Assembly (NCBI GenBank): GCA_016350165.1
Contig: CP066225.1
Coordinates: 3,534,001 to 3,598,000 of the forward strand
DNA: 64,000 nucleotides
Source: Planctomycetota bacterium
GTDB taxonomy: Bacteria > Planctomycetota > Phycisphaerae > Phycisphaerales > Phycisphaeraceae
Reading direction: 5' to 3'
Made by a program: the position numbers and the translations under genes. Shown piece by piece: positions 1 to 64,000 of the stretch. The notes below the pieces were generated by a model, which did not search any database, was not told the origin of the DNA, and saw only the letters and a list, made by a program, of their open reading frames with translations. Each line of letters opens with the position of its first letter. Positions within the stretch are counted from its first letter, which is position 1.

Positions 1-501
1 TTCGTACTTCGTGAGAAGTTCCTGAACTTCGAGTTCAACGAGTTCGATCAACTCTTCATCGTCGACGAGGTCAACTTTGTTGAGGAAGACGACAAGTTTA
101 GGCACATTTACCTGGCGAGCGAGAAGCACGTGTTCACGAGTCTGAGGCATAGGGCCGTCGTCAGCCGCTACAACCAGAATCGCGCCGTCCATCTGAGCAG
201 CACCAGTAATCATGTTCTTAACGAAGTCGGCGTGACCTGGGCAGTCAACGTGAGCATAGTGACGGTTGTCAGACTCATACTCAACGTGTGATGTTGCGAT
301 GGTAACGATCTTGGTTGCGTCACGACGCCCATCTGATGCTGATGCTTTAGCAACTTCATCATATGGCTTGTGCTCAGCCAGACCTTTAGCACCCTGTACA
401 GCGGTGATTGCTGCGGTGAGTGTGGTTTTACCATGGTCGATGTGACCGATCGTGCCGACGTTGACGTGCGGCTTTGTACGTTCGAATACGCCCTTTGCCA
501 T
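1..501 (-). CDS. tuf: Elongation factor Tu, N-terminal part (cut by window edge)
   Basis: EF-Tu carries aminoacyl-tRNA to the ribosomal A site as a GTP complex. The visible 167 residues hold the GTPase domain: P-loop GHIDHGKTT at residues 19-27, the DCPGHAD motif, and NKVD for guanine specificity. The ATG at 499-501 is preceded by a strong Shine-Dalgarno (GGAGGT on the minus strand, 511-516). A tRNA-Thr gene lies just upstream on the same strand, a common tRNA-tuf arrangement. Switch I is odd: where most bacteria have RGITI, this protein reads KIVTI (residues 64-68), and the stretch before it is about five residues longer than in E. coli. The C-terminus lies outside the window. Confidence 0.97.
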
Positions 502-696
502 TGTTTGCGAACCTCCGCCAAATTGAACTTCAATTCGGCATTATCTGGATGAATACGGGCTCTTCAACGTCTAGAATCGCCCAAACGCGTTTCAGTAAGC
601 TGTAAGGATACGCCTTTACAGCCAATTTTCACATTCTACTGATCTCAGCCCAACGGCAGCACCATTTTAGGCTACTACTGTGCTGATATCAGAAAA

Positions 697-769
697 AGCC
701 ACCCATGGGACTTGAACCCACGACCTCACCCTTACCAAGGGTGTGCTCTACCAACTGAGCTAGGGTGGC
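697..769 (-). tRNA. tRNA-Thr (anticodon GGT)
   Basis: On the minus strand the 73-nt gene folds as a full cloverleaf. The acceptor stem pairs GCCACCC with GGGTGGC. The D arm contains AGCTCAGTTGGTAGAGC. The anticodon stem CACCC/GGGTG encloses TTGGTAA, giving anticodon GGT. The T arm contains GTGGGTTCAAGTCCCAT. CCA is not encoded. It lies about 195 nt upstream of tuf on the same strand and may be co-transcribed with it. Confidence 0.96.
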
Positions 770-774
770 ACAAC

Positions 775-804
775 TTAATATTCAGTTGAAGATTGCCGAG
801 GCAA
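775..804 (-). promoter_or_regulatory. Putative promoter of tRNA-Thr / tuf
   Basis: Read on the minus strand there is a -35-like TTGCCT (799-804), an 18-nt spacer and a -10-like TATTAA (775-780), ending 5 nt before the tRNA. Position and spacing fit a sigma-70 promoter. Called by eye only. Confidence 0.4.
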
Positions 805-1693
805 TCTGGCTTTGGCAACGTTTAAGAAGCTTCATGAGGGCTAGCTTAAGGTTGCCGGAACTGCATTTAGCCGATTACGGGCACGTCGCAGGTCGTTTTT
901 ATATTTTTCTGAGTGCATCAAAATTGATGCTCACATCCCAGCCACCCAAAGTGATCCACCGCCTCTTGGTTGCGCAATGCCAAACGAAGCCATATCGTCA
1001 ATCGGTTGGCTGTAGCTGAAAAAAGTAACAACCCCCTCCGATCAAGTCAAACCCACCCAGCGTGATTGGGGGAAAAATCTTGATTATTTTTCGATTCTCA
1101 ACCCCCATAATCCCATTAGTTTAGCTAAGAGTGCAATATGGGTGGGGCGAGCTGTGATTTTGTTGTTTTCCTGTGTATTTCCTGTGCTGAGAGATGCTGG
1201 GGGAAGGCATGAAATGAAGTGGGCTGACATGAGGCTCTGCTGAGGGTGATGATGGTGAGTGAACTTTATTATGGATGGTCGAGTATTGTTTAGGGTTGGT
1301 GTTATAGATTAATTGATAATTGGATATCAATTGGAATTATTTAGGGAATTTTGGGCGGGGTACAGTATTTGTACTATTGTGGCTGAGCACGGTTTCCCAC
1401 CATAAAAGAGTGGTGTATGGAAATCATGTGCAGCAGTTGTGGATTGCTTGGAATATCGTAAGGCTATAAACCAGTTGTGTTTATAACGTTTGGTCTGAAT
1501 GTGTTGGTCTGGTGGTATGTGCGACTCGAATTTGAGTAGTTCGTAAAATTCGAGACATAATCGGCATTGTTCCAGATGACATGACAGCCTATGATATTGA
1601 CACAGCAAGTAACTCAAACACGCAGCATATAGCTGCGAGAGCGATCTACGCACTTGTGCGAAACTCGCTCCCATAAATGATTTAGAGGGAAGT
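805..1693. other. Gene-poor stretch between tRNA-Thr and the Nfu gene
   Basis: About 890 nt with no open frame that looks protein-like and no recognisable RNA gene. Short open frames here have erratic composition and no ribosome binding sites. The last few hundred bases should contain the promoter of the Nfu gene, but I could not place it. Confidence 0.5.
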
Positions 1694-1963
1694 ATGAGTC
1701 AGCAAGCCCCTGAAAATGCAAGCGACAATGCTCGCAGCGTACACGATCAGGTCGAGGAAATCATCGAACGCATCCGTCCAGCAATTCAGTTGGATGGCGG
1801 CGACGTTGAACTCGTCCGAATCACCGATGACAATGTTGTACTGGTTAGATTACACGGTGCATGCATCGGTTGCCCCTCGGCGAATATGACGCTGCAAATG
1901 GGGATTGAGCGCAATGTGCGTGAAAAAGTGCCTGAAATCGTTGGCGTTGAACAAGTGCCCTAA
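1694..1963 (+). CDS. NifU C-terminal (Nfu)-type Fe-S scaffold protein
   Basis: An 89-residue Nfu domain protein. It has the LDGGDVELV stretch (residues about 33-41) and the CxxC motif in ACIGCPSA (about residues 56-63), which in this family binds a transferable 4Fe-4S cluster between two subunits. The role is Fe-S cluster carriage to apoproteins in the cytosol. The length fits a stand-alone Nfu domain. A GAGGGAAG Shine-Dalgarno precedes the ATG closely. No other Fe-S assembly genes are adjacent. The family is clear; the client proteins are unknown. Confidence 0.93.
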   Translation: MSQQAPENASDNARSVHDQVEEIIERIRPAIQLDGGDVELVRITDDNVVLVRLHGACIGCPSANMTLQMGIERNVREKVPEIVGVEQVP

Positions 1964-2059
1964 TGCGATATTCGGCCTTGAATCAGAGTTCGTACTCTAA
2001 GCGCAAGGACATGATGTCTGTGCTGTGAATGTGCAGTGCAACCCCGCATCATCTTCAAG

Positions 2060-2081
2060 CGATCTGGATTCTTTCAGATCG
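2060..2081. repeat. Perfect 7-bp stem hairpin downstream of the Nfu gene
   Basis: CGATCTG (2060-2066) pairs with CAGATCG (2075-2081) across an 8-nt loop. No T-run follows on either strand, so it is at best a weak terminator or an RNA-structure element in the Nfu-csrA intergenic region. Confidence 0.35.
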
Positions 2082-2253
2082 GCGCAACAATAAGTTACAA
2101 CGTGCTCTGAGATATATTTTCTGATCCAGCTCGGTCCTGCTTTGTTGTGCAGGTCGATAGCAGTTAGTCATGGATGGTCATGATCAGGCGGAGGCCTGTG
2201 TGCTGTCGTATTGAAATTGCGAAGGACCGCGTCGGTCAGCCAGGAGGCACTAC

Positions 2254-2454
2254 ATGCTTGCTTTAACCCGAAGAATTGGTGAAGAAGTTGTCATTGGTGA
2301 TCCCAAATCTCCGTTGGGTGTGATACGAGTCGTTGATATCCATGGGGATAAGGTTCGGCTTGCGTTCGATTTTCCTCGTGAGACTCAGATCAATCGTCGT
2401 GAATTGGCGGATCAGAAGGCTGCAGGAATTACGAAGCCTAACAACGGTAAATAG
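2254..2454 (+). CDS. csrA: Carbon storage regulator CsrA (RNA-binding translational regulator)
   Basis: A 66-residue CsrA/RsmA-family protein that binds GGA motifs in mRNA leaders. The N-terminus MLALTRRIGEEVVIGD and the later NRRE stretch match the family core, including the basic residues used in RNA binding. The loop after residue 16 (PKSPLGV) differs from the E. coli pattern. A strong AGGAGG lies 8-13 nt before the ATG. No flagellar or fliW genes are nearby, so its local regulon cannot be read from context. Confidence 0.95.
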   Translation: MLALTRRIGEEVVIGDPKSPLGVIRVVDIHGDKVRLAFDFPRETQINRRELADQKAAGITKPNNGK

Positions 2455-2693
2455 GGATCGGTGAACTCGAATCAGCTTTGTGATCTTCATTAGGAGGTTG
2501 CAGAGCGAGGGAAGGGGATCTGTGGTTGGATTGCTTGTGCGGGGCAATGTCACATATCATTCTTGCACACGTTGGTTGTTATTATCAAATAGATTGGTGT
2601 GGTATGCAGAATAAGCATGCGACTTGTTTTGCTGCATTTAGACTGCAAGATGTTGATTCATTTCATTCATGATTAAGCGATGGAGAAATCGTG

Positions 2694-3452
2694 ATGGATG
2701 AGTTGGGCGATTTTTCGAAGCAGGCCGATGCGTATGCTAGGTCGCGGCCGGGCTATCCTGAAGTTGTGCTTGATCATCTTGTGCGCGTTGCTGGTGTGGA
2801 ATCTGGTGATGAGGTTGTGGATATTGGTGCAGGTACAGGGATATTAACGAAGCAGCTTGTTGATCGTGGTTTTACTGTTACAGCGGTTGAACCTAATGCG
2901 TCTATGCGGGAGTTAGGCGAAAGATATGTGTCTAATGCTACATGGATTGATGGTTGTTTTGAGGATATTCGATTAGATGCAGGTTGTAGTAGATGGGTGA
3001 CGGTTGCGCAAGCTTTACATTGGGCCAAGTTGAGTGAAGCGCTGCCAGAGCTTGCGCGAGTATTATGTGATGGTGGGTGTATGTCGGTGATGTGGAATGT
3101 CAGGCAAGATGGTAAAGATGATGTGGTTGATTGGACGCATGCATTAATTGATCGGCACGTTAAAGGGTTTCAGGAAAGATATAAAGCGATGGGGAATGGG
3201 TATGAGTGTGATGTGATAGCAAGTGGTGTTTTTGAGTTGATTGATAGAAAATGCTATGAATATAGTATAAAAATGTCGAAAAACAGGTATTTAGATTTGT
3301 GGCGAAGTCATAATCATTTGCGAGTTCGTGCAGGTGAAGAAGCGTTGGCAGCGATTATGAAGGAACTTGAAGTGCATATGGTGGTAGGTAATGTTGAAGA
3401 AGTGGGTGTGCCTTATATTACTGAAACGTGGACATACCGTAAGATTGTCTAA
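2694..3452 (+). CDS. Class I SAM-dependent methyltransferase
   Basis: A protein of about 252 residues with the class I methyltransferase fold. Motif I VVDIGAGTG (SAM-binding glycine loop) is near residue 41, an acidic residue ends strand beta-2 in VTAVEPN, and the beta-4 region reads VTVAQALHW. The last is typical of the Methyltransf_11 type that includes trans-aconitate methyltransferase-like proteins. The substrate cannot be named. The ATG at 2694 is 8 nt from GGAG and is preferred over the GTG at 2691. It converges on the MFS gene with only 17 nt between the two stop codons. Confidence 0.85.
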   Translation: MDELGDFSKQADAYARSRPGYPEVVLDHLVRVAGVESGDEVVDIGAGTGILTKQLVDRGFTVTAVEPNASMRELGERYVSNATWIDGCFEDIRLDAGCSRWVTVAQALHWAKLSEALPELARVLCDGGCMSVMWNVRQDGKDDVVDWTHALIDRHVKGFQERYKAMGNGYECDVIASGVFELIDRKCYEYSIKMSKNRYLDLWRSHNHLRVRAGEEALAAIMKELEVHMVVGNVEEVGVPYITETWTYRKIV

Positions 3453-3469
3453 TCAAAGATTAGGTGGGC

Positions 3470-5116
3470 TTATTCTTTATCTTTAGGTTTTCTTGATGGT
3501 CGATTGAGCGGATCAAATCGATTTTTGTTTAAACGTGGTTGTCTGGATGAAATATCGGGTTGGCCTTGTGAGGGGGCAGCGTAAAAGTGGTGTTTACGTG
3601 GGATCATGAGGGCTGCGATGATGGTGCAAGCAGCGCAAAGAATGAAGAGGAATAGGATAGTGATGGTGTAGGATGAACTGATGATGGTGAGGGTGACTTC
3701 TTTTAGTTCGTCGAAACGGTCGGGGGCGTATTGTTGAAGGACGCCGAGGTCATCTTTGTCGCCGCCAATGATTTTGCGCATGATGTATTTAGTTTCGTGG
3801 CTTGTGTGTTGGAGACGCACCTCAAGTTTTTGATATGCATTTTGTTGGTAGATGGAGCCGGCGACGGCGACGCCGATGGCTGCGCCGATCATTGAGGAGG
3901 CTTTAAAGAAGCCGGCTGCGCGTCCAGCTTCGTCGTGAGTTGTGGCTGCGAGCGCGGCAGCAGTGATAGGAGAAGCAAATAAACCGATGCCGAGTCCGAT
4001 TAATACGAAGGGGCCGAGTAATCCCATGTATCCAGCGTGTTCGCCTCGAATTGCAATGAGGAGTAAGCCGACTGAGAGGATGAACATGCCGGTACTTGTG
4101 GGTGCTTTGGCGCCTATACGGTTGTAGATGATGGAGCCAAAATTGAGTGTGATAAGAATTGAAAGCGTTGCGGGTAATAAGAGTAAGCCAGCTTCTAATG
4201 CAGAGTAATTCTGCACGATTTCAAGGTAAATTGAAGAGAAAAAGAGGATCGAAGCGAAGGCGATGTTTGAGATGATGTTGACGAGGTTTGCGCCCCAGAA
4301 TGTCCTGTCTTTAAGGAGTTTTAATGAGAGAACAGGGTTTTCGACTCTGCGTTCAATGATGAGGAAGATGATAGTGAGGAGTAGACCTGTGATGAACATG
4401 AAGAGTGTGAGTGGTGAGAACCAGCCTGTGATGCCTGATTCGATTGCTGCGTAGGTGATGCCGAACATGGCGAGCATGATGGCGATGGCACCGAAGACGT
4501 CGATCTTTGATGATTCGTTGAGGTTTTTGGATTCCCGGATTGAGAGTAGTGCTGAAATAATAATGAGGATGGTGAAGGGGGTGACGACCCAGAGCGTCCA
4601 TCGCCACGAAGCGTACTCGATGAGAATACCGCCGACGGCTGGGCCAACGGCCATTGCGAACCATGCGAGGCCGATCCAGATGCCTATGGCGATGGTGCGG
4701 TGAGGTGGATGAAAGTTAGTTTCAATGAGTGCAAGTGAAGGTGGAAGAATGAGTGCGCCGCCAATTCCCTGAAGAGCGCGACATGCAATAAGTACTGTAA
4801 TATTAGGGGAAAAACCACCCATCAATGATGAAATGAAGAATAATGCCATGCCAATAACGAGGAGCTTTCGGCGTCCCCAAGCGTCAGCGAGCCGGCCTGA
4901 GACGATGATGAGTCCGCCGCAAAGTGTGAAGACGTTGACTGCCCATTGAAGTTCGTTGAGAGTAGCGTTGAGTTCGTTTTCGATAGCGGGTAGAGCGACA
5001 TTCAGGATCGAAGCGTTGAGCCAAACTACCATAGCAGATAGCGTGAGTGTCACCAAGATGATGATACCACGTGGCGTTTTGAACATGGGTTTACTGCTTG
5101 ATATACGCTGGTTCAT
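3470..5116 (-). CDS. DHA2-family MFS drug exporter (EmrB/QacA type)
   Basis: A 548-residue polytopic membrane protein with about 14 predicted membrane segments, matching the 14-TM DHA2 drug:H+ antiporter family. Visible marks are the antiporter loop GRLADAWGRRKLL after TM2 and ALQGIGGALILPPSLALI in the TM4-TM5 region. A long hydrophilic C-terminal tail ends the protein. Such proteins export cationic or hydrophobic compounds across the inner membrane. No membrane-fusion partner (EmrA-like) is adjacent. A GAGGAAGC Shine-Dalgarno precedes the ATG at 5116. The substrate is unknown. Confidence 0.92.
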   Translation of the reverse strand: MNQRISSSKPMFKTPRGIIILVTLTLSAMVVWLNASILNVALPAIENELNATLNELQWAVNVFTLCGGLIIVSGRLADAWGRRKLLVIGMALFFISSLMGGFSPNITVLIACRALQGIGGALILPPSLALIETNFHPPHRTIAIGIWIGLAWFAMAVGPAVGGILIEYASWRWTLWVVTPFTILIIISALLSIRESKNLNESSKIDVFGAIAIMLAMFGITYAAIESGITGWFSPLTLFMFITGLLLTIIFLIIERRVENPVLSLKLLKDRTFWGANLVNIISNIAFASILFFSSIYLEIVQNYSALEAGLLLLPATLSILITLNFGSIIYNRIGAKAPTSTGMFILSVGLLLIAIRGEHAGYMGLLGPFVLIGLGIGLFASPITAAALAATTHDEAGRAAGFFKASSMIGAAIGVAVAGSIYQQNAYQKLEVRLQHTSHETKYIMRKIIGGDKDDLGVLQQYAPDRFDELKEVTLTIISSSYTITILFLFILCAACTIIAALMIPRKHHFYAAPSQGQPDISSRQPRLNKNRFDPLNRPSRKPKDKE

Positions 5117-5197
5117 ACGCTTCCTCTACGTACACATCGGCGGAAGGCGCAGATAAATTTCTAACTAATGGATAGATGTTAGGTGAATCACATTAGG

Positions 5198-6007
5198 TCA
5201 TGCTGTGTTATACATCATGCTGACGCTGGACCAGACGAGTTTGATTCCGGTAAGAATTGCAACGACGATGACGAAAAAGAATACGGCTTTCGACCCTTTT
5301 TTTATAGCGTATTTCGCGCCAATTACTGCGCCGGTGACAGTGCCGACTGCCAATAATAAACCGTATGCCCAGACGATTTGATCGTTCCAAGCAAAGACGA
5401 GGATGGGGGGGATGGTTTGTAAGAATGCGATGGTGACTTTAGCTGCGTTTGATTTAGCAAGATCTTTAGGATGGAAGAGAGTGAGACCGCCGAGTAAGAG
5501 AAGGCCGACGCCAGCCTGTATGAAGCCACCATAGATACCAATGAGGAAGAATGTGAAGAATTCTCCGATGGGGTTGTGCATGGGGTGGCGGTCAGTAGCG
5601 AGAAGTAGTTTAGGTTTGAAGATCAGAACGATAGCCATGCAGACCATTGCGGTGCCGAAGATGAGTGAGAACCAATCGGACGAGAGTATTTGAGTGAGGT
5701 AGCTGCCAAGGTAAGAGCCGCAAAGAGCGGGGATTGCGAGTTTGAATGCGAGTTTGGTATCGGTGAAGCCGTGCTGATGGAACATCGCTGCTCCAGTACC
5801 TGTTTGCAGGAGAACGGAGAGGCGATTAGTCGCGTTGGCAATTTTAGGGTCTAGGTTGAAGAAGAATATTAAGGCAGGGAGTGTGAGAAATGAGCCGCCA
5901 CCTGCCATGGTGTTAACAAAACCAGCAAAAATACCGATTAATGGCAGTAAAACATAAGGCAGCCAACCGGGGAGTCCGCTGAAAATATTTGTGAATAAGG
6001 CACTCAT
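5198..6007 (-). CDS. TauE/SafE-family permease, copy 1
   Basis: A 269-residue membrane protein of the TauE/SafE (sulfite/organosulfonate exporter) family with two related halves. The N-terminal segment reads GFVNTMAGGGSFLTLPALI and the second half GGFIQAGVGLLLLGGL, both diagnostic. The family exports or imports small anions such as sulfite; the substrate here is unknown. It is a paralogue of the next gene upstream on the same strand. There is no Shine-Dalgarno before ATG 6007; instead a promoter-like TTGTTG-17-TACACT ends 6 nt before the start, suggesting a leaderless mRNA. Confidence 0.92.
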   Translation of the reverse strand: MSALFTNIFSGLPGWLPYVLLPLIGIFAGFVNTMAGGGSFLTLPALIFFFNLDPKIANATNRLSVLLQTGTGAAMFHQHGFTDTKLAFKLAIPALCGSYLGSYLTQILSSDWFSLIFGTAMVCMAIVLIFKPKLLLATDRHPMHNPIGEFFTFFLIGIYGGFIQAGVGLLLLGGLTLFHPKDLAKSNAAKVTIAFLQTIPPILVFAWNDQIVWAYGLLLAVGTVTGAVIGAKYAIKKGSKAVFFFVIVVAILTGIKLVWSSVSMMYNTA

Positions 6008-6013
6008 GGATAG

Positions 6014-6042
6014 AGTGTAGATGATTGTAAACAGGGCAACAA
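6014..6042 (-). promoter_or_regulatory. Predicted leaderless promoter of TauE/SafE copy 1
   Basis: Minus strand: -35-like TTGTTG (6037-6042), 17-nt spacer, -10-like TACACT (6014-6019), then 6 nt to the ATG. Transcription would begin at or next to the start codon. Geometry matches the promoter of the paralogue at 6826-6854. Confidence 0.5.
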
Positions 6043-6051
6043 ATGATGCGT

Positions 6052-6819
6052 TTATATCATTTCGCTAAAGCTGCGATAGATCATGTTCGAGCCTGTGATG
6101 ACTGCGACAGCTACGACTATGTAGTAGATGAATTTGGTACCTTTTTTGATTGCAGTCTTAGCGCCGATTAGAGCGCCAGCCATGGCGCCGATTGCGAGGA
6201 GGAAACCTTGCATGTAGATGATTTGGTCGTGATAAGCGAATATGGCGACGGAGACGATGGCGTAGCCGAGAGCGAGCGCGACTTTGACACCGTTAGAATG
6301 TAGGAGACTTTGGCCGTGCGTCATTGCGAGGCCGATGAGGAGAAGCAATCCGACACCTGCCTGAAGAAACCCGCCATAAAAGCCAATGAAAAAGAAGAGA
6401 ATGATTTCCATCCAAGGCTTTAATTGGGTTTTATGGCGAGCTTCGAGGAGCATTTTAGGTTTGAGTAGCAGGAGTAATGCCATGCCGATCATTGCGATGC
6501 CAAATATGAATGTGAATGCACGTGATGGAAAAATTACTGCAGAGTATGAGCCACTGAGTGCTCCGAGGATAGAAGGAAGCATGAGTCGTTTGGTGAGTTC
6601 AATGTTGCCGTAGCCGTGCGCGTGGTAGACGGTTGTAGATGTTGTTGTGTAGAAAACAACTGAAAAGCGATTGGTTGCGTTGGCGATTTGAGGCGGAAGA
6701 TTACAGAGATATATGAGTACGGGGAGTGTGAGGAAAGAGCCACCACCCGCGATGGTGTTGATGAAGCCAGCTGCAAAGCCGACGATGGGGAGGATGAGGT
6801 AGATGGACCAATCAGGCAT
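6052..6819 (-). CDS. TauE/SafE-family permease, copy 2
   Basis: A 255-residue paralogue of the adjacent downstream permease, with the same signatures (GFINTIAGGGSFLTLPVLI and GGFLQAGVGLLLLIGL). An earlier in-frame ATG at 6858 would lie inside a strong terminator hairpin, so the start at 6819 (MPDWSIY) is chosen. That start also aligns with the N-terminus of copy 1. It has no Shine-Dalgarno and a well-spaced promoter directly in front. The tandem copies may form a heteromeric or substrate-diversified pair (inference). Confidence 0.9.
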   Translation of the reverse strand: MPDWSIYLILPIVGFAAGFINTIAGGGSFLTLPVLIYLCNLPPQIANATNRFSVVFYTTTSTTVYHAHGYGNIELTKRLMLPSILGALSGSYSAVIFPSRAFTFIFGIAMIGMALLLLLKPKMLLEARHKTQLKPWMEIILFFFIGFYGGFLQAGVGLLLLIGLAMTHGQSLLHSNGVKVALALGYAIVSVAIFAYHDQIIYMQGFLLAIGAMAGALIGAKTAIKKGTKFIYYIVVAVAVITGSNMIYRSFSEMI

Positions 6820-6825
6820 GGTAAG

Positions 6826-6854
6826 AGTATAGGGTGCGCAAAAAAAAGAGCCAA
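6826..6854 (-). promoter_or_regulatory. Predicted leaderless promoter of TauE/SafE copy 2, nested in a terminator
   Basis: Minus strand: TTGGCT (6849-6854), exactly 17 nt, TATACT (6826-6831), then 6 nt to ATG 6819. The -35 box lies in the descending arm of the upstream gene's terminator and the spacer contains its T-tract. Confidence 0.55.
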
Positions 6855-6872
6855 TCAAATCTTTGGCTCTTT
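6841..6872 (-). terminator. Intrinsic terminator of the lipoprotein gene at 6897-8153
   Basis: Minus strand: AAAGAGCCAA pairs perfectly with TTGGCTCTTT over an 8-nt loop, followed by a T-run. It begins about 25 nt after the stop codon of the upstream gene. Confidence 0.85.
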
Positions 6873-6896
6873 GGGTTTGAAAATGTATGTAAAGTA

Positions 6897-8153
6897 TTAA
6901 TTGCCGTAGGGATGGTAGAAGGCAGGTTCACGACGCTTCTTGACGTGTACTTCCTTTTGAAGGGCTTTAATTTTTTCGTAGTATTCCAAAGCGCGTTTCG
7001 TGTCGCCGAGTGCTTCGTATGTGCCCGCGAGCGTCATTAAAAAATCTACATCTTTATAGTTTGTCATTTGGTTCAAGCTAAGTGCAAGAGCCAAGGCACG
7101 AGATGGATTTTGTAGTGATTTCTCAGGGCATTCAGCGAGGTATTGTGCATATATGTTTGTGATGATGGGGTCATCAAAACTGTTGAGGTATGCATTTTTG
7201 ATATCTTCCATTGCACGCAAGTATTGTTTGTCTTTGACTAGTGCGTTGTATCGCATGACGAGAGCTTCGGGGTGGTTGGGATTTGCTTCGACGAGTCTGT
7301 CGTACCATTCAATGGATGTGATCTTGCGTTTAGGATTGAGCAGCGGTGTAGGCTGTGAGCGTGTGTGGAAGTATGCTTCGGCGAGGCAGTCATCGCAGAG
7401 TTCTTTTGCTGGGCGAAGAGCACGTTTTCCGTATCCTGTGAGAAGAGGGTCAAAGGTTGGGTGAAGGATGCAATTGAGGCGAGTGCATTGGCCTTTGGCA
7501 TAAATGTGGTTTGAACGGTGTGGGAGGCCGAGAGATCTGCAGAGTTCGCGATAGATTGTGTATTCCCATGTCTCAGTATTGGTCATGTACCGAATATTTT
7601 TGCCGTAGTATTCGATGTTGCTAGTCATGATGATGATACTGTTGGTTGCTGTTTTTGATTTGTCAGAAAGTGTGACAGTAATAGGCTTATATAAGCCGAG
7701 CTCATCAACATCTGATACCTCTGGAACGATGAGCAGAAGGATTGTTGCAGGGCCAACGTGTTCGGATTGTGTTGCGATATCATTCATCGCATCGTTGAGC
7801 GCTTTAGTGGTGACTTCCCCCATCATGTTCATAGGCAAGTCAATGTTGATTTTAGTATTGAGTTTGATACGGCCTGGAATGTGTCGTTTGAAACGTTTCA
7901 CGGCACGCGTCATGGCTTTGGTGTCCCATTCCGCATGGTTGACACGGACAACTTCGATGGTGACTTCCTCGGAGTGGCTGAGCGGGAAATTCAGCGGCGT
8001 GTTAATCGTTGTATCCGATGAAGGTCCCATTTCTCTGGCGCGTGAACTGACGCATCCCGTTACAAAAAGAAGTACTGAAAGTAAGCATACTGAGAGAATA
8101 AAAGATATGGATCGGATACTTGTGTGTATCGAATTGAAGCCTGCTGAATTCAT
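6897..8153 (-). CDS. TPR lipoprotein with a degenerate metzincin-like (archaemetzincin-like) domain
   Basis: A lipoprotein of about 418 residues. The N-terminus has a hydrophobic segment ending in lipobox VTGC (Cys34). The middle domain contains RELCRSLGLPH (residues 202-212), which lines up with the metzincin zinc motif HExxHxxGxxH but has Arg at both of the first two His positions. The Glu, the Gly and the last His are kept. It is followed by CTRLNC (about 223-228) and CDDC (about 253-256), resembling the Cys pattern that follows the zinc site in archaemetzincins. The C-terminal third looks like tetratricopeptide repeats. I infer a non-catalytic protease-like envelope protein. Start 8153 is chosen because it gives a compact signal peptide and has GGAAGG upstream. 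Confidence 0.7.
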   Translation of the reverse strand: MNSAGFNSIHTSIRSISFILSVCLLSVLLFVTGCVSSRAREMGPSSDTTINTPLNFPLSHSEEVTIEVVRVNHAEWDTKAMTRAVKRFKRHIPGRIKLNTKINIDLPMNMMGEVTTKALNDAMNDIATQSEHVGPATILLLIVPEVSDVDELGLYKPITVTLSDKSKTATNSIIIMTSNIEYYGKNIRYMTNTETWEYTIYRELCRSLGLPHRSNHIYAKGQCTRLNCILHPTFDPLLTGYGKRALRPAKELCDDCLAEAYFHTRSQPTPLLNPKRKITSIEWYDRLVEANPNHPEALVMRYNALVKDKQYLRAMEDIKNAYLNSFDDPIITNIYAQYLAECPEKSLQNPSRALALALSLNQMTNYKDVDFLMTLAGTYEALGDTKRALEYYEKIKALQKEVHVKKRREPAFYHPYGN

Positions 8154-8353
8154 AAACTCAAACCTTCCCGGGATATGACTCGTCGTTACGAGGTATCCAA
8201 AATTTACGAGCATTCAGATTGTATTAGCTGACAAGCCAAGACCGGAATGAAAATGCTCTCGTACTCACCGTGTGGAAGTGTGCATTATACACATGTCGTG
8301 AAGTTAGATATAGCAGTGGATCTAAACGCTATTTCGTGGATATGTTTAGGCAT

Positions 8354-8384
8354 TTAAAAACGAGACGCTGGCTGCATCTCGTTT
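8354..8384 (-). terminator. Terminator downstream of mtnP
   Basis: AAACGAGA (8358-8365) pairs with TCTCGTTT (8377-8384); on the minus strand a T-rich tail (TTAAATG) follows. It lies 26 nt after the mtnP stop codon. Confidence 0.7.
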
Positions 8385-8409
8385 GTGATTGTTTGATTAG
8401 CGGTGTGAA

Positions 8410-9300
8410 TTACTTGAAGTACTTGCCCCAGAGGACGTCCAAGCGTTTAATTTCATCTGAATCGATGGCATCCTTGTGTGACCAGATGCCAAGTGCGAGA
8501 GCGCTGTGTGCTGGTGAGGGTTCATTCTCGAGTATTGAAAGATCGCGTAAAGCTGCTTTGATGAGTGAGATATTGTTGCTGGTTGCTTTATTGAGGTTGC
8601 CGATGATTTCTTCAAGCAGGGCTTGGGCAGATTGGCCGGACTCGTGTGGGCGCCAACAATCATAATCTGTCGGCATTGCAATCATGGCATATGCAATCTC
8701 AGCTTCACGGGCGAGTTTTGCTTCAGGCATTGCGGTCATACCGATGAGGTCGCCGCCCCAAGCGCGGTGCATGTGTGATTCCGCACGTGTTGAAAATGCA
8801 GGGCCTTCCATGACAACGTATGTGCCCTTGGTGTGGACGGTGATATTTTGGTCAATGTTTTTGCTGGCATTGAGTAGCCAATTTCTCATAACGCCACAGA
8901 ATGGGTCTGCAAATTCAGTGTGAACAGCTGCAGCATCGTAGAACGTGTTGGCTCGTGTGTAAGTTTTGTCAATGATTTGATCGACGATGACTAGATCGCC
9001 CGGGCGATATTCTTCACGTAAAGAGCCAGTCGCTCCAGAGGCGAGAATATGTGTGACGCCAAGTGCTTTCAGGGCATAGATGTTGGCGCGGTATGGGACC
9101 TTGGAAGGATTGTGAGCGTGTCCGATGCCGTGGCGTTGCAATAAATAAATATCAACACCTTCCCATGTCGCATGGATAATCGGCGAAGAAGGCTTACCGA
9201 AGGGGGTCTCTGGATTGATTGTTTCGCCAGCTTCAAGGCCAAGTTTTTCACCGAGGCCAGTTCCCCCGATGATGCCGATTTTAATTTGTGTATCGCTCAT
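8410..9300 (-). CDS. mtnP: S-methyl-5'-thioadenosine phosphorylase
   Basis: A 296-residue enzyme of the PNP/MTAP phosphorylase family. It cleaves methylthioadenosine (from polyamine synthesis) with phosphate to adenine and methylthioribose-1-phosphate. Family marks are IGIIGGTGL at the N-terminus, LLQRHGIGH, the phosphate-site region ASGATGSLREEY, the substrate region VVMEGPAFSTRAES, and GMTAMPEAKLAREAEI. The last is characteristic of MTAP-type enzymes. The length fits the family. It has no Shine-Dalgarno; TACACT lies 7 nt before the ATG, so the mRNA may be leaderless. No other methionine-salvage genes are adjacent. Confidence 0.95.
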   Translation of the reverse strand: MSDTQIKIGIIGGTGLGEKLGLEAGETINPETPFGKPSSPIIHATWEGVDIYLLQRHGIGHAHNPSKVPYRANIYALKALGVTHILASGATGSLREEYRPGDLVIVDQIIDKTYTRANTFYDAAAVHTEFADPFCGVMRNWLLNASKNIDQNITVHTKGTYVVMEGPAFSTRAESHMHRAWGGDLIGMTAMPEAKLAREAEIAYAMIAMPTDYDCWRPHESGQSAQALLEEIIGNLNKATSNNISLIKAALRDLSILENEPSPAHSALALGIWSHKDAIDSDEIKRLDVLWGKYFK

Positions 9301-9307
9301 GTCAGGG

Positions 9308-9313
9308 AGTGTA
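9308..9313 (-). promoter_or_regulatory. Predicted -10 box of mtnP (leaderless)
   Basis: TACACT on the minus strand ends 7 nt before ATG 9300. No convincing -35 box is visible. Confidence 0.35.
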
Positions 9314-9380
9314 ACGGTCAGTTGTCGTTGAGTCTAGAGCAGGGGATTGGGATTTTTCAGCGAGCCATCTTGAAATAAAA

Positions 9381-9411
9381 AAAGCACACTAACGAATTGT
9401 TAGTGTGCTTT
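9381..9411 (-). terminator. Intrinsic terminator after the LTD/PEP-CTERM gene
   Basis: A perfect 13-bp stem (AAAGCACACTAAC at 9381-9393 pairs with 9399-9411), 5-nt loop. On the minus strand it is followed by TTTTATTTC. It lies 22 nt after the stop codon at 9434. Confidence 0.92.
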
Positions 9412-9433
9412 CGAATTTTTAGTTCATATCGTC

Positions 9434-10105
9434 TTAGTTTGAGCGACGACGTGCGATCAAAGCGAGGCCACCAAGACCGAGCAATGCGAGTGATGCTGGT
9501 TCTGGAACTGCGTTACCTTCGTATGAGCCCAAGTTAACCAATGCGACGACTTCTTCTGCAGTCTTTTTATCGAGTGCAGCGACGCCTGCGTAGTCCCACT
9601 CGCCTGCGACGAATGTACCATTTGCTACGGTACCATTTTTGCGTGAAGCGAATGAATCCTTGTATTCCCAGTCTTTGCCAGAGCCATCAACGCCAACTTC
9701 GCCAAACATATCAATAACTGCGCCGTCCTTCATCAAGGCAAGCGTATCATCACCGTTCATGTTGATTGCTGAGTTGGTGAAGCGGTAGCTGTCATCGATG
9801 CTGTCCCAAATCGTATCAAAATCTGTAAGGAAGTCAGGATTTGAGCTGCCAATGACGTAGACAAATTCGCCAGCGCTCAGTGACTTTGATTCGAGTGCTT
9901 TCGCTTCACCGAAGTCGTTGCCGTTTGCACCAAGTGTAAGGCCGTAGACGCTGATGTCTGCGATGTCTGCAGTTGCGTAGAGTTCAACTACTTTTGGGCT
10001 GCCGCCTGCAAAATCACCATCGACGACTTTCGTGATGAGTAAGTCTGCTGATGCGGTACCGGTCAATGCTGCGGTAGCAATAGCTGCTGTAAGAAGATTC
10101 TTCAT
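9434..10105 (-). CDS. Secreted lamin-tail-domain (LTD) protein with PEP-CTERM sorting tail
   Basis: About 223 residues. The N-terminal signal peptide MKNLLTAAIATAALTG ends near ASA. The mature part begins LLITKVVDGDFAGGSPKVVELYAT, a typical beta-strand entry of bacterial LTD domains, and continues as a small beta-sandwich. The tail is VPEPASLALLGLGG, a hydrophobic stretch and RRRSN: a complete PEP-CTERM exosortase signal. Start 10105 is chosen over an upstream in-frame codon because it begins the signal peptide. It lies 135 nt downstream of a secreted endonuclease I gene on the same strand, suggesting linked function in nucleic-acid handling at the cell surface (inference). Confidence 0.88.
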   Translation of the reverse strand: MKNLLTAAIATAALTGTASADLLITKVVDGDFAGGSPKVVELYATADIADISVYGLTLGANGNDFGEAKALESKSLSAGEFVYVIGSSNPDFLTDFDTIWDSIDDSYRFTNSAINMNGDDTLALMKDGAVIDMFGEVGVDGSGKDWEYKDSFASRKNGTVANGTFVAGEWDYAGVAALDKKTAEEVVALVNLGSYEGNAVPEPASLALLGLGGLALIARRRSN

Positions 10106-10240
10106 AGTGCTGTTCTCTTTCCCCACTTAAATGTGGAGGTTGGTAGGTTTGTCTCTCTTTTTTTGAAAAAGAATGATCTGACTGTTGCGTGGTCAGTACG
10201 TAAATTTATAAATCTCTATAGGTATCTCAGGCTAAAATTT

Positions 10241-11842
10241 TCAAAGTGATCTGCGTCGATTTGATAGAGTAATTATGCCTGCTAGTCCAAGTAATGCAAG
10301 AGAAGTTGGTTCAGGAATTGGCGCGACGTTTGCGAGCAAGTTAATGCTAAGTGTTTGTGATCCGGTTGCGCCAGGTAAGTCTTCGTCTGATAAATTAAGT
10401 GTGTATGTTGCTTGTAAAGGACCTGAAAATGCGCTGTTAATTGAAGCGGTATATGTAGCTTTATCGTTTGCCGCAAGATTACTAAAAGTGTTTAGGTCTA
10501 AATCAAATGCTGATGCATCACCTGAAGAAGTAATGCTATCAAGATCAAGGTCGGCTGTGAATGACGAAGTGGCGTAATTGAAGATATCGAAAGTTTCTGT
10601 GAATTCCTTGTTCGCTTCGATGTAGCCGAAGTCAATGGTCAAGGTATCCTGATCGAGTGATGATGAGAATGATGCATTTGAGTGATCAAGTACAGTCAAT
10701 GCCAGTGTAACAGTGTCATCACCATCGTTTGCGCCGTGGCCGCTGCCGCCTTGTGTTGTCACATCAAGATTATCAACAGTTACCGTTCCAGTTTGTTCGC
10801 CGATTTGGCTTGTGTTTGCATCAAGATTTAAGTGGATGTCACGTGAACCTGAAGAATCCATTGCAAACGCGTTGTAGCGGCCAGTAACAGAAGATGTCAG
10901 ATTAGAAGTTGTGCTGACTGAATAATATGTACCATCAAAGCCATCTTTATTAAGCGTAGCTGTGTACGAGGTGTTCACTGAAGAAGCACCTTTGATAACC
11001 GTACCAAGGTCAACTGTTTTGCTGGATGATCCGTCAGCATTTGCAGATGATCCGAAGTATAAACTTGTGTCGTTTTGCTGATCCATATAAACCGACCAAG
11101 CGTACTCTGGGCGATCTATATAAGCGTTGCGATTGTTTTGGGCTTTAGGATTGGTGTATGTGTAACCCTTATAGCTATCAACCTCACCGCCATAGACCGC
11201 ATGGTTGCGGCGAAGTTCAAACTCATCCGGCGTATCTAAATAATGCCAGCGAATCAGACCGCTCAGATCGCCCATATTGTTGTTTGATGCGGACCCATTT
11301 TTTAATGAAAGGTGCGAATATCGTGTTGCGGAGTAGAACAGTGAACGTGCAACATCACCAGCATCTTGATCGCCGGGATACCAGAATGAGCCATTTGCAC
11401 CCATGCTGGTTTGCCCATACGTTCCGCCGAATGGTTTGTTGCCGCGGGTCGAATTTAATTTTGGTGTGCTTGGCCGAAGTGCGTGTGAGTCATTTCTATT
11501 GCTGCCGCTACCTTGCAATGATTTCGGCCAAATATGTTCACGATCCCAAAAGTCGCCGCTATTCCAATTTCCGGTTTGTGAGTCGCGATCATAAATCAAT
11601 AGAACATTGTTGGGGTTGTTCGGATCGGTGTCTGTGTATTTAAAAGCTGTTTTTAAATCATCATAGGAAGTCGGATCGTGCCCATTCGTCATAATTTGAC
11701 GAAGCTGCGATTTTAGTGCGCTGCCAGTGCTTGTCGCAGAATTGTAATAGTTAGACGGAGCTTCATAGGAAATAGCTGAAGCTGTTGACGTAAGTACAAA
11801 TGCTGCGAGCAAAGTCGCGGTCGTGTATTTGACGCTGGTCAT
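10241..11842 (-). CDS. Secreted endonuclease I (EndA/NucM family) with PEP-CTERM tail
   Basis: About 533 residues. A signal peptide (to about residue 22, ending TASA) is followed by an endonuclease I domain. The active-site stretch is REHIWPKS, with the conserved NDSHALRPS, NSTRGNKPFG and GDVARSLFYSATRY. The His of REHIWPKS is the expected general base of this Mg2+-dependent nuclease family. The C-terminal half is made of beta-sandwich-like repeats, and the end is IPEPTSLALLGLAG followed by a hydrophobic segment and NRRRSL. Such enzymes degrade extracellular DNA or RNA. Start 11842 is preferred because it starts the signal peptide and has purine-rich sequence upstream. Confidence 0.92.
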   Translation of the reverse strand: MTSVKYTTATLLAAFVLTSTASAISYEAPSNYYNSATSTGSALKSQLRQIMTNGHDPTSYDDLKTAFKYTDTDPNNPNNVLLIYDRDSQTGNWNSGDFWDREHIWPKSLQGSGSNRNDSHALRPSTPKLNSTRGNKPFGGTYGQTSMGANGSFWYPGDQDAGDVARSLFYSATRYSHLSLKNGSASNNNMGDLSGLIRWHYLDTPDEFELRRNHAVYGGEVDSYKGYTYTNPKAQNNRNAYIDRPEYAWSVYMDQQNDTSLYFGSSANADGSSSKTVDLGTVIKGASSVNTSYTATLNKDGFDGTYYSVSTTSNLTSSVTGRYNAFAMDSSGSRDIHLNLDANTSQIGEQTGTVTVDNLDVTTQGGSGHGANDGDDTVTLALTVLDHSNASFSSSLDQDTLTIDFGYIEANKEFTETFDIFNYATSSFTADLDLDSITSSGDASAFDLDLNTFSNLAANDKATYTASINSAFSGPLQATYTLNLSDEDLPGATGSQTLSINLLANVAPIPEPTSLALLGLAGIITLSNRRRSL

Positions 11843-11983
11843 CGAATTGTCTCTCTCTCTGGTGGAATATTGCGATGTTAAATGAGATAATCTTGAGAGG
11901 CTGAGAGGCTTGTTCTTCGCAAAAGAACTGTAGTTGTTGAGATGTTTATGTGGCATGTTACAAATAAGAAGCGCGCATAAACA

Positions 11984-12006
11984 TGCATCGTTTAATATAA
12001 ACGATG
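11984..12006. repeat. 9-bp inverted repeat upstream of the endonuclease I gene
   Basis: GCATCGTTT and AAACGATGC flank a 5-nt spacer, about 140 nt upstream of the endonuclease start. No T-run follows. It could be an operator or a leader-RNA hairpin. The rest of 11843-12299 holds no gene I can support. Confidence 0.4.
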
Positions 12007-12299
12007 CTGACTTTTCGTCAAGGAAATACATTCAATTGCGTTAGTATAAAGTAAAAAATATATGATAAATCTACGTGTTTACGATGACATGTTTTTATCA
12101 GGTTAAAATAGGCTGTTCGGCTCGTAGGTTTAATATGTATTGCATATGAGCATATGCTCTAGTTATGCAAAATGTATGGCAGGCTTGGTTTTGAACAGTT
12201 GTGTAAGTGTATTGTTACAGAACGTTAATCCTTGCAAAGTGTGCTGATTAAAACGTTTCGTTAATCAAGATGAAGATGACGCAAATGGGGCGCTCATGA

Positions 12300-13112
12300 T
12301 TAATCGATCTGATATTGAGATACATCGTACTTGGGCTCTGGGTATTTCATACCCAGTGAAGCTAATTTATCTGTAATGATCTTAATGATAGCCAAATTTC
12401 GATATGCCCTGTTTTCAGCTGGAATCACATACCATGGTGCATCACTATTACAGCTGCATAGATTGAAAGCATTAGAATACGCATCCATATAATCTTCAAA
12501 ATGATTGCGTGCAACCAAATCAGAAGGATCGAATTTCCAATGTTTGTCAGTCCGATCCAATCGGCGTTGTAGTCGATCGCGTTGGTAATCTTTAGAAATA
12601 TGCAGGAAGAATTTGAGAACATGCGTTCCTTCATCAGTTAGCAATTGTTCAAATGCATTAATATGATCAAAGCGTTTTTTCCAGACATCTTTAGGTGCAA
12701 GATTGTTAACATTCACCGTTACCACATCTTCATAATGCGAACGATTAAACACAGAAAAACAACCTCGTGGCGGGACATGCTGATGAATACGCCACAAGTA
12801 ATCACGCTCCAATTCATAAGCAGAAGGTGACTTGAAATTCAGCACTCTGCAACCCTGCGGATTAATTGGTGTCATTATGTGGCGAACCGTCGAATCCTTA
12901 CCTCCAGCATCCATTGCCTGTAAAATAATCAAAACAGCATGCTTCGCTTCGGCATACATCAGCTCCTGCAAGTGAGTTAACTCTTTCGATTGCTTCTTAA
13001 ACTGCTCTTTTGCCAGCTTCTTGTCATATTCAATGGTGGTTGGAATGGCGTTTAAATGGATAGGCTCATTTGGCTTGATGCGATGATTCTCAGTGTTGAT
13101 ATCGATATTCAT
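12300..13112 (-). CDS. ppk2: Polyphosphate kinase 2 family protein
   Basis: A 270-residue PPK2 enzyme that transfers phosphate between polyphosphate and nucleotides. It carries Walker A DAGGKDST (residues about 68-75), a Walker B-like region FNRSHYEDVV and the Arg-rich lid around RLQRRLDRTDKHWKF. Size and motifs fit a one-domain PPK2. Whether it prefers NMP, NDP or both cannot be decided from sequence alone. The gene stands alone and is divergent from msrB. There is no Shine-Dalgarno; a TCGACA-18-TACATT promoter ends 6 nt before ATG. Confidence 0.93.
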   Translation of the reverse strand: MNIDINTENHRIKPNEPIHLNAIPTTIEYDKKLAKEQFKKQSKELTHLQELMYAEAKHAVLIILQAMDAGGKDSTVRHIMTPINPQGCRVLNFKSPSAYELERDYLWRIHQHVPPRGCFSVFNRSHYEDVVTVNVNNLAPKDVWKKRFDHINAFEQLLTDEGTHVLKFFLHISKDYQRDRLQRRLDRTDKHWKFDPSDLVARNHFEDYMDAYSNAFNLCSCNSDAPWYVIPAENRAYRNLAIIKIITDKLASLGMKYPEPKYDVSQYQID

Positions 13113-13118
13113 ATAAAG

Positions 13119-13148
13119 AATGTAGCAAGGGAGGGAGGTATATGTCGA
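13119..13148 (-). promoter_or_regulatory. Predicted leaderless promoter of ppk2
   Basis: Minus strand: TCGACA (13143-13148), 18-nt spacer, TACATT (13119-13124), 6 nt to ATG 13112. Confidence 0.45.
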
Positions 13149-13355
13149 CTAGGATTTTGCAAGAAACTGCTAGAAAGTCACGCAGCCACATCCCTTAGCT
13201 TGCCTATAATTAAGCTGGAATAACTACTGTCAACTATCAGTTTTATTAATGCAAGGTCTTTGACGCATCAAAGCTGAATAGCCTGTGTAACTATTGCATA
13301 ACACTGCTCTTGTAGTTCGTTTTAAGCTATAGTGACACCCTCTAAGGACTCGTAC

Positions 13356-14138
13356 ATGAATATACAGCTAACCACGATCGCTTTAGCTGCAATCGCAATA
13401 TTTGGGCTCACTTTCCTAACCGCCTGTCATCATGATGACAATAGTGGTAGTCAACACGCAGCACGCATCATTAAAAAATCTAACAGTAATAATCTCATTG
13501 CTGCTACCCATGATCACAATAAAGATGCGAAGCGTGTGTTCACCGCTTCTAATGCCAAGATAGAGACCACTAGCAATCATCAATCCGAAGACAGCGAACT
13601 CATGACCTGCGGCACAGCACCTGTTCTCACCGACAATGACGCAACTCAATCAGACACAATCTTGCGTATCGTAAAATCCAATCGCGAATGGAAAAAAGTA
13701 CTTTCACCTGAAGCGTACCGGATTCTTCGCCAAAAAGGCACTGAACGTGCTTTCACAGGCAAGTGGCTCAACAATACCCAAGAAGGTGACTATGTTTGTG
13801 CAGCTTGTGGTTCAGTACTTTTTACTAGCAATGAAAAATTTAAATCAGGTACAGGTTGGCCTAGTTTTTACGATGTTGCCGACAAAGGCCGCGTTAAACT
13901 CAAAGGTGATCGTAGTTGGGGAATGAGCCGTGTTGAAGTGTTGTGTGCCACTTGTGATGGCCACCTCGGTCACGTCTTCGGTGATGGCCCCGCGCCAACT
14001 GGTCAACGTTATTGCATCAACTCTGCAGCGTTGGACTTCAAAAAATATGAAACCAAACCTGAAGGTATCGCCAAACAGGATACCAATGCGGTCGATACGC
14101 ACCTTCAAACAAAAATTGATACGAGAATCGCAGAGTAA
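13356..14138 (+). CDS. msrB: Lipoprotein peptide-methionine (R)-S-oxide reductase (MsrB)
   Basis: About 260 residues: a lipoprotein signal peptide ending FLTAC, a low-complexity linker of about 80 residues, and a C-terminal MsrB domain. The domain has both zinc-binding CxxC pairs (VCAACG and LCATCD), [19 protein letters not shown] and the catalytic Cys in RYCINSAAL. It repairs oxidised methionine in envelope proteins. The start at 13356 is 7 nt after AAGGA and gives the lipobox. An MsrA partner is not seen in the window. Confidence 0.95.
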
Positions 14139-14186
14139 TCAAAGTTACCCTGCGATATTAATTCTAATAGTTGATTAGTTTATTAT

Positions 14187-14672
14187 TTAATAATCAAGCG
14201 TAATAATGCGTCCCTTGGTGAAAGATAGTAGTGCAGTTTTACTCGCAATCTGCACACGTGGGATCAGATCTTCATCCGTTTTATTGTGTGATTTTAAACA
14301 CGATGGGCATGCATAGATCGGCACGCCATGATCCAGCAGCGTATTGATCATCACATGCGACGAGCCATAAGCTGTATTGTTCACATTGGCAGCATCCTCC
14401 ATCAGCAGGTTAATTGCTTCCAAATCACAGTACACAATGACCGGGTTCGTAGACGAAAAATTCTTCGCCATCGTCAGCCCCATCAATGCCGCATTCGGAT
14501 CTTCAGTTCCCGAATGAAGGTGAATCACAATGCCATCCTCTGTAGACGTGACTTTTTTTGCCCCCTCAGTCTCATCCCCCTCAGGTAAGGCAGTGCAGCC
14601 ATATGTCATCAATAAAACCATCAGTGCGGTCAGCAGCAAAACAGGCGAATACTTGTGAAGTCGTTTTTCCAT
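14187..14672 (-). CDS. DsrE/DsrF-like lipoprotein
   Basis: About 161 residues. The lipoprotein signal peptide ends MTYGC. The remainder resembles the DsrE/DsrF fold: GIVIHLHSGTEDPNAALMGLTMAKNF is a typical first strand plus helix, and YACPSCLKS holds a CxxC where sulfur-relay members carry their reactive Cys. Sulfur transfer is known for the family, but the function of secreted lipoprotein forms is not established. Start 14672 was chosen for the signal peptide; an in-frame TTG further upstream lacks support. It converges on msrB with 48 nt between stops. Confidence 0.75.
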   Translation of the reverse strand: MEKRLHKYSPVLLLTALMVLLMTYGCTALPEGDETEGAKKVTSTEDGIVIHLHSGTEDPNAALMGLTMAKNFSSTNPVIVYCDLEAINLLMEDAANVNNTAYGSSHVMINTLLDHGVPIYACPSCLKSHNKTDEDLIPRVQIASKTALLSFTKGRIITLDY

Positions 14673-14824
14673 GAGCGTATCCAGTTTATAAGGAGTTTTA
14701 TGTCTTTTTATCGCAGTCGGGATATTCAAAGCAAACTGTTGAAATTAAATTCATTTATCCCACGCTCGGTCCCGATCAGCCCAAACTCTTATCCTAAAGT
14801 TAGGTAAATGGTAAGAACTTCGTT

Positions 14825-15475
14825 ATGATGGGATGCGTAGAAATTGAGACTGAATCGCTAAACCGATTAGGAGAATCGGTTGCGCATTTAGCTGAACACG
14901 GGAAGAATGTTTTGGATAGTCAGAGCTTTAGGGAATTGGCGCTAGCCGAGATGGACGCGGTGTATCGCATGGCAATGCACCTCTCACGCCATCCTGACGA
15001 AGCAGCCGACCTGGTGCAGGAGACTTATCTAAAGGCTTTGAAAGCGGAGGGGCGTTTCGAATTAAGGGAGCAGGGGGTCAGGCCTTGGTTGTTTAAGATT
15101 CTGCATAACAACTTTTATACACGTGTTGGCAAGAAGAAACGCGAGCCAACCCTCGGCGATGATTTGCCCGAGCAAGCTGTCTACAGCGAAGTTGACGAAG
15201 AAGCCCCAGCTTGGGACCTCGCCAGCCTTGACTGGGAGATGGTTGACGACAGACTTAAAAAAGCGATTGAAGATCTACCTGATCATTATCGTGAAGTGCT
15301 GCTCCTCTGGGCTGTTGAAGGACTCAAGTACCGCGAAGTCGCCGAAGTCATCGGCGTCCCCCTCGGTACCGTCATGAGTCGCCTCTATCGCGCTCGCGCG
15401 ATTTTGAGTGAACGACTCGCCGATCTTGCCGCTGAAAGTGGCATCAAAGTCGACGCTGCCGCTGGGCAGGGTTAG
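14825..15475 (+). CDS. ECF-type RNA polymerase sigma factor
   Basis: A 216-residue sigma-70-family protein with only regions 2 and 4. Region 2 spans YRMAMHLSRHPDEAADLVQ and the following TYLKAL stretch (about residues 54-80). Region 4 begins LPDHYREVLLLWAVEGLKY and holds the helix-turn-helix EVIGVPLGTVMSRLYRAR. The spacing and the missing region 3 define an ECF sigma factor. The next gene, 188 nt downstream on the same strand, encodes a single-pass membrane protein of anti-sigma type. The signal sensed and the regulon are unknown. The N-terminal 40 residues are longer than in minimal ECFs. Confidence 0.93.
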   Translation: MMGCVEIETESLNRLGESVAHLAEHGKNVLDSQSFRELALAEMDAVYRMAMHLSRHPDEAADLVQETYLKALKAEGRFELREQGVRPWLFKILHNNFYTRVGKKKREPTLGDDLPEQAVYSEVDEEAPAWDLASLDWEMVDDRLKKAIEDLPDHYREVLLLWAVEGLKYREVAEVIGVPLGTVMSRLYRARAILSERLADLAAESGIKVDAAAGQG

Positions 15476-15663
15476 TACGCCCATTATTGGAACCGCAAGA
15501 AAGCGACCATTCTAAAATACGGCTACTTTTTCTAACTTATCGCCACTAAGTGTTGAAATTTTCGTAATTTAAAAGAATTCTTGGGAGTAATTTTCAATAC
15601 CCATAGGTTGGTACAATGCGTGGGCGTATGGTATTGATGACAGCTGTTCAGGGCTGATAAACG

Positions 15664-16560
15664 ATGAATGAGAAGAACGAAAAACCCGGTTGTTGTGATG
15701 AAATGATGTCTTTCGCTGACGGCGAGGCATGCGAAGAAGTTCGTGTGCGAATGCTCAGCAAAATGGCGGAAAGCGGTGATGTCGCTAAGCAAGTTCGGCA
15801 TCAAGTTCAACTACGCGGCGCCATTAAAGATGCCATGACATCGGAAACCGCAACGACATGTCCCGATGATCTCAAAGCAATGATTACCGGGATGGCGGAT
15901 GAGCAGCAGGGTGATGGTGGTCCAAGTCTAAATCAGGGTGGCAATCAAAATAACAATCTACAAGAGCAGCCAGCAGTCATCGGTAAGATCGGCCGCTGGA
16001 TTCCTACAGCCGTCGCCGCTGTTCTCCTGCTCGTTGGCTCCGTTGTCTTCAATCAGATGCAAAGCTCCTCATCTGACGGCACAAGCATCGCAAGCATGCT
16101 CCCAACCCGTCTCGTGAACCTCTTTGAAAAACGGCACGTCAGCTGCACAAGTGACCTCTCGAAACTCCCGCAAGATCCAAATCTACCAAGCAAAATCGAA
16201 GCACTTCCCGGTGCTCTCAATAAACGTCTCGGCTCAAGCACCAGTGGACTCGATCTTACCGGCATCGGTTATATCTTTGATCGTGTTGGCAAATGCACTG
16301 TCCCAGGCGAAATCAGTGTCCACCTCATCTACAAGCCAATGCTTGGCAACCCAATGAGCGACGCTATTAGCCTCTGGATCGCGCCTGACGATGGCCGTTT
16401 TGAAGTGAAACCTGATCAGGTCTACACCGTCAATGACGGCTCCAAAGCTCATCCTATCCTTCTTTGGAAAGAAGGCACCATGCTCTACTACCTTGTAGGC
16501 GATTCAATGGAAGTCACCAAAAAAGCAATGAACGTATTACGCACGCAAGAAAATGAATAA
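15664..16560 (+). CDS. Probable transmembrane anti-sigma factor
   Basis: A 298-residue protein: a cytoplasmic N-terminus with acidic and helical character starting NEKPGCCDEMMSFADGEA, then a Gln/Asn-rich linker, one membrane segment around residues 112-128 (WIPTAVAAVLLLVGSVVF), and a periplasmic domain of about 170 residues with three Cys. The opening looks like the zf-HC2/ASD type, in which a short helical unit binds the sigma factor, but the canonical HxxxCxxC zinc motif is absent. Identification rests on topology and on following an ECF sigma gene. The 188-nt gap suggests it may have its own promoter. Confidence 0.7.
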   Translation: MNEKNEKPGCCDEMMSFADGEACEEVRVRMLSKMAESGDVAKQVRHQVQLRGAIKDAMTSETATTCPDDLKAMITGMADEQQGDGGPSLNQGGNQNNNLQEQPAVIGKIGRWIPTAVAAVLLLVGSVVFNQMQSSSSDGTSIASMLPTRLVNLFEKRHVSCTSDLSKLPQDPNLPSKIEALPGALNKRLGSSTSGLDLTGIGYIFDRVGKCTVPGEISVHLIYKPMLGNPMSDAISLWIAPDDGRFEVKPDQVYTVNDGSKAHPILLWKEGTMLYYLVGDSMEVTKKAMNVLRTQENE

Positions 16561-16585
16561 GTGACATGCAATAAAACGACTATCC

Positions 16586-16610
16586 AAGCCGCTCAATGAG
16601 TGGCTTTTTT
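16586..16610 (+). terminator. Intrinsic terminator after the anti-sigma gene
   Basis: AAGCCGCTC pairs with GAGTGGCTT (one G-T pair) over a 3-nt loop and is followed by a T-run, 26 nt after the stop codon. Confidence 0.88.
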
Positions 16611-16710
16611 CATGTCTCCATGATCTCGCAAACAGCTAACACATGATTAGTCGCTCTGTGCTTATGTCGTAGAGATCCAACCAACGTATTCCTTTATCAC
16701 TCAAGTAGCC

Positions 16711-16755
16711 GCGGGCTGACAGCCCGCCGGTCTTCATTGCTTCCAATCAATGAAG
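16711..16755. repeat. Two consecutive palindromic hairpins in an intergenic region
   Basis: GCGGGCT-GAC-AGCCCGC (16711-16727) is followed directly by CTTCATTG (16732-16739) pairing with CAATGAAG (16748-16755). Neither has a T-run. The first unit resembles GC-rich palindromes I recall from planctomycete intergenic regions, possibly a REP-like element. The rest of 16561-16928 holds only terminators. Confidence 0.5.
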
Positions 16756-16837
16756 CCGCTCATCTCTATGAGTCCATACGCCAATTCGATTATTCACATT
16801 CAATACCAATCATCCACAACATAAAAGTGCACTAAAA

Positions 16838-16857
16838 ACCCCGCGTTTCCGCGGGGT
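16838..16857 (-). terminator. Intrinsic terminator of the PEP-CTERM gene at 16929-18053
   Basis: ACCCCGCG pairs with CGCGGGGT over a 4-nt loop; on the minus strand TTTTTAG follows. Confidence 0.9.
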
Positions 16858-16928
16858 CTAGTGGGTTCGTTACCAAGCTGTGCGCTTAGGTAATTTAGTT
16901 GTCGAGAGAGAATTAGAGATTCGTCAAA

Positions 16929-18053
16929 TTATTTACGACGACGTGCGAGCATTGCGACACCGCCCAAGCCCAGAAGCGCCAATGATGCTGGCTCTGGAAC
17001 TGAGACACTGACGAACTCTACATTCTTGTTGTGCGAGTTCGTAACAGCAAGCATTCCGTTTGCATAATCCACGCCGTGGTGCATGCTCCAGCCGTCACCA
17101 GCCGTTGCGATCACTTCACCATCCTTGTTTATGATGTAGGCATAATCATCTGTCAGTGTTTCGCCTGTATTTGTCGTGGCAGTCGTACCTGATGTGATTG
17201 ATACCGCAAACAGTGGATTTGCTGGGTCTGCGTCAATAATCGCCAAGTCATATGCGTTGGTTGCGTAAAGATCAGCACCAGTGAAGGTGAAAATAGTTTC
17301 AGGGGTATATGTTGCTGTTGCAGTGTCTAAAACCGAGTAGGTTAATGCACCGTCATTAGTGGAGTTGCTGTAATCAATATATGCGATGTTACCACTGGAA
17401 TCTGAATCGATCGCAAGAATACCTGTTGATCGATTAGCGTCACGAACGCCACTAGTATCTGCGGAAACGGTCGCACCGTCAGCAGAGATGTTGTAGAAGC
17501 CATAACCCATGGAAGCAAACATGAGTGAATCTGAAACAGGATTATAAACCGCACCGCTGGTTGCTTGGTGGCCAACGTTAGAACCGTCGCCAGCATAGTT
17601 CCAGGTTTCAGTCTGTGCACCAGCATCAAATGCTTTGACAAATGAGTGTGTGCTATCGAAGTTCCAGATGTCAGGACCATAAGAAACATACAGGTTGCCA
17701 TTAGCATAATCGACATTAGTTACAGTCGTGCCAACTTTCGTCTTGTAGCCCATCGTTGAAACAGACTTAGTTGGTGTGCCAAAGATATCGTTAACGACAA
17801 GGATATTAGAATCAGCATTAGTGCCCGACCAGTCGTTGTCATAGCATGCGAGATACAGATTGCTTGATCCGTCAAACGCTACTTTGGTTGGGATAAAGTT
17901 AGCTGAGCTTGTGATATCACCAACGTAAATGCCGCCATTTGCAGTAAATTCAAATGCATCGCTAGCGTTATTATCTGTGACTGCTGCTGATGCGGGTCCT
18001 GCGATTAGTGCGGTTGCTGCAATTGCGAGTGCTGCTGTTGAAAAACGTTTCAT
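16929..18053 (-). CDS. Secreted beta-propeller-like PEP-CTERM protein
   Basis: About 374 residues. The signal peptide MKRFSTAALAIAATALIAG ends at ASA. The mature part shows repeated short strands such as KVAFDGSSNLYLACYDND, VDYANGNLYVSYG and GVDYANGMLAVTNSH, the look of a beta-propeller. It ends VPEPASLALLGLGGVAMLARRRK, a full exosortase signal. No catalytic motif is visible. Start 18053 is fixed by AGGAGAGG just upstream and by the signal peptide; an upstream in-frame extension has no signal character. Expression may be linked to the neighbouring ECF system, but that is inference. Confidence 0.85.
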   Translation of the reverse strand: MKRFSTAALAIAATALIAGPASAAVTDNNASDAFEFTANGGIYVGDITSSANFIPTKVAFDGSSNLYLACYDNDWSGTNADSNILVVNDIFGTPTKSVSTMGYKTKVGTTVTNVDYANGNLYVSYGPDIWNFDSTHSFVKAFDAGAQTETWNYAGDGSNVGHQATSGAVYNPVSDSLMFASMGYGFYNISADGATVSADTSGVRDANRSTGILAIDSDSSGNIAYIDYSNSTNDGALTYSVLDTATATYTPETIFTFTGADLYATNAYDLAIIDADPANPLFAVSITSGTTATTNTGETLTDDYAYIINKDGEVIATAGDGWSMHHGVDYANGMLAVTNSHNKNVEFVSVSVPEPASLALLGLGGVAMLARRRK

Positions 18054-19247
18054 AAAAATTCCTCTCCTATGCATGTGTGATGCCTTAAGTGAAGGTGTAG
18101 GATCGCCTTCGAAGCCGAATAGCTTCTTCATTCGATCTACCAAAATGATCTGGTTACACGTCTGAATGACCTTCGAAAGGGCGTCTCTCTTAGGAACAGT
18201 TCAGACTAACTTCTTTACATGTGTATGCCGTTCGTTCAGGCTTCCTCAGTCGGCATACAGACTGAAGAGCCAGCTTCTTCTCTATGTGTCGAAATTGTTC
18301 AGGTGGTGGCTGCGGCCTCACAATAAATGATTTTGAGCAGCCAAGGTTTTTATTTTGAGTCACCCGTGTAAGAGTGAAACAATCTCGACGGTAGTAAATA
18401 TATGCCGAAAATGAAAACACGGTATATCATTTCTGATGGCGTCTTTTAACAAAAACGATGTTTTCGCCTCGTCGCCATCCCATATACCCCTAAAACCGCA
18501 TTTAAACGCCGTCAGGCCATTTTAGACCTAGGCCTTACATGTTAAATTGACCGCGATTTCATGTTTTTAGCTCGTTAATTTAGGCTGAGTCTGTCAATTA
18601 TCCCACCGGTTCTGCTAAAGAAGCCCCATTGAAAATTTTCACAAATCATTCCAACTCACCTAAAAAAACCTCAATTCTCACTATAAGGCTAGGCAAAATT
18701 TACGGATTGTTATAGTTGGGTGTTATAGTCATTTTAGGCAGCTTAGGTAAACCTTCTTTCCCCGCTTCAATCACCTCGTTCACATTCATTTCTCAATTCT
18801 CTCGCCAACCGGTGTTGACTGGTGGGAGTGTGCCTTTGTATACTTTCCGACATGCGAAACGCGCTCAGACTACTATCGATCGCTATTTTTGGCGGGTTGG
18901 CCCTTCTCGTGGCTGACAGCGTCCTTGTTATCTGAGCGGACGACCCGCAGCATATCCCCTATACCCACCATTAGCCTCATCTGGCTTGCTCAACCATTTA
19001 ACTCGGGAGATATGGTTCAGCAGACCAGTAAATATGTGAAAACTGACCGCTACTTCCGGACGTAATAACAGTCCGAAAGCTGTTTTCAGCATGCAATATC
19101 TCAAAGACAGGCTAAAATGTAGGTTCTCCCACCCATTACGAATACAAACGTACTAAAACAATATAAAATCAAGAATCAGCGGCTGCGATCAACCAATGAA
19201 TATCTCGCACTGCTGCAGCAGATATAGCAAACACAAGGTTTAGAGTC
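18054..19247. other. Long intergenic region between a PEP-CTERM gene and ilvB
   Basis: Nearly 1.2 kb without a supportable gene. It must contain divergent promoters for the two flanking genes. A 27-codon frame at 18852-18935 encodes a hydrophobic peptide rich in Leu, Ile and Val but lacks a ribosome binding site. Near the ilvB end there is a hairpin around 19053-19079 and a palindromic CTGCTGCAGCAG. I recognise no known RNA family. Confidence 0.5.
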
Positions 19248-21086
19248 ATGATGTCAAAGACATTGAACACACGGGACGTAGCAACAAGCCAAGACGAAAT
19301 GACCGACAAGTACATCGGCATGACCGGCGGCGAAGTCTTTCATGAAATGATGAAAGAGCACGCTGTCGAAACCATGTTCGGATACCCCGGCGGCGCTATC
19401 CTCCCCGTCTACGACGCTATCTATAACTCAGATGAATTTAAATTCGTTCTCTCACGTCATGAGCAGGGCGCAGGCCACATGGCACAAGGCTATGCCCGCG
19501 TCACCGGTAACCCCGGCGTTGTTCTCGTAACCAGTGGCCCCGGTGCAACCAACACCGTAACACCACTTCAAGACGCGCTCATGGACGGCACTCCACTGAT
19601 CGTTTTCTCAGGGCAGGTCGCAACTTCCGCCATTGGCACTGACGCTTTCCAGGAAGCCGACGTTACTGGCATCACACGTCCATGCACCAAGTGGAACTGC
19701 CTTGTAAAAGACCCACACGATCTGCCACGCGTCATCAACACTGCGTTCATGATCGCTACAACAGGTCGTCCCGGCCCTGTTCTCGTTGACATGCCAAAAG
19801 ACGTGACTGCTGCCAAGATCACGCGCCCTGTTAACACCAAGCCATACCTCCCCGGCTATCAAACCAAGGTTGCAGGTATCAGTGATAACATCGACCGTGT
19901 TGCTGACATGATCAACAACGCTAAAAAGCCTCTCTTCTACGTAGGGCAAGGCGTTGTAACCGGCAACGCAGTAGATGTTCTTCGTAAGTGTGCAGAGCAA
20001 GCAAACATTCCAGTGACCACAACCCTCCTCGGCCTCGGCGCTTTTGACGAAACCAGTGACCTCGCAGTCGATTTCCTCGGCATGCACGGTGCTGCTTACG
20101 CCAACTGGGCCATGCGTGATGCAGACGTTGTGATTGCTGTTGGTGCACGCTTTGATGACCGCGTAACAGGCGACGTTAAGCAGTTCGCTCCTGCTGCTCG
20201 CAAAGCTGAAGCCGAAGGCACAGGCGGCATCATCCACTTCGACATCGCTCCTGATAACATCAACAAAACCGTTCAGGTAACCGTTCCTGTTGAAGGTGAT
20301 GCCAAGAAGAATCTCGACGAGCTTCTCCCAATGCTCAAAGACAACGACCGTGGCGAGTGGATTGCTCAGATCAAACAATGGAAAAAAGATCAGCCATTCC
20401 AGTACGAAGCCGACGATCGTGAGTTCCACCTCAAGCCTCAACAAGTTATCGAGGAAATGTGGAAGCAAACCGATAGCAACGCAATCGTTGTGACCGGCGT
20501 TGGTCAGCACCAAATGTGGGCTGCTCAGTTCTACAAGTACAAGACCCCGCGTCAGTTCGTCACTTCAGGCGGGCTCGGCACCATGGGCTTCGGCGTTCCA
20601 GCTTCCGTTGGCGCTGCTCTTGCAGAACAAATCGAAGCATCCAAAGAAGGTCGCACACCTCGCCAAGTCATTAACATCGACGGCGACGGTTCCTTCTCAA
20701 TGACAGCGATGGAAATGGCAACAGCTGCTCAATACGGCATCCACGCCAAAACCATCGTTCTCAACAACGACTTCCAAGGCATGGTGAAGCAGTGGCAGGA
20801 CCTCTTCTACGAAGAGCGTTACTCTCACACCGAAATGCACAACCCTGACTTTGTGAAGCTTGCCGATGCTCTCAACTGTAAAGGCTTCCGCGTAACCAAA
20901 GCAGAAGACCTCCCCGCAGTCATGAAAGCGTTCATCGAACACGACGGCCCAGCCGTTCTCGAAGCACTCGTTGAAAAGCACGAACATGTGTACCCAATGC
21001 TTCCTGCAGGTAAGAGCGTAGACGACATGGTTCTCGGCCCAGCTTCTGAGCAGGGTGAGTACGATCCTTCAGACGTTCCCGGCTAA
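19248..21086 (+). CDS. ilvB: Acetolactate synthase, catalytic (large) subunit
   Basis: A 612-residue ThDP enzyme catalysing the first common step of branched-chain amino acid synthesis (acetolactate or acetohydroxybutyrate formation). The N-terminal ThDP pyrimidine domain has GYPGGAILPVYD and SRHEQGAGHMAQGYAR with the catalytic Glu. A central FAD-type domain follows. The C-terminal pyrophosphate domain has GDGSFSMTAMEMATA and VLNNDFQGMVKQWQ. The length is usual with a slightly long N-terminus. The regulatory subunit gene ilvN does not follow; a terminator and unrelated genes do. Either of two adjacent ATGs (19248, 19251) may be used. Confidence 0.97.
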   Translation: MMSKTLNTRDVATSQDEMTDKYIGMTGGEVFHEMMKEHAVETMFGYPGGAILPVYDAIYNSDEFKFVLSRHEQGAGHMAQGYARVTGNPGVVLVTSGPGATNTVTPLQDALMDGTPLIVFSGQVATSAIGTDAFQEADVTGITRPCTKWNCLVKDPHDLPRVINTAFMIATTGRPGPVLVDMPKDVTAAKITRPVNTKPYLPGYQTKVAGISDNIDRVADMINNAKKPLFYVGQGVVTGNAVDVLRKCAEQANIPVTTTLLGLGAFDETSDLAVDFLGMHGAAYANWAMRDADVVIAVGARFDDRVTGDVKQFAPAARKAEAEGTGGIIHFDIAPDNINKTVQVTVPVEGDAKKNLDELLPMLKDNDRGEWIAQIKQWKKDQPFQYEADDREFHLKPQQVIEEMWKQTDSNAIVVTGVGQHQMWAAQFYKYKTPRQFVTSGGLGTMGFGVPASVGAALAEQIEASKEGRTPRQVINIDGDGSFSMTAMEMATAAQYGIHAKTIVLNNDFQGMVKQWQDLFYEERYSHTEMHNPDFVKLADALNCKGFRVTKAEDLPAVMKAFIEHDGPAVLEALVEKHEHVYPMLPAGKSVDDMVLGPASEQGEYDPSDVPG

Positions 21087-21112
21087 ACTGTATATTCAAC
21101 CCAAATACACAC

Positions 21113-21140
21113 ACCGGCAGCCTTGGTTGCCGGTTTTTTT
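21113..21140 (+). terminator. Intrinsic terminator of ilvB
   Basis: ACCGGCA pairs with TGCCGGT over an 8-nt loop, followed by seven T residues; it begins 27 nt after the ilvB stop. Confidence 0.93.
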
Positions 21141-21221
21141 ATTGCTCATCATCCTCCTTTTTGTATCATTGCCAAATACATACAAATTCATGGATAAGAC
21201 GGGTTTATAAGGATGGTCGCG

Positions 21222-22265
21222 ATGAACGACTACAAAAAGATTGGGGTTCTCTTCACTTGCATGATGCTCTTCGTCTGTAGCATCACAGCTTTCGCCGATG
21301 CGCAAAATAAGACCGACGATGTACCACTCGTCACTCTCGACCGCGCAGGCTACATGCAGCATAAGCAACTCAATGAAGTCAGCGGCATCGTCCGTGAACG
21401 CTGCAAAGAAGCTAACTGGTGGGTACTCAATGACTCCGGCAACGATGCTGTCGTCTATCGAATCGATAAAGAAGGCAAAATCGTCAACCGCACATACGAT
21501 CTCGGCGAAATGGTTCTCACCAACGGTTCCATCGATACGCAAAAAGGTTACAAACTTAACGACGCCAAAAACGTTGACTGGGAAGACATCGCCATTCATG
21601 ACGACAAGCTCTACGTCGTCGATATGGGTAACAACGGCAATGCTCGCAAGGATCTCGGCGTCTACGTTGTCTCTGGCCTCTGGAACAAAGACGAACAAAA
21701 CAAATATCACTGGAACGGCAAGATAAACAACGTTAAACGTTATCAGGTCAAATACCCCGAACAGGAATCATTCCCAGCGAAAGAATTCGAATTCGACTGC
21801 GAATCAGCATTCTTCCTCAACGGCAAATTTCACATTCTCACAAAACACCGCACAGGCCAAACAAAATACGCAAAGCGTGGCACAAAACTCTATCGCATCG
21901 ATAGATTCGAAGAAGATCAAGTCAACGAACTCAAACTCATCGATCGAAACGACGACATCGGCGTTTGGGTCACAGGTGCAGACGTTTCACCCGATGGCAA
22001 CAGACTCGCAATCCTCGGCCAGTACGAACTCTACATCTACGACCGCCCAGCCAACGGCTCAGACAAATGGCTCACCCACGGCAACGTCACACACGTCCGT
22101 CTTCCAAGCGAACTCGTCAAGCAAGCTGAAAGCATTTGTTGGGACGACGACAAGACCCTTCGTATCGCCAACGAGCAACGTGATATCTACACACTCCCTA
22201 TCAAACGCATCGAAGAAGCCACAGGCAAAAAATACGAACCCAACCAAGAAATCTACTACAAATAA
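21222..22265 (+). CDS. Secreted beta-propeller-type protein of unknown function
   Basis: About 347 residues with an N-terminal signal peptide ending around AFADA. The mature part has blocks like NEVSGIVRERCKEANWWVLNDSGND, VDWEDIAIHDDKLYVVDMGNNGN, GADVSPDGNRLAILGQY and QAESICWDDDKTLRIANEQ. This pattern resembles SdiA-regulated or esterase-like phytase beta-propellers, but I cannot assign an activity. The start at 21222 is chosen because AAGG lies 9 nt upstream; the ATG at 21213 would overlap that site. It lies between ilvB and a PQQ sugar dehydrogenase gene, both on the same strand. Confidence 0.75.
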   Translation: MNDYKKIGVLFTCMMLFVCSITAFADAQNKTDDVPLVTLDRAGYMQHKQLNEVSGIVRERCKEANWWVLNDSGNDAVVYRIDKEGKIVNRTYDLGEMVLTNGSIDTQKGYKLNDAKNVDWEDIAIHDDKLYVVDMGNNGNARKDLGVYVVSGLWNKDEQNKYHWNGKINNVKRYQVKYPEQESFPAKEFEFDCESAFFLNGKFHILTKHRTGQTKYAKRGTKLYRIDRFEEDQVNELKLIDRNDDIGVWVTGADVSPDGNRLAILGQYELYIYDRPANGSDKWLTHGNVTHVRLPSELVKQAESICWDDDKTLRIANEQRDIYTLPIKRIEEATGKKYEPNQEIYYK

Positions 22266-22388
22266 AGCATATTCCATATTTGGTAACGATCATTAATAGT
22301 CAGCGAGCCACGCTCGCCGTGCTCACCCCTCATCCCGCCATACCGCATAATTAATCAAAATAGTTTTCCGCCCTTTACCACCTCGCGT

Positions 22389-22394
22389 TACAAT
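22389..22394 (+). promoter_or_regulatory. Predicted -10 box of the PQQ dehydrogenase gene (leaderless)
   Basis: TACAAT ends 6 nt before ATG 22401. There is no Shine-Dalgarno in front of that ATG. The -35 region is weak. Confidence 0.4.
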
Positions 22395-22400
22395 ACGCCC

Positions 22401-23555
22401 ATGAAGAAAATGCCTGTTACCATCGCATCGTTCTTGTTGCTATGCGCTTGTTCATTGTTCATTTCTAAACAAGCTGCAGCCGCAATCGAATTTAAAAACG
22501 CATTCCCTGATCTTTGGTTCGAAAGGCCCATCTACCTCACCCACTTCCCCGACGGCTCTAACCTTCTGTTAGTCGCTCAACAAGATGGCAAAATTTTTGC
22601 ATTCCCCAACAACCCGCGTGTTAAAAAATCGCAGATGGTTCAGATGTTTGATGGCAACACCAAGCACGGCAAAATCAAAGCCAACGGCGAAGAAGGTCTT
22701 CTCGGTGTCGCCATCTCTCCGAATTTTAAAACCAATCGAACCGTCTTCCTTCATTATTCCGCACAAGAACCAAGACGTGGCATCATCTCGAAATTCAAAG
22801 TCAACAACGACGGCACTCTCAACAAAAAATCTGAAAAACTCATCCTTCAAGTCGAACAACCCTACGCAAACCACAACGGCGGAACCATCACCTTCGGACC
22901 CGACAACTACCTCTACATCGGTTTTGGTGACGGCGGTGCAGCCGGCGACCCTAAAAACCACGGCCAAGACCTCTCCACACTCCTCGGCACTATCCTGCGC
23001 ATAGACGTCAGCAAATCCACAGCCAAAAAACCATACACCATCCCAAAAGACAACCCATTCATCAAAAACAATAAAGCAAAACCCGAAATCTATGCCTACG
23101 GCATCCGCAACCCCTGGCGTTTCTCATTCGACCGTAAAACAAAACAACTCTGGGTCGGCGACGTCGGGCAAAACAAATACGAAGAAGTTTCCATCGTCCC
23201 CAAAGGTGGCAACATGGGTTGGAACATCCGCGAAGGTAAACACCACTTCCGCAAAGGTTCACGTCGCGGGCTCATCGAACCCGTTTGGGAATACGATCAT
23301 TCACACGGCGCATCCATCACCGGCGGCTACGTTTACCGAGGTAAGAAAATCCCTTCATTACAAGGTGCATATATCTTTGCCGACTTCGCTACCAGCCACG
23401 TCTGGGCGCTCTGGTACGACACCAAACGCAACCGCGTCATCAAACACCAAAGACTTGGCGAAGGTCACACCCCCGCTTCCTTCGGTGAAGACGCGCAAGG
23501 TGAAATATACATCTGCACCTATGGCGGAGGTATCTTCAAAATCATCGATAATTAA
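22401..23555 (+). CDS. PQQ-dependent sugar dehydrogenase (glucose/sorbosone dehydrogenase family)
   Basis: A 384-residue secreted protein with a signal peptide ending in QAAAA. It has the six-bladed propeller signatures of soluble PQQ aldose dehydrogenases: GEEGLLGVAISPNF, ANHNGGTITFGPDNYLYIGFGDGG (the His is the expected catalytic base), YGIRNPWRFSFD, GDVGQNKYEEV and a final blade GGYVYRG. It would oxidise aldose sugars in the periplasm and pass electrons on. No PQQ synthesis genes are seen. The substrate is unknown. Confidence 0.93.
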   Translation: MKKMPVTIASFLLLCACSLFISKQAAAAIEFKNAFPDLWFERPIYLTHFPDGSNLLLVAQQDGKIFAFPNNPRVKKSQMVQMFDGNTKHGKIKANGEEGLLGVAISPNFKTNRTVFLHYSAQEPRRGIISKFKVNNDGTLNKKSEKLILQVEQPYANHNGGTITFGPDNYLYIGFGDGGAAGDPKNHGQDLSTLLGTILRIDVSKSTAKKPYTIPKDNPFIKNNKAKPEIYAYGIRNPWRFSFDRKTKQLWVGDVGQNKYEEVSIVPKGGNMGWNIREGKHHFRKGSRRGLIEPVWEYDHSHGASITGGYVYRGKKIPSLQGAYIFADFATSHVWALWYDTKRNRVIKHQRLGEGHTPASFGEDAQGEIYICTYGGGIFKIIDN

Positions 23556-23573
23556 AACAACACTAACACCTGA

Positions 23574-23831
23574 TTAGATGTCATCCGAGTAGACATGTTG
23601 CTGCGGAGCAGCAGTGCCCTGATTCGCTTGTTTAAGCGACTCCACAAAATCACGCTTCATGATCTCAACAAACACAGATAGCGTATACGCCGCCACGACC
23701 GTTGCCGTAATCGTAATCTGATAATCCTGCAGAACAAACGCAGTAATCGCCGTCACAAGCAACATGACAAACAAAAGGATGCATATGAACTTAGCGGGCT
23801 TCGCTGCAGCATGGAGTAGGGGCTCATTCAT
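23574..23831 (-). CDS. Small two-TM membrane protein of unknown function
   Basis: 85 residues with two predicted membrane helices (FICILLFVMLLVTAITAFVL and a second near residues 38-55) and a charged C-terminal tail. No family recognised. It lies immediately upstream of recJ in transcription order reversed (recJ ends the block to its right), on the same strand. A TAAAAT sequence 7 nt before ATG and the lack of a Shine-Dalgarno make it a weaker candidate for a leaderless mRNA. Confidence 0.65.
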   Translation of the reverse strand: MNEPLLHAAAKPAKFICILLFVMLLVTAITAFVLQDYQITITATVVAAYTLSVFVEIMKRDFVESLKQANQGTAAPQQHVYSDDI

Positions 23832-23881
23832 GAGCAGTATTTTACAAGATTCTTTTACTTAGTAACAGGTTGGGGTGAATG

Positions 23882-25780
23882 TCACGTGGTTGCTGCCGCA
23901 GGAGTCGCGATTTTAATGTCCAAAACATGCATATCAGGCGACAATCTGTTCTGCCAATTGTTAATCGCAGGCGAGAAAACCAGATCCAAATGCATCCCCA
24001 CCGCCAATTTCTCCGCTAATTCGCCCAATCCAAATCCCACAGCCCGTTTGCACTTCTCCCCATGTCGAATGTTGATCGACAGGTGTGCGCCCTCCGACCC
24101 GATCCGCTGAGGCGGGCGATCCAGCACCACATTCCGCAGCACAAGCTTGGGCTTCGGATTCGCATTGCCAAATGGGGCCAGCGTTTGGATCGTTTGGAAC
24201 AGCTGCAACTGAATATCCTTGAATTCAATCTCAGCATCAATCTTCAATGTTGAAACCAGTTCATCTTCCGCAAGTGCATCATTGCAGTGATTGATTAGAG
24301 CATCACGAAACGCATCAACATTTTCTTGTTGTAGCGTACAACCCGCCGCTGCTTCATGTCCGCCGAACTTGGTCAGATGTTCACCCGCCGCAGTAAATGC
24401 AGCATGAATATCAACCCCACCAAATGAACGCGCCGAACCTGATGCGCTGCCGTCTTCTTCATATGAAAGCACAACTGCAGGGCGGTGATATGCTTCAACC
24501 AATCGTGATGCAACAATCCCGACCACACCCTTATGCCATTCTGCATCACCCACCACGATCGCGCGTTTATCAGGTGATGCTAATCCCAACTCATCAATCA
24601 TCTTTTTCGCTTGTTGCACGATATCACGTTCAGTATCTTTTCGCTTCTGATTTTCAACCGTGAGGAAATCAGCAATGTGTCGCGCTTGTTTTTCCTGTGC
24701 GACCGTCAACAGGTACAACGCATTTCGTGCATGACCCATGCGGCCGCTCGCATTGAGTCGCGGCCCAAGTACAAACCCAACATGATACGCATCCACCTTT
24801 TCATCACGCAGCTTCGATGAATCGATCAACGCATTTAACCCTGTAAAAGGCGTATTTTTAATGCGGCCAAGTCCATAAATCGTTAGCGCTCTGTTCTCAC
24901 CAACCAGCGGCACAACATCCGCAACCGTTCCCAATGCGACAAGTGATAACAGATCGACCATCAGCTTTTTAAAAACATCAGGTAACGCGCCGGATTCTTC
25001 ATTGAGGTTGTGATGCAACCGTGCGAACTGCCACGCCAACTTAAACGCAACACCCGCCCCACATAAATCACCAAACGGATATGCTTCCTGATCTGAAGGT
25101 ATGCGCGGATGAACCAATGTATGTGCATCAGGTAGATTGTCTGCATCGAAATGGTGATGGTCGGTGATGATCAAATCAACACCAAGTTCTTTTGCGAGTG
25201 TGGCTTGTTCACAGGCAGTGATGCCGCAATCGACGGTGATGATCAATGGGGCGACAGTTGGATCGGCTGGTTGCCCGTTATTGATTTTATTTTCGGGATC
25301 TGAATACCAGTTGCATGATGCGATATGTTTGAGTGCTTCGGAGTTGAGCCCATAACCTTCATCGAGGCGGTGTGGGATGTAGCATGAGACGTTCGCTTTT
25401 GCGAGGTCGAGTGTGTGAAAGAGGATAGTGGAGGCAGTGACGCCGTCAACGTCGTAGTCGCCGTAGATGACGATGGGTTGATTGTCGTTGACGGCTTGGC
25501 TGATACGTTTTGCAGCCTGTGTCGCACCGGGGATGAGTGATGGGTCATGCAGGTCGGTGAGTTTTGGGGTGAGAAATGAGAGCGCTTTGTCAGCTTCAGT
25601 GATTTTGCGTGAGAGCAGCAGTTTTGCGATCAGCGGATGCTGATGGATTTGCTGGGCGAACTCATCAGGATCGATGTTGTCGATCTGCGCATCAGGTTGC
25701 GCGGATGGATCGGTGGTGTTAGTGAGTGGACGTGGGGTCCAGGTTGATTTGAAGCCGAATTCTGGTGTCATGGGTTCCAT
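23882..25780 (-). CDS. recJ: Single-stranded-DNA-specific exonuclease RecJ
   Basis: About 632 residues of the DHH phosphoesterase superfamily: a 5'-3' ssDNA exonuclease in recombination and mismatch repair. Motif I VIYGDYDVDGVTAS, motif III LIITDHHHF, the GRMGHARNA region and DHHA1 GGHEAAAG are all present, followed by an OB-fold C-terminus. No Shine-Dalgarno is clear at 25780 (ATG, MEPMTPEFG); an internal ATG at 25771 is an alternative. Base composition changes abruptly inside the gene near 25.15 kb: the plus strand is C-rich to the left and G-rich to the right. Confidence 0.95.
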   Translation of the reverse strand: MEPMTPEFGFKSTWTPRPLTNTTDPSAQPDAQIDNIDPDEFAQQIHQHPLIAKLLLSRKITEADKALSFLTPKLTDLHDPSLIPGATQAAKRISQAVNDNQPIVIYGDYDVDGVTASTILFHTLDLAKANVSCYIPHRLDEGYGLNSEALKHIASCNWYSDPENKINNGQPADPTVAPLIITVDCGITACEQATLAKELGVDLIITDHHHFDADNLPDAHTLVHPRIPSDQEAYPFGDLCGAGVAFKLAWQFARLHHNLNEESGALPDVFKKLMVDLLSLVALGTVADVVPLVGENRALTIYGLGRIKNTPFTGLNALIDSSKLRDEKVDAYHVGFVLGPRLNASGRMGHARNALYLLTVAQEKQARHIADFLTVENQKRKDTERDIVQQAKKMIDELGLASPDKRAIVVGDAEWHKGVVGIVASRLVEAYHRPAVVLSYEEDGSASGSARSFGGVDIHAAFTAAGEHLTKFGGHEAAAGCTLQQENVDAFRDALINHCNDALAEDELVSTLKIDAEIEFKDIQLQLFQTIQTLAPFGNANPKPKLVLRNVVLDRPPQRIGSEGAHLSINIRHGEKCKRAVGFGLGELAEKLAVGMHLDLVFSPAINNWQNRLSPDMHVLDIKIATPAAATT

Positions 25781-26141
25781 GATAACGCAGATGTGGGGTG
25801 GAGGGGAGATGGGGCTGTAAGGTAATGGGGTGGGGGGATGACTGGCATAAAGGGTATAGATGGTAAGGTTTGCCAAAAGTTTGTGATTGATGCGAAAGGA
25901 ATTGGGGGGCGGGTGGACTTTGGGGGATTTGAAACCGATAAGTGATGGGAGCCGAGAGGTTTTCGTGTGACTATTTTACATCTTGAGTTGTGGGTGATTG
26001 GGTATATATGTCGCGCGTGATTGAAGATGAATCGGGAGCTGGGATATGAAGTACAAAGCTGATGTATCGATTCAGGTTAGGAGCATTGGTGTTTGTTGGT
26101 TGTGCCTGTGATCAATCTGAGGTGTCGGGAAGGATAAACAA

Positions 26142-26576
26142 ATGAAGAATCGTGCGCGTACTGGCTTTACATTGGTTGAGATCATGATTGTGGTTGTGAT
26201 CTTAGGGATATTGGCGTCGATTGTTGTGCCACAGTTTACGAGTGCGACGGATGAGGCGCGTGAGAATGCGCTGGCGATGAATCTGTTCCGCGTGCGACAT
26301 CAATTGCAGGTGTACAAGAATCAGCATAATGGTGATTATCCGACGCTAGCGGATTTTTCGGATCAGATGATGAAGGCATCGAATAAGACAGGTGATACGG
26401 CGGAGCCTGGGACGAATGGTTATCCGTTTGGCCCTTATCTGCAGGAGATTCCGGTGAACCCGTTTACAGGTGGTTTGAGTGTTGGAACCGGTGCGGTTGG
26501 TAGCAGCGACTGGTATTATGATCCGGCGACGGGTGAGTTTATGGCGAACGACTCGGCGGAAACGGCTGCGTTTTAA
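26142..26576 (+). CDS. Type IV pilin-like / type II secretion pseudopilin (GspG-like)
   Basis: 144 residues with a class III signal: basic leader MKNRARTG, then FTLVEIMIVVVILGILASIVVPQF, the prepilin peptidase site (G|F, Glu at +5) and hydrophobic helix. The C-terminal domain with PFGPYLQEIPVNPFTGG and DWYYDPATGEF resembles the GspG/major pseudopilin core and similar short planctomycete pilin-like proteins. It would assemble after cleavage by a prepilin peptidase. No other secretion or pilus genes are adjacent, so this is an orphan. AAGGA lies before the ATG. Confidence 0.92.
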   Translation: MKNRARTGFTLVEIMIVVVILGILASIVVPQFTSATDEARENALAMNLFRVRHQLQVYKNQHNGDYPTLADFSDQMMKASNKTGDTAEPGTNGYPFGPYLQEIPVNPFTGGLSVGTGAVGSSDWYYDPATGEFMANDSAETAAF

Positions 26577-26680
26577 AGTGTAAGTCTATGTGTGTTGCTT
26601 GCGTGAAAGTGTGAGTGATGCAATTGATTGCAAGCTTGCGATGAAAATTGCGAGCTTGTTTTTATGCGCGGTTGTTTGGT

Positions 26681-26999
26681 GATGCGGTTTTGTGCGCACG
26701 ATTTGTTTAAAAGTTGGTTTTTCAGATGGTCATAAAAAGGGGTTTTGAAAATGAGTCTATGCGCGTATTAGTCGAGTAGATGAGCGGTATTGTTAAGTTT
26801 TGAGATAAACAAAGGAGTTATGAACGGGGATGCGCGCTTTTGTGCGCACGGATGTGAAAGTTGATTGATTTTCGGTGACTTTCCCGTATACGGTTTTGAG
26901 GTGTTTTGGTTTGAAATGAGTTGGTTTTGGTTCGTTTTAGTGTTGTTTTGGTAAAGAATTGAAAGGGTTTGGAGAGGGGGATGCGTGTTTGTGCGCGCG
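26681..26999. repeat. Three degenerate copies of a GT-rich motif spaced about 150 nt
   Basis: Motif copies begin GATGCG and end TGTGCGCACG or TGTGCGCGCG at 26681-26700, 26829-26850 and 26980-26999. The starts are 148 and 151 nt apart. Sequence after copies 1 and 2 also shares short blocks (AAAGTTG near the motif, GGTTTTGA further on). This suggests an old tandem duplication of a unit of about 150 nt. No gene is visible in 26577-27087. Confidence 0.5.
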
Positions 27000-27087
27000 T
27001 TTTGAATGGGGGTTTGTTTTGGTATGCGGTTTGCATGTTGGGGAGTTAAATTGTGAGCAACGGATGGGGGTGAGGGGTGGGCACGCC

Positions 27088-27233
27088 GATCGTGGATCGG
27101 CGGCTATTTTGAATTGTTACACTCAAGCGTATCGTCCAATGAGGCGTGGGAATGTATGGTTGAGTTGTTTCAAGAAAGCGTATCGTCAAGTAAAAGTTTG
27201 AAGGTGATATGTTGTTACATTCAAACGTATCGT
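27088..27233. repeat. Array-like element, locus A: lead block plus three spaced 22-nt repeats
   Basis: A 21-nt block beginning GATCGTGGAT and ending GGCGGCTATT (27088-27108) is followed by three 22-nt repeats at 27114-27135, 27165-27186 and 27212-27233. Each begins TTGTT and ends CGTATCGT. The spacers are 29 and 25 nt and unrelated. The same architecture recurs at 35691-35889. The lead block here also forms a GCCGATC-GTG-GATCGGC hairpin with the bases before it. Confidence 0.85.
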
Positions 27234-27280
27234 TGGTTGGAGGGACATCGTTGACTGGGATTATGAGTTGAAGAAAAAGA

Positions 27281-27314
27281 TAAAAACAGACGCAATTTTG
27301 GGATTGCGTCTGTT
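27281..27314 (-). terminator. Intrinsic terminator of the dockerin/PEP-CTERM gene
   Basis: A perfect 12-bp stem: AACAGACGCAAT (27285-27296) pairs with 27303-27314. On the minus strand TTTTATC follows. It begins 22 nt after the stop codon. Confidence 0.92.
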
Positions 27315-27336
27315 GTTGGTTTTATTGTTGGGTGTT

Positions 27337-29394
27337 TTAGTTTTGATGGCGGCGTCTTGTGAGTAGAGGGGTTGCAGCGAGGAGGAGCAGGAGGGAGGCT
27401 GGTTCGGGGATGAGGTGTGCGCGGATTTGTTCGAAGGTCATACCTGCGTTGTGAGCCATGAGTTGGAGGTCGGTGTCGTTGACTTGGAAGTCGCCTGAGA
27501 AATCGCCTTGTGTCCAGTTGAAGGAGCCGTCTTGGAGATATGAGTCCGTCAGGAGGTTGATGTCGGTGAGGTTGACGAAGCCGTCGAGGTTGAGGTCGCC
27601 GAGGAGATGTACTTCGGCGAGGATGCTATCGTATTTGTTGAGGACGGCGAAGCCTAGTGATTGGTCGATGACGGTGTTGTTGATGCGGTCGAATGAGCCA
27701 GTGAAGTTTGAACCTTTGAGTAGCTTGAAGAATGAGCCATGTGTGAAGGTGTAATCATCTTCGGGGAGGATGGTAAGGGTGCCGTTGAGTGTTGTGCTGT
27801 TGGCGGTGATTGTGATGTGGTTCATGGTCTGCTCGCCGAGGGTGAAGGTGAGGCCTGAGTCGTTGTTGAGTGAGAGTGAGTTGGTGGTGAGGTTGTTACT
27901 GACGTGGAGGTTGCCATGGGTGATGTTGAGTTGGTTGACGATGTTGCGTTGGGTTGAATGTTGGAATGAATCGTTGAGGTTTAGATGCCACGTGTGGTTT
28001 GTGTCGGTTGCGTCTGCTTGTACGAGTTCGAGAGTTTCGATGCCGAAGAGGTTGTGGTTGAAGGAGCCGGAGCCGCCGAGGATGAGTGTATCGCCTTGCG
28101 GGGTGTTGTTGAATCCGAGACGGATGTCGCCGAGGATGTTGGCGTTGGTGTTGAGTTGTACGAAGTCATCGTTTGCGTAAGCGTTTGCGGTTGTTTCGAA
28201 GGCGTCTTTGGTTGCGATGGCAGCGGTTTTTGCGTTGGCGTCGGTTGCGTGTGCTGCGATGGTGCCAGTGATGTTGTTGAGGGTGAGTTTACGGCCATAG
28301 ATGCCATAGACGTTGGTGGTGCCTGTGGCTTGAATGTTGCCTGCGAATCCTTGTTCGATGAATAGTTCGGTGTAGTAAGCGGAGATGCCGTGGACGTTTG
28401 ATTCGGTGCCGTTGGCGATGATCTGTGCGGAGTCAGTGATGTTTCCGATTTTGAGTTGGCCTAATGAATCGTAGTCGCCGTTGTCGTTCATGTAGATGCC
28501 AGCGATGTTGCGTTCGCCTTGAACATTGATTTTGCCAGCGAGTGAGTTGATGGAGAGGTTGCCGTGATCGGAGATGATGCCGTAGTTGTACCAGTTTGCG
28601 GAATTGACTGTAATTTCAGCGGTTTCTGTGATGTTGCCGATGGCAAGGCCTGAGTTGGAAGAGTGTATGGCGGAAGCGTAACCAGCGTTGCTGGATGTGC
28701 TGTTGACGGTGATTTTGCCGGCGAGGTCGCCAAGGATGTCGAGCTTGTTGTTGCTGTAGATGCCACGGACACTACGGCCTGCGCCTGTGATGTCGATGTA
28801 GCCTGTTTGGTCGAAATTTTGGATGACGATGTCTGCTGCGTTGGCGTGTATGCCATAGGCACGCGCGTAGCCTGTAGAGGTTTCTGTGCCGGAGTTAAGT
28901 TTTAGACCGCCTGCGAGTTTGTCGATGTAAAGTGTTCCGCCGCTGGGGGTTTCGATGAGTGTCGCGTCATTGCCTTCGTTGATGGCGGAGAGTAACGCGC
29001 CTTGCTCAATGTTGATGTGTGCTGATTTGTTTTTGATGACGCCGAAACGGTTGGTTCCTTCGCCGTTGTATGTGACGTCATTGTTGATGAGGAGTTGGAC
29101 TTTGCCTGCGAGGTTGATGGTTGGTTGTGTGCTGTTGGTGTTGATCCAATAGCGATCTGTGGAGTTTGAGTTGCGTAGGTCGATGATGAGAGGTTGGTCG
29201 GGTGTGTTGCCTTGGATAGAGTTGGGGATGTTTACGACTGAGCCAGTGTTGGAGAGATTGAGCTTATCGACGCCTGTGGTTGGCTGGAATTCGTAAACGT
29301 TGGTTTGTGATTCGGTGAATCCTGCGAATAGAGGGGATGTGGATAGCAAGCAGCTAAGGATTGGTAGGGTGGTCAGTAAGCTATAGCGATTCAT
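27337..29394 (-). CDS. Large secreted protein with dockerin-like repeat and PEP-CTERM tail
   Basis: About 685 residues. The signal peptide MNRYSLLTTLPILSC ends near LFAG. A long body of beta-rich, Asn/Thr/Gly-rich repeats (for example GKITVNSTSSN and GKINVQGERN) resembles passenger-type beta-helix proteins. Near the C-terminus there is a dockerin type I-like pair, GDLNLDGFVNLTDINLL and GDFSGDFQVNDTDLQLM, with Ca2+-loop Asp/Asn residues. It ends IPEPASLLLLLAATPLLTRRR, an exosortase signal. Start 29394 is chosen because AGGAGAG lies about 9 nt upstream; the ATG at 29400 is too close to it. Probable cell-surface protein. Confidence 0.87.
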   Translation of the reverse strand: MNRYSLLTTLPILSCLLSTSPLFAGFTESQTNVYEFQPTTGVDKLNLSNTGSVVNIPNSIQGNTPDQPLIIDLRNSNSTDRYWINTNSTQPTINLAGKVQLLINNDVTYNGEGTNRFGVIKNKSAHINIEQGALLSAINEGNDATLIETPSGGTLYIDKLAGGLKLNSGTETSTGYARAYGIHANAADIVIQNFDQTGYIDITGAGRSVRGIYSNNKLDILGDLAGKITVNSTSSNAGYASAIHSSNSGLAIGNITETAEITVNSANWYNYGIISDHGNLSINSLAGKINVQGERNIAGIYMNDNGDYDSLGQLKIGNITDSAQIIANGTESNVHGISAYYTELFIEQGFAGNIQATGTTNVYGIYGRKLTLNNITGTIAAHATDANAKTAAIATKDAFETTANAYANDDFVQLNTNANILGDIRLGFNNTPQGDTLILGGSGSFNHNLFGIETLELVQADATDTNHTWHLNLNDSFQHSTQRNIVNQLNITHGNLHVSNNLTTNSLSLNNDSGLTFTLGEQTMNHITITANSTTLNGTLTILPEDDYTFTHGSFFKLLKGSNFTGSFDRINNTVIDQSLGFAVLNKYDSILAEVHLLGDLNLDGFVNLTDINLLTDSYLQDGSFNWTQGDFSGDFQVNDTDLQLMAHNAGMTFEQIRAHLIPEPASLLLLLAATPLLTRRRHQN

Positions 29395-29726
29395 GTGCAT
29401 CTCTCTCCTGCCTGAATGCGTGTGTATTAAAGCGACGCCTTTCATGAAGGTTCATGAATGTGATTTAGTTGGGTCGCTGTTTTGCCCCTCCGAGGGGACT
29501 TAAAAGTTATGGCAATCATGAAGCGTTAACAAGTTATATCAAGGTGTTTTGTATAATTTTTTAAATGAATGCAGCATAGCTTTTCTATTTTTACATACTG
29601 AGGTTGAATGTGTGTGTTTAGGGGAATTGGTCTGTTTGGGAAGTTTGTATTGATTGGGGTTGGAGCGATTCGATATGATGGGGGCTTGGGTTATTAGATT
29701 TAGTTTTTTGTTGATAAGGATTGGTT

Positions 29727-30917
29727 ATGAAACGGCTATGTTTTGTCGCTATGTTGTTGCTGATGTTGGGAGGGTGCGTGAGCTTAGGGGGCAGTGGGGG
29801 TGGGGTTATGCATGAGAAGGGGGATGGGGATGAAGCAGTGGTGGGGGGTGAGATTATTGAATGTGGTGTGATGGGGATGCCGAGCGTTGGGCCTTCGCAG
29901 GAATACTTTGGGATTCAGGCGGAGAGAGCGGGGGATTTGGAAAAGGCGAGAGTGCACTATACGCGTTGGTTGCAGGCGAAGCCTAGTGATGAAGGTGTTT
30001 GGTATTCATTGGCGAGAGTGCTGATGGGGATGGGTGATGTGGATGGCGCGATGGTTGCGTGGGAAAGAGCGGGGGAAGCGGGGTTTAAGGATATTGGGCG
30101 GATTGATGGGGATGGGTTTTGGGAAAAGGTTAAGGAGGATGAGCGGTTTGTGAAGGGGATAGCGAAGGTGAAGGAGAATCGGGGGAAGGAAACGACGGAG
30201 GGGATGGTCCGTGAGTTTTTGAAGCAGGAGAGGTTGGGGACTTATGTGGTGCTTTTGCCAGAGGATTATGAGGCGGAGGCTGAGAAGCGGTACTCGGTTT
30301 GTGTGATTTTGCATGGTAGTGATTTGAATGAGAAGCGGTATTTGAGGGTCGCGGATAAGTTGGGGCGTGATGATGTGATTTATGTGTTGCCACGTGGGCC
30401 GTTTGTTACGGAAAACTCGTTTCGATATGGGCAGGAAGGTTATACGGGGTGGCCGACGTATCGCTTGGGTGAGAGCTGGGGGAAGGTTGAACGGGCGAAG
30501 TTCCATGCGAAGTGGGTGATGGACTGTGTTGAAGATGTGAAAGAAAAGTATCGGGTGAAGGATGAGAAGGTTTGTTTGCTGGGGCACAGTATGGGTGGCG
30601 CGTTTGCGTATATGACGGCGAGCATTTATCCGGAACAGGTGAGGTCGGTGTTCTGCTATGCGGGGTATTACTTTGAGGAGTTTACGAGTGACGAGGCGAT
30701 GAGTGAGCTTCGCAATGAGGATGTGTCGGTCTGGCTTGCTCATGGTGAGAAGGATCAGGTTGTGGGTAAGGAGTTTGCGGTGGAATTGCAGGGGCGATTG
30801 GAGTCGTGGGGGATTGAGAATGGTTTGTGGTTATTAGATTGTGGGCATCGTGTGGAAGAGGTGGTTTACGAGCCAATGGAGAAGTGGTTGGATGAGGTTG
30901 TGCGGGGCGAGAAATAA
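29727..30917 (+). CDS. TPR lipoprotein with alpha/beta-hydrolase domain
   Basis: About 396 residues. Lipobox LGGC follows a short signal peptide. Residues about 60-130 form a tetratricopeptide-like pair (FGIQAERAGDLEKARVHYTRW, VWYSLARVLMGMGDVDGAM). The rest is an esterase or phospholipase-type alpha/beta hydrolase: VCVILHGSD near the oxyanion hole, nucleophile elbow GHSMGG, Asp in HGEKDQVV and His in CGHRVEE. All three catalytic residues are present. The substrate is unknown. The start at 29727 follows AAGGA by 6 nt; an upstream in-frame TTG is rejected. Confidence 0.87.
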   Translation: MKRLCFVAMLLLMLGGCVSLGGSGGGVMHEKGDGDEAVVGGEIIECGVMGMPSVGPSQEYFGIQAERAGDLEKARVHYTRWLQAKPSDEGVWYSLARVLMGMGDVDGAMVAWERAGEAGFKDIGRIDGDGFWEKVKEDERFVKGIAKVKENRGKETTEGMVREFLKQERLGTYVVLLPEDYEAEAEKRYSVCVILHGSDLNEKRYLRVADKLGRDDVIYVLPRGPFVTENSFRYGQEGYTGWPTYRLGESWGKVERAKFHAKWVMDCVEDVKEKYRVKDEKVCLLGHSMGGAFAYMTASIYPEQVRSVFCYAGYYFEEFTSDEAMSELRNEDVSVWLAHGEKDQVVGKEFAVELQGRLESWGIENGLWLLDCGHRVEEVVYEPMEKWLDEVVRGEK

Positions 30918-31077
30918 GCGGGAATACGTAGGTATTTTGTATGTGGTATAGGTTGTGAGTGGAATTTGAGTAATGTAGGAAGTTTGGGGTGTGATGTGGT
31001 TGAGGGTTGGTATACTGGGAGGTGGTGTGTGTGGTTGCGTGCAGAACAATTTGGTTGATAAGTTAATGGAGATAACG

Positions 31078-32367
31078 ATGCGCTTCGCAAAGTGTTTGAT
31101 GTTTGTTTATGTGTTGTTGGTGTGTGGTGTTTGTTCTGCTCAGTCGGTGGCTGGGATGAAGTTGGATGCGAATGCGGGGGTACCGGGACCTAAGCTTGAA
31201 CAGTTTGCAGGTAAGGCGCCTTGGATCAGGGTGCGGATTGGTCGTAATGAGACGGTGTTGAAGTTGAGTGGTAAGGGGGAGGTATCGGTTGGGCCTGATG
31301 ATGAGATGAAGAATCGTGCACCTGTTCAGAAGTGGGACTTGCCTTTGGAGGTTTCGCGGAAGAATGGGGAGTACTTTATTCGTAGTAAGAAGCGGGGTTT
31401 GGTGAAGTGGGCGTTGCCGAATTTGAAGATTGATGCTGCGGCTGGTGGGACGCTGAATTGGGGTGACAAGAAGTATCCGCATACGTTGTTGTTGGTGGGT
31501 ATGAAGGGTAAGGGTTTTGATGTGGTGAATCATGTGCCGTTTGAGGAGTACTTGCCGGGGGTTTTGGCGAGGGAGCTTTTTCCGAATTGGGATTTGAAGG
31601 CGTTTGAGGCGCAGGCGATTGCTGCGAGGTCGTATGCGTTATGGGAAATGACGATGAAGAGTGGGAGGTGGTATGACTTGGAATCAACGACGGCGAGTCA
31701 GGCGTATATTGGGCGGACGACGGCGGAGAAGCCGTTGAAGGCTGTGAAGAATACTGAGGGTATGGTACTGACTTGGAAGGGTCGGATTGTGCCTGCGTTT
31801 TATAGTTCGGCGCATGGTGGGATTACGAATGATGCATCGGTTGCGTTGTTTGGGAAGACGCCGACGATTGCACCGTTGCAGGGGAGGAATGTTGGTGACT
31901 TTGCGAAGATTGGTGGGAAGTCTTATGTGTGGGGGCCTGTGAAACGTGATCGTGCGATGCTTGCGAAACGTTTGGCGGCTTATGGGAAGGTGAAGGGGAT
32001 TTCGTTGAAGGGGTTGAAGGGGATTAAGAATATTTATGTGAGTAAGAAGAGTCGATTTGGGAGGCCTCAGGAATTTACGGTTGTGGATGTGAGTGGCAAG
32101 AAGCACTTGGTTGTGTGCGAATGGTTTAAAAATGGCTGTAATTATAGGGGTTCAGGGCTGCCTTCGTTGAAGAAAGGGCAGAGTTTGAAGAGCAGTTTTG
32201 TGACGATCAAGATTGTTGGCAAGAGCGTGACGTTTAATGGTCGAGGTTATGGTCACGGTGTTGGAATGAGCCAATGGGGAGCGCAGGGGATGGCACTGAA
32301 GGGGTACGACTATAAGCGGATCTTGTCGCAGTACTATCCGGGTGCTGGGATTGCGAAGATTTATTGA
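31078..32367 (+). CDS. SpoIID/LytB-domain protein, secreted
   Basis: About 429 residues with a signal peptide ending VCSAQ. The SpoIID domain shows VPFEEYLPGVLARELFPNW, AFEAQAIAARSYAL and GRGYGHGVGMSQWGAQGMA. SpoIID proteins are lytic transglycosylases acting on denuded glycan strands in spore formers, and LytB homologues enhance amidases. In a non-sporulating Gram-negative-type cell the role is probably peptidoglycan remodelling (inference). The ATG at 31078 is preceded by GGAG at 6 nt. It lies in a same-strand group with a TPR-hydrolase, a MacB-like permease and an NlpC/P60-like protein. Confidence 0.92.
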   Translation: MRFAKCLMFVYVLLVCGVCSAQSVAGMKLDANAGVPGPKLEQFAGKAPWIRVRIGRNETVLKLSGKGEVSVGPDDEMKNRAPVQKWDLPLEVSRKNGEYFIRSKKRGLVKWALPNLKIDAAAGGTLNWGDKKYPHTLLLVGMKGKGFDVVNHVPFEEYLPGVLARELFPNWDLKAFEAQAIAARSYALWEMTMKSGRWYDLESTTASQAYIGRTTAEKPLKAVKNTEGMVLTWKGRIVPAFYSSAHGGITNDASVALFGKTPTIAPLQGRNVGDFAKIGGKSYVWGPVKRDRAMLAKRLAAYGKVKGISLKGLKGIKNIYVSKKSRFGRPQEFTVVDVSGKKHLVVCEWFKNGCNYRGSGLPSLKKGQSLKSSFVTIKIVGKSVTFNGRGYGHGVGMSQWGAQGMALKGYDYKRILSQYYPGAGIAKIY

Positions 32368-32381
32368 GGTCTAAGCGCTGA

Positions 32382-32675
32382 TTAGTATTCGATTTTGATC
32401 TTGGGTAGTTCTTTATCGACGTGGGGGAAGTAGCGACGGATGACTGCACAATCGAACTTGGACATGATGGCGGAGGCGGGTTCGTTGTTGAGAAGGAAGA
32501 GGAATGCTTTGTGAACGACGCGTGAAGGAGGGATTGAGCCTCCGGACCAGAGTTCGTAGTCGGCGAAGTTGAGGGTGACTTTGTAGTTGTAGGTTGAGCC
32601 TGCATCGGTGACGGAGACGTCGTAGGTCCATGAGTTTGAGTTTTCGATTTCTTGGCCGATGTTGATGTCAGGCAT
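32382..32675 (-). CDS. Hypothetical protein, 97 residues
   Basis: A small soluble protein with no signal peptide (MPDINIGQEIENSNSWTYDV). The sequence has alternating polar and hydrophobic residues and a coherent strand-helix look (YNYKVTLNFADYELW, RVVHKAFLFLLNNEPA). No family recognised. It converges on the SpoIID gene with 14 nt between stops. Regular codon use and conserved-looking composition suggest a real gene. Confidence 0.65.
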   Translation of the reverse strand: MPDINIGQEIENSNSWTYDVSVTDAGSTYNYKVTLNFADYELWSGGSIPPSRVVHKAFLFLLNNEPASAIMSKFDCAVIRRYFPHVDKELPKIKIEY

Positions 32676-32730
32676 GTTGTTGGTCCGGTGTGTGATTGAA
32701 AGTCATGAAACGCTTGTGAAAGGATATCAG

Positions 32731-32928
32731 ATGAGTGGCGAGAAGTCGCGTGCTGAGGGGGAAGAGAAGCCGAGGTTGGCGATCAGGCGGCATACGGACC
32801 GGTGTTTTCATGAAGTTGAGGAGGTTGTTGAGGGGGGATATATCGTGGAGGGGTTCATGATTCGGGAAGATGAGGTTGCGGAGGTGAGGCAGACGGGGGA
32901 AGATGGTGGTCTGCCTGCGTGTGAGTGA
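32731..32928 (+). CDS. Possible small charged protein, 65 residues
   Basis: Starts MSGEKSRAEGEEKPRLAI and is highly charged with no membrane segment. AAAGGA lies 6 nt before the ATG, the main evidence that it is translated. It lies divergent from the 97-residue gene at 32382-32675. No family recognised; it may be spurious. Confidence 0.45.
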   Translation: MSGEKSRAEGEEKPRLAIRRHTDRCFHEVEEVVEGGYIVEGFMIREDEVAEVRQTGEDGGLPACE

Positions 32929-33061
32929 GGGGTAGGGGTGAAAAGAGGAGTGAATAGTCATGAGAGGGGGGAGGGGGTGCTGTGGTGAAAATGTGGTGGG
33001 ATAAGTGTGTGTAAAAGATTGACGTGAAGTAGATGATTTTGGAAGATGGAAGCTTAAATCA

Positions 33062-34360
33062 GTGAACTTTTTAATCGAAACAATACGTTTGGGCTTGTCG
33101 AACCTCATGCTGCATAAGTTGAGGTCGTTGTTGACTGCTTTGGGGATCATCATTGGTATTGCTGCGGTGGTATCGATGGCGTCGTATGGTGAGGGTGCGA
33201 AGCAGGCGGCTCTTGCGGATATTGCGAAGTTGGGTTCGAAGAACATTATTGTGAGGTCGGTGAAGCCTCCGGAGTCGAATGAGACGACGACGGGTGGTCG
33301 TCAGTTTGCGCCGAAGTTTGGTTTGCTGTGGCGAGACATGAGACGGATTGAGGAGACGGTTGGTCCGATTGATAAGTTGGTGCCGTTGAAGAAGGTGGGG
33401 GCACAAGTATTGCAGGGTAAGTATCGTTCACCTGCGGCGGTGTTTGGTACGACGCCGGTGCTGATGGATGTGGCTTCGTTGCGTTTGGCGAGAGGTCGCT
33501 ATCTGACGCAGGCTGATATGGAACAGCAGCACAAGATGCCTGTGGCGGTGATTGGTGCTGAGGTGGCGGACCGTTTGTTCCCACTAGTTGATCCATTGGA
33601 AAGTACAATCAAGGTGGACAAGCAATCGTTTCAGGTTGTTGGTGTGTTGAATAGAATTGGTTTGTCAGGTGGTGCTGGTTCGGCGTTGGTTGGTCGTGAT
33701 TTGAATTTTGATGTGCATATCCCGATGCCTGTCGCGAAGGCACGTTTTGGTGACACGTTGTTCCAGAGAAGTTCTGGGTCGATGCAGGCTTCGCAGGTTG
33801 AGATCAGTGAGATTTATATTCAGGCACCGAATGAAGAGAGTGTTGTGTCGGTGTCAGAGCAGGTGAAGCGTGTGTTGGAGAAAGAGCATGCGAAGGAACA
33901 GGATACGTCGTTGACTGTGCCTTTGGAGCTTTTGATACAGAAAGAAAAGACGCAGCAGATGTTTAATCTGATGATGATTCTGATTGCTGGCTTGAGTTTG
34001 CTAGTTGGTGGTATCGGGATCATGAATATTATGTTGGCGTCTGTGACGGAGAGGACGAGGGAGATTGGTATTCGTCGTGCATTGGGTGCGACACGGCATC
34101 ATATTGTGATGCAATTTTTAGTAGAAACAACGGTGCTTTCCGGCATCGGTGGCATCATTGGTGTTGGTGTGGGACTGGGTGGCGTAGGCGTACTTACGGT
34201 GGTCCATCGGATTTGGCCTGCAATGGAGCAGCCACATGTCACGATGTGGTCGATTGGCGTTAGTTTTATCGTCGCGACCAGTGTCGGGATTGTGTTTGGT
34301 TTGTATCCAGCGATGAAGGCATCACAGCAAGATCCGATTGTTGCGCTGCGTCATGATTAA
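33062..34360 (+). CDS. MacB/FtsX-type ABC transporter permease
   Basis: A 432-residue permease with four expected membrane segments: one at the N-terminus (LLTALGIIIGIAAVVSMAS), then a large periplasmic MacB_PCD domain, and three near the C-terminus within the FtsX domain (LMMILIAGLSLLVGGIGIMNIMLASVTERTREIGIRRALGA). It ends ALRHD. The MacB class exports peptides or uses mechanotransmission to move lipids, proteins or antibiotics. No ATPase or membrane-fusion gene is adjacent. It starts at GTG with GGAAG about 9 nt upstream. The next gene begins 56 nt downstream. Confidence 0.92.
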   Translation: MNFLIETIRLGLSNLMLHKLRSLLTALGIIIGIAAVVSMASYGEGAKQAALADIAKLGSKNIIVRSVKPPESNETTTGGRQFAPKFGLLWRDMRRIEETVGPIDKLVPLKKVGAQVLQGKYRSPAAVFGTTPVLMDVASLRLARGRYLTQADMEQQHKMPVAVIGAEVADRLFPLVDPLESTIKVDKQSFQVVGVLNRIGLSGGAGSALVGRDLNFDVHIPMPVAKARFGDTLFQRSSGSMQASQVEISEIYIQAPNEESVVSVSEQVKRVLEKEHAKEQDTSLTVPLELLIQKEKTQQMFNLMMILIAGLSLLVGGIGIMNIMLASVTERTREIGIRRALGATRHHIVMQFLVETTVLSGIGGIIGVGVGLGGVGVLTVVHRIWPAMEQPHVTMWSIGVSFIVATSVGIVFGLYPAMKASQQDPIVALRHD

Positions 34361-34415
34361 TCCTGCGGATTCGTTCGCACACACATTCTTCGTGAGAGAA
34401 GATTGGAGATTATCA

Positions 34416-35228
34416 ATGCATCGTTTTTCCAAGCATTTTTCAGTTGTTTTGAGTTTGCTGCTTGCGCTGAGTTTAGTGCAAAGTAGTTTTGCTGCGCCTA
34501 AGAAGAAGGAATCGAAGGAAGACTTTGGTCCTTATGGTCAGTATGTTTTGGATTTGGCTTATGCTTATGAAGGTGGAACATATGTTTGGAAGAGCGGTAG
34601 TGGGGTGCCGTTTGATATGATTCACAAGGGTGAGACGATTTTGAAGAAGCAGCCTGTGGGTACGTATTGCTGTGGTTTTACCGTGGCGATTGCGTTCCAG
34701 GTTGGTTCGGACTTTGGTGTGTTTGATGAGTTTACGCCTAAGCAGGTGAAGACTTGGCAGCAAGAGTGGTATGGTAATACGCCGATTAAAGCGAAGAAGA
34801 AAGAGATGGCGGAGCGTCAGGGTGCGGTTGCATTGGAGACGCTAAAGATTGGCCGAGAGGTGAAGAATAAGAAGGATGTTCGTGCGGGCGACTTCTGTAA
34901 TTATTGGCGTAAAACGGTTAAGGGTTCAAGTGGTGGTCACTCTGTGATCTTCCTTGAATGGGTTAAGGAACGCGGCAAGATTGTTGGTATGAAGTACCGC
35001 AGCTCGCAGGGTTCAACGAATGGTATTGGTGATAATGTTGAGTACTTCTATGGTGTGAAGAAGGATTCAAAAGGTAAGCTGAAGCGTGGTATTGACCGCG
35101 ATCGTTTGTACTTCTACAGATTCTTTAAGCCAAAGGAATCTTCGAAGATTGAGCAGGCGAAGAAAATTGCGGCACAGCGTAAGGCTGAACAGGCTTTGAA
35201 AGAAGCTGCGAAAAAGGCTGAAAAATAA
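34416..35228 (+). CDS. Secreted NlpC/P60-like cysteine hydrolase (predicted)
   Basis: About 270 residues with a signal peptide ending SSFAA. A Cys in GTYCCGFTVAIAFQ begins a helix and a His sits in SGGHSVIFLEW, the order seen in NlpC/P60 and CHAP peptidoglycan hydrolases. The C-terminus is a Lys/Ala/Glu-rich helical tail (QRKAEQALKEAAKKAEK). The fold assignment is inferred from these motifs and topology. It follows the MacB-like permease closely and sits in the same group as a SpoIID protein, which fits a role at the cell wall. GGAG lies 7 nt before ATG 34416. Confidence 0.65.
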   Translation: MHRFSKHFSVVLSLLLALSLVQSSFAAPKKKESKEDFGPYGQYVLDLAYAYEGGTYVWKSGSGVPFDMIHKGETILKKQPVGTYCCGFTVAIAFQVGSDFGVFDEFTPKQVKTWQQEWYGNTPIKAKKKEMAERQGAVALETLKIGREVKNKKDVRAGDFCNYWRKTVKGSSGGHSVIFLEWVKERGKIVGMKYRSSQGSTNGIGDNVEYFYGVKKDSKGKLKRGIDRDRLYFYRFFKPKESSKIEQAKKIAAQRKAEQALKEAAKKAEK

Positions 35229-35252
35229 GCTGATTTTGAAAAGTAAAATAAG

Positions 35253-35277
35253 ACACCCCGTTATGCGGGGTGTTTTT
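35253..35277 (+). terminator. Intrinsic terminator after the NlpC/P60-like gene
   Basis: ACACCCCG pairs with CGGGGTGT over a 5-nt loop, followed by TTTT; 24 nt after the stop. An A-rich 5' flank could let it act on the opposite strand too. Confidence 0.9.
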
Positions 35278-35314
35278 ATTTGGTTGTGTTTTAGGATTTG
35301 TGAGAGTGGTTGTG

Positions 35315-35521
35315 TTATTTGTTTTTGGTGTTGAAGTTGTCGACACATGTTTTGCAGATGCATGCTTTGTTTTTGAGGTACTCAGGGATTTGGTCGAGGA
35401 GTTCTTGTGGGATGGTGACAGCGATGCACCAACATTCACCTGCTTCTGTTTGATGCATGTGGCAGTTGTTGGGTTGGTTGCAGAGGGGGCAGAGTTTTTC
35501 GTTGATTGATGTATTACTCAT
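35315..35521 (-). CDS. Cysteine-rich CWC family protein
   Basis: 68 residues with CPLCNQPNNCHMHQ and ECWC followed by CICKTC. The CxxC...CWC arrangement matches the small Cys-rich CWC family, probably metal-binding. Function unknown. The start ATG at 35521 follows a purine-poor region without a clear Shine-Dalgarno. Confidence 0.85.
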   Translation of the reverse strand: MSNTSINEKLCPLCNQPNNCHMHQTEAGECWCIAVTIPQELLDQIPEYLKNKACICKTCVDNFNTKNK

Positions 35522-35690
35522 GTGGGTATTTTAGCAGGGAAAAATGTGGTGAAAAGTGGGATTGGGTTAACCATATTGGGGGAAGTGTTTTTGGGCGTTG
35601 GAGGGAGGTGAGTAGAGAGGGTGAGGGGGAGGGGGAGAATATTAATTTTCGGAATTTGCGTGGTGAGGTGGGGGTTATGAGGTTTCAGTA

Positions 35691-35889
35691 GATCGTGGAT
35701 TGGCGGCTATTGGTGAGTTGTTGCACGAGAACGTATCGTTTATTGTTAAAAACGAATAGTTGGGCGCGTTGTTTCACTAAAGCGTGTCGTTAGTTGTGAA
35801 AGATGAAATGTTGAAAGTTTTATTTCACTAGAGCGTATCGTTGGATGGTGATTTTGATGGGACGGTATTGTTGCACTAAATCGTATCGT
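35691..35889. repeat. Array-like element, locus B: lead block plus four spaced 22-nt repeats
   Basis: The lead block (35691-35711) is 20/21 identical to the one at 27088-27108. Repeats lie at 35718-35739, 35769-35790, 35820-35841 and 35868-35889. They share TTGTT at the left (TTATT in the third copy) and CGTATCGT at the right (CGTGTCGT in the second). Spacers are 29, 29 and 26 nt and differ from each other and from locus A. No gene is visible in 35522-35971. Confidence 0.88.
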
Positions 35890-35971
35890 TGATTAGGGAT
35901 TGTAAGTGTAAAGATTGTGTCGTGCAGCGAGTCGGTGGTTGGGGGTGTGTGCTTGTGAAATTTGGGTTGGG

Positions 35972-37072
35972 TTATGTGGTGATGAGTGCGTTTGTGTTGA
36001 AGGGGACGTTGGCGGCGGTGGCGACTTGTTTGAATTCTTCGATTTCGGCTTGGGTGAAGAGGAGGCCGCCGGCTTGTTGGGATTGTTGTGCGGCTTGGTG
36101 TTCGAGTTGGCCTGGCAATAGGCAGTCATCGTTACCGTGGCCGATGATGTCTTCGATGGTTGCTTTGACGTTGTCGGACTGTGAGCGGTTGTTGAGGAAG
36201 TTGTGTGATGAGAGGGCTTCAGGGTGGATGATTTGGAAGAAGAAGTTTGGCGTTGTTTTTTCGTTTGTGCCGGTGGGGATGCGTTCGGGGCGTGAGCGTA
36301 GGGTTGGGATTGATGCGCCGGTGAATGCGGCGAGTAGTTCGTTGATGAGTGCGAGGCCGTAACCTTTGTGCTTGCCGAAGGTGATGAGTGCGGAGACTTT
36401 GGATGGGTCTTGTGTTAGGTTGCCATCTTTATCGACAGCGGAGTCTGGTGGTAGTTGTTTGCCTTCACGAAGGAATTGCTGAACGCGTCCCATTGCGACG
36501 GTGCTTGTTGCCCAGTCGATGACGATGGGGAAGCCGATGGCGTTGGTTGTTGGGAAGCCCCATGAGTGTGGGTTTGTGCCGAGGGTTGGGTACTTGCCCA
36601 TGAAGGGAACGACTTCGGCGAGAGCGGCGGTGCAGCATGTGTAGGCGATGTAGCCACGTTTTGCGGCTTCCATGACGTAGCCTCCACCCCAGAGGTAATG
36701 GAAGGCATGATCGACGGAGACGATGCCTGTGCCATAGGTATCGGCGAGTTCGATGGCGCGATCGATTGCTTGGAAGGCGACGGCTTGGCCTAACTTACGG
36801 TTAGCATCCCAGCACTCAGTGGCTTTGAACTTTGAAGGTATGACGTCTATCGATGCATTAGGGACACAGCCGGGGTTGTTTTTGTTGCCTGAGCCGAAGA
36901 GATCGTCGAGGTGTAGGGCTTTGATGGCGTTGTGGGTTTTGATGCCATGCCATGCGGCGAGCTGACAGAAACGTGTTGCTTGTGCGGCTTCATCTGGGGA
37001 GAAGCCACGTGTTTGATATGCGGCGTCAACGATCTGGTTATGAAGTTCGACAGGAAGGATGTAATCGCCCAT
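35972..37072 (-). CDS. Ldh2/malate-lactate dehydrogenase family oxidoreductase
   Basis: About 366 residues of the NAD(P)-dependent Ldh_2 family (malate, L-lactate, ureidoglycolate and related 2-hydroxyacid dehydrogenases). Family marks are GIKTHNAIKAL near the N-terminus, LGTNPHSWGFP, DWATSTVAMGRVQ and FGKHKGYGLALINELLAA. The substrate cannot be fixed. Start 37072 is chosen because the family begins at about this point and AAGAG lies 8 nt upstream; the preceding in-frame sequence is poor in character. Confidence 0.92.
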   Translation of the reverse strand: MGDYILPVELHNQIVDAAYQTRGFSPDEAAQATRFCQLAAWHGIKTHNAIKALHLDDLFGSGNKNNPGCVPNASIDVIPSKFKATECWDANRKLGQAVAFQAIDRAIELADTYGTGIVSVDHAFHYLWGGGYVMEAAKRGYIAYTCCTAALAEVVPFMGKYPTLGTNPHSWGFPTTNAIGFPIVIDWATSTVAMGRVQQFLREGKQLPPDSAVDKDGNLTQDPSKVSALITFGKHKGYGLALINELLAAFTGASIPTLRSRPERIPTGTNEKTTPNFFFQIIHPEALSSHNFLNNRSQSDNVKATIEDIIGHGNDDCLLPGQLEHQAAQQSQQAGGLLFTQAEIEEFKQVATAANVPFNTNALITT

Positions 37073-37358
37073 GGTTATGCTCTTGGAAGTATGCGTGATT
37101 GTTAAAAAGTGATGATGAAAGATTGCAAGATTTCGCATTTATTATCAGGGATAGATGAGGGGGAGACCAGAAAGGGCTGGAAAATAAGGGGTTTGTGGAG
37201 TGGAGGGGCGAAAAAGTCAAAAAATAGTGTGAAAGTGTGTGTTTTTCTAGTTAGTCGATGGTTTGGTGATGGGCAGAGAGTAGAATGTTGCGAGTAGATA
37301 TGCAGTTTTGATGGCTGCATGCACACACAGAATTGATTGGGCACATTGAGGGAAATGT

Positions 37359-38822
37359 ATGAGACGGGTATCAGTATACGCGGCACTTTTGCTGTTGTTT
37401 GTAGGTGTAGCACAGCTGCATGCGGATGAAACGAAGGTCAAGAATGTGATCGTAATGATTGCTGACGGATCTGGTTTTAATGCACTTGAAGCGACACGTA
37501 TGTGGCGGGGCGAGGGGTTTATTTATGATGCGGATGATTGGGATAAGTATGCGATGACGACTTATTCCTTTGCACGTAATAACAAGGCGACGGAGCAGGA
37601 TGCTGAGCGTGTTTATGATCCTGTGAAGTCTTGGGATGTGCGGCCTGTTGAGGGTGAGAAGCGTGGATATCCATATTGTTTTGAGGGGTATAAATGGCAC
37701 ATGAATAATTATCCTGATTCGGCGGCGACGATGTCGCAGATGATGACGGGTCAAAGGATGTATAACGGTTCGATCAATACGTTGCCTGATGGGACGCCTG
37801 CGGTGAGTGTGCCTGAGATGGCGAAGAAGGCTGGTAAAAAGGTTGGATCTATTTCTACCGTGTTTATGAGTGATGCAACGCCTGCGGCTGGTGGTGGTGC
37901 GCATCATGAGTATCGTGGTTATCAGGATGTGATCGCGAACGAGATGTTTGATGCAGGTATTTGTGATGTGATTGGTGGAGCGGGGAATCCTGATTACAAC
38001 AACAATGGTGATCGGGTGAGGCCAATGACGGAGGGGGATTACAAGTTTGTTGGTGGGCAGAAGACATGGGAAATGCTGAAGCGTGATGTGCATCCAAAAG
38101 GTTGGAAACTGATTGAAGATAAAGAAGAGATTGAGAAGCTTGCGAGTGGCGAGTTGGTTTTGAATGGTAAGGTTGTGATGGTGCCTAAGGTGAGGGGCAC
38201 GTTGCAGCAGGGGCGTAAGTCGGAGGGTAATCCGAGAGAGACTGCGCCGGGTGATGATGTGTTGAATGATAATGTGCCAACACTTGCGGCGATGACACAG
38301 GCGTCGTTGAACCTATTGGGTAAGGATAAAAATGGGTTTTTTCTGCAGGTTGAAGGTGGTGCGGTTGATAAGGCGATGCATGCAAATCAGACGGGGCGAA
38401 TGATTGAAGAGTATGATGATTTTCATGATGCGGTGAAGGTTGTGTCTGATTATTTGGATGCGAATACGGAGGGGAATAACTGGAGTAATACGATGGTGAT
38501 TGTGACGGCGGATCATGATCATTTAATCATGGGACCAGAGGCGGACAAGATTCCGTTCCAGCCGTTGGAGGATCGTGGTAAAGGAAAAGTGCCAGGAAAT
38601 AAGTGGTTTTATAACAGCCACAGTAATATGCCGGTCCCGTTCTTTGTGAAGGGGCAGGGGGCTGAGTTGTTTGAGAAGCTGCCTAAACAGTTGGATAAGT
38701 ATGAAGTAGAGGGACGTACTTTGGGGAGAGGAGCGTATTTTCATCAGATTGATATGGGGCAGACGCTGCTTGGTGTTTATCAAAAGCAGATTGATGCAAA
38801 AAAAGCAGAAGCGACTAACTGA
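37359..38822 (+). CDS. Alkaline phosphatase (PhoA superfamily), secreted
   Basis: A 487-residue protein with signal peptide ending QLHA. Zn/Mg ligand region VIVMIADGSGFN, nucleophile Ser in YPDSAATMSQMMTGQ, metal-site EGGAVDKAMHANQ, TADHDHL and HSNMPVPFF are all in order. It would release phosphate from organic esters outside the cytoplasm. Start 37359 follows GAGGG. It converges on a secreted zinc phospholipase/nuclease gene, sharing a bidirectional terminator. A Pho box was not identified. Confidence 0.95.
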   Translation: MRRVSVYAALLLLFVGVAQLHADETKVKNVIVMIADGSGFNALEATRMWRGEGFIYDADDWDKYAMTTYSFARNNKATEQDAERVYDPVKSWDVRPVEGEKRGYPYCFEGYKWHMNNYPDSAATMSQMMTGQRMYNGSINTLPDGTPAVSVPEMAKKAGKKVGSISTVFMSDATPAAGGGAHHEYRGYQDVIANEMFDAGICDVIGGAGNPDYNNNGDRVRPMTEGDYKFVGGQKTWEMLKRDVHPKGWKLIEDKEEIEKLASGELVLNGKVVMVPKVRGTLQQGRKSEGNPRETAPGDDVLNDNVPTLAAMTQASLNLLGKDKNGFFLQVEGGAVDKAMHANQTGRMIEEYDDFHDAVKVVSDYLDANTEGNNWSNTMVIVTADHDHLIMGPEADKIPFQPLEDRGKGKVPGNKWFYNSHSNMPVPFFVKGQGAELFEKLPKQLDKYEVEGRTLGRGAYFHQIDMGQTLLGVYQKQIDAKKAEATN

Positions 38823-38850
38823 TGGTTAGGCGTTTGAAGATTGAAATTAA

Positions 38851-38874
38851 AAAACCCCGTCATAATGGCGGGGT
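38851..38874. terminator. Bidirectional terminator between alkaline phosphatase and nuclease genes
   Basis: AAAACCCCG pairs with CGGGGTTTT; the stem extends inward with TCAT/ATGG (one G-T pair). A-rich and T-rich flanks on both sides let it serve the two convergent genes ending at 38822 and 38897. Confidence 0.88.
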
Positions 38875-38896
38875 TTTGTTTTGGTAAAGGGTTGGG

Positions 38897-39871
38897 TTAT
38901 TTGGCGGATTCTGCTTTTTGCTTGTCGGGTACTTTGTCTGGATCGAATTGGTTATCGAAGAGATCACGGTCGAGCCAGAATGGGACTTCCATTTTCTTGG
39001 AGTTTTCCCAAGCGCTTAGGTAGAGGCTTGCGGTGAACCAAGCTGCGGCACGTTCACGGTCTACTGTGAATGCGATGACGTCTTTGTCGTAAAGATCGAG
39101 ATCGCGTGTGGCAGGCATTTTAGGTTCGAGTTCGTAAGCTTGTTTCACGTAGCTGTTGCTTTTGTGAAGTTCATCGACGGTGAATGTGAAGACATCATCT
39201 TCAGAAGCAAGTGGAGCTAATTTTTCTTTGAAGATTTGGTTGAATGAGAGTTTGCTTGGGAGTGAGTCGATTTTGGCATGGATGCCTTTTTGAGTGATGG
39301 AGCCGTCTTCGTGAACGTAGCCGTTGTGGTGGATGGAGGTATGAAGTGGCATCTTCATGTCGGCGGAGTAGTGAGAGAGAATGCCTGCGTAGATGAGGCA
39401 TTTCATTTGGATGTGTGGGTTGTCTGGGCTCTTGCGGTACTCTGAAAAAGCGGTGGTGAGGCGTTGGGTCCATTCGGTGATGGCGTATGGGGCGGTGCCA
39501 ACTTTGGTTGGGCTAAGGTCGAGTTCTTCGCAGAGTTTGTAGAATTCGTAGCGTGTTTTTGGGAGTTTTCGGTTGCCGATGAATTCAATATCCATGTAGT
39601 GTTCGCTGGACTCGAGGTTGGTGAGTTGAGGCGTTGCGCGGGACTTCATGACATCGGGGTCGATGGATAGATGAGCGATGGTTTTAACGCCGTCTTTGAA
39701 GAAAGCGGGGAAGTCATCGGGGAGGTTTTGGGTTGCGGCCATGGCTGCGTAGTAATGACCTTCATCGTGCCATGCTTGTGTTGTGTCAGGTAGCATCCAC
39801 GTTGCTGTCATCGCTGCTGTCGCCAGTGTCAGCGTCGTCAGTTTTTTGAGCATCTTTTGTTTCTTGCGCAT
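38897..39871 (-). CDS. Secreted zinc-dependent phospholipase C / S1-P1 nuclease family protein
   Basis: A 324-residue protein. After a signal peptide ending TTQA the mature chain would begin with Trp34, and WHDEGH gives W1 and H6, as in P1 nuclease. The other ligands fit by spacing: D71 or D73, H91, H167-D171-H177 (HYSADMKMPLH) and H198-D202 (HAKID). All nine expected trinuclear zinc ligands are thus present. The enzyme should cleave single-stranded nucleic acid or phospholipid head groups. The start at 39871 has GGAAGA about 9 nt upstream (39853 is an alternative). The gene overlaps the upstream LTD gene by 86 nt in another frame. Confidence 0.88.
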   Translation of the reverse strand: MRKKQKMLKKLTTLTLATAAMTATWMLPDTTQAWHDEGHYYAAMAATQNLPDDFPAFFKDGVKTIAHLSIDPDVMKSRATPQLTNLESSEHYMDIEFIGNRKLPKTRYEFYKLCEELDLSPTKVGTAPYAITEWTQRLTTAFSEYRKSPDNPHIQMKCLIYAGILSHYSADMKMPLHTSIHHNGYVHEDGSITQKGIHAKIDSLPSKLSFNQIFKEKLAPLASEDDVFTFTVDELHKSNSYVKQAYELEPKMPATRDLDLYDKDVIAFTVDRERAAAWFTASLYLSAWENSKKMEVPFWLDRDLFDNQFDPDKVPDKQKAESAK

Positions 39872-40523
39872 TGTTTTTGTCTTCCGTTCTTACAAATCCC
39901 GGAGAGCCTGTGTCAGTTTTATCGTAGTCTGCTGTAATCTTGTTGTTGATGGCGCCGTTGGTGCCAAGTTTTGATTTGTGCCAATTTTCGCCGTTGTCGT
40001 TCTCTGTTGACGAGAGTTTGTCGAGTGCGAGGTAGATGCTTGGTCCTTGCTTGGAGTCGCTTGGCCAAGGGCGATTATCGTCATAGTTTAACCTATCGAT
40101 GACCTGACCTGAACTATCACATAAGGTTAAAATTTCATTTGTATCGGTGGGGTTGTTGGCGAGGCCTTTCATGCCGCCGTTGTTCCATTTTTTGACAGGA
40201 ATGACGGGCGCGTCACATTTCCATGCCTCTTTGAATTTCTCAACGGTCTGATCACCAGGGATGAACACGATGGCTTGGTTGGGCTTGATTTCGAGGTCTT
40301 CGGGGAAGGCTTCTGTTTTGCCATCTTCATCGGCGAGGTAGTAGCCTGCGAGTGAGACGGGTTCAGTGCCGGTGTTGTAGAGTTCGAGCCACTCAGTTTT
40401 TGCAGGGACTTTTTCCTTGCTGGCGGGGTTGTACATGAGCTCTGTGAAGATGACTTCTGCGTTGAGATTGGTGCAGAGGATGGTGAATGTGATGAGAATT
40501 GAAGAGTAAATTAGCTTTGTCAT
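39786..40523 (-). CDS. Secreted lamin-tail-domain (LTD) protein
   Basis: About 245 residues with signal peptide ending LNAE. The LTD domain spans roughly residues 22-175: VIFTELMYNPA, EWLELYNTGTEPVSLAGYYL, then strands up to DRLNYDDNRPWPSD. All are typical of bacterial LTDs, which are often linked to secreted hydrolases. The C-terminal 35 residues are acidic low complexity and are encoded over the first 86 nt of the downstream nuclease gene. GGAGG lies 7 nt before ATG 40523. Confidence 0.88.
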   Translation of the reverse strand: MTKLIYSSILITFTILCTNLNAEVIFTELMYNPASKEKVPAKTEWLELYNTGTEPVSLAGYYLADEDGKTEAFPEDLEIKPNQAIVFIPGDQTVEKFKEAWKCDAPVIPVKKWNNGGMKGLANNPTDTNEILTLCDSSGQVIDRLNYDDNRPWPSDSKQGPSIYLALDKLSSTENDNGENWHKSKLGTNGAINNKITADYDKTDTGSPGFVRTEDKNNAQETKDAQKTDDADTGDSSDDSNVDAT

Positions 40524-40586
40524 GGTTAGCCTCCAACGTTTTAGGATACCAAGAGGTGTCTTGGTAGTCACGACATATTGGGGGTA

Positions 40587-40624
40587 TAAAAAAAGACCTG
40601 CCACTCGAAGGGAGAGGCAGGTCT
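40587..40624 (-). terminator. Intrinsic terminator of the Gfo/Idh/MocA gene
   Basis: AGACCTGCC (40594-40602) pairs with GGCAGGTCT (40616-40624); on the minus strand a run of T follows. Confidence 0.92.
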
Positions 40625-40671
40625 GCATCTATAAGATGTGCACTGCAGGGTCTTATATCAAATTGATTTAG

Positions 40672-41850
40672 TTATTTAGCGCAACAGGCTTTTTCGTTGA
40701 GGCCTGCTTTTTCCCACCATTCGGTGAGTTCGATGACGGTGCCTTCGTCCATGGCTTTGTCCATCGCGAAGCAGGTTGCTGCTGCGACGAGACCGTCTTC
40801 GAGTGATGCTTGTGGAGCGACACCTTTGGTCATGGTGTCGATGATACCCTTGACCATGATGATGTCTCCGTCGCCGTGGCCGCCACCGGTTGCGTCGATG
40901 ACAGTCGTTGGTGCTTCCCAATCGATAAGGCGGAGCTCGATTTTGCCTGTGATGAGATCTGCACGGACAGCGCCTTTGGTGCCGAGGATGTACATGCGAC
41001 GTTCGGGGATGCCAGCGTTGCATGAAGTGTGGAATGTGACGTTGACGCCGTTTTCGTATTCAAGGATGCCGACTTGGCTGTCGACGATGTCCTTGTCATC
41101 ACGGAAAGGTGTTTCGTGAGAGTACATCCAGCCTTGGTATGCGGGGCGACCTTCTTTGTTGGGGCCGATGCGATCTTGGTGATGCTTGTTGGCTTCAGTG
41201 AAGAAGGAGCAGTTGCCGAAGCTGGCAACGCGTTTTGCTTTTGATCCAATGATCCAGTTGACGAGGTCAACGTCGTGGCAGCACTTCTCAAGGAGGTGTG
41301 TGCCGGCGAGTTCGGTTTGGCGGCGCCAGTCTTGGTGGATGTAACCGCCGTGATTGAACTCGAGTGTTTCGTTGAACTCGAAGCTCATGAGGTCGCCGAT
41401 TTGGCCGGACTTTACGATCTCGTTGATCTTGTTGTAAAGGGTGGCATAGCGGAGTACGAGGCCGAAGGAGAAGATTTGTCCCGGGGCATCGTTCTTTGCC
41501 TTTTGCATCGCGAGGCAGTCATCGAAGTTTGTTGCCAGTGGTTTTTCGCAGAAGACGTGCTTGCCACAGGATAGTGCTTTGATTGCATGTTCTGCATGGA
41601 AGCAGTTCCATGATCCGATCATGATCCAGTCAATTTGGTCGGATTCGCAGAGGCTTTCGAAGCTATCGAAGATGATGGCTTCGGAGGCATCACAGCGAGC
41701 CTGACATTTCTTGATGGACTCAGGGTTGGGGTCGAATAGACCCGCGATTTTGACTTGATCGCACTGTTTATCCAGTTTTTCGACAACATCCATTAAGCGG
41801 AAGCCGGGACCGATCAAACCTACTCTTACGATTTCATGGCTGTCTGCCAT
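40672..41850 (-). CDS. Gfo/Idh/MocA-family NAD(P)-dependent oxidoreductase
   Basis: 392 residues. The N-terminal Rossmann start VRVGLIGPGFRLMDVVEKL and the EKPLATNFDD motif, whose Lys is the usual active-site residue of the family, are present. The C-terminal beta-sheet domain contains the HLLEKCCHDVDLVNW stretch. Such enzymes act on sugars or inositols; the substrate is unknown. It is divergent from an AraC-type regulator 92 nt away, which probably controls it. The GC- and Cys-rich C-terminal tail (ACCAK) is unusual. Confidence 0.92.
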   Translation of the reverse strand: MADSHEIVRVGLIGPGFRLMDVVEKLDKQCDQVKIAGLFDPNPESIKKCQARCDASEAIIFDSFESLCESDQIDWIMIGSWNCFHAEHAIKALSCGKHVFCEKPLATNFDDCLAMQKAKNDAPGQIFSFGLVLRYATLYNKINEIVKSGQIGDLMSFEFNETLEFNHGGYIHQDWRRQTELAGTHLLEKCCHDVDLVNWIIGSKAKRVASFGNCSFFTEANKHHQDRIGPNKEGRPAYQGWMYSHETPFRDDKDIVDSQVGILEYENGVNVTFHTSCNAGIPERRMYILGTKGAVRADLITGKIELRLIDWEAPTTVIDATGGGHGDGDIIMVKGIIDTMTKGVAPQASLEDGLVAAATCFAMDKAMDEGTVIELTEWWEKAGLNEKACCAK

Positions 41851-41887
41851 CTTTCAATTCCTATCAAACTGCATTTGAATTAAGGGC

Positions 41888-41915
41888 TTTACGTGTCTGA
41901 GCAATAAGATATAAT
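41888..41915 (+). promoter_or_regulatory. Predicted promoter of the araC-type gene
   Basis: TTTACG (41888-41893), 16-nt spacer, TATAAT (41910-41915). It lies in the 92-nt divergent region, so an AraC dimer bound here could regulate both genes. Confidence 0.5.
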
Positions 41916-41942
41916 ATCGGAAAAGGTAATAACATAGCCAAA

Positions 41943-42905
41943 ATGACGCAAAATTTAACAATCTCGACGGATATTACGATTCCACCCCCTCCACCAGACC
42001 AAAAATTGGCTGAAGGTACTGATTGGGATCGTCTTGAGCGTGCAGTCTGTGGGATTTCAGACTGGCGTGAGATGTACATGCAGCATATTTCGGGTGAAAT
42101 CACGATCCCGGACAAGGTGTTGATGTTCAAACGTCGTGCTCCGATGTTGGGGCCTGCTCATAGACATGGTCGATTTGTGTTGATCATTCCGATCCGTACG
42201 CGTGCGGATGTGATTATTGATCAGACGTTTTATCGTATTGGGCCGAGCCAGGCGTTGTTGGTATTTCCGTGGCAGTTCCATCACTTTGCGAATTTTGAGG
42301 AAGAGGAACTGACGTGGTTGTTTATGACGTTTGAGTTGAAGGATGAGAAATTGATTGCTCCGTTGCGATCGACGCCGTTGTCTTTGAATCAGCAGATCAA
42401 TCAAAACCTGATCACGTTGACGGAGATTTATGAGGCGCGTGATGCTTCTGTTTCAGCGGTGGAGCAGGAGATTCGCATGCGGTTTGCTCTTGTGTTGCAG
42501 CAGTTGTTGAGGCAGGTGCAGAGACAGATTAAGCCGTTTTCAAGTACGTCGGGTGATATCAGGTCGGCTGCTGTGCCACACTTATCGTTGTTTGAATCAG
42601 TGGCGAGATTCTTGCTTGATAACATGGAAGAGCCTGTGTCGGTGGATGATGTGGCAGAGTGTTTGGCGATGTCGAACTCGCATCTTCGTGAGCGTTTCCG
42701 TAAACAGTATGGCATGTCGATTGGGCATTACATCAGGCAGGTGAAGATGCACCATGCGATGCGGTTGTTGTCGACGACAGATTTGTCTGTGGCACAAGTT
42801 GCTTCACGAACAGGTTTTCAATCGGTGTATGCGTTCTCGAGATCGTTTAAACGAGAGACGTCGAAATCACCTCGTCAGTTCCGTGACAGTTTAATCAATG
42901 ACTAA
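41943..42905 (+). CDS. AraC-family transcriptional regulator
   Basis: A 320-residue regulator. The N-terminal cupin-like sensing half includes AHRHGRFVLIIPIRTRADV and YRIGPSQALLVFPWQFHHF, as in sugar-responsive AraC proteins. The C-terminal half holds two helix-turn-helix motifs: VDDVAECLAMSNSHLRERF and VAQVASRTGFQSVYAFSRSF, ending with the signature KSPRQFR. It is divergent from a Gfo/Idh/MocA oxidoreductase. The effector is unknown. Confidence 0.94.
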   Translation: MTQNLTISTDITIPPPPPDQKLAEGTDWDRLERAVCGISDWREMYMQHISGEITIPDKVLMFKRRAPMLGPAHRHGRFVLIIPIRTRADVIIDQTFYRIGPSQALLVFPWQFHHFANFEEEELTWLFMTFELKDEKLIAPLRSTPLSLNQQINQNLITLTEIYEARDASVSAVEQEIRMRFALVLQQLLRQVQRQIKPFSSTSGDIRSAAVPHLSLFESVARFLLDNMEEPVSVDDVAECLAMSNSHLRERFRKQYGMSIGHYIRQVKMHHAMRLLSTTDLSVAQVASRTGFQSVYAFSRSFKRETSKSPRQFRDSLIND

Positions 42906-43131
42906 TGATTCTCTTGTGATTGATTCGCAAAGATGTGATTTATGCCTTTAAAATTGTTATCTATGGCATGGGCTATTGATTTAAAATGTCTGCATGAAAC
43001 AAAATGAAATGTGGTACGTCTTTATATATAAACGTAGCACATTTTGATACGTGTTAGTAAATGTTTGTGACTTGTAGCGTTAAGTTTTGATGAATCATTT
43101 GCTTTTAGATTAGCAATTCCGGGAGATATAG

Positions 43132-43356
43132 ATGTTTCAATTAAAGGGGTATGCGCCTGGTTGGATGGCGCAGTGTATTCGGTGTGGACATATCAAGAAA
43201 GCATCGGATTACGGTTTATTCAGGTTTGGTAAACGCAAAGATAAATTTGCATCACGCACTTGTAAGCATTGCAAAACTTATACGACTTTGAAGTTGTATA
43301 AGGTGCAAGGTGACATGGCTGTTGTGAAAACGTCTAATCGAAAGTTAGGTGTTTGA
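43132..43356 (+). CDS. Small zinc-ribbon-like protein, 74 residues
   Basis: Two CxxC pairs (CIRCGH near residue 15 and CKHCK near residue 45) separated by about 30 residues suggest a zinc ribbon. The chain is basic (FGKRKDKFASRTC). GGGAG lies before the ATG. No exact family recognised; a nucleic-acid-binding role is possible. Confidence 0.72.
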   Translation: MFQLKGYAPGWMAQCIRCGHIKKASDYGLFRFGKRKDKFASRTCKHCKTYTTLKLYKVQGDMAVVKTSNRKLGV

Positions 43357-43378
43357 AATTGTTGTTGATCGGTGGTAT

Positions 43379-44311
43379 TTAGATGCGTTGTTTACGTTGA
43401 CGGCTATGAAGTAATACTGCGCCGGTCATAAGTAATATTGCAGAAGCAGGTTCGGGGACAGATGGAAGATCGCCGTCGAAAAGGATATGGTTTTGTTGGA
43501 ATGTTGCGTTCATTGAGTCAAGAACCAGTTGGCCCCAGATGACGCCGCTGCCGCCTTGCATTGTTGCGTTTGGTGCGAGGATGCTGCCATGAACAGCAAT
43601 ACCAGAAAGATTGAGGTTGGTGGCTTCTGAAAAGTTGAAAAGTACACGTTCTCGGTGCGAGATGATACTTTCCATATTCATGTCGGTCATGCCAGCGTTT
43701 GATCCTGTTACGTTGATCAGAATCGTAGCGTTGGAATTGATATTACTGAAGTCAATGCCCCACGCACTGTCGAGTGTTGGGTTATCGATGTTGAAGATTT
43801 GCAAACTATCGGTGTTGTCACCAGTGAAGGTGAGCCCGCCGAAATTGTTGACGAATGAACCTGTTGTTGAGATGCTTGCGAGCTGATTTGAATAATCAGT
43901 AAGTGTGGTTTTTGCTGCAGAGAAATCAATGGGACTCGTAATTCCTTGGTGTAATGTTCCGTCGATTGTTGCGGTTTGTGGGATAGTGTTTTGCACAGCA
44001 GGTGCAGTGATATATGCATCGCCGTGAAAAACACGGCCACTTTGGAAATTCAGTTCACCACCAACAACAAGTACTTTGTCGTTAGAAGCAATTTCAGTGG
44101 GTGATAATTGATCACCAACGCTGTAGTTTGAAATCAATGCGTTGCCACCGATCGCAAGACGACCTTGTGTATCGGATGAGCTAAAGGTTGCATCATTAAA
44201 GATAAGTGTGTTGTAATCATTGATTACAGGAAGTGGGGCTGCATTAACTGCTGGTGTTGCAGATAGAATAGCTGTAGCGCAAAGCGCTGTAAAAATAGAA
44301 TAAGTCTTCAT
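43379..44311 (-). CDS. Choice-of-anchor A PEP-CTERM protein
   Basis: 310 residues with signal peptide ending AVNAA. The body matches choice-of-anchor A domains: DYNTLIFNDATFSSSDTQGRLAIGGNA near the start, RVLFNFSEATNLNLSGIAVHGSILAPNATM and GSGVIWGQLV near the end. These domains are found with varied C-terminal sorting signals. Here the tail is VPEPASAILLMTGAVLLHSR plus basic residues. A cell-surface or matrix protein is likely. Confidence 0.92.
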   Translation of the reverse strand: MKTYSIFTALCATAILSATPAVNAAPLPVINDYNTLIFNDATFSSSDTQGRLAIGGNALISNYSVGDQLSPTEIASNDKVLVVGGELNFQSGRVFHGDAYITAPAVQNTIPQTATIDGTLHQGITSPIDFSAAKTTLTDYSNQLASISTTGSFVNNFGGLTFTGDNTDSLQIFNIDNPTLDSAWGIDFSNINSNATILINVTGSNAGMTDMNMESIISHRERVLFNFSEATNLNLSGIAVHGSILAPNATMQGGSGVIWGQLVLDSMNATFQQNHILFDGDLPSVPEPASAILLMTGAVLLHSRQRKQRI

Positions 44312-44533
44312 CTCTCGCTCCTACACTTGAGATTTTTCTCAATGATACCTAGGCCTTGCCAACTATAAGATGTTTAGGCGGACAGGCATCTTTCGTTTTG
44401 TGATTGTATTAAATTCGCTGGTGCATACAACAGTTTGTAGTGATTCGTATGATTATTTGTTTAACTAATCAATAGATTAAAATGTCTTTATTTGTAGTAG
44501 TTTTATATATGAAACCAATTTGATTGCATTGAA

Positions 44534-44568
44534 AAACAGCAGTCTATTATTCGAATAGACTGCTGTTT
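44534..44568 (-). terminator. Intrinsic terminator of gnd
   Basis: A 15-bp perfect stem: AAACAGCAGTCTATT (44534-44548) pairs with 44554-44568. On the minus strand a short T-run follows; it lies 32 nt after the gnd stop. Confidence 0.88.
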
Positions 44569-44600
44569 AGTTTGTAACTTATTCCGTTTGTGACGGTTAG

Positions 44601-46130
44601 CTAGGCTTTGATTTGAGGACGTTTGGGATCTGGCCAATCAATGTGGAACATTTGTCCCCGCTTTTTGTCAACGCGTTCATAGGTGTGAGCGCCGAAGTAA
44701 TCACGCATACCTTGGAGAAGATTTGCAGGCAAGACTTCGCTGCGATAACCATCGTAGTAAGCGAGGGCAGAACCGAAAGCTGGGGCAGGGATGCCGTGTT
44801 CAACGCAAAGCGAAATGATCTTACGCCAATCTTCTTGACCGCTGTGGATGGCCTTCTTGAAGTATGGGTCCATCATGAGGTTTTGCAGTTTTTTATCGTT
44901 GGTGTATGCATCGGTGATCTTCTGAAGGAAGCGAGCGCGAATGATGCAGCCACCTCTCCAAATTTTAGCGATGGAGCCGAAGTTGAGTTTCCAGTTGTAT
45001 TCCTTCTGAGCTTCGGTCATGAGCTGGAAGCCTTGTGCGTAAGCGCAGATTTTTGAGCAGTACAAAGCTTCGCGGATCATCTCGATGTACTTTTTCTTGT
45101 TACGCTGAATTGGCTTGATCTTAGGGCCTTTAAGCACTTTACTTGCTGCAACACGCTCGTCTTTAAGAGCCGATAGGCATCGTGCGAAAACAGCTTCGCC
45201 GATGGCGTTGGCGGGAATGCCGATGTCGAGTGCATTCATCGCTGTCCATTTGCCAGTACCCTTTTGACCTGCACGATCGAGTACGATGTCGACAAATGCT
45301 TTGCGTTTATTGGTTGGGTCTTTTTGCTGCAAGACGTCAGCGGTGATCTCGATGAGGTAGCTTGAAAGCTCACCCTTGTTCCATTCTGCAAAGACCTCGC
45401 TGATCTCGTCAGGCTTCATCGCAAGCAAGTGACGCATGATGTCGTATGCTTCGCAGATGAGTTGCATGTCGATGTATTCGATGCCGTTATGAACCATCTT
45501 GACGTAGTGGCCAGCTCCATCTGGGCCAATATGAGCGGTACAAGTTTCGCCGCCTTTAATTGGCTTGCCGGGCTCCGCGCCGAGCAGTTCTTGCCCAGTT
45601 TTTCGATCGACTTTTGCTGCACATGCGGTCCAGATCGGCTTGATCGCTTTCCATGCTTCTTTGGAGCCACCTGGCATGAGTGATGGGCCAAAGCGTGCAC
45701 CGAGTTCGCCGCCGGAGACGCCGCTGCCGACGTAGTGGATGTCTTTGTTTGCGAGTTCTTTTTCGCGACGGATGGTGTCGGTCCATTCGCTGTTGCCGCC
45801 GTCGATGAGGATGTCACCCTTGTCGATCAGTGGAAGCAGTTCAGCGATGACCATGTCAACGGGTCGGCCTGCTTTAACGAGGAAGATGATTTTACGAGGG
45901 CGTTCGAGTGATTTTACAAAGTCTTTGAGCTTTGCGTAGCCATGAACGCGATCTGCACTTGGCTCTTCCTTAACGCAACGGTCAATGAACTCATCCATCT
46001 TTTCGGTGGTACGATTGTAGACTGAGACGGTGAAACCGTGGTCAGCGATATTGAGTACGAGGTTCTGTCCCATGACGGCGAGGCCGATGAGGCCTACATG
46101 GTTTGTGCCGTTGGAATTTTTACTTGCCAT
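44601..46130 (-). CDS. gnd: 6-phosphogluconate dehydrogenase, decarboxylating
   Basis: About 509 residues. It converts 6-phosphogluconate to ribulose-5-phosphate with NADP+ reduction. The Rossmann start [34 protein letters not shown], the catalytic [20 protein letters not shown], and the C-terminal [13 protein letters not shown] are all family hallmarks; the last belongs to long-chain dimeric forms. Start 46130 (MASKNSNG) is chosen because GGAGC lies 10 nt upstream; an in-frame extension to 46181 adds no homologous character. Confidence 0.96.
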
Positions 46131-46428
46131 TTCCGTACTAGCTCCAGTTTTTTTTCCTCTTAGGATATCTGTGAAGTACATGTGACGACCCTCGTATCCT
46201 GCGAGATTTTGGTTTCGTGAATCTTAGCTCTTATGTTTGCCGTGTTCTTGGGTGACAATTACATATATAAGAGCGATGGGTTTAAACTGCGATTTTCGAC
46301 AACGTAACGCAGCCTCACAGGACTTGGTTAACATCGTCAGAACGTCAAGGCCACTTTCTGTTATCAAGCATCAACGCGATTTATACGTTTCTCCACCTCA
46401 TGAACATCGAAATAACACCATATATTCC

Positions 46429-47400
46429 CTATACATTGGCTTGAATGAAATCTTCAACACCAGCAAGGTAATTCAGGATATTTTTGGTTGCTCGAACAGC
46501 CTGACGCTGCACACTCTCACTTGTACGACTGCCTACATGAGGCGTCATGATAATATTATCGACCTCACGGAAAATGTGATTTTTCTCCATCGGCTCATGC
46601 GTCATAACATCTGTGCCGTAGCCAGACACTTTGCCTCTTTTGCATGCATCAGCAATATCTTGATCGACGACGATGCCACCACGAGCGGTGTTGACGATCA
46701 TGACGCCGTCCTTCATCTTTGCGATTGATTCAGCATTGATGAGATTGCGTGTTTCATCAGAGAGATTCATATGGAGACTGATGACGTCAGCATTGGTACA
46801 GATTTCATCAAATGACTGTGCTCGTTTTATGTTGTGCATGTTTGCGAACTCGTTATCCCAGTAAAGATCGTAACCGATGACGTTCATTCCGAAGGCGCGA
46901 ACACGTTCTGTCAATGCTTTGCCGACACGACCCAGTCCCATGATCCCGATTGTTTTGCCACATAGTTCGTTGCCCGTGACGCGTGTCCATTCCCCGTGCT
47001 TGCAGGCATTCATATGAATCCAGAAATGCTTGGAGAGAGCGATCATGAGGCCGATGGTATGTTCAGCGACTGTGGTATGGTTGACGCCGGGTGTGAAGAG
47101 AACAGGGATTTTTTTATATGTTGCGTAATCGACATCGATCGAATCGAGGCCGATGCCATACTTGGAGATGACTTTAAGCGGGGTAGGGGCATTGAGGGCT
47201 ACGTCGATGTAGGTGGATGTGATTTCATCATCACCGTTGAGTAGGCCGTCGAAGCCGCCGTATTGCTCGACGAGATTGATCATTTCAGTTTCGGTGAGTG
47301 GACCTCGCGCACGCACGATTTCGTGGCTGCAATTGTCGAGCAAGTCGTGGTGCTTGCCGGGTGTATCTTGGTAGCTGGTTGTCGTGAGCAGGATGCGCAT
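46429..47400 (-). CDS. D-2-hydroxyacid dehydrogenase (phosphoglycerate dehydrogenase-like)
   Basis: 323 residues. NAD-binding GKTIGIMGLGRVGKALTER, substrate region KYGIGLDSIDVDYATYKKI, catalytic Arg/Glu/His regions around NTARGGIVVDQ, GTDVMTHEPME and TPHVGS. The family reduces or oxidises D-2-hydroxyacids. The absence of an ACT domain means it is not a full serine-pathway SerA of the long type, so the substrate is open. GAGGAG lies before the ATG. Confidence 0.93.
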   Translation of the reverse strand: MRILLTTTSYQDTPGKHHDLLDNCSHEIVRARGPLTETEMINLVEQYGGFDGLLNGDDEITSTYIDVALNAPTPLKVISKYGIGLDSIDVDYATYKKIPVLFTPGVNHTTVAEHTIGLMIALSKHFWIHMNACKHGEWTRVTGNELCGKTIGIMGLGRVGKALTERVRAFGMNVIGYDLYWDNEFANMHNIKRAQSFDEICTNADVISLHMNLSDETRNLINAESIAKMKDGVMIVNTARGGIVVDQDIADACKRGKVSGYGTDVMTHEPMEKNHIFREVDNIIMTPHVGSRTSESVQRQAVRATKNILNYLAGVEDFIQANV

Positions 47401-47788
47401 CAGGTACTCCTCTAATCATCGGTTAGCCAAGTTCCCTGAGTGGGCAGGTTGAATTGTGATACATGAGGCTAGCTTGGAATTGCCAACTTCTATATTTGTA
47501 TCCTTGTGCCCGTTCAGGGGCACATGCCTCCAGACATTACAACGCAAAATTGAAGTATGCGGTGTAACCGACGCACCTGTGCTTTATGAAAATGTCATGA
47601 AGTAAAGCAAAATACTTTATTTTGATAAAGCTAAAGCGTTGCCAAGCGGCTGTCAAGACATAACTGACATTCATCAAGTCTTGTTAGTGTTAGTAGGATA
47701 ATCGTGAATACAGTGGGCAGGAGAGTGAAATAGATGAGCGAAATTGTCAAAAACTCGCTTCGTTAGAAATGGTTGATTCACGTGAAGT
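47401..47788. other. Intergenic region without visible gene
   Basis: About 390 nt. It contains the promoter of the hydroxyacid dehydrogenase and the 3' flank of the ABC transporter pair. I see no RNA gene, strong terminator or repeat. Confidence 0.45.
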
Positions 47789-48484
47789 TTAACTGAGTTT
47801 GCCTTGGACGAGTGTAAGGCATCTGTCTGCAACTTCTGCGATTCCCTCATCATGTGTGACAAGGATCAAGGTTTGGCCATCTTCATGAAGCTTCTGGAAA
47901 AGCTCAATGATAGAGCCACTAGTGTCGATATCGAGGTTGCCGGTTGGCTCGTCAGCCATGAGGACGTCAGGTTCATTGATGAGTGCGCGAGCGATGGCGA
48001 CACGTTGGCGTTCACCGCCGGAGAGTTTGCTGGGGCGGTGCTTCATGCGGTCAGAGAGTCCGACGGTTTCGAGGAGCATCTTTGCGCGTTCTTTGATTTG
48101 TTTTTTCTTAGTAGGCCACGCGATTAAGCTGCGACCGATCATGGAGCCAATCAGAACATTTTCAAGTGCATTCAATTCGGGTAACAAGTGATACTGTTGA
48201 AATACAAAGCCGACGTGGCGGTTGCGATAACGGTCCAGTTTGCCGCCACGGAGTTTGAAAACCTCTTGACCGTTGAAAAAGACTTCGCCTTCGTTTGGGC
48301 GATCTAAACCACCAAGTAGGTGGAGCAGGGTGCTTTTACCTGAACCAGATCTGCCATAAATTGCGACGAACTCGTTCTCATGCACTTCCATATCGATGCC
48401 GCGCAGAATGTGCAGGTCCTGTCCACCCATACGGTAGTGCTTGTGTAACTGCTTAGATTTTAGCACTGGTTGTTTCAAGATCAT
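47789..48484 (-). CDS. LolD-like ABC transporter ATP-binding protein
   Basis: 231 residues. Walker [25 protein letters not shown]-loop [18 protein letters not shown], signature [15 protein letters not shown] and Walker [13 protein letters not shown] place it in the LolD/MacB-ATPase group. It follows an FtsX-type permease gene by 47 nt on the same strand, so together they form a lipoprotein-releasing or similar complex. AAGG precedes the ATG. Confidence 0.95.
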
Positions 48485-48531
48485 GCCTTTCGAGGTCTTG
48501 TCTTTTTCTATGCGTTGATTAGTACAAACAG

Positions 48532-50127
48532 TTACTCGTATCTCAGAGCTTCAATTGGATTTAATCTTGCTGCAAGAAGTGCAGGGATCAGTGCTCCGAC
48601 TACACTGCTAGCAATCGCACCAATAACGATCCATGTTGCCTTGATTGGGTCAACTTTATCTGGGATACGGTCAAAGAAGTAGGTACGTGGGTCCCACATG
48701 CGCCAACCGAACCATTGATAAAGCCATTCTTGAATTTCGTTGAGGTTGGTAACGATCTCGTATGCAAAGAATAAGCCGAGTAGTGCGCCGATGACGCCAA
48801 CTGCTAAACCGTAGCCGAGATAGATATTCATAATGCCCCAACGTGAAGCGCCAATAGCACGAAGGACACCGATATCTCTCGTTTTTTCGAGCACGATCAT
48901 ATAGAACGTAGTCGCCACCATGACGATAGCGACAACGCTGATTATTGCGAAGAGGAAAGTGACAAGGCCGACTTCGTTCTGTACTGCGCCGAGCAAATGA
49001 GCGTGCATCTGCATCCAAGTTTGCGTATACAGAATTGGTATGCCAAGGTTTTCGCGTTCAATTTGTTTAACGACTTTCGTAACAGCTGCTGCTGTTTGTT
49101 CTGCGGTATATCCGGGTGCTGATTTAAAGAGCACTTGTGTGACGCGAGCAGGCACACCTTTACCAGTTGGCATGAGTGTTTCAGGATCATACTCTTCTGC
49201 AGCAGTCATATCGAGTTTTTCCTGCAGTACACTCAGCGGCACGTACACACGGTTTGCATCAATGTCATACAACCCACTTTTAAATTCATTGACCACTGCA
49301 AACTCAGCATTTGCGGGCTCTCCCCGGATGTCGCCTTTTTCATTGATTGGCATCAATGCGAGAACAGCATTGTCATTGATCGCTGCATTTAAGATGTTGT
49401 ATTTGCCTTCAGCATCGCGTGAATGATACGGATTGACTTCTACACCAATCACCATGCCCGGCAACTCTTTGCCTGCACGAATTGAACGCTGTGAAGTTGG
49501 CTCGAGCTTCATCCCCATATCCTTCAAACCATAGTTTGAAAGTTGAGTAGATTGCTCTTCAGTCAAAGCTTCGAGCTGTTGAAGCTTCGCTGCATAATCC
49601 TCTTTGATCTGCTTTTTAAGTTCATCACTGCCAGCTTCTGCAAGATCTTCTGTTTCCCATTTTTTAAGCTGCTTTTTACGTGCATCACTTAAACGATTGA
49701 GGTCATCGAGCAGCGAACCTTTATCCCACATCAGCGTCGCTTCGTAGTCAACAACTTTGTTGTAGCTTTCAGGTTCAATGCCCATGACTTCAACGGTTTT
49801 GGTGTTACCTGTTGGACCGTTTGCGCCGCCGCGTCTGAGATTAAGTAAGCCGTATGATTGAATGGTGGGTGTCGCAGCAGCAACCTCTGGGAGTTTCTCT
49901 GCTTCATCAATAAGGTCTTGATAATGCGGGAAGCCCGAAAGGGAAAACGCAGTCACAGTAACATCACCGCTGAGTTTTTGAGCGCTACTGCTGAGCAGCT
50001 CAAAGAACCCGCCCATGACGCTGATGACGATAATCACCATCATCGTGCACATCGTCACAGCCAATGCCGCGAACATCGGGGCGAGCTTGCGTCGCAAATA
50101 TTTCCAGATCAACAACACTTTATACAT
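48532..50127 (-). CDS. LolC/E-like ABC transporter permease with long periplasmic insert
   Basis: 531 residues. The first TM follows a short N-terminus (MFAALAVTMCTMMVIIVISVMGGFF). A periplasmic domain of about 330 residues includes a charged coiled-coil-like insert (about residues 135-190, with DARKKQLKKWETEDLAEAG). The FtsX domain near the C-terminus includes LEKTRDIGVLRAIGASRWGIMNIYL. Longer than E. coli LolC (about 400 residues) mainly because of the insert. It pairs with the LolD-like ATPase downstream. Outer-membrane lipoprotein sorting is likely but unproven. Confidence 0.92.
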   Translation of the reverse strand: MYKVLLIWKYLRRKLAPMFAALAVTMCTMMVIIVISVMGGFFELLSSSAQKLSGDVTVTAFSLSGFPHYQDLIDEAEKLPEVAAATPTIQSYGLLNLRRGGANGPTGNTKTVEVMGIEPESYNKVVDYEATLMWDKGSLLDDLNRLSDARKKQLKKWETEDLAEAGSDELKKQIKEDYAAKLQQLEALTEEQSTQLSNYGLKDMGMKLEPTSQRSIRAGKELPGMVIGVEVNPYHSRDAEGKYNILNAAINDNAVLALMPINEKGDIRGEPANAEFAVVNEFKSGLYDIDANRVYVPLSVLQEKLDMTAAEEYDPETLMPTGKGVPARVTQVLFKSAPGYTAEQTAAAVTKVVKQIERENLGIPILYTQTWMQMHAHLLGAVQNEVGLVTFLFAIISVVAIVMVATTFYMIVLEKTRDIGVLRAIGASRWGIMNIYLGYGLAVGVIGALLGLFFAYEIVTNLNEIQEWLYQWFGWRMWDPRTYFFDRIPDKVDPIKATWIVIGAIASSVVGALIPALLAARLNPIEALRYE

Positions 50128-50283
50128 AAACGCATACCTGTCTGTTACGTTTAGAATTTATCACTGCTTATAGGGACGTTCACCCATACGGAAAGCGTTA
50201 CGGTCTCAACAATAAATCGTCATTTCCATATTATTGGCATCAGAATCAATCCTGCATCGTCGTCCCGATAACACATCATACAT

Positions 50284-50310
50284 AAAAAAAGAAGGGCCAA
50301 AGACCCTTCT
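50284..50310 (-). terminator. Intrinsic terminator of lysS
   Basis: AGAAGGG (50290-50296) pairs with CCCTTCT (50304-50310), with a run of T on the minus strand; 29 nt after the lysS stop. Confidence 0.9.
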
Positions 50311-50338
50311 GGTTCATTTACGTCAGTTATGTCATAGT

Positions 50339-51937
50339 TCAGCTTTGTGGCCGCATGAGTGGGAACAGGATCACGTCCCTGATTGACTGCTGATTGGTCA
50401 TCAACATCACCATTCGGTCGATGCCGATACCCAAACCGCCAGCCGGCGGCATGCCGACCTTCAATGCTTCCAAGAAATCTTCATCCACATTACGGAATGT
50501 TGATTCTTCATCATCAATGCCATCGATCTGCTGTGTGAAGTTTTCTTCCTGCACGTCCGGGTCATTCAACTCGGTGTAAGCATTTGCCAATTCCATCTTC
50601 GCGATGAACAGTTCAAAACGCTCTGCGATTTCAGGTTCATCTGGCTTGCGTTTGGTCAATGGGCACAAGCTTGCTGGGTAATCAATTACGAACGTTGGCT
50701 GAATCAGATGTTCTTCAACAGTCTCTTCCCAGACAGCATTGAGCAATTGATCATGGTCAATGATTTCGTTGGTATCGATGCCGAGCTTCTTCGCTTTTTC
50801 AACCAGTTTTTCATGATCGGTATGTGCGAAATCATTGTGCTCTTCAAACAGATCAAGATATTTAGCGCGGCGGAAGTTAGAGTAATCAATCTCAAGGTCG
50901 CCGAACATGCGCTTCATGCCACCGCAGACATTCTCAGCAATATGCTGGAAGGTCTTTTCAACCAAGTTCATGATCGAGTAGAGATCGCCGAATGCTTCGT
51001 AAAGCTCAAGCATCGTGAACTCAGGATTGTGGCGAGGGCTCAAGCCTTCATTACGGAAGTTGCGGTTGATCTCGAATACGCGGTGCATACCACCAACGAG
51101 AAGGCGCTTGAGATAAAGCTCAGGAGCAATTCTTAAAAACAGCTCAATATCTAGTGCATTGTGATGTGTCACGAAAGGCTGCGCCGCTGCACCACCAGCC
51201 ATTGGTTGCATCATCGGTGTTTCAACTTCAAGGAAGCCGCCACTGATACCGCTTTCTACAGGAGGATCTGTCAGGAAGTCACGTACACCCTTAACGATCT
51301 CGCTACGCTGGATCATTGTCTGCATGACATCAGGGTTCGTGTACAGGTCAACGTAACGCTTGCGGTAACGCGTTTCATGATCCTGCAAACCATGGAATTT
51401 ACCTGGAGGTAGAGCGAGTGATTTGGTGAGCACTGAGTAGCCACCAGTTTCAGCTTCTTCAGCCTTGGTTGCCCAAACTGAAATTTCGCCGGTTTTGGTG
51501 ACAGCTAGTGGCCCTTCCGCATAAACAATGTCAGATAGATCAGTCGCTTTTGCCAACTTGAATGTTGGTGCTCCTACCATCTTCTTTGAAACTGCTACTT
51601 GAATGTCGCCCGTTGCATCACGAAGTGACATGAAAATCAGATTGCCCATCACGCGGTGTTGCATCACACGGCCAGCCACTTTCACAACTGGACGATTATC
51701 AACTTCAGCGTTCTCTTTATGAGCAGTATCTGCATCAGCGTCATACGCTTCTCTCGCGGCAGCGACAGTGATCAAGCCATCGGTACGTTGACCGTATGGG
51801 TCGATGCAGAAATCGTCACGCAGTTTGTTCAGCTTGGCACGACGGTCAGCGAGCAATTCGGATGTGCTCTTGCTGACCTCAGGCTTTCCGCCTTTGCCTT
51901 TGTTTTGCTGCTTGTTTTGAGCCTGCTTTTCACTCAT
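50339..51937 (-). CDS. lysS: Lysyl-tRNA synthetase, class II
   Basis: About 532 residues. An N-terminal OB-fold anticodon domain (VAGRVMQHRVMGNLIFMSLRD) is followed by the class II catalytic core: motif 2 with FRNEGLSPRHNPEFTMLE and motif 3 GGLGIGIDRMVM. A Lys/Gln-rich N-terminal extension of about 30 residues precedes the OB-fold. Start 51937 has GGAG 9 nt upstream and is preferred over an in-frame ATG at 51952 that would sit on that Shine-Dalgarno. Confidence 0.97.
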   Translation of the reverse strand: MSEKQAQNKQQNKGKGGKPEVSKSTSELLADRRAKLNKLRDDFCIDPYGQRTDGLITVAAAREAYDADADTAHKENAEVDNRPVVKVAGRVMQHRVMGNLIFMSLRDATGDIQVAVSKKMVGAPTFKLAKATDLSDIVYAEGPLAVTKTGEISVWATKAEEAETGGYSVLTKSLALPPGKFHGLQDHETRYRKRYVDLYTNPDVMQTMIQRSEIVKGVRDFLTDPPVESGISGGFLEVETPMMQPMAGGAAAQPFVTHHNALDIELFLRIAPELYLKRLLVGGMHRVFEINRNFRNEGLSPRHNPEFTMLELYEAFGDLYSIMNLVEKTFQHIAENVCGGMKRMFGDLEIDYSNFRRAKYLDLFEEHNDFAHTDHEKLVEKAKKLGIDTNEIIDHDQLLNAVWEETVEEHLIQPTFVIDYPASLCPLTKRKPDEPEIAERFELFIAKMELANAYTELNDPDVQEENFTQQIDGIDDEESTFRNVDEDFLEALKVGMPPAGGLGIGIDRMVMLMTNQQSIRDVILFPLMRPQS

Positions 51938-52140
51938 CTTTATTAACTCCATTCATCCCATCGTGGAATCGTATTCCATTTATCACCACCCGCCCCAATA
52001 AAATAACAGCCCTGAGCTAGCCGCTCAGAGCTGGTAATGTCGCTTTATGGCATGTTCCGTCATAAGCCCTCATTTAGCTCACGCTAAACCAAAACTTAAA
52101 CATCACATGCTAGGCAATCAGTTGTATTTGCCGGGTAGGC

Positions 52141-52551
52141 TTACTCAGCAGCTTCTGCCGCTGGTGCTTCTGCCACAGCTTCAACCGTTGCACGACCCAA
52201 GCCTCTGCGGCGGTCACGCAAGCGGCGTTTCTTACCAACGCGGTCACGCAGGTAATAAAGCTTCGCACGGCGTGTATGACCAGAACGAACAATCTCGATC
52301 TTGTCGATACGTGGGCTGTTGAATGGGAATGTTCTTTCAACACCCTCATTCGCAACGATGCGACGTACTGTGAAAGTACGACCCATGCCGCCGCCCTGGA
52401 TCTTGATGACGACGCCTGAGAAAACCTGAATACGCTCTTTCGCGCCTTCAATAATCTTCACGTGCACGTCAACGGTGTCACCGACGGATACTGTAGGAAG
52501 ATCCGTACGGATCTGTGATTCTTCAACTGCTTTGATAATGGCGTCGCTCAT
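52141..52551 (-). CDS. rplS: 50S ribosomal protein L19
   Basis: 136 residues. [26 protein letters not shown], the [25 protein letters not shown] block and [15 protein letters not shown] are diagnostic of L19. The C-terminal tail is Ala/Glu-rich, longer than in E. coli. The usual upstream partner trmD is on the same strand, but two unrelated genes (53260-52886 and 54258-53344) lie between. Confidence 0.97.
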
Positions 52552-52885
52552 GACGTTATCTCATTGCTAATACATTGTTTACGTATTTGAGTAGGCGTTG
52601 GATACGGACATACCGTACAACTGCCCTGATGTCGAGCCAAATAGTCTAGCTTCTTCTCCCCGCCTTGTCGAATCAACCAGCTATCTCACTCCTTATCACC
52701 CCCCAAATATCCACCCTGTTACCACCCATTTCTCCCATATTCCGCATAATCCGACCAGATCCCCTCCTGAGCCCCGTATGATCGCATCATTTTCCCCCAT
52801 TCATGCACAAATCGCCACCTCCGCCTAAGCCGAGAGCCGTTCATTTTCATAATTCCGAATTGATCCGCTCCACCCTATTGCCTGA

Positions 52886-53260
52886 TTAATGGCCAGGCTT
52901 CAGCATCGCTCGGATATGCTCTGAGAACGTGAATTCCACAGAATCCTTGAATTCGCCCGCATCCAGATACATCCCGCCACACATCGAGCACATCTCATAC
53001 TGAATATGTGGTTGGTCATGGAACGTCATTCCAACCATCATCGTATTACACTTCGGACACTTGATATCGCGTTCGTGATCGTGCATCTTTCCAACATTTT
53101 CATCCCCAGTATCCACAAGCTTGCCATCGTCTTTCATATTTTTGAGCTTGTCATACTCAAGTGCATCAAGCCAAATCCCTTTACAGCTATCACAACGGTC
53201 AACATCAACATCGCCGACCGTAACTGTACTCATGTTGCTTTCACATTTTGGACACTGCAT
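52886..53260 (-). CDS. zf-TFIIB domain protein
   Basis: About 124 residues with two zinc-ribbon units: CPKCESNM...VDRCDSCKGIWLDALE and CPKCNTMMVG...YEMCSMCGGMYLDAGE. Both match the zf-TFIIB family of small zinc proteins of unknown function. Start 53260 is set by GAGGAG 6-7 nt upstream. An in-frame ATG at 53347 would overlap the desaturase stop as ATGA and add another CxxC; it is the alternative. It is probably co-transcribed with the desaturase gene. Confidence 0.88.
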   Translation of the reverse strand: MQCPKCESNMSTVTVGDVDVDRCDSCKGIWLDALEYDKLKNMKDDGKLVDTGDENVGKMHDHERDIKCPKCNTMMVGMTFHDQPHIQYEMCSMCGGMYLDAGEFKDSVEFTFSEHIRAMLKPGH

Positions 53261-53343
53261 TACATGCTCCTCGCTTAAGAAATCAACAGCCTGAATTAGC
53301 TGTTCATATCTTCGCGAATCGCCACATAACCTGCAAGCAAAAA

Positions 53344-54258
53344 TCATATGTTTTCAACCGGTATGCCTTTGTTCCTAGGCATTTTCTCAGTGCTGGGTTT
53401 ATGGATATCCCATACGATTCCCAGCCAAGACATCGCACATATTGTCCAATAGGTCAGATCAATCTCAAACCATCGCATCCCATGAGCAGCTGATCGTGGA
53501 AGTGCATGATGATTGTTATGCCAGCCTTCACCAAATGTTAACAATGCAATCCACCACAGATTTGTTGAATGGTCACGCGTATTTTTGAAATTTTGATATC
53601 CCCATGTATGTGTTGCTGAGTTAACAAACCATGTCATATGAAAGACCAACACTGTTCGAAGTGCAACTCCCCAGACCACCCACGATAATCCAAGCATCCA
53701 TCCGCCAATGATCCATCCCAATATAAATAATCCCGCTATCAGCAAAAACTGTGGCAGCCAGAACCAGCTATCTAATCGTCTCACAAAACCATCTCGTAAT
53801 AAATCCTTCGCTGCATCACTCCCTTCGACACCTTCGATTTTTTTGTGCAGCATCCACAGAATATGAGACCACGTAAATCCATGACGTGGACTATGTGGAT
53901 CATGATCTGTATCCGAATGTTGGTGATGCAAGCGATGAATCCCCACCCATGTCACCGGCCCGCCTTGCCACGCTAACGAAGCAATTAATAGCAATACACG
54001 CTCGAACCATTTCCATGTCTTAAAAGAGCGATGTGTCATTAACCTGTGGTAGCAAATGTTGATTCCAACCCCACCACTCAACCATATTAAGACAACCATC
54101 ATGATAAGGCCCGACCACGAAAACAGAGCCGGCAAAACTGCTAATAATGCAAGTACATGCATCCCACCAATCGCAATAATAACACCCCAACTCAAATTTC
54201 CCCACTCAATACCACCGCGCCTCGGACGGTGTTCCAACACTTTACTCATAACAGGCAT
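53344..54258 (-). CDS. Acyl-CoA / fatty acid delta-9-type desaturase
   Basis: About 304 residues. Three His boxes in order: HRLMTH, HRLHHQHSD and HNNHH, with membrane segments between them, define the membrane di-iron desaturase family. It introduces a cis double bond in acyl chains, often for membrane fluidity. The start at 54258 (MPVMSKVLEH) follows AAGAAG; an in-frame TTG at 54324 lacks a ribosome binding site. Placed between trmD and rplS. Confidence 0.94.
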   Translation of the reverse strand: MPVMSKVLEHRPRRGGIEWGNLSWGVIIAIGGMHVLALLAVLPALFSWSGLIMMVVLIWLSGGVGINICYHRLMTHRSFKTWKWFERVLLLIASLAWQGGPVTWVGIHRLHHQHSDTDHDPHSPRHGFTWSHILWMLHKKIEGVEGSDAAKDLLRDGFVRRLDSWFWLPQFLLIAGLFILGWIIGGWMLGLSWVVWGVALRTVLVFHMTWFVNSATHTWGYQNFKNTRDHSTNLWWIALLTFGEGWHNNHHALPRSAAHGMRWFEIDLTYWTICAMSWLGIVWDIHKPSTEKMPRNKGIPVENI

Positions 54259-54486
54259 GCTAAGCTTCTTTTTATCAAACCAATGTTCAGCAAAGCATGA
54301 CTGACCACCAATCAGTTTTGCCAACTACTATCAGTCACAGTACACCTCAATCACGCTATTGCGAGACTTATTCCACTAAAAATACAGCTTAATTTTACTT
54401 CGTAATCTAAATCTCACCCCACACTCTCAGATGTAATATCAAAAGAGTTTTACTCTCAATACGATATCCTCCCCCACGTTACACTC

Positions 54487-55242
54487 TTACAGAATAGCAT
54501 CCTCATCATTCAATAAATCAGGACGTCTTTCTCTCGTATTCTTAAGTGCCTCTTCACGTCGCCACTGCTCAATCTTCGCATGGTTCCCAGACATTAAAAC
54601 GCTAGGCACATCTCGCCCTTCCCACACCGCAGGCCGCGTATAGTGTGGGCAATCTAACAGTCGATTAGCCCCCTCGGAAAACGAATCCTGATGTGCACTT
54701 TCCTCATGACCCAACGCGCCCGGAATCAAGCGTACGATCGAATCGATCATCACCATTGCCGCGAGCTCCCCACCGCTTAAAACATAGTCACCAATCGAAA
54801 TTTCTACAGGCTCCAATTCATCAATGACTCTTTGGTCGATCGCTTCATAGTGCCCAGCCAGAAACAGCAGTCGTTCTTCCTTTGCCATCTCCTCCGCCAT
54901 CTTTTGATCCCAAACCTTTCCCTGAGGCGTTAGATGAATCAGCTTCCCCTTTGGCAAAACCCCGCCATCATTCCCCTTCACTTCACGCACTGCATTCACA
55001 CAATCAAACACCGGCTGGCACTGGATCACCATCCCCGGCCCGCCACCATACGGCGACTGATCCACCTTCTGATGCCGATTCGTCGTATAGTCACGAATAT
55101 TCCATGTGTGATACGAACACACAGCCTCTCTCACCGAGCCGTCCGACTTATCCACCACAGGCTCAGCTGCACGCTTCAAAATCGAACTACCCAGCACGCC
55201 CTCAAACATCTCTGGAAACAGTGTTAATACATCAATTCTCAT
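54487..55242 (-). CDS. trmD: tRNA (guanine-N1)-methyltransferase TrmD
   Basis: 251 residues. It methylates G37 of tRNAs next to the anticodon, preventing frameshifts. N-terminal [32 protein letters not shown] and the knot region [25 protein letters not shown] are characteristic SPOUT-knot signatures. The length is usual. Its common partner rimM is not found here. An outer-membrane-type gene is divergent from it. Confidence 0.97.
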
Positions 55243-55441
55243 ACCATCAGCCTACCATTTCTCACCATCACTTGTCACATTCTCGTCTTCTGCACCCACT
55301 GTATTTCTAACTTTCGCAGTCAAATTCTACCTACAACATCACAAGTAAATTCTGATTGTCATTTATTTTATATTGATGTACCGTCACAAAAAGCGTTTTG
55401 TATATGCACTCAAAACGAACCCTTAAAAAGGGCAGGGGATC

Positions 55442-56422
55442 ATGTCAGCCAAACCTTTACACCTATTACTCATAACACTCATCCTTTGCTTTTTCACCAG
55501 CATCGCCTCCGCGCAAGTCGGACCACGTCTTCTGACCGATCAATGGCGTGGCCTCCATCACTACGGCGAAACCTACGATCAGCCTATCCTCATCTATGGC
55601 AACCAGACGACACGAAATGAATCCATCGACCTCGTCTATTACCCATCCCAAGGCAAAGGCAGGACCAACCCACAAGAAGTCGAGCCTACTTGGCGTGCTG
55701 GCTACAAATTCATCACAGTGATGAGCACCAACAACTTCGGCCTCCCCAGTGGTCTCAACGATTTAGCCTTTCAAGGTGCATACAAAGTCGGCGAACTCAC
55801 TGATAATTGGCACTTGGAAATCGGAGCAGGAATTGGTTCTGCAAATGATGGTCATTGGGATAACACAGAAGCGCTATACGGCCTCGGTGACATCATCGTC
55901 AAATCCCAACTCGATCCCAAAACCATTCTCTCCGTTGGCATCGGTTACGATGGCAATCGCAACCTCTTCCCCGATATCCCGCTACCAATCGTTCAATATC
56001 ATCAACTCATTAACGACACATTCCGCTATCGTCTCGGTCTAATCAACGGCTTCACATGGACGCCTAATGACGCATTCGAACTCGATGCTGACGTCGGCAT
56101 GCTCCTTAGTAACCAACTGCTCGGCATCAATGCGTCCGCGACCTATTCCATCAACAAAAACATCCAGTTTTTCGCTCAATTTCTAAACGCACGCAGCGGT
56201 TTTTTTCTAGAAAATCAAGGCACACAACGTATGTTCTACTTCGCCAACTACGGCCTCATCGGCGGTACCTATGTCTTCAACGAAAAAATGGATCTTTCCG
56301 CCGGCGTAGGCTACGCTTTCGACCAACGTTTCGCGCAAGGCTTCGATATCCGTCATCTCGAGACATTCCGCGAACTCAACTCCCACTTCCTTTTCTTCTT
56401 CAAACTCAACGGCACCTTCTGA
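55442..56422 (+). CDS. Probable outer-membrane beta-barrel protein
   Basis: 326 residues with signal peptide ending SIASA. The mature part has many alternating amphipathic strands (WHLEIGAGIGSAN, TILSVGIGYDGN, MDLSAGVGYAF) and ends with Phe (FFFKLNGTF), the usual last residue of outer-membrane barrels. No specific family recognised. AGGGG lies a few bases before the ATG. It is inserted between rpsP and trmD on the opposite strand. Confidence 0.75.
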   Translation: MSAKPLHLLLITLILCFFTSIASAQVGPRLLTDQWRGLHHYGETYDQPILIYGNQTTRNESIDLVYYPSQGKGRTNPQEVEPTWRAGYKFITVMSTNNFGLPSGLNDLAFQGAYKVGELTDNWHLEIGAGIGSANDGHWDNTEALYGLGDIIVKSQLDPKTILSVGIGYDGNRNLFPDIPLPIVQYHQLINDTFRYRLGLINGFTWTPNDAFELDADVGMLLSNQLLGINASATYSINKNIQFFAQFLNARSGFFLENQGTQRMFYFANYGLIGGTYVFNEKMDLSAGVGYAFDQRFAQGFDIRHLETFRELNSHFLFFFKLNGTF

Positions 56423-56450
56423 ACGCCCACCTCATCATCAGCAACCATAA

Positions 56451-56480
56451 AAAACGCTCGACTTTTCAGCCGAGCGTTTT
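56451..56480. terminator. Bidirectional terminator between the barrel gene and rpsP
   Basis: AAAACGCTCG (56451-56460) and CGAGCGTTTT (56471-56480) form a 10-bp stem. A/T runs on both ends let it serve both converging genes. Confidence 0.9.
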
Positions 56481-56525
56481 AATTTTCGTTTTACTTCCAA
56501 TTGGAAGATTGCAATATCCGAGGGC

Positions 56526-56792
56526 TTACGCCTTCTTGCCTGGAGTTGGATCAACACCAGCTTTCTTCAGGATGCTTGCAACTGTGTCTGAAGGCTGTGC
56601 GCCAACTGAGAGCCAGTACTGTGCACGCTCAACGTTCACGTTGACCTGCTTTTCTTCGTCCTTGTTACAAGGATCGTACTGTCCCAAGTATTCGATTGCC
56701 TTACTGTTACGTGCTGAACGAGCGTCCATAGCACAAATACGGTAGTAAGGACGGTGTGTGCGACCCATACGAGTCAAACGTAATCTAACCAT
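56526..56792 (-). CDS. rpsP: 30S ribosomal protein S16
   Basis: About 88 residues. MVRLRLTRMGRTHRPYYRICAMD and the region EYLGQYDP are S16 signatures. The start at 56792 has GGAG 8-11 nt upstream; the in-frame extension to 56873 is not S16-like. In most bacteria rpsP heads an operon with rimM, trmD and rplS; here trmD is 1.3 kb away with a barrel gene between. Confidence 0.97.
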   Translation of the reverse strand: MVRLRLTRMGRTHRPYYRICAMDARSARNSKAIEYLGQYDPCNKDEEKQVNVNVERAQYWLSVGAQPSDTVASILKKAGVDPTPGKKA

Positions 56793-57037
56793 TTCGGTGT
56801 CTCCGGAGGGCAATGCTTCCCGCTTCAATGCCGAAAATCGCCGTTTAGCGATCCTCATTAGCATCAATCTCAAGCAGGCTTGTCACGGTAGGATTCTTAT
56901 AAATCCGCCCAAAACCATGACTTGCGTGACCATTGACGGTGTGGCCGAGGTACATCACCAGGGCCTAAGGGTCAGATATCCTACCCGAATCCACCCATGC
57001 AGGCAATTTTATCCATCCAGCCATTCCCCTTCTCACA

Positions 57038-58273
57038 TCACCCATACACATACGTCTTCTCAGCTCGCGCCCCCTCTGACGACATCATAATGCTGCACCC
57101 ATCCACAAGCGATCGCACCAGATTCATCTCACGCTCCCGCATATACTCCGGCTCCATCTTCAAACCCCTCTCCAGATGCACCCACATCCCCGCTGCCTCC
57201 TTCTTCAAATCCAATTTCTCATTCAAAAACTCGCAAAGCAATTTTCCTTGCTCATAATCCATCAGGTTTTCTAAAAACGTAATCTTCTGCTCGCCGCCCA
57301 CCCAATGTTTGATAAACACAAATGTCTCAAAATGTCTCATCTCGCTCATTTCCTGTACCGGCGACACAATCCCCATATCAACAATATCTTTCGCATGAAT
57401 CCACCCTTGATGAACATCCTCTATCGCTTCATTTGTCATCATGTTCTTCACCCCAACGCGAATCACACGCAAACGCTTGTATTTTCCATCAACCTCAACC
57501 CATCGTCTTCTCCGTCCCATCAACCAACAAAAAACCAGTTGAGCCAATAGCAATACTCCCCAACCGAAAGCTAACTGCAACCAAAATTCAGAGATCGGCT
57601 TCAATGCACTCCAATACAAAAAACAATTCGCAATACAATAAACCATGCACCCTGTATAGAAACATCCACCATACTTCCAGGATTTTGAATTCGGCAAATC
57701 AAATCCAATACACGTAACTTCACGTCGCGCGCCCGTCACCCACCTCGCAAACGGCCACCTCTTGCATTCATACACCATGAGGCGTAACAACATATAAATC
57801 ATCGGCAGCGACAAAAACAAAACCGAACCATACACCATGGAGTTTCTCAGATTGATACCCCGTAACCCCCTCAATAAAACTGCTTCGTCAGGATTAGATC
57901 TATTGTAATAGACCTTAATCTGTTTCCCTTTTTGATACGACTGTGTAGCAGCATCAATCGTTCGCCCTTCAAATTTATCAAACATGTTATACATCAACAC
58001 GTCATTGTTATATGCCGTACCATCAACTTTATATGCATACTCAATCACAAGGCGTTGTTTATTACCCGGAAAAACATGATATCGTTGAGTAACCTCACCC
58101 ATCGTTGTTTGATAAAAATACGTCTTACTTTGGCGAACCATTTCAAGCACAGATAAAAAAGGCAAAATCAACATCGGCACAAAAAACACAACAGCAATGA
58201 CATACATCGCAATACGTCTTTGCTTCATATCTTTGTACAAAGCTTTGTAATTATTCTTATTCCGATACCGCAT
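57038..58273 (-). CDS. DUF3592-type membrane protein, 411 residues
   Basis: An N-terminal TM (AMYVIAVVFFVPMLILPF), then a domain containing VIEYAYKVDGTAYNNDV and KQIKVYYNRSNPDEAVLLRG, the pattern of DUF3592. A second TM pair and a C-terminal cytosolic part follow. Function unknown. A paralogue lies at 59608-60666. GAGGGC precedes the ATG. Confidence 0.82.
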   Translation of the reverse strand: MRYRNKNNYKALYKDMKQRRIAMYVIAVVFFVPMLILPFLSVLEMVRQSKTYFYQTTMGEVTQRYHVFPGNKQRLVIEYAYKVDGTAYNNDVLMYNMFDKFEGRTIDAATQSYQKGKQIKVYYNRSNPDEAVLLRGLRGINLRNSMVYGSVLFLSLPMIYMLLRLMVYECKRWPFARWVTGARREVTCIGFDLPNSKSWKYGGCFYTGCMVYCIANCFLYWSALKPISEFWLQLAFGWGVLLLAQLVFCWLMGRRRRWVEVDGKYKRLRVIRVGVKNMMTNEAIEDVHQGWIHAKDIVDMGIVSPVQEMSEMRHFETFVFIKHWVGGEQKITFLENLMDYEQGKLLCEFLNEKLDLKKEAAGMWVHLERGLKMEPEYMREREMNLVRSLVDGCSIMMSSEGARAEKTYVYG

Positions 58274-58472
58274 CTTGCCCTCAGAAATCTAATTTCCTAC
58301 AAAATAAACACATGACCCTGATCGGATCAAAGCACTATTTTTGTATCAACTATCGTTTCGCAAATCAGATCAAAGCCCATTGGAAAATCTTCACGTAACC
58401 ATTATATAACTTCTTGAACATATCAATAAAGTGTAATCCCATTCCCTTCTCAATGCAGCCAAAATGAACATC

Positions 58473-58513
58473 AAAAAAGCCCGCTCCGACAATCCGTCAT
58501 CAGAGCAGGCTTT
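58473..58513 (-). terminator. Terminator of the PEP-CTERM-variant gene
   Basis: AAAGCC-C-GCTC pairs with GAGC-A-GGCTTT (one mismatch) over a long loop, with T residues on the minus strand; 37 nt after the stop. Confidence 0.7.
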
Positions 58514-58549
58514 CGATTAGCTCATTAAATTGTTTTTCAGGGCAGGGTG

Positions 58550-59251
58550 CTATGCAGCGCCTTTCCCTCTGCGTCTCAACAACATCATGCCCAACATTCC
58601 AATCCCCATCACACCAGCGCCCGGCGTAGGTACTGCAACCGTCTGTTCACTGAACGTGATTTCAATCGTGTCAAGCAAACCAACAAACAATTCAGTTGTT
58701 TGACCGTTGATCGTGCCCAATGCCCAGAATTGTCCATATCCAAACAATTCCTCATCAAATATATTTAGCCCATTTGTCAATGCATTAACCAGTTCACCAT
58801 TGATACTGAACAATGCATCCAAATCCAACTCAAACCCATTGACCGTATTCGATCCTAGATTTAAGTTCTGCAAATCAGTCGACCATCTATCACCATATGT
58901 TTGTCCATCACTCTCGCGAGTTTCTACGGAGGACGTAACATTTAAATCGTTCGCAAAATCAGCTCCCGCCAATAAGTCGTAAGTCTGATTATTTACCGTT
59001 ACTTCAGCTTGTTCATAAACAAGTCTGTCGTTATCACCTTCTAATGTTAAAGGCTGACCATTCTCATCCAATGAATAACGCAAATTAAACGTGACAGCAT
59101 CACCTGTGCTCACGTTCACGTCAGAATCATTGTAAAGAAAATGCACGTTACCTTGTGCTGTAATCTGTACGCTTTCTGCTTTCGTCTCCGCCATGCCGAA
59201 CAAGCCAAGCGCACACGATAGCGTCAAGCCAATCACACAATTCTTCCTCAT
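58550..59251 (-). CDS. Secreted protein with VPTPGAG variant of the PEP-CTERM tail
   Basis: About 233 residues. Signal peptide MRKNCVIGLTLSCALGLFG ends near ETKAE. A beta-rich mature part (FNLRYSLDENGQPLTLEGDNDRL) has no known catalytic motif. The tail VPTPGAGVMGIGMLGMMLLRRRGKGAA keeps the architecture of an exosortase signal (motif, hydrophobic helix, basic cluster), but the motif is VPTP rather than VPEP. Start 59251 follows AGAGGAAG. Confidence 0.82.
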   Translation of the reverse strand: MRKNCVIGLTLSCALGLFGMAETKAESVQITAQGNVHFLYNDSDVNVSTGDAVTFNLRYSLDENGQPLTLEGDNDRLVYEQAEVTVNNQTYDLLAGADFANDLNVTSSVETRESDGQTYGDRWSTDLQNLNLGSNTVNGFELDLDALFSINGELVNALTNGLNIFDEELFGYGQFWALGTINGQTTELFVGLLDTIEITFSEQTVAVPTPGAGVMGIGMLGMMLLRRRGKGAA

Positions 59252-59607
59252 AGTGCTTCCTCTTCCGTCCGTGTTTTTTAATCTTTGCTTGTTCACAGTT
59301 ACCGAATGCTGATACTGAAAACCAAATCAATGACTCTCCAATATCAGACCAAGAACCTTAGGACTGAAATCTTCCAACGGCAAACTTACAGGTCACTCTA
59401 TTCGCTACGAATTACACCCAATATGCAAGGGATCACACCAGCTTCACTAAACCCAATTACCCCCAATCACTTAGACCGACCTGAAATGACTTGTTATTGC
59501 GTGATATTTGTCGCATTAAATCCATCTGATATATACAGAAAAGCGCATGAAAAAAAGTGAGCCAATTTCACATGACTCACTCAGTTTAATTTTGACCTAT
59601 CAATAGA
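59252..59607. other. Intergenic region without visible gene
   Basis: About 355 nt between a PEP-CTERM-variant gene and a DUF3592 gene, both on the minus strand. No terminator, RNA gene or convincing small gene seen. Confidence 0.45.
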
Positions 59608-60666
59608 TTAGCTAGCTTCTAAATCGACTTGTTCATCCCTTGATTCTTCTGGCTCTAATTTTAAAATACCAGCCAAATATGTATTCCATGCCTCTGCCGC
59701 ACTTTCGTTCAACACCGGCCTCAGCTTAATGCACTCCTCAACACCGCGATCATTCACAAACCAAATCACAGGCGTTATGTTGAAGATCACAATAGTATTA
59801 CTAGCTGCTCTAGCATGCGTATCCTTAATCTCTTTACCCAACCTTATGATTTGGCTTAAATCAATCCATTCACGATATTTACCAAAAGAGGCCTGTAAGC
59901 GTGATCTATACAAATCAATAGTCAGCTTCTTTGCCGTTACTTTATTCCACACAGTTTTAAGCAAAGTCACCACAATCCCCGCTGCCGGCAACACAATACA
60001 CATTAACTTAATCCATTCAAGTGTAATCGTTTCGACTTCTAATAAACTCAATAACGCAATGGTCATTCCACCCACACCCACTACAGCTATACCAAGGTAG
60101 ATGCCAGGAAAACTAGTGAACTTGGCAACAACCTCGTCACCCTTATGATTCACTTTGATCCCACCTGTTTGCTTTAATCGTTTCGCAGTTAAAAAACGTA
60201 CATACGCTATCCACGCTCCGATAGAAATCATCGCGAAAGGCAATATAAACATGCCAATCGTATAATCAAGTTTCTGTAACCCAACGATTAACACCGCCGT
60301 CTGTGGATCATCCGCATCATAATGCACCGCCACCTTCTTCCCCTTCTTAAATCGCTTCGTAATCGCCTTCGCATGACTGTGTCCAGACGACCAGTCACCG
60401 AACCGATATACATCATTCTCGAATGCTTCCCCAGCCACTTCATATCTATATTCGATGATAGCTGTATACGTCGTGCCATCCGAATCTTGATGTCGTTCAA
60501 TTTCGCTACTTGTCACAACGCCCTCAACCGTCGGATAGTTTTTCGCCTTAATCTGTCTGTATCCGTTGTATGTGATAATTACCACGAACACGGCTGTGGT
60601 TACAGTAAAAATCGACGCAAATAACAGTAGGAATTTGGTCATTTCGCCATTTTTAAGTCTTGCCAT
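59608..60666 (-). CDS. DUF3592-type membrane protein, 352 residues
   Basis: An N-terminal TM (FLLLFASIFTVTTAVFVVIITY), then VVTSSEIERHQDSDGTTYTAIIEYRYEVAGEAFENDVY and KGKKVAVHYDADDPQTAVL, the DUF3592 pattern. Further TMs and a cytosolic C-terminus follow. It is a paralogue of 57038-58273. Function unknown. The C-terminus ends in an acidic stretch (PEESRDEQVDLEAS). An alternative start is the ATG at 60642. Confidence 0.82.
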   Translation of the reverse strand: MARLKNGEMTKFLLLFASIFTVTTAVFVVIITYNGYRQIKAKNYPTVEGVVTSSEIERHQDSDGTTYTAIIEYRYEVAGEAFENDVYRFGDWSSGHSHAKAITKRFKKGKKVAVHYDADDPQTAVLIVGLQKLDYTIGMFILPFAMISIGAWIAYVRFLTAKRLKQTGGIKVNHKGDEVVAKFTSFPGIYLGIAVVGVGGMTIALLSLLEVETITLEWIKLMCIVLPAAGIVVTLLKTVWNKVTAKKLTIDLYRSRLQASFGKYREWIDLSQIIRLGKEIKDTHARAASNTIVIFNITPVIWFVNDRGVEECIKLRPVLNESAAEAWNTYLAGILKLEPEESRDEQVDLEAS

Positions 60667-60695
60667 GATTAAGCCCCGGAATATTTAGTGTTTCA

Positions 60696-61766
60696 TTAAA
60701 CGTGTTTACTCACATAATGCCCATCCTCAACCTCAACCAGTGGCGGGCGATCCAGCAAACGCTTTCTCGTCACAACTTCAATATCATCTCTCGCCTCAGC
60801 CGCACGCTCAGCCTTCTCTTCTTCACTCATCTCATCAATCTTGCCCGCCGCAATTTCTGCTGCCAGTCGCTTCTCATCTTCAAAGTAACTGATCGGGCTC
60901 GGCACATCCCCCAGCAACATAATCCGTTGCTTCTTCCTTCTTGGATCAGGGCTCGGTGCTGCACTCAATAACGCCTTCGTATATGGATGCAATGGATTTC
61001 GATACAGCGTCTCCCGTTCTGCCATCTCAACAATCCTGCCCAAATACATCACCGCAATCCGATCACAGAAATGCTCCACCACCGCCAGATTATGCGCAAT
61101 AAACAAGTAGCTCAGACCAAACTCTTCCTGCAAGTCCGCAAGCAGATTCAAAATCTGACTTTGTACTGAAACATCCAACGCACTCACCGGCTCATCGCAA
61201 ACAATAAACTTCGGATTCAGCGCCAGCGCTCTCGCAATCCCAATTCGCTGTCTCTGACCACCTGAAAACTCATGTGGGTACCGGTACATATGCTCCGGCA
61301 ACATCCCACATTTCTCCAACAGCACCGCGATACGATCATCCAGCTCACTCCCACTTGCCACCTTGTGTACCTGCATTGGCTCCCCAATAATCCTGCGAAT
61401 CGTCATTCTAGGATTCAAACTGCCCACAGGATCTTGGAAAATCATCTGCATTTCACGTCGCATCTGCTTCATTCGGCCACGACTCGCCGCCAACACATCC
61501 TCACCCTCAAACCTCACTCTCCCACTTGTCGCGGGTATCAAACGCAAGATCGTTCTGCCAACCGTCGATTTACCGCAACCCGATTCGCCCACCAAACCAA
61601 CTGTTTCCTGATGCCCAACTGTAAACGAAACGTCGTCTACTGCCTTCACATTCCCCACATGTTTACGCATCAAACCACGTTTCACCGGAAAATACGTTTT
61701 CAGGTTCTTCACCTCAAGCAACGGCCCATCACCATTACTCACGTTTGCTTCATTACTTGCGTTCAT
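60696..61766 (-). CDS. Oligopeptide/dipeptide ABC transporter ATPase (OppF/DppF type)
   Basis: About 356 residues. Walker [31 protein letters not shown], signature [14 protein letters not shown], Walker [23 protein letters not shown] and the oligopeptide-ATPase C-terminal region [15 protein letters not shown] are diagnostic of the F-type subunit. Partner permeases, binding protein and OppD are not adjacent. Start 61766 is supported by a TAGACC-17-TACAAT promoter ending 6 nt before the ATG; upstream in-frame sequence is not conserved-looking. Confidence 0.93.
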
Positions 61767-61772
61767 GCCCCA

Positions 61773-61801
61773 ATTGTAATTAACACCCTCCCATCGGTCT
61801 A
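61773..61801 (-). promoter_or_regulatory. Predicted leaderless promoter of the OppF-like gene
   Basis: Minus strand: TAGACC (61796-61801), 17 nt, TACAAT (61773-61778), then 6 nt to ATG 61766. Confidence 0.5.
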
Positions 61802-61835
61802 TAGTCGCACTCTCACCCTCCCATATCCGCTCATC

Positions 61836-61866
61836 CAACAAAAAAGGCCACCCAAAGGCAGCCTTT
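61836..61866 (-). terminator. Terminator of the PEP-CTERM esterase gene
   Basis: AAAGGC (61843-61848) pairs with GCCTTT (61861-61866) over a 12-nt loop, with a T-rich tail on the minus strand; 29 nt after the stop. Confidence 0.75.
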
Positions 61867-61894
61867 ACTAATTTTTACATCAAGATACCAATCA

Positions 61895-63421
61895 TTATTT
61901 GCGCCGACGCATCCCAATCGCCAGTAACCCCAACCCCATCAGCCCAAACACACTAGGCTCCGGTATCGTCAGCATCTCCAATTCCAATGCGCCCAAATAT
62001 CCGTTCTTATTACCAGTGCGGCTACTCCCCGTCACATCAATCAACAACTCGCCATTCTCATCCGCCACAACATCCGTGTACTCAGCATAATCATCAACAT
62101 TATCATCCGCGTTGTACCAAGCCTTTTCGCCATTGATCGTAAACTCAGTTTCAAAATCCTTCGTCCATGAATGACCTTGCTTCGAGCCAGTCAGCAGCAA
62201 CCGGTAATGTGCACCAGCTTCCAAACCAGTCAACTTCAACGTCGCTGTCTTATTCCCATCGACGTACCACGTATCAGCCATCTTGTCTTCAGTAAACACA
62301 ACCGACCCATCCTCGCCGCGGTAATCCCAATAACTGAACGGATTCACAATCTCCAAACCAATCTCTGTCAGATCACCCGTTGTATTGCGTGTCACATTCA
62401 GAACGCGCCTAGCTGTCTTAACGTCATCAGGTGCCGCATCGTTCCAATGGTCATCCGCAGCTTCCAATTTCCCAGACATCAATACTTCCGCATAGTCTTT
62501 CCCATTCTCAGACCACGAATGTGAACGAGGCCCGAAATCAATTCGAATCTTCTCGCCACTCATTAGCTCACGCGCCACATTATCACGTGCATCCAGATTC
62601 TGATTAAACAACCATTCCCAAACCGTATCTTTACCCAAATCTCTTCCATGCCCGCCAACATAATCATCCGAGAACTTATCGTTATACATCTGGCTCCAGT
62701 TCGAGTGACCAATATTATTGATCAGCGTATACCGGCTCGGCGAACCATTCGCTCTTAGATCAGAATACATCTTGCTGATCTGTGCATGATTAAACGTACC
62801 ATCATCTTCACCATGGAAGATCCACAGCGGCACACCTTGCGCACCAAGCTCAGGTATAAAATCTTTATTCTGACTACCAAGCGCAATCCCACCTGCAATT
62901 AGATGCGGATTCTCATGGCTCTGTATCAGCGTTCCAATCCCGCCCGCACTCAAACCCGTCACATAAACACGCTTCGGATCAACATGTGGCAACGTCGTCA
63001 GTAAATGCTCAACAAACCCAGTATCCAACACACCATTACGCGAGTTGTGATTCGGCGCCACAACATACGAGTTAAACTCACTCGTAAGCGACACATCAAC
63101 AATCGGCGTCATACTGCCATTAATCTGAGCCCGATTGATCTGACTGCTCGATAGCTCCGATCGTCGCTCCCCCGATCCATGCATAAAGATAATCAAAGGC
63201 TTCTTCTCACTCGCACTCGCCTCACTCGCATCAAACACACGATAAGGCATCGTCGAGAACTGACCTTCCCAACTCATATTCAATGCTTCACTCGTCGTCA
63301 CTCCCCAACTCATTCCACTCACCACAACGCCGCATACCCCAAACATCATCCCTTTAACCATCTTCAAACCACGCCCTGTCAGGCAACCATGCAAATAGCC
63401 GTCCCGATTCCCTTTTGACAT
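61895..63421 (-). CDS. Secreted PEP-CTERM esterase/depolymerase-like alpha/beta hydrolase
   Basis: 508 residues. After an N-terminal region with a TM/signal segment (MVKGMMFGVCGVVVSGMSWG), an alpha/beta hydrolase domain shows LIIFMHGSGERRSEL (oxyanion region), nucleophile in VTGLSAGGIG, Asp in HGEDDGTF and His in NIGHSNW. This order resembles PHB-depolymerase/feruloyl-esterase-type enzymes. The C-terminal 230 residues form a beta-rich region, with IPEPSVFGLMGLGLLAIGMRRRK at the end. Start 63421 has GGAGAAAGAG just upstream; a shorter start at residue 21 would fit a canonical signal peptide better. The substrate is unknown. Confidence 0.87.
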   Translation of the reverse strand: MSKGNRDGYLHGCLTGRGLKMVKGMMFGVCGVVVSGMSWGVTTSEALNMSWEGQFSTMPYRVFDASEASASEKKPLIIFMHGSGERRSELSSSQINRAQINGSMTPIVDVSLTSEFNSYVVAPNHNSRNGVLDTGFVEHLLTTLPHVDPKRVYVTGLSAGGIGTLIQSHENPHLIAGGIALGSQNKDFIPELGAQGVPLWIFHGEDDGTFNHAQISKMYSDLRANGSPSRYTLINNIGHSNWSQMYNDKFSDDYVGGHGRDLGKDTVWEWLFNQNLDARDNVARELMSGEKIRIDFGPRSHSWSENGKDYAEVLMSGKLEAADDHWNDAAPDDVKTARRVLNVTRNTTGDLTEIGLEIVNPFSYWDYRGEDGSVVFTEDKMADTWYVDGNKTATLKLTGLEAGAHYRLLLTGSKQGHSWTKDFETEFTINGEKAWYNADDNVDDYAEYTDVVADENGELLIDVTGSSRTGNKNGYLGALELEMLTIPEPSVFGLMGLGLLAIGMRRRK

Positions 63422-63646
63422 CGCTCTTTCTCCATTTCATTTGTAATGAGTAATAGCAAAATAAAAACACGAAAAACACAACGTCAAAAGTACCAGCCGC
63501 AAAATACCCATTCAATTCTATTTTCCCACCTCAACCCCACATTTATTTGCAACTAGGCAATTAGAATCGCTTCACTCCTATTTATCTTTACTACTTCTAA
63601 TCAACACCAATCCACCTCATACGCTCAATGTTAGCGCATAAAAAAA

Positions 63647-63669
63647 GCGAGCTGAGGAGGGCAGCTCGC
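63647..63669 (-). terminator. Terminator of the partial gene at the window end
   Basis: GCGAGCTG (63647-63654) pairs with CAGCTCGC (63662-63669); on the minus strand TTTTTTTATG follows. Confidence 0.85.
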
Positions 63670-63685
63670 GGAGGAGAAATTCACA

Positions 63686-63766
63686 ATGAAACTATCTTCT
63701 GTTCTTTCACAACATCACACACTTAATCTTCGTTGCTTTCATTCAGTATTACGCTCCGCCGCATAA
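63686..63766 (+). CDS. Possible 26-residue peptide with strong Shine-Dalgarno
   Basis: GGAGGAG ends about 9 nt before an ATG that opens a 26-codon frame starting MKLSSVLSQHH and ending LRSAA. It begins just after the hairpin at 63647-63669. It may be a leader peptide or spurious; the only support is the ribosome binding site. Confidence 0.25.
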   Translation: MKLSSVLSQHHTLNLRCFHSVLRSAA

Positions 63767-63782
63767 ACAGTTCGAACCTTTT

Positions 63783-64000
63783 TCATTTTTTTTCATTTTT
63801 CCAAACCCGTGGCAAAATATCCATCAAGCAAGGCCAGTAATCCGTATGACCAACACCATGCAATCGCTTATTAAACACACGCGTCTTCCCACTCCGTTTA
63901 ATCACCTCCATTTGCTTGCGGCCAACACGATCTCTCAAATCAGGCGTCAAAGGCAACACCCAATCACTCTTCGAATACCCGTTGTATATGTTCCCCTCCA
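63783..64000 (-). CDS. C-terminal part of an unidentified protein (possible hydrolase)
   Basis: The last 72 codons of a gene whose 5' part lies beyond the window. The visible protein contains NGYSKSDWVLPLTPDLRDRVG and KRLHGVGHTDYWPCLMDILPRVW and ends WKNEKK. The HGVGHTDYW stretch could hold the catalytic His of an alpha/beta hydrolase, but this is a guess from a fragment. A terminator follows 114 nt downstream. Confidence 0.6.
   Translation of the reverse strand, partial: EGNIYNGYSKSDWVLPLTPDLRDRVGRKQMEVIKRSGKTRVFNKRLHGVGHTDYWPCLMDILPRVWKNEKK

What the first reader, a model, noticed from the sequence alone, without database searches (positions are those of the whole stretch)
35691..35889. 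Array-like intergenic element: shared lead block plus four 22-nt repeats with unrelated spacers
A 21-nt lead block is followed by four 22-nt repeats at a period of 48-51 nt, separated by 26-29-nt spacers that do not resemble each other. A sister element with the same lead block and the same 22-nt repeat lies 8.5 kb away (27088-27233). Seven copies in all share TT.TT at the left and CGT.TCGT at the right, with variation in the middle. It looks like a small CRISPR array in dimensions but has no cas genes and its repeats are degenerate. It could be a dispersed repeat family, a multi-site protein-binding element or a non-coding RNA locus. I know of no described family with this layout.
Basis: seen in the sequence. 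Interest (0 to 1): 0.6.

Follow-up and report, generated by a model that had tools for sequence, protein, structure and literature searches.

The report
Outward-pointing repeat arrays at skew-reversal sites
The repeats belong to a genus-specific DNA family that almost always points away from small gene-free elements; where a genome has such an element, the base composition of the two DNA strands reverses around it, as it does around replication origins, which hints that this bacterial chromosome carries well over a hundred origin-like sites.

Summary
The genome matches Poriferisphaera heterotrophicis ZRK32 by size. The "22-mer" is the core of a ~33-nt motif with 240 genomic matches (control 4); under a stricter search ZRK32 has 157, P. 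corsica KS4 7 and 39 other relatives none. The lead block is a REP-type hairpin with a GTAG/ATAG foot.

The context is the surprise. ZRK32's GC skew is a sawtooth: sharp upward reversals every ~31 kb with gradual declines, at third codon positions whatever the gene strand. Reversals coincide with intergenic clusters of GTGCGC[A/G]C boxes, confirmed on held-out ZRK32 and KS4 sequence. Arrays point away from these clusters in 37 of 38 cases. In a syntenic block, clusters present in only one species go with a reversal only in that species, and the same orthologous genes can carry opposite skew. The window holds a ZRK32-only case: three boxes at 149-150-bp spacing, a sigma54-like motif, then the sister array.

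Best reading: arrays are strand-polar companions of gained, origin-like elements. Element-skew coupling is shown by comparison; replication initiation and any array function are inferred. Array 2 (the cited coordinates) has an eroded hairpin and no nearby element. I found no published description.

The parts
35691..35711 (+). Lead block of array 2: GATC-GTG-GATT core plus GGCTATT of the REP-like hairpin; left stem arm eroded (CAGTAGATC instead of GCCGATC)
35718..35739 (+). Array 2 repeat 1 (22-nt core of the ~33-nt motif)
35769..35790 (+). Array 2 repeat 2
35820..35841 (+). Array 2 repeat 3
35868..35889 (+). Array 2 repeat 4
27084..27102 (+). REP-like hairpin of array 1 (8-pair stem, 3-nt loop); lead block 27088-27108; reverse complement reads AATAG-CC-hairpin
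27114..27135 (+). Array 1 repeat 1
27165..27186 (+). Array 1 repeat 2
27212..27233 (+). Array 1 repeat 3
26692..26699 (.). Box 1, GTGCGCAC, 326 bp upstream of the sigma54-like motif
26842..26849 (.). Box 2, GTGCGCAC, 150 bp after box 1
26991..26998 (.). Box 3, GTGCGCGC, 149 bp after box 2; DNA between boxes of this class has 10-11-bp phased A/T tracts
27018..27034 (+). Sigma54-like motif TTTGGTATGCGGTTTGC (GG-N10-GC), reading into array 1
   Evidence: RpoN present
27285..27314 (.). Terminator-like hairpin between array 1 and the converging gene at 27337
25076..25148 (.). Best-fit GC-skew reversal (about 25095), inside the recJ-like gene 23882-25876

Best explanation
The array is a member of a genus-specific repeat family: a REP-type hairpin (GTAG/ATAG foot, palindrome), often followed by one to several copies of a bipartite ~33-nt motif at ~41-56-nt spacing. 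Shown by sequence: it lies in gene-free DNA on the locally G-rich strand and points away from small box-cluster elements (GTGCGC[A/G]C sites; in one class three at ~149-150-bp spacing followed by a sigma54-like motif). Shown by comparison of two species: the presence of a box cluster goes with a sharp reversal of GC skew around it and with changed, often opposite, third-position skew in the same orthologous genes. Inferred: the elements start strand-asymmetric DNA synthesis in both directions, that is, they work like replication origins, so each flank has leading-strand composition outward. Inferred: the hairpin and 33-nt motifs are strand-polar sites used or targeted on DNA leaving the element, most simply protein-binding sites on exposed or freshly replicated DNA. 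Next to the sigma54-like class they may also be transcribed as a short non-coding RNA. Array 2, the cited coordinates, is a more distant member 8.7 kb downstream of the window's element on the same G-rich strand.
For: Sawtooth skew: 16 up-steps in 498 kb, mean interval 31 kb; 15 up-steps but only 1 down-step reach 0.5; seen at third codon positions regardless of gene strand; also in KS4. Boxes within 2 kb of reversals: discovery stretch 42/50; held-out ZRK32 28/38 (shifted mean 4.7, max 14 in 2000) and 12/17 (2.5, max 10); KS4 28/40 (4.3, max 14). Arrays point away from box clusters in 37/38 clusters, 13 of them within 600 bp. The 45 multi-copy groups first sampled were never of mixed strand. 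Gain/loss: five ZRK32-only clusters, including the window's, have step 0.57-0.75 in ZRK32 and -0.13 to 0.12 in KS4; one KS4-only cluster has 0.36 in KS4 and -0.07 in ZRK32; six shared clusters have steps of 0.5 or more in both. Most orthologues left of the window element have skew -0.2 to -0.7 in ZRK32 but +0.6 to +0.8 in KS4. Box+motif pattern: 28 in ZRK32, 3 in KS4, 0 in 299 other genomes of the order, control 0. In ZRK32, 8 of 10 sigma54-like elements have 33-nt motifs 32-403 bp downstream and none upstream within 700 bp; in KS4 it is 1 of 3. Motif positions vary largely independently, which is site-like rather than subfamily-like. The outward G/T-rich sign is the one expected for forks leaving an origin (established knowledge; fork-polarity reading of N-shaped skew, PMC3320577, seen as title and abstract only).
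Against: No replication, transcription or binding data exist here. The reversal lies 0.4-1.9 kb upstream of the sigma54-like element, not on it. dnaA is intact and not at a reversal, and single-origin replication is the default for bacteria. Some reversals lack nearby 33-nt motifs, and KS4 has the sawtooth with few motif copies, so the arrays are not needed for the skew. Some reversals, 4 of 17 in KS4, have no box within 2 kb, and isolated boxes show no step of their own. Box enrichment was discovered on the 498-kb stretch, although then tested on held-out sequence; the gain/loss set lies in a single syntenic block that includes the discovery stretch. The array function is not tested at all.
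Confidence: 0.45

Rival explanations
1. The array is a REP-like mobile repeat without a cellular role. REP transposase chemistry uses single-stranded DNA, so copies would pile up on one strand near sites where forks start; the polarity would be a by-product.
For: The lead block has the REP anatomy: GT[A/G]G or its C-to-T derived form, up to 2 nt from a hairpin with stem 7-9 and loop 3; stem variants are compensated (GATC/GATC, GAGC/GCTC, GACC/GGTC, GGGC/GCCC). 157 copies in ZRK32 versus 7 in KS4 and none in 39 other relatives indicates recent expansion or loss. Copies are extragenic, 0 of 38 clusters in coding sequence.
Against: No intact REP transposase found in ZRK32; the only Y1 domain is a frameshifted IS200-like gene. 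The 33-nt motif lacks clear subfamily structure. The GTAG-hairpin strand is the C-rich strand, not the one predicted to be lagging-strand template, so simple lagging-template insertion predicts the other orientation (inference).
Confidence: 0.3
2. Transcription causes the asymmetry: the sigma54-like element drives long transcripts that expose the non-template strand, and the array is part of that RNA.
For: Sigma54-like GG-N10-GC motif with three regularly spaced upstream boxes; RpoN present. Array 1 lies between that motif and a terminator-like hairpin, and the putative RNA folds better than shuffles, z -4.0.
Against: Skew extends over 10 kb on both sides, through genes of both orientations and beyond a terminator-like hairpin, and reverses upstream of the promoter-like motif. 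Most box clusters lack the motif.
Confidence: 0.1
3. The elements are recurrent break or recombination sites (or condensin-type loading sites) rather than origins; arrays are polar signals of that process, like Chi or KOPS.
For: Polarity, G-richness and repeated positions outward from a site resemble polar signals. Phased A/T tracts between boxes suggest a bent nucleoprotein complex.
Against: 5'-to-3' resection from breaks would expose the opposite strand and predict the opposite sign of skew (inference).
Confidence: 0.1
4. Assembly artefact or scrambled inversions of an ordinary two-replichore genome.
For: Inversions and misassembly do produce skew anomalies (PMC8941118, PMC7717575).
Against: Same sawtooth in two species sequenced by different groups; 167 orthologues are collinear in the same overall orientation while their skew differs; declines are gradual, not square-wave.
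Confidence: 0.02

Closest known systems
REP sequences (repetitive extragenic palindromes) and REP-associated tyrosine transposases
   Same: Short extragenic hairpin with a GTAG foot, many copies, compensated stem variants (feature list from PMC6006769)
   Different: Often followed by a 33-nt non-palindromic motif in regular arrays; polar relative to skew reversals; no intact REP transposase found in the genome; many copies have ATAG
N-shaped GC-skew replication domains of mammals
   Same: Sharp upward step, gradual decline, repeated along the chromosome
   Different: Bacterial, ~31 kb rather than megabase domains, steps tied to a short defined sequence element; replication itself not measured here
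Iterons and origin-proximal strand signals of plasmids (from general knowledge)
   Same: Direct repeats of ~20 nt near an origin-like region, orientation-specific
   Different: Variable 41-56-nt spacing, dozens of chromosomal loci, no known initiator
Polar chromosome signals such as Chi and KOPS (from general knowledge)
   Same: Strand-polar, G-rich context, oriented outward
   Different: 33 nt rather than 8, hundreds rather than thousands of copies, clustered near reversals
Multi-origin interpretations of skew in some bacteria (PMC3269012)
   Same: Multiple polarity changes read as multiple origins
   Different: That review argues from polarity changes in a few bacterial skew plots; here there is a matching cis element and its gain and loss between species

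Membership tests
CRISPR array | Near-identical direct repeats | tested here: not met
   Repeats vary at many positions, two core positions almost free
CRISPR array | Adjacent cas genes | tested here: not met
   Ten neighbouring proteins (23.9-39.9 kb) scanned with Pfam: no Cas family; rest of genome not scanned for cas
CRISPR array | Spacers matching phages or plasmids | not tested
   Not searched; spacers are G-rich and very C-poor
REP sequence | GTAG or GTGG 0-2 nt 5' of a hairpin with stem 7-20 and loop 2-5 | tested here: inconclusive
   Met by family members with GGCTACT; array 1 has the hairpin but ATAG; array 2 has lost the left arm; definition from PMC6006769
REP sequence | Extragenic location, many copies | tested here: met
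   69 lead blocks at <=3 mismatches, control 1; array clusters 0/38 in coding sequence
REP sequence | REP-associated tyrosine transposase in the genome | tested here: not met
   Only a frameshifted IS200-like Y1 gene in ZRK32; a weak Y1 candidate in KS4
Sigma54 promoter | GG-N10-GC (-24/-12) with RpoN in the genome | tested here: met
   TTTGGTATGNNNTTTGC in the class with boxes at -326/-176/-27; RpoN E=1e-60
Sigma54 promoter | Transcription start ~12 nt downstream | not testable with these tools
   No RNA data
Chromosomal replication origin | Skew reversal from C-rich to G-rich at the site | tested here: met
   in the sigma54-like class the reversal is 0.4-1.9 kb upstream of the element
Chromosomal replication origin | Replication initiates there | not testable with these tools
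   Needs marker-frequency or fork-direction data
Chromosomal replication origin | Initiator binding sites (DnaA or other) | tested here: inconclusive
   Boxes GTGCGC[A/G]C found by k-mer enrichment; binder unknown; dnaA lies away from reversals
Known Rfam RNA | Match to a curated RNA family | tested here: not met
   Window has only a tRNA above gathering scores

The most novel reading that the evidence does not exclude
Poriferisphaera replicates its single chromosome from well over a hundred gained-and-lost origins, each marked by box clusters, and the REP plus 33-nt arrays are polar signals acting on forks leaving those origins: a eukaryote-like, multi-origin bacterial chromosome.
Probability: 0.3. 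Interest if true: 0.97.

Novelty: categorically new. Interest (0 to 1): 0.85.

Why it matters
Bacterial chromosomes are taught as having one origin. Here two related species give a natural experiment: where a short gene-free element is present, skew reverses around it and the same orthologous genes can carry the opposite strand composition; where it is absent, they do not. If the elements are origins, a cultured bacterium has a many-origin chromosome with a defined cis sequence, which can be tested directly. If they are not, some other short element sets mutation asymmetry over tens of kilobases, which would be equally unexpected. The arrays give a strand-polar marker of the process and possibly a handle on its proteins.

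Tried and rejected
CRISPR: repeats degenerate, no cas among ten neighbours. Known RNA family: none above gathering score. Integron attC, Rho rut site and terminator readings: considered from anatomy, set aside because arrays ignore gene strand (9 same, 7 opposite among tandem gene pairs). Spacers as tandem duplication remnants: only 2 of 17 within-array pairs exceed 0.6 similarity. Exact pattern scan of the named genome collection: 0 hits (own genome or near relatives may be left out). dnaA as the site of a main reversal: not so. Gene co-orientation with skew: weak, 95 versus 74. A sequence motif at the reversal point itself, other than the boxes: none clear. Literature searches for a described bacterial skew sawtooth or for skew in Phycisphaerae found none; the library lacks many subscription papers. 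A mismatch-tolerant sigma54-like scan gave 22 candidates, of which the -326/-176/-27 class is the convincing part.

Full report
Observation. Aligning 176 copies from fetched sequence shows conservation over about 33 nt, G.GTTGTTTCACT-NN-ARCGTATCGTTGGTTGG, with four conserved C while the spacers are only about 6% C. Genome-wide there are 240 matches at two mismatches or fewer against 4 for the reversed control, and 69 lead blocks at three mismatches or fewer against 1. Under a stricter pattern the repeat counts are 157 in ZRK32, 7 in KS4 and 0 in 39 other relatives.

Anatomy. The lead block is part of a hairpin followed by GGCTAYT, that is, reverse-complemented, (G/A)TAG-CC-hairpin. Among 60 such hairpins the stems differ by compensated changes (GATC/GATC, GAGC/GCTC, GACC/GGTC, GGGC/GCCC), and 22 have a 33-nt motif within 60 nt. 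That is REP anatomy (definition read in PMC6006769), but no intact REP transposase was found: the only Y1 gene is frameshifted and IS200-like. In array 2 the left arm of the hairpin is eroded, so the cited element is a decayed member; array 1 is intact. The 33-nt copies vary position by position with little subfamily structure; the two middle bases are the most strongly linked, and a few neighbouring flank positions are linked more weakly. This looks more like a constrained site than recent copying, although copy numbers argue for expansion; both remain open.

Strand polarity. In the first sample every array lay on the locally G-rich strand and none of 45 multi-copy groups mixed strands. A permuted or reversed weight matrix gives 0-4 hits against 192, so the motif matches are not a trivial effect of G/T-rich DNA. 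Clusters never overlap predicted genes (0 of 38), and orientation is independent of gene strand.

Skew sawtooth. The window has domains of third-position skew up to +0.86 and down to -0.71 that ignore gene strand. Over 498 contiguous kb, skew forms a sawtooth of 16 sharp upward reversals, about 31 kb apart, with gradual declines; 15 upward but 1 downward step reach 0.5. KS4 shows the same; stretches of two other genera of the family do not (standard deviation about 0.04). Milder waves occur in some others. dnaA is present but not at a reversal.

Boxes. K-mers enriched at reversals contain GTGCGC[A/G]C, mostly in gene-free intergenic clusters. The association was found on the 498-kb stretch and then tested elsewhere: within 2 kb of reversals lie 28 of 38 boxes in 1.5-1.9 Mb (shifted mean 4.7, maximum 14 of 2000), 12 of 17 in 2.42-2.57 Mb (mean 2.5, maximum 10) and 28 of 40 in KS4 (mean 4.3, maximum 14). 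Relative to box clusters, 37 of 38 array clusters point away and 13 are within 600 bp; the exception is 35 kb away. One class has boxes 326, 176 and 27 bp upstream of TTTGGTATGNNNTTTGC, a sigma54-like motif; a strict pattern finds 28 in ZRK32, 3 in KS4 and none in 299 other genomes of the order, with control 0. RpoN is present. DNA between these boxes has A/T tracts phased at 10-11, 21-22 and 31-32 bp, absent from flanking control DNA. In ZRK32, 8 of 10 such elements carry 33-nt motifs just downstream, against 7 of 21 other clusters (Fisher p 0.02, modest); in KS4 it is 1 of 3.

Natural experiment. KS4 0.600-0.871 Mb is collinear with ZRK32 3.369-3.697 Mb, window included. Where both species have boxes in the matching gap, both have a step of 0.5 or more (six loci; in two of them KS4 keeps a single box). 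Five ZRK32-only clusters, the window's among them, have 0.57-0.75 in ZRK32 and -0.13 to 0.12 in KS4. One KS4-only cluster has 0.36 against -0.07. Isolated boxes away from clusters show no step of their own (the one at KS4 612089 lies 1.7 kb from a cluster's step), and one pair of clusters is offset by about 2 kb in different gaps. At the window locus the gap between orthologous genes is 4414 bp in ZRK32 and 135 bp in KS4. Most of the orthologues on its left have third-position skew of -0.2 to -0.7 in ZRK32 and +0.6 to +0.8 in KS4. Part of that contrast may come from the KS4-only cluster further left. Inserted DNA therefore does not explain the skew; the composition of resident genes has changed.

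Mechanism. Established knowledge: DNA leaving an origin is G/T-rich on the outward strand, and N-shaped skew in mammals is read as fork polarity (PMC3320577, abstract listed). The sign, shape and coupling to a gained element fit origin-like activity; break resection predicts the opposite sign, and transcription does not explain skew on both sides through genes of both strands. Against: the reversal sits 0.4-1.9 kb upstream of the sigma54-like class, and nothing here measures replication. For the arrays, a polar protein-binding site and a REP-like mobile repeat both fit. Simple insertion into lagging-strand template predicts the hairpin on the other strand, which counts against the mobile reading in its simplest form. 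Array 1 could be transcribed: it lies between the sigma54-like motif and a terminator-like hairpin (27285-27314), and the putative RNA folds 4 standard deviations better than shuffles, though the terminator stem and REP hairpin probably account for much of that. Array 2 has no box cluster within 8 kb.

Limits. Contiguous reading covers about 1.05 Mb of ZRK32 and 0.6 Mb of KS4; 'well over a hundred' reversals is an extrapolation from one per ~31 kb. Gene calls are simple open-frame calls. The gain/loss set is six one-species clusters in a single syntenic block that overlaps the discovery stretch. The literature library is incomplete, so 'no description found' is not proof of novelty.

Noticed in passing
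window 1-64000; G000:C1:3200001-3698000: GC-skew sawtooth with reversals every ~31 kb independent of gene strand; became the main context of the finding.
   Followed up: yes
G015, G005, G048, G080 stretches (L249-L261): Other genera of the family and order show weaker, broader skew waves, some with boxes nearby; may be a milder form of the same phenomenon.
   Followed up: partly
G000:C1:2246839-2247315: Second DnaA-domain protein (546-aa frame) besides dnaA at 2498075; relatives also have two.
   Followed up: no
G000:C1:680223-680581 (L083): IS200-like Y1 transposase gene split by a frameshift; the only Y1 domain found in ZRK32.
   Followed up: partly
G001:C1:3329730-3330011: Weak Y1 transposase match in a 190-aa frame in KS4, a possible REP transposase.
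   Followed up: no
downstream of sigma54-like elements, e.g. G000:C1:3472394 (-), 1668513 (-), 1509514 (+): Shared leader with a palindrome like CCTCAATGAGGCC...GGCCATTGAGG before the repeats; possible conserved RNA hairpin.
   Followed up: no
G000:C1:2430206-2431300: 19-copy locus in which pairs of 33-nt motifs with alternating 51/55-nt spacing repeat as a near-identical ~106-bp unit, a clear recent tandem expansion.
   Followed up: partly
window 27337-30917: A gene with a weak dockerin match and an esterase gene lie with the element in the gap that is only 135 bp in KS4.
   Followed up: no
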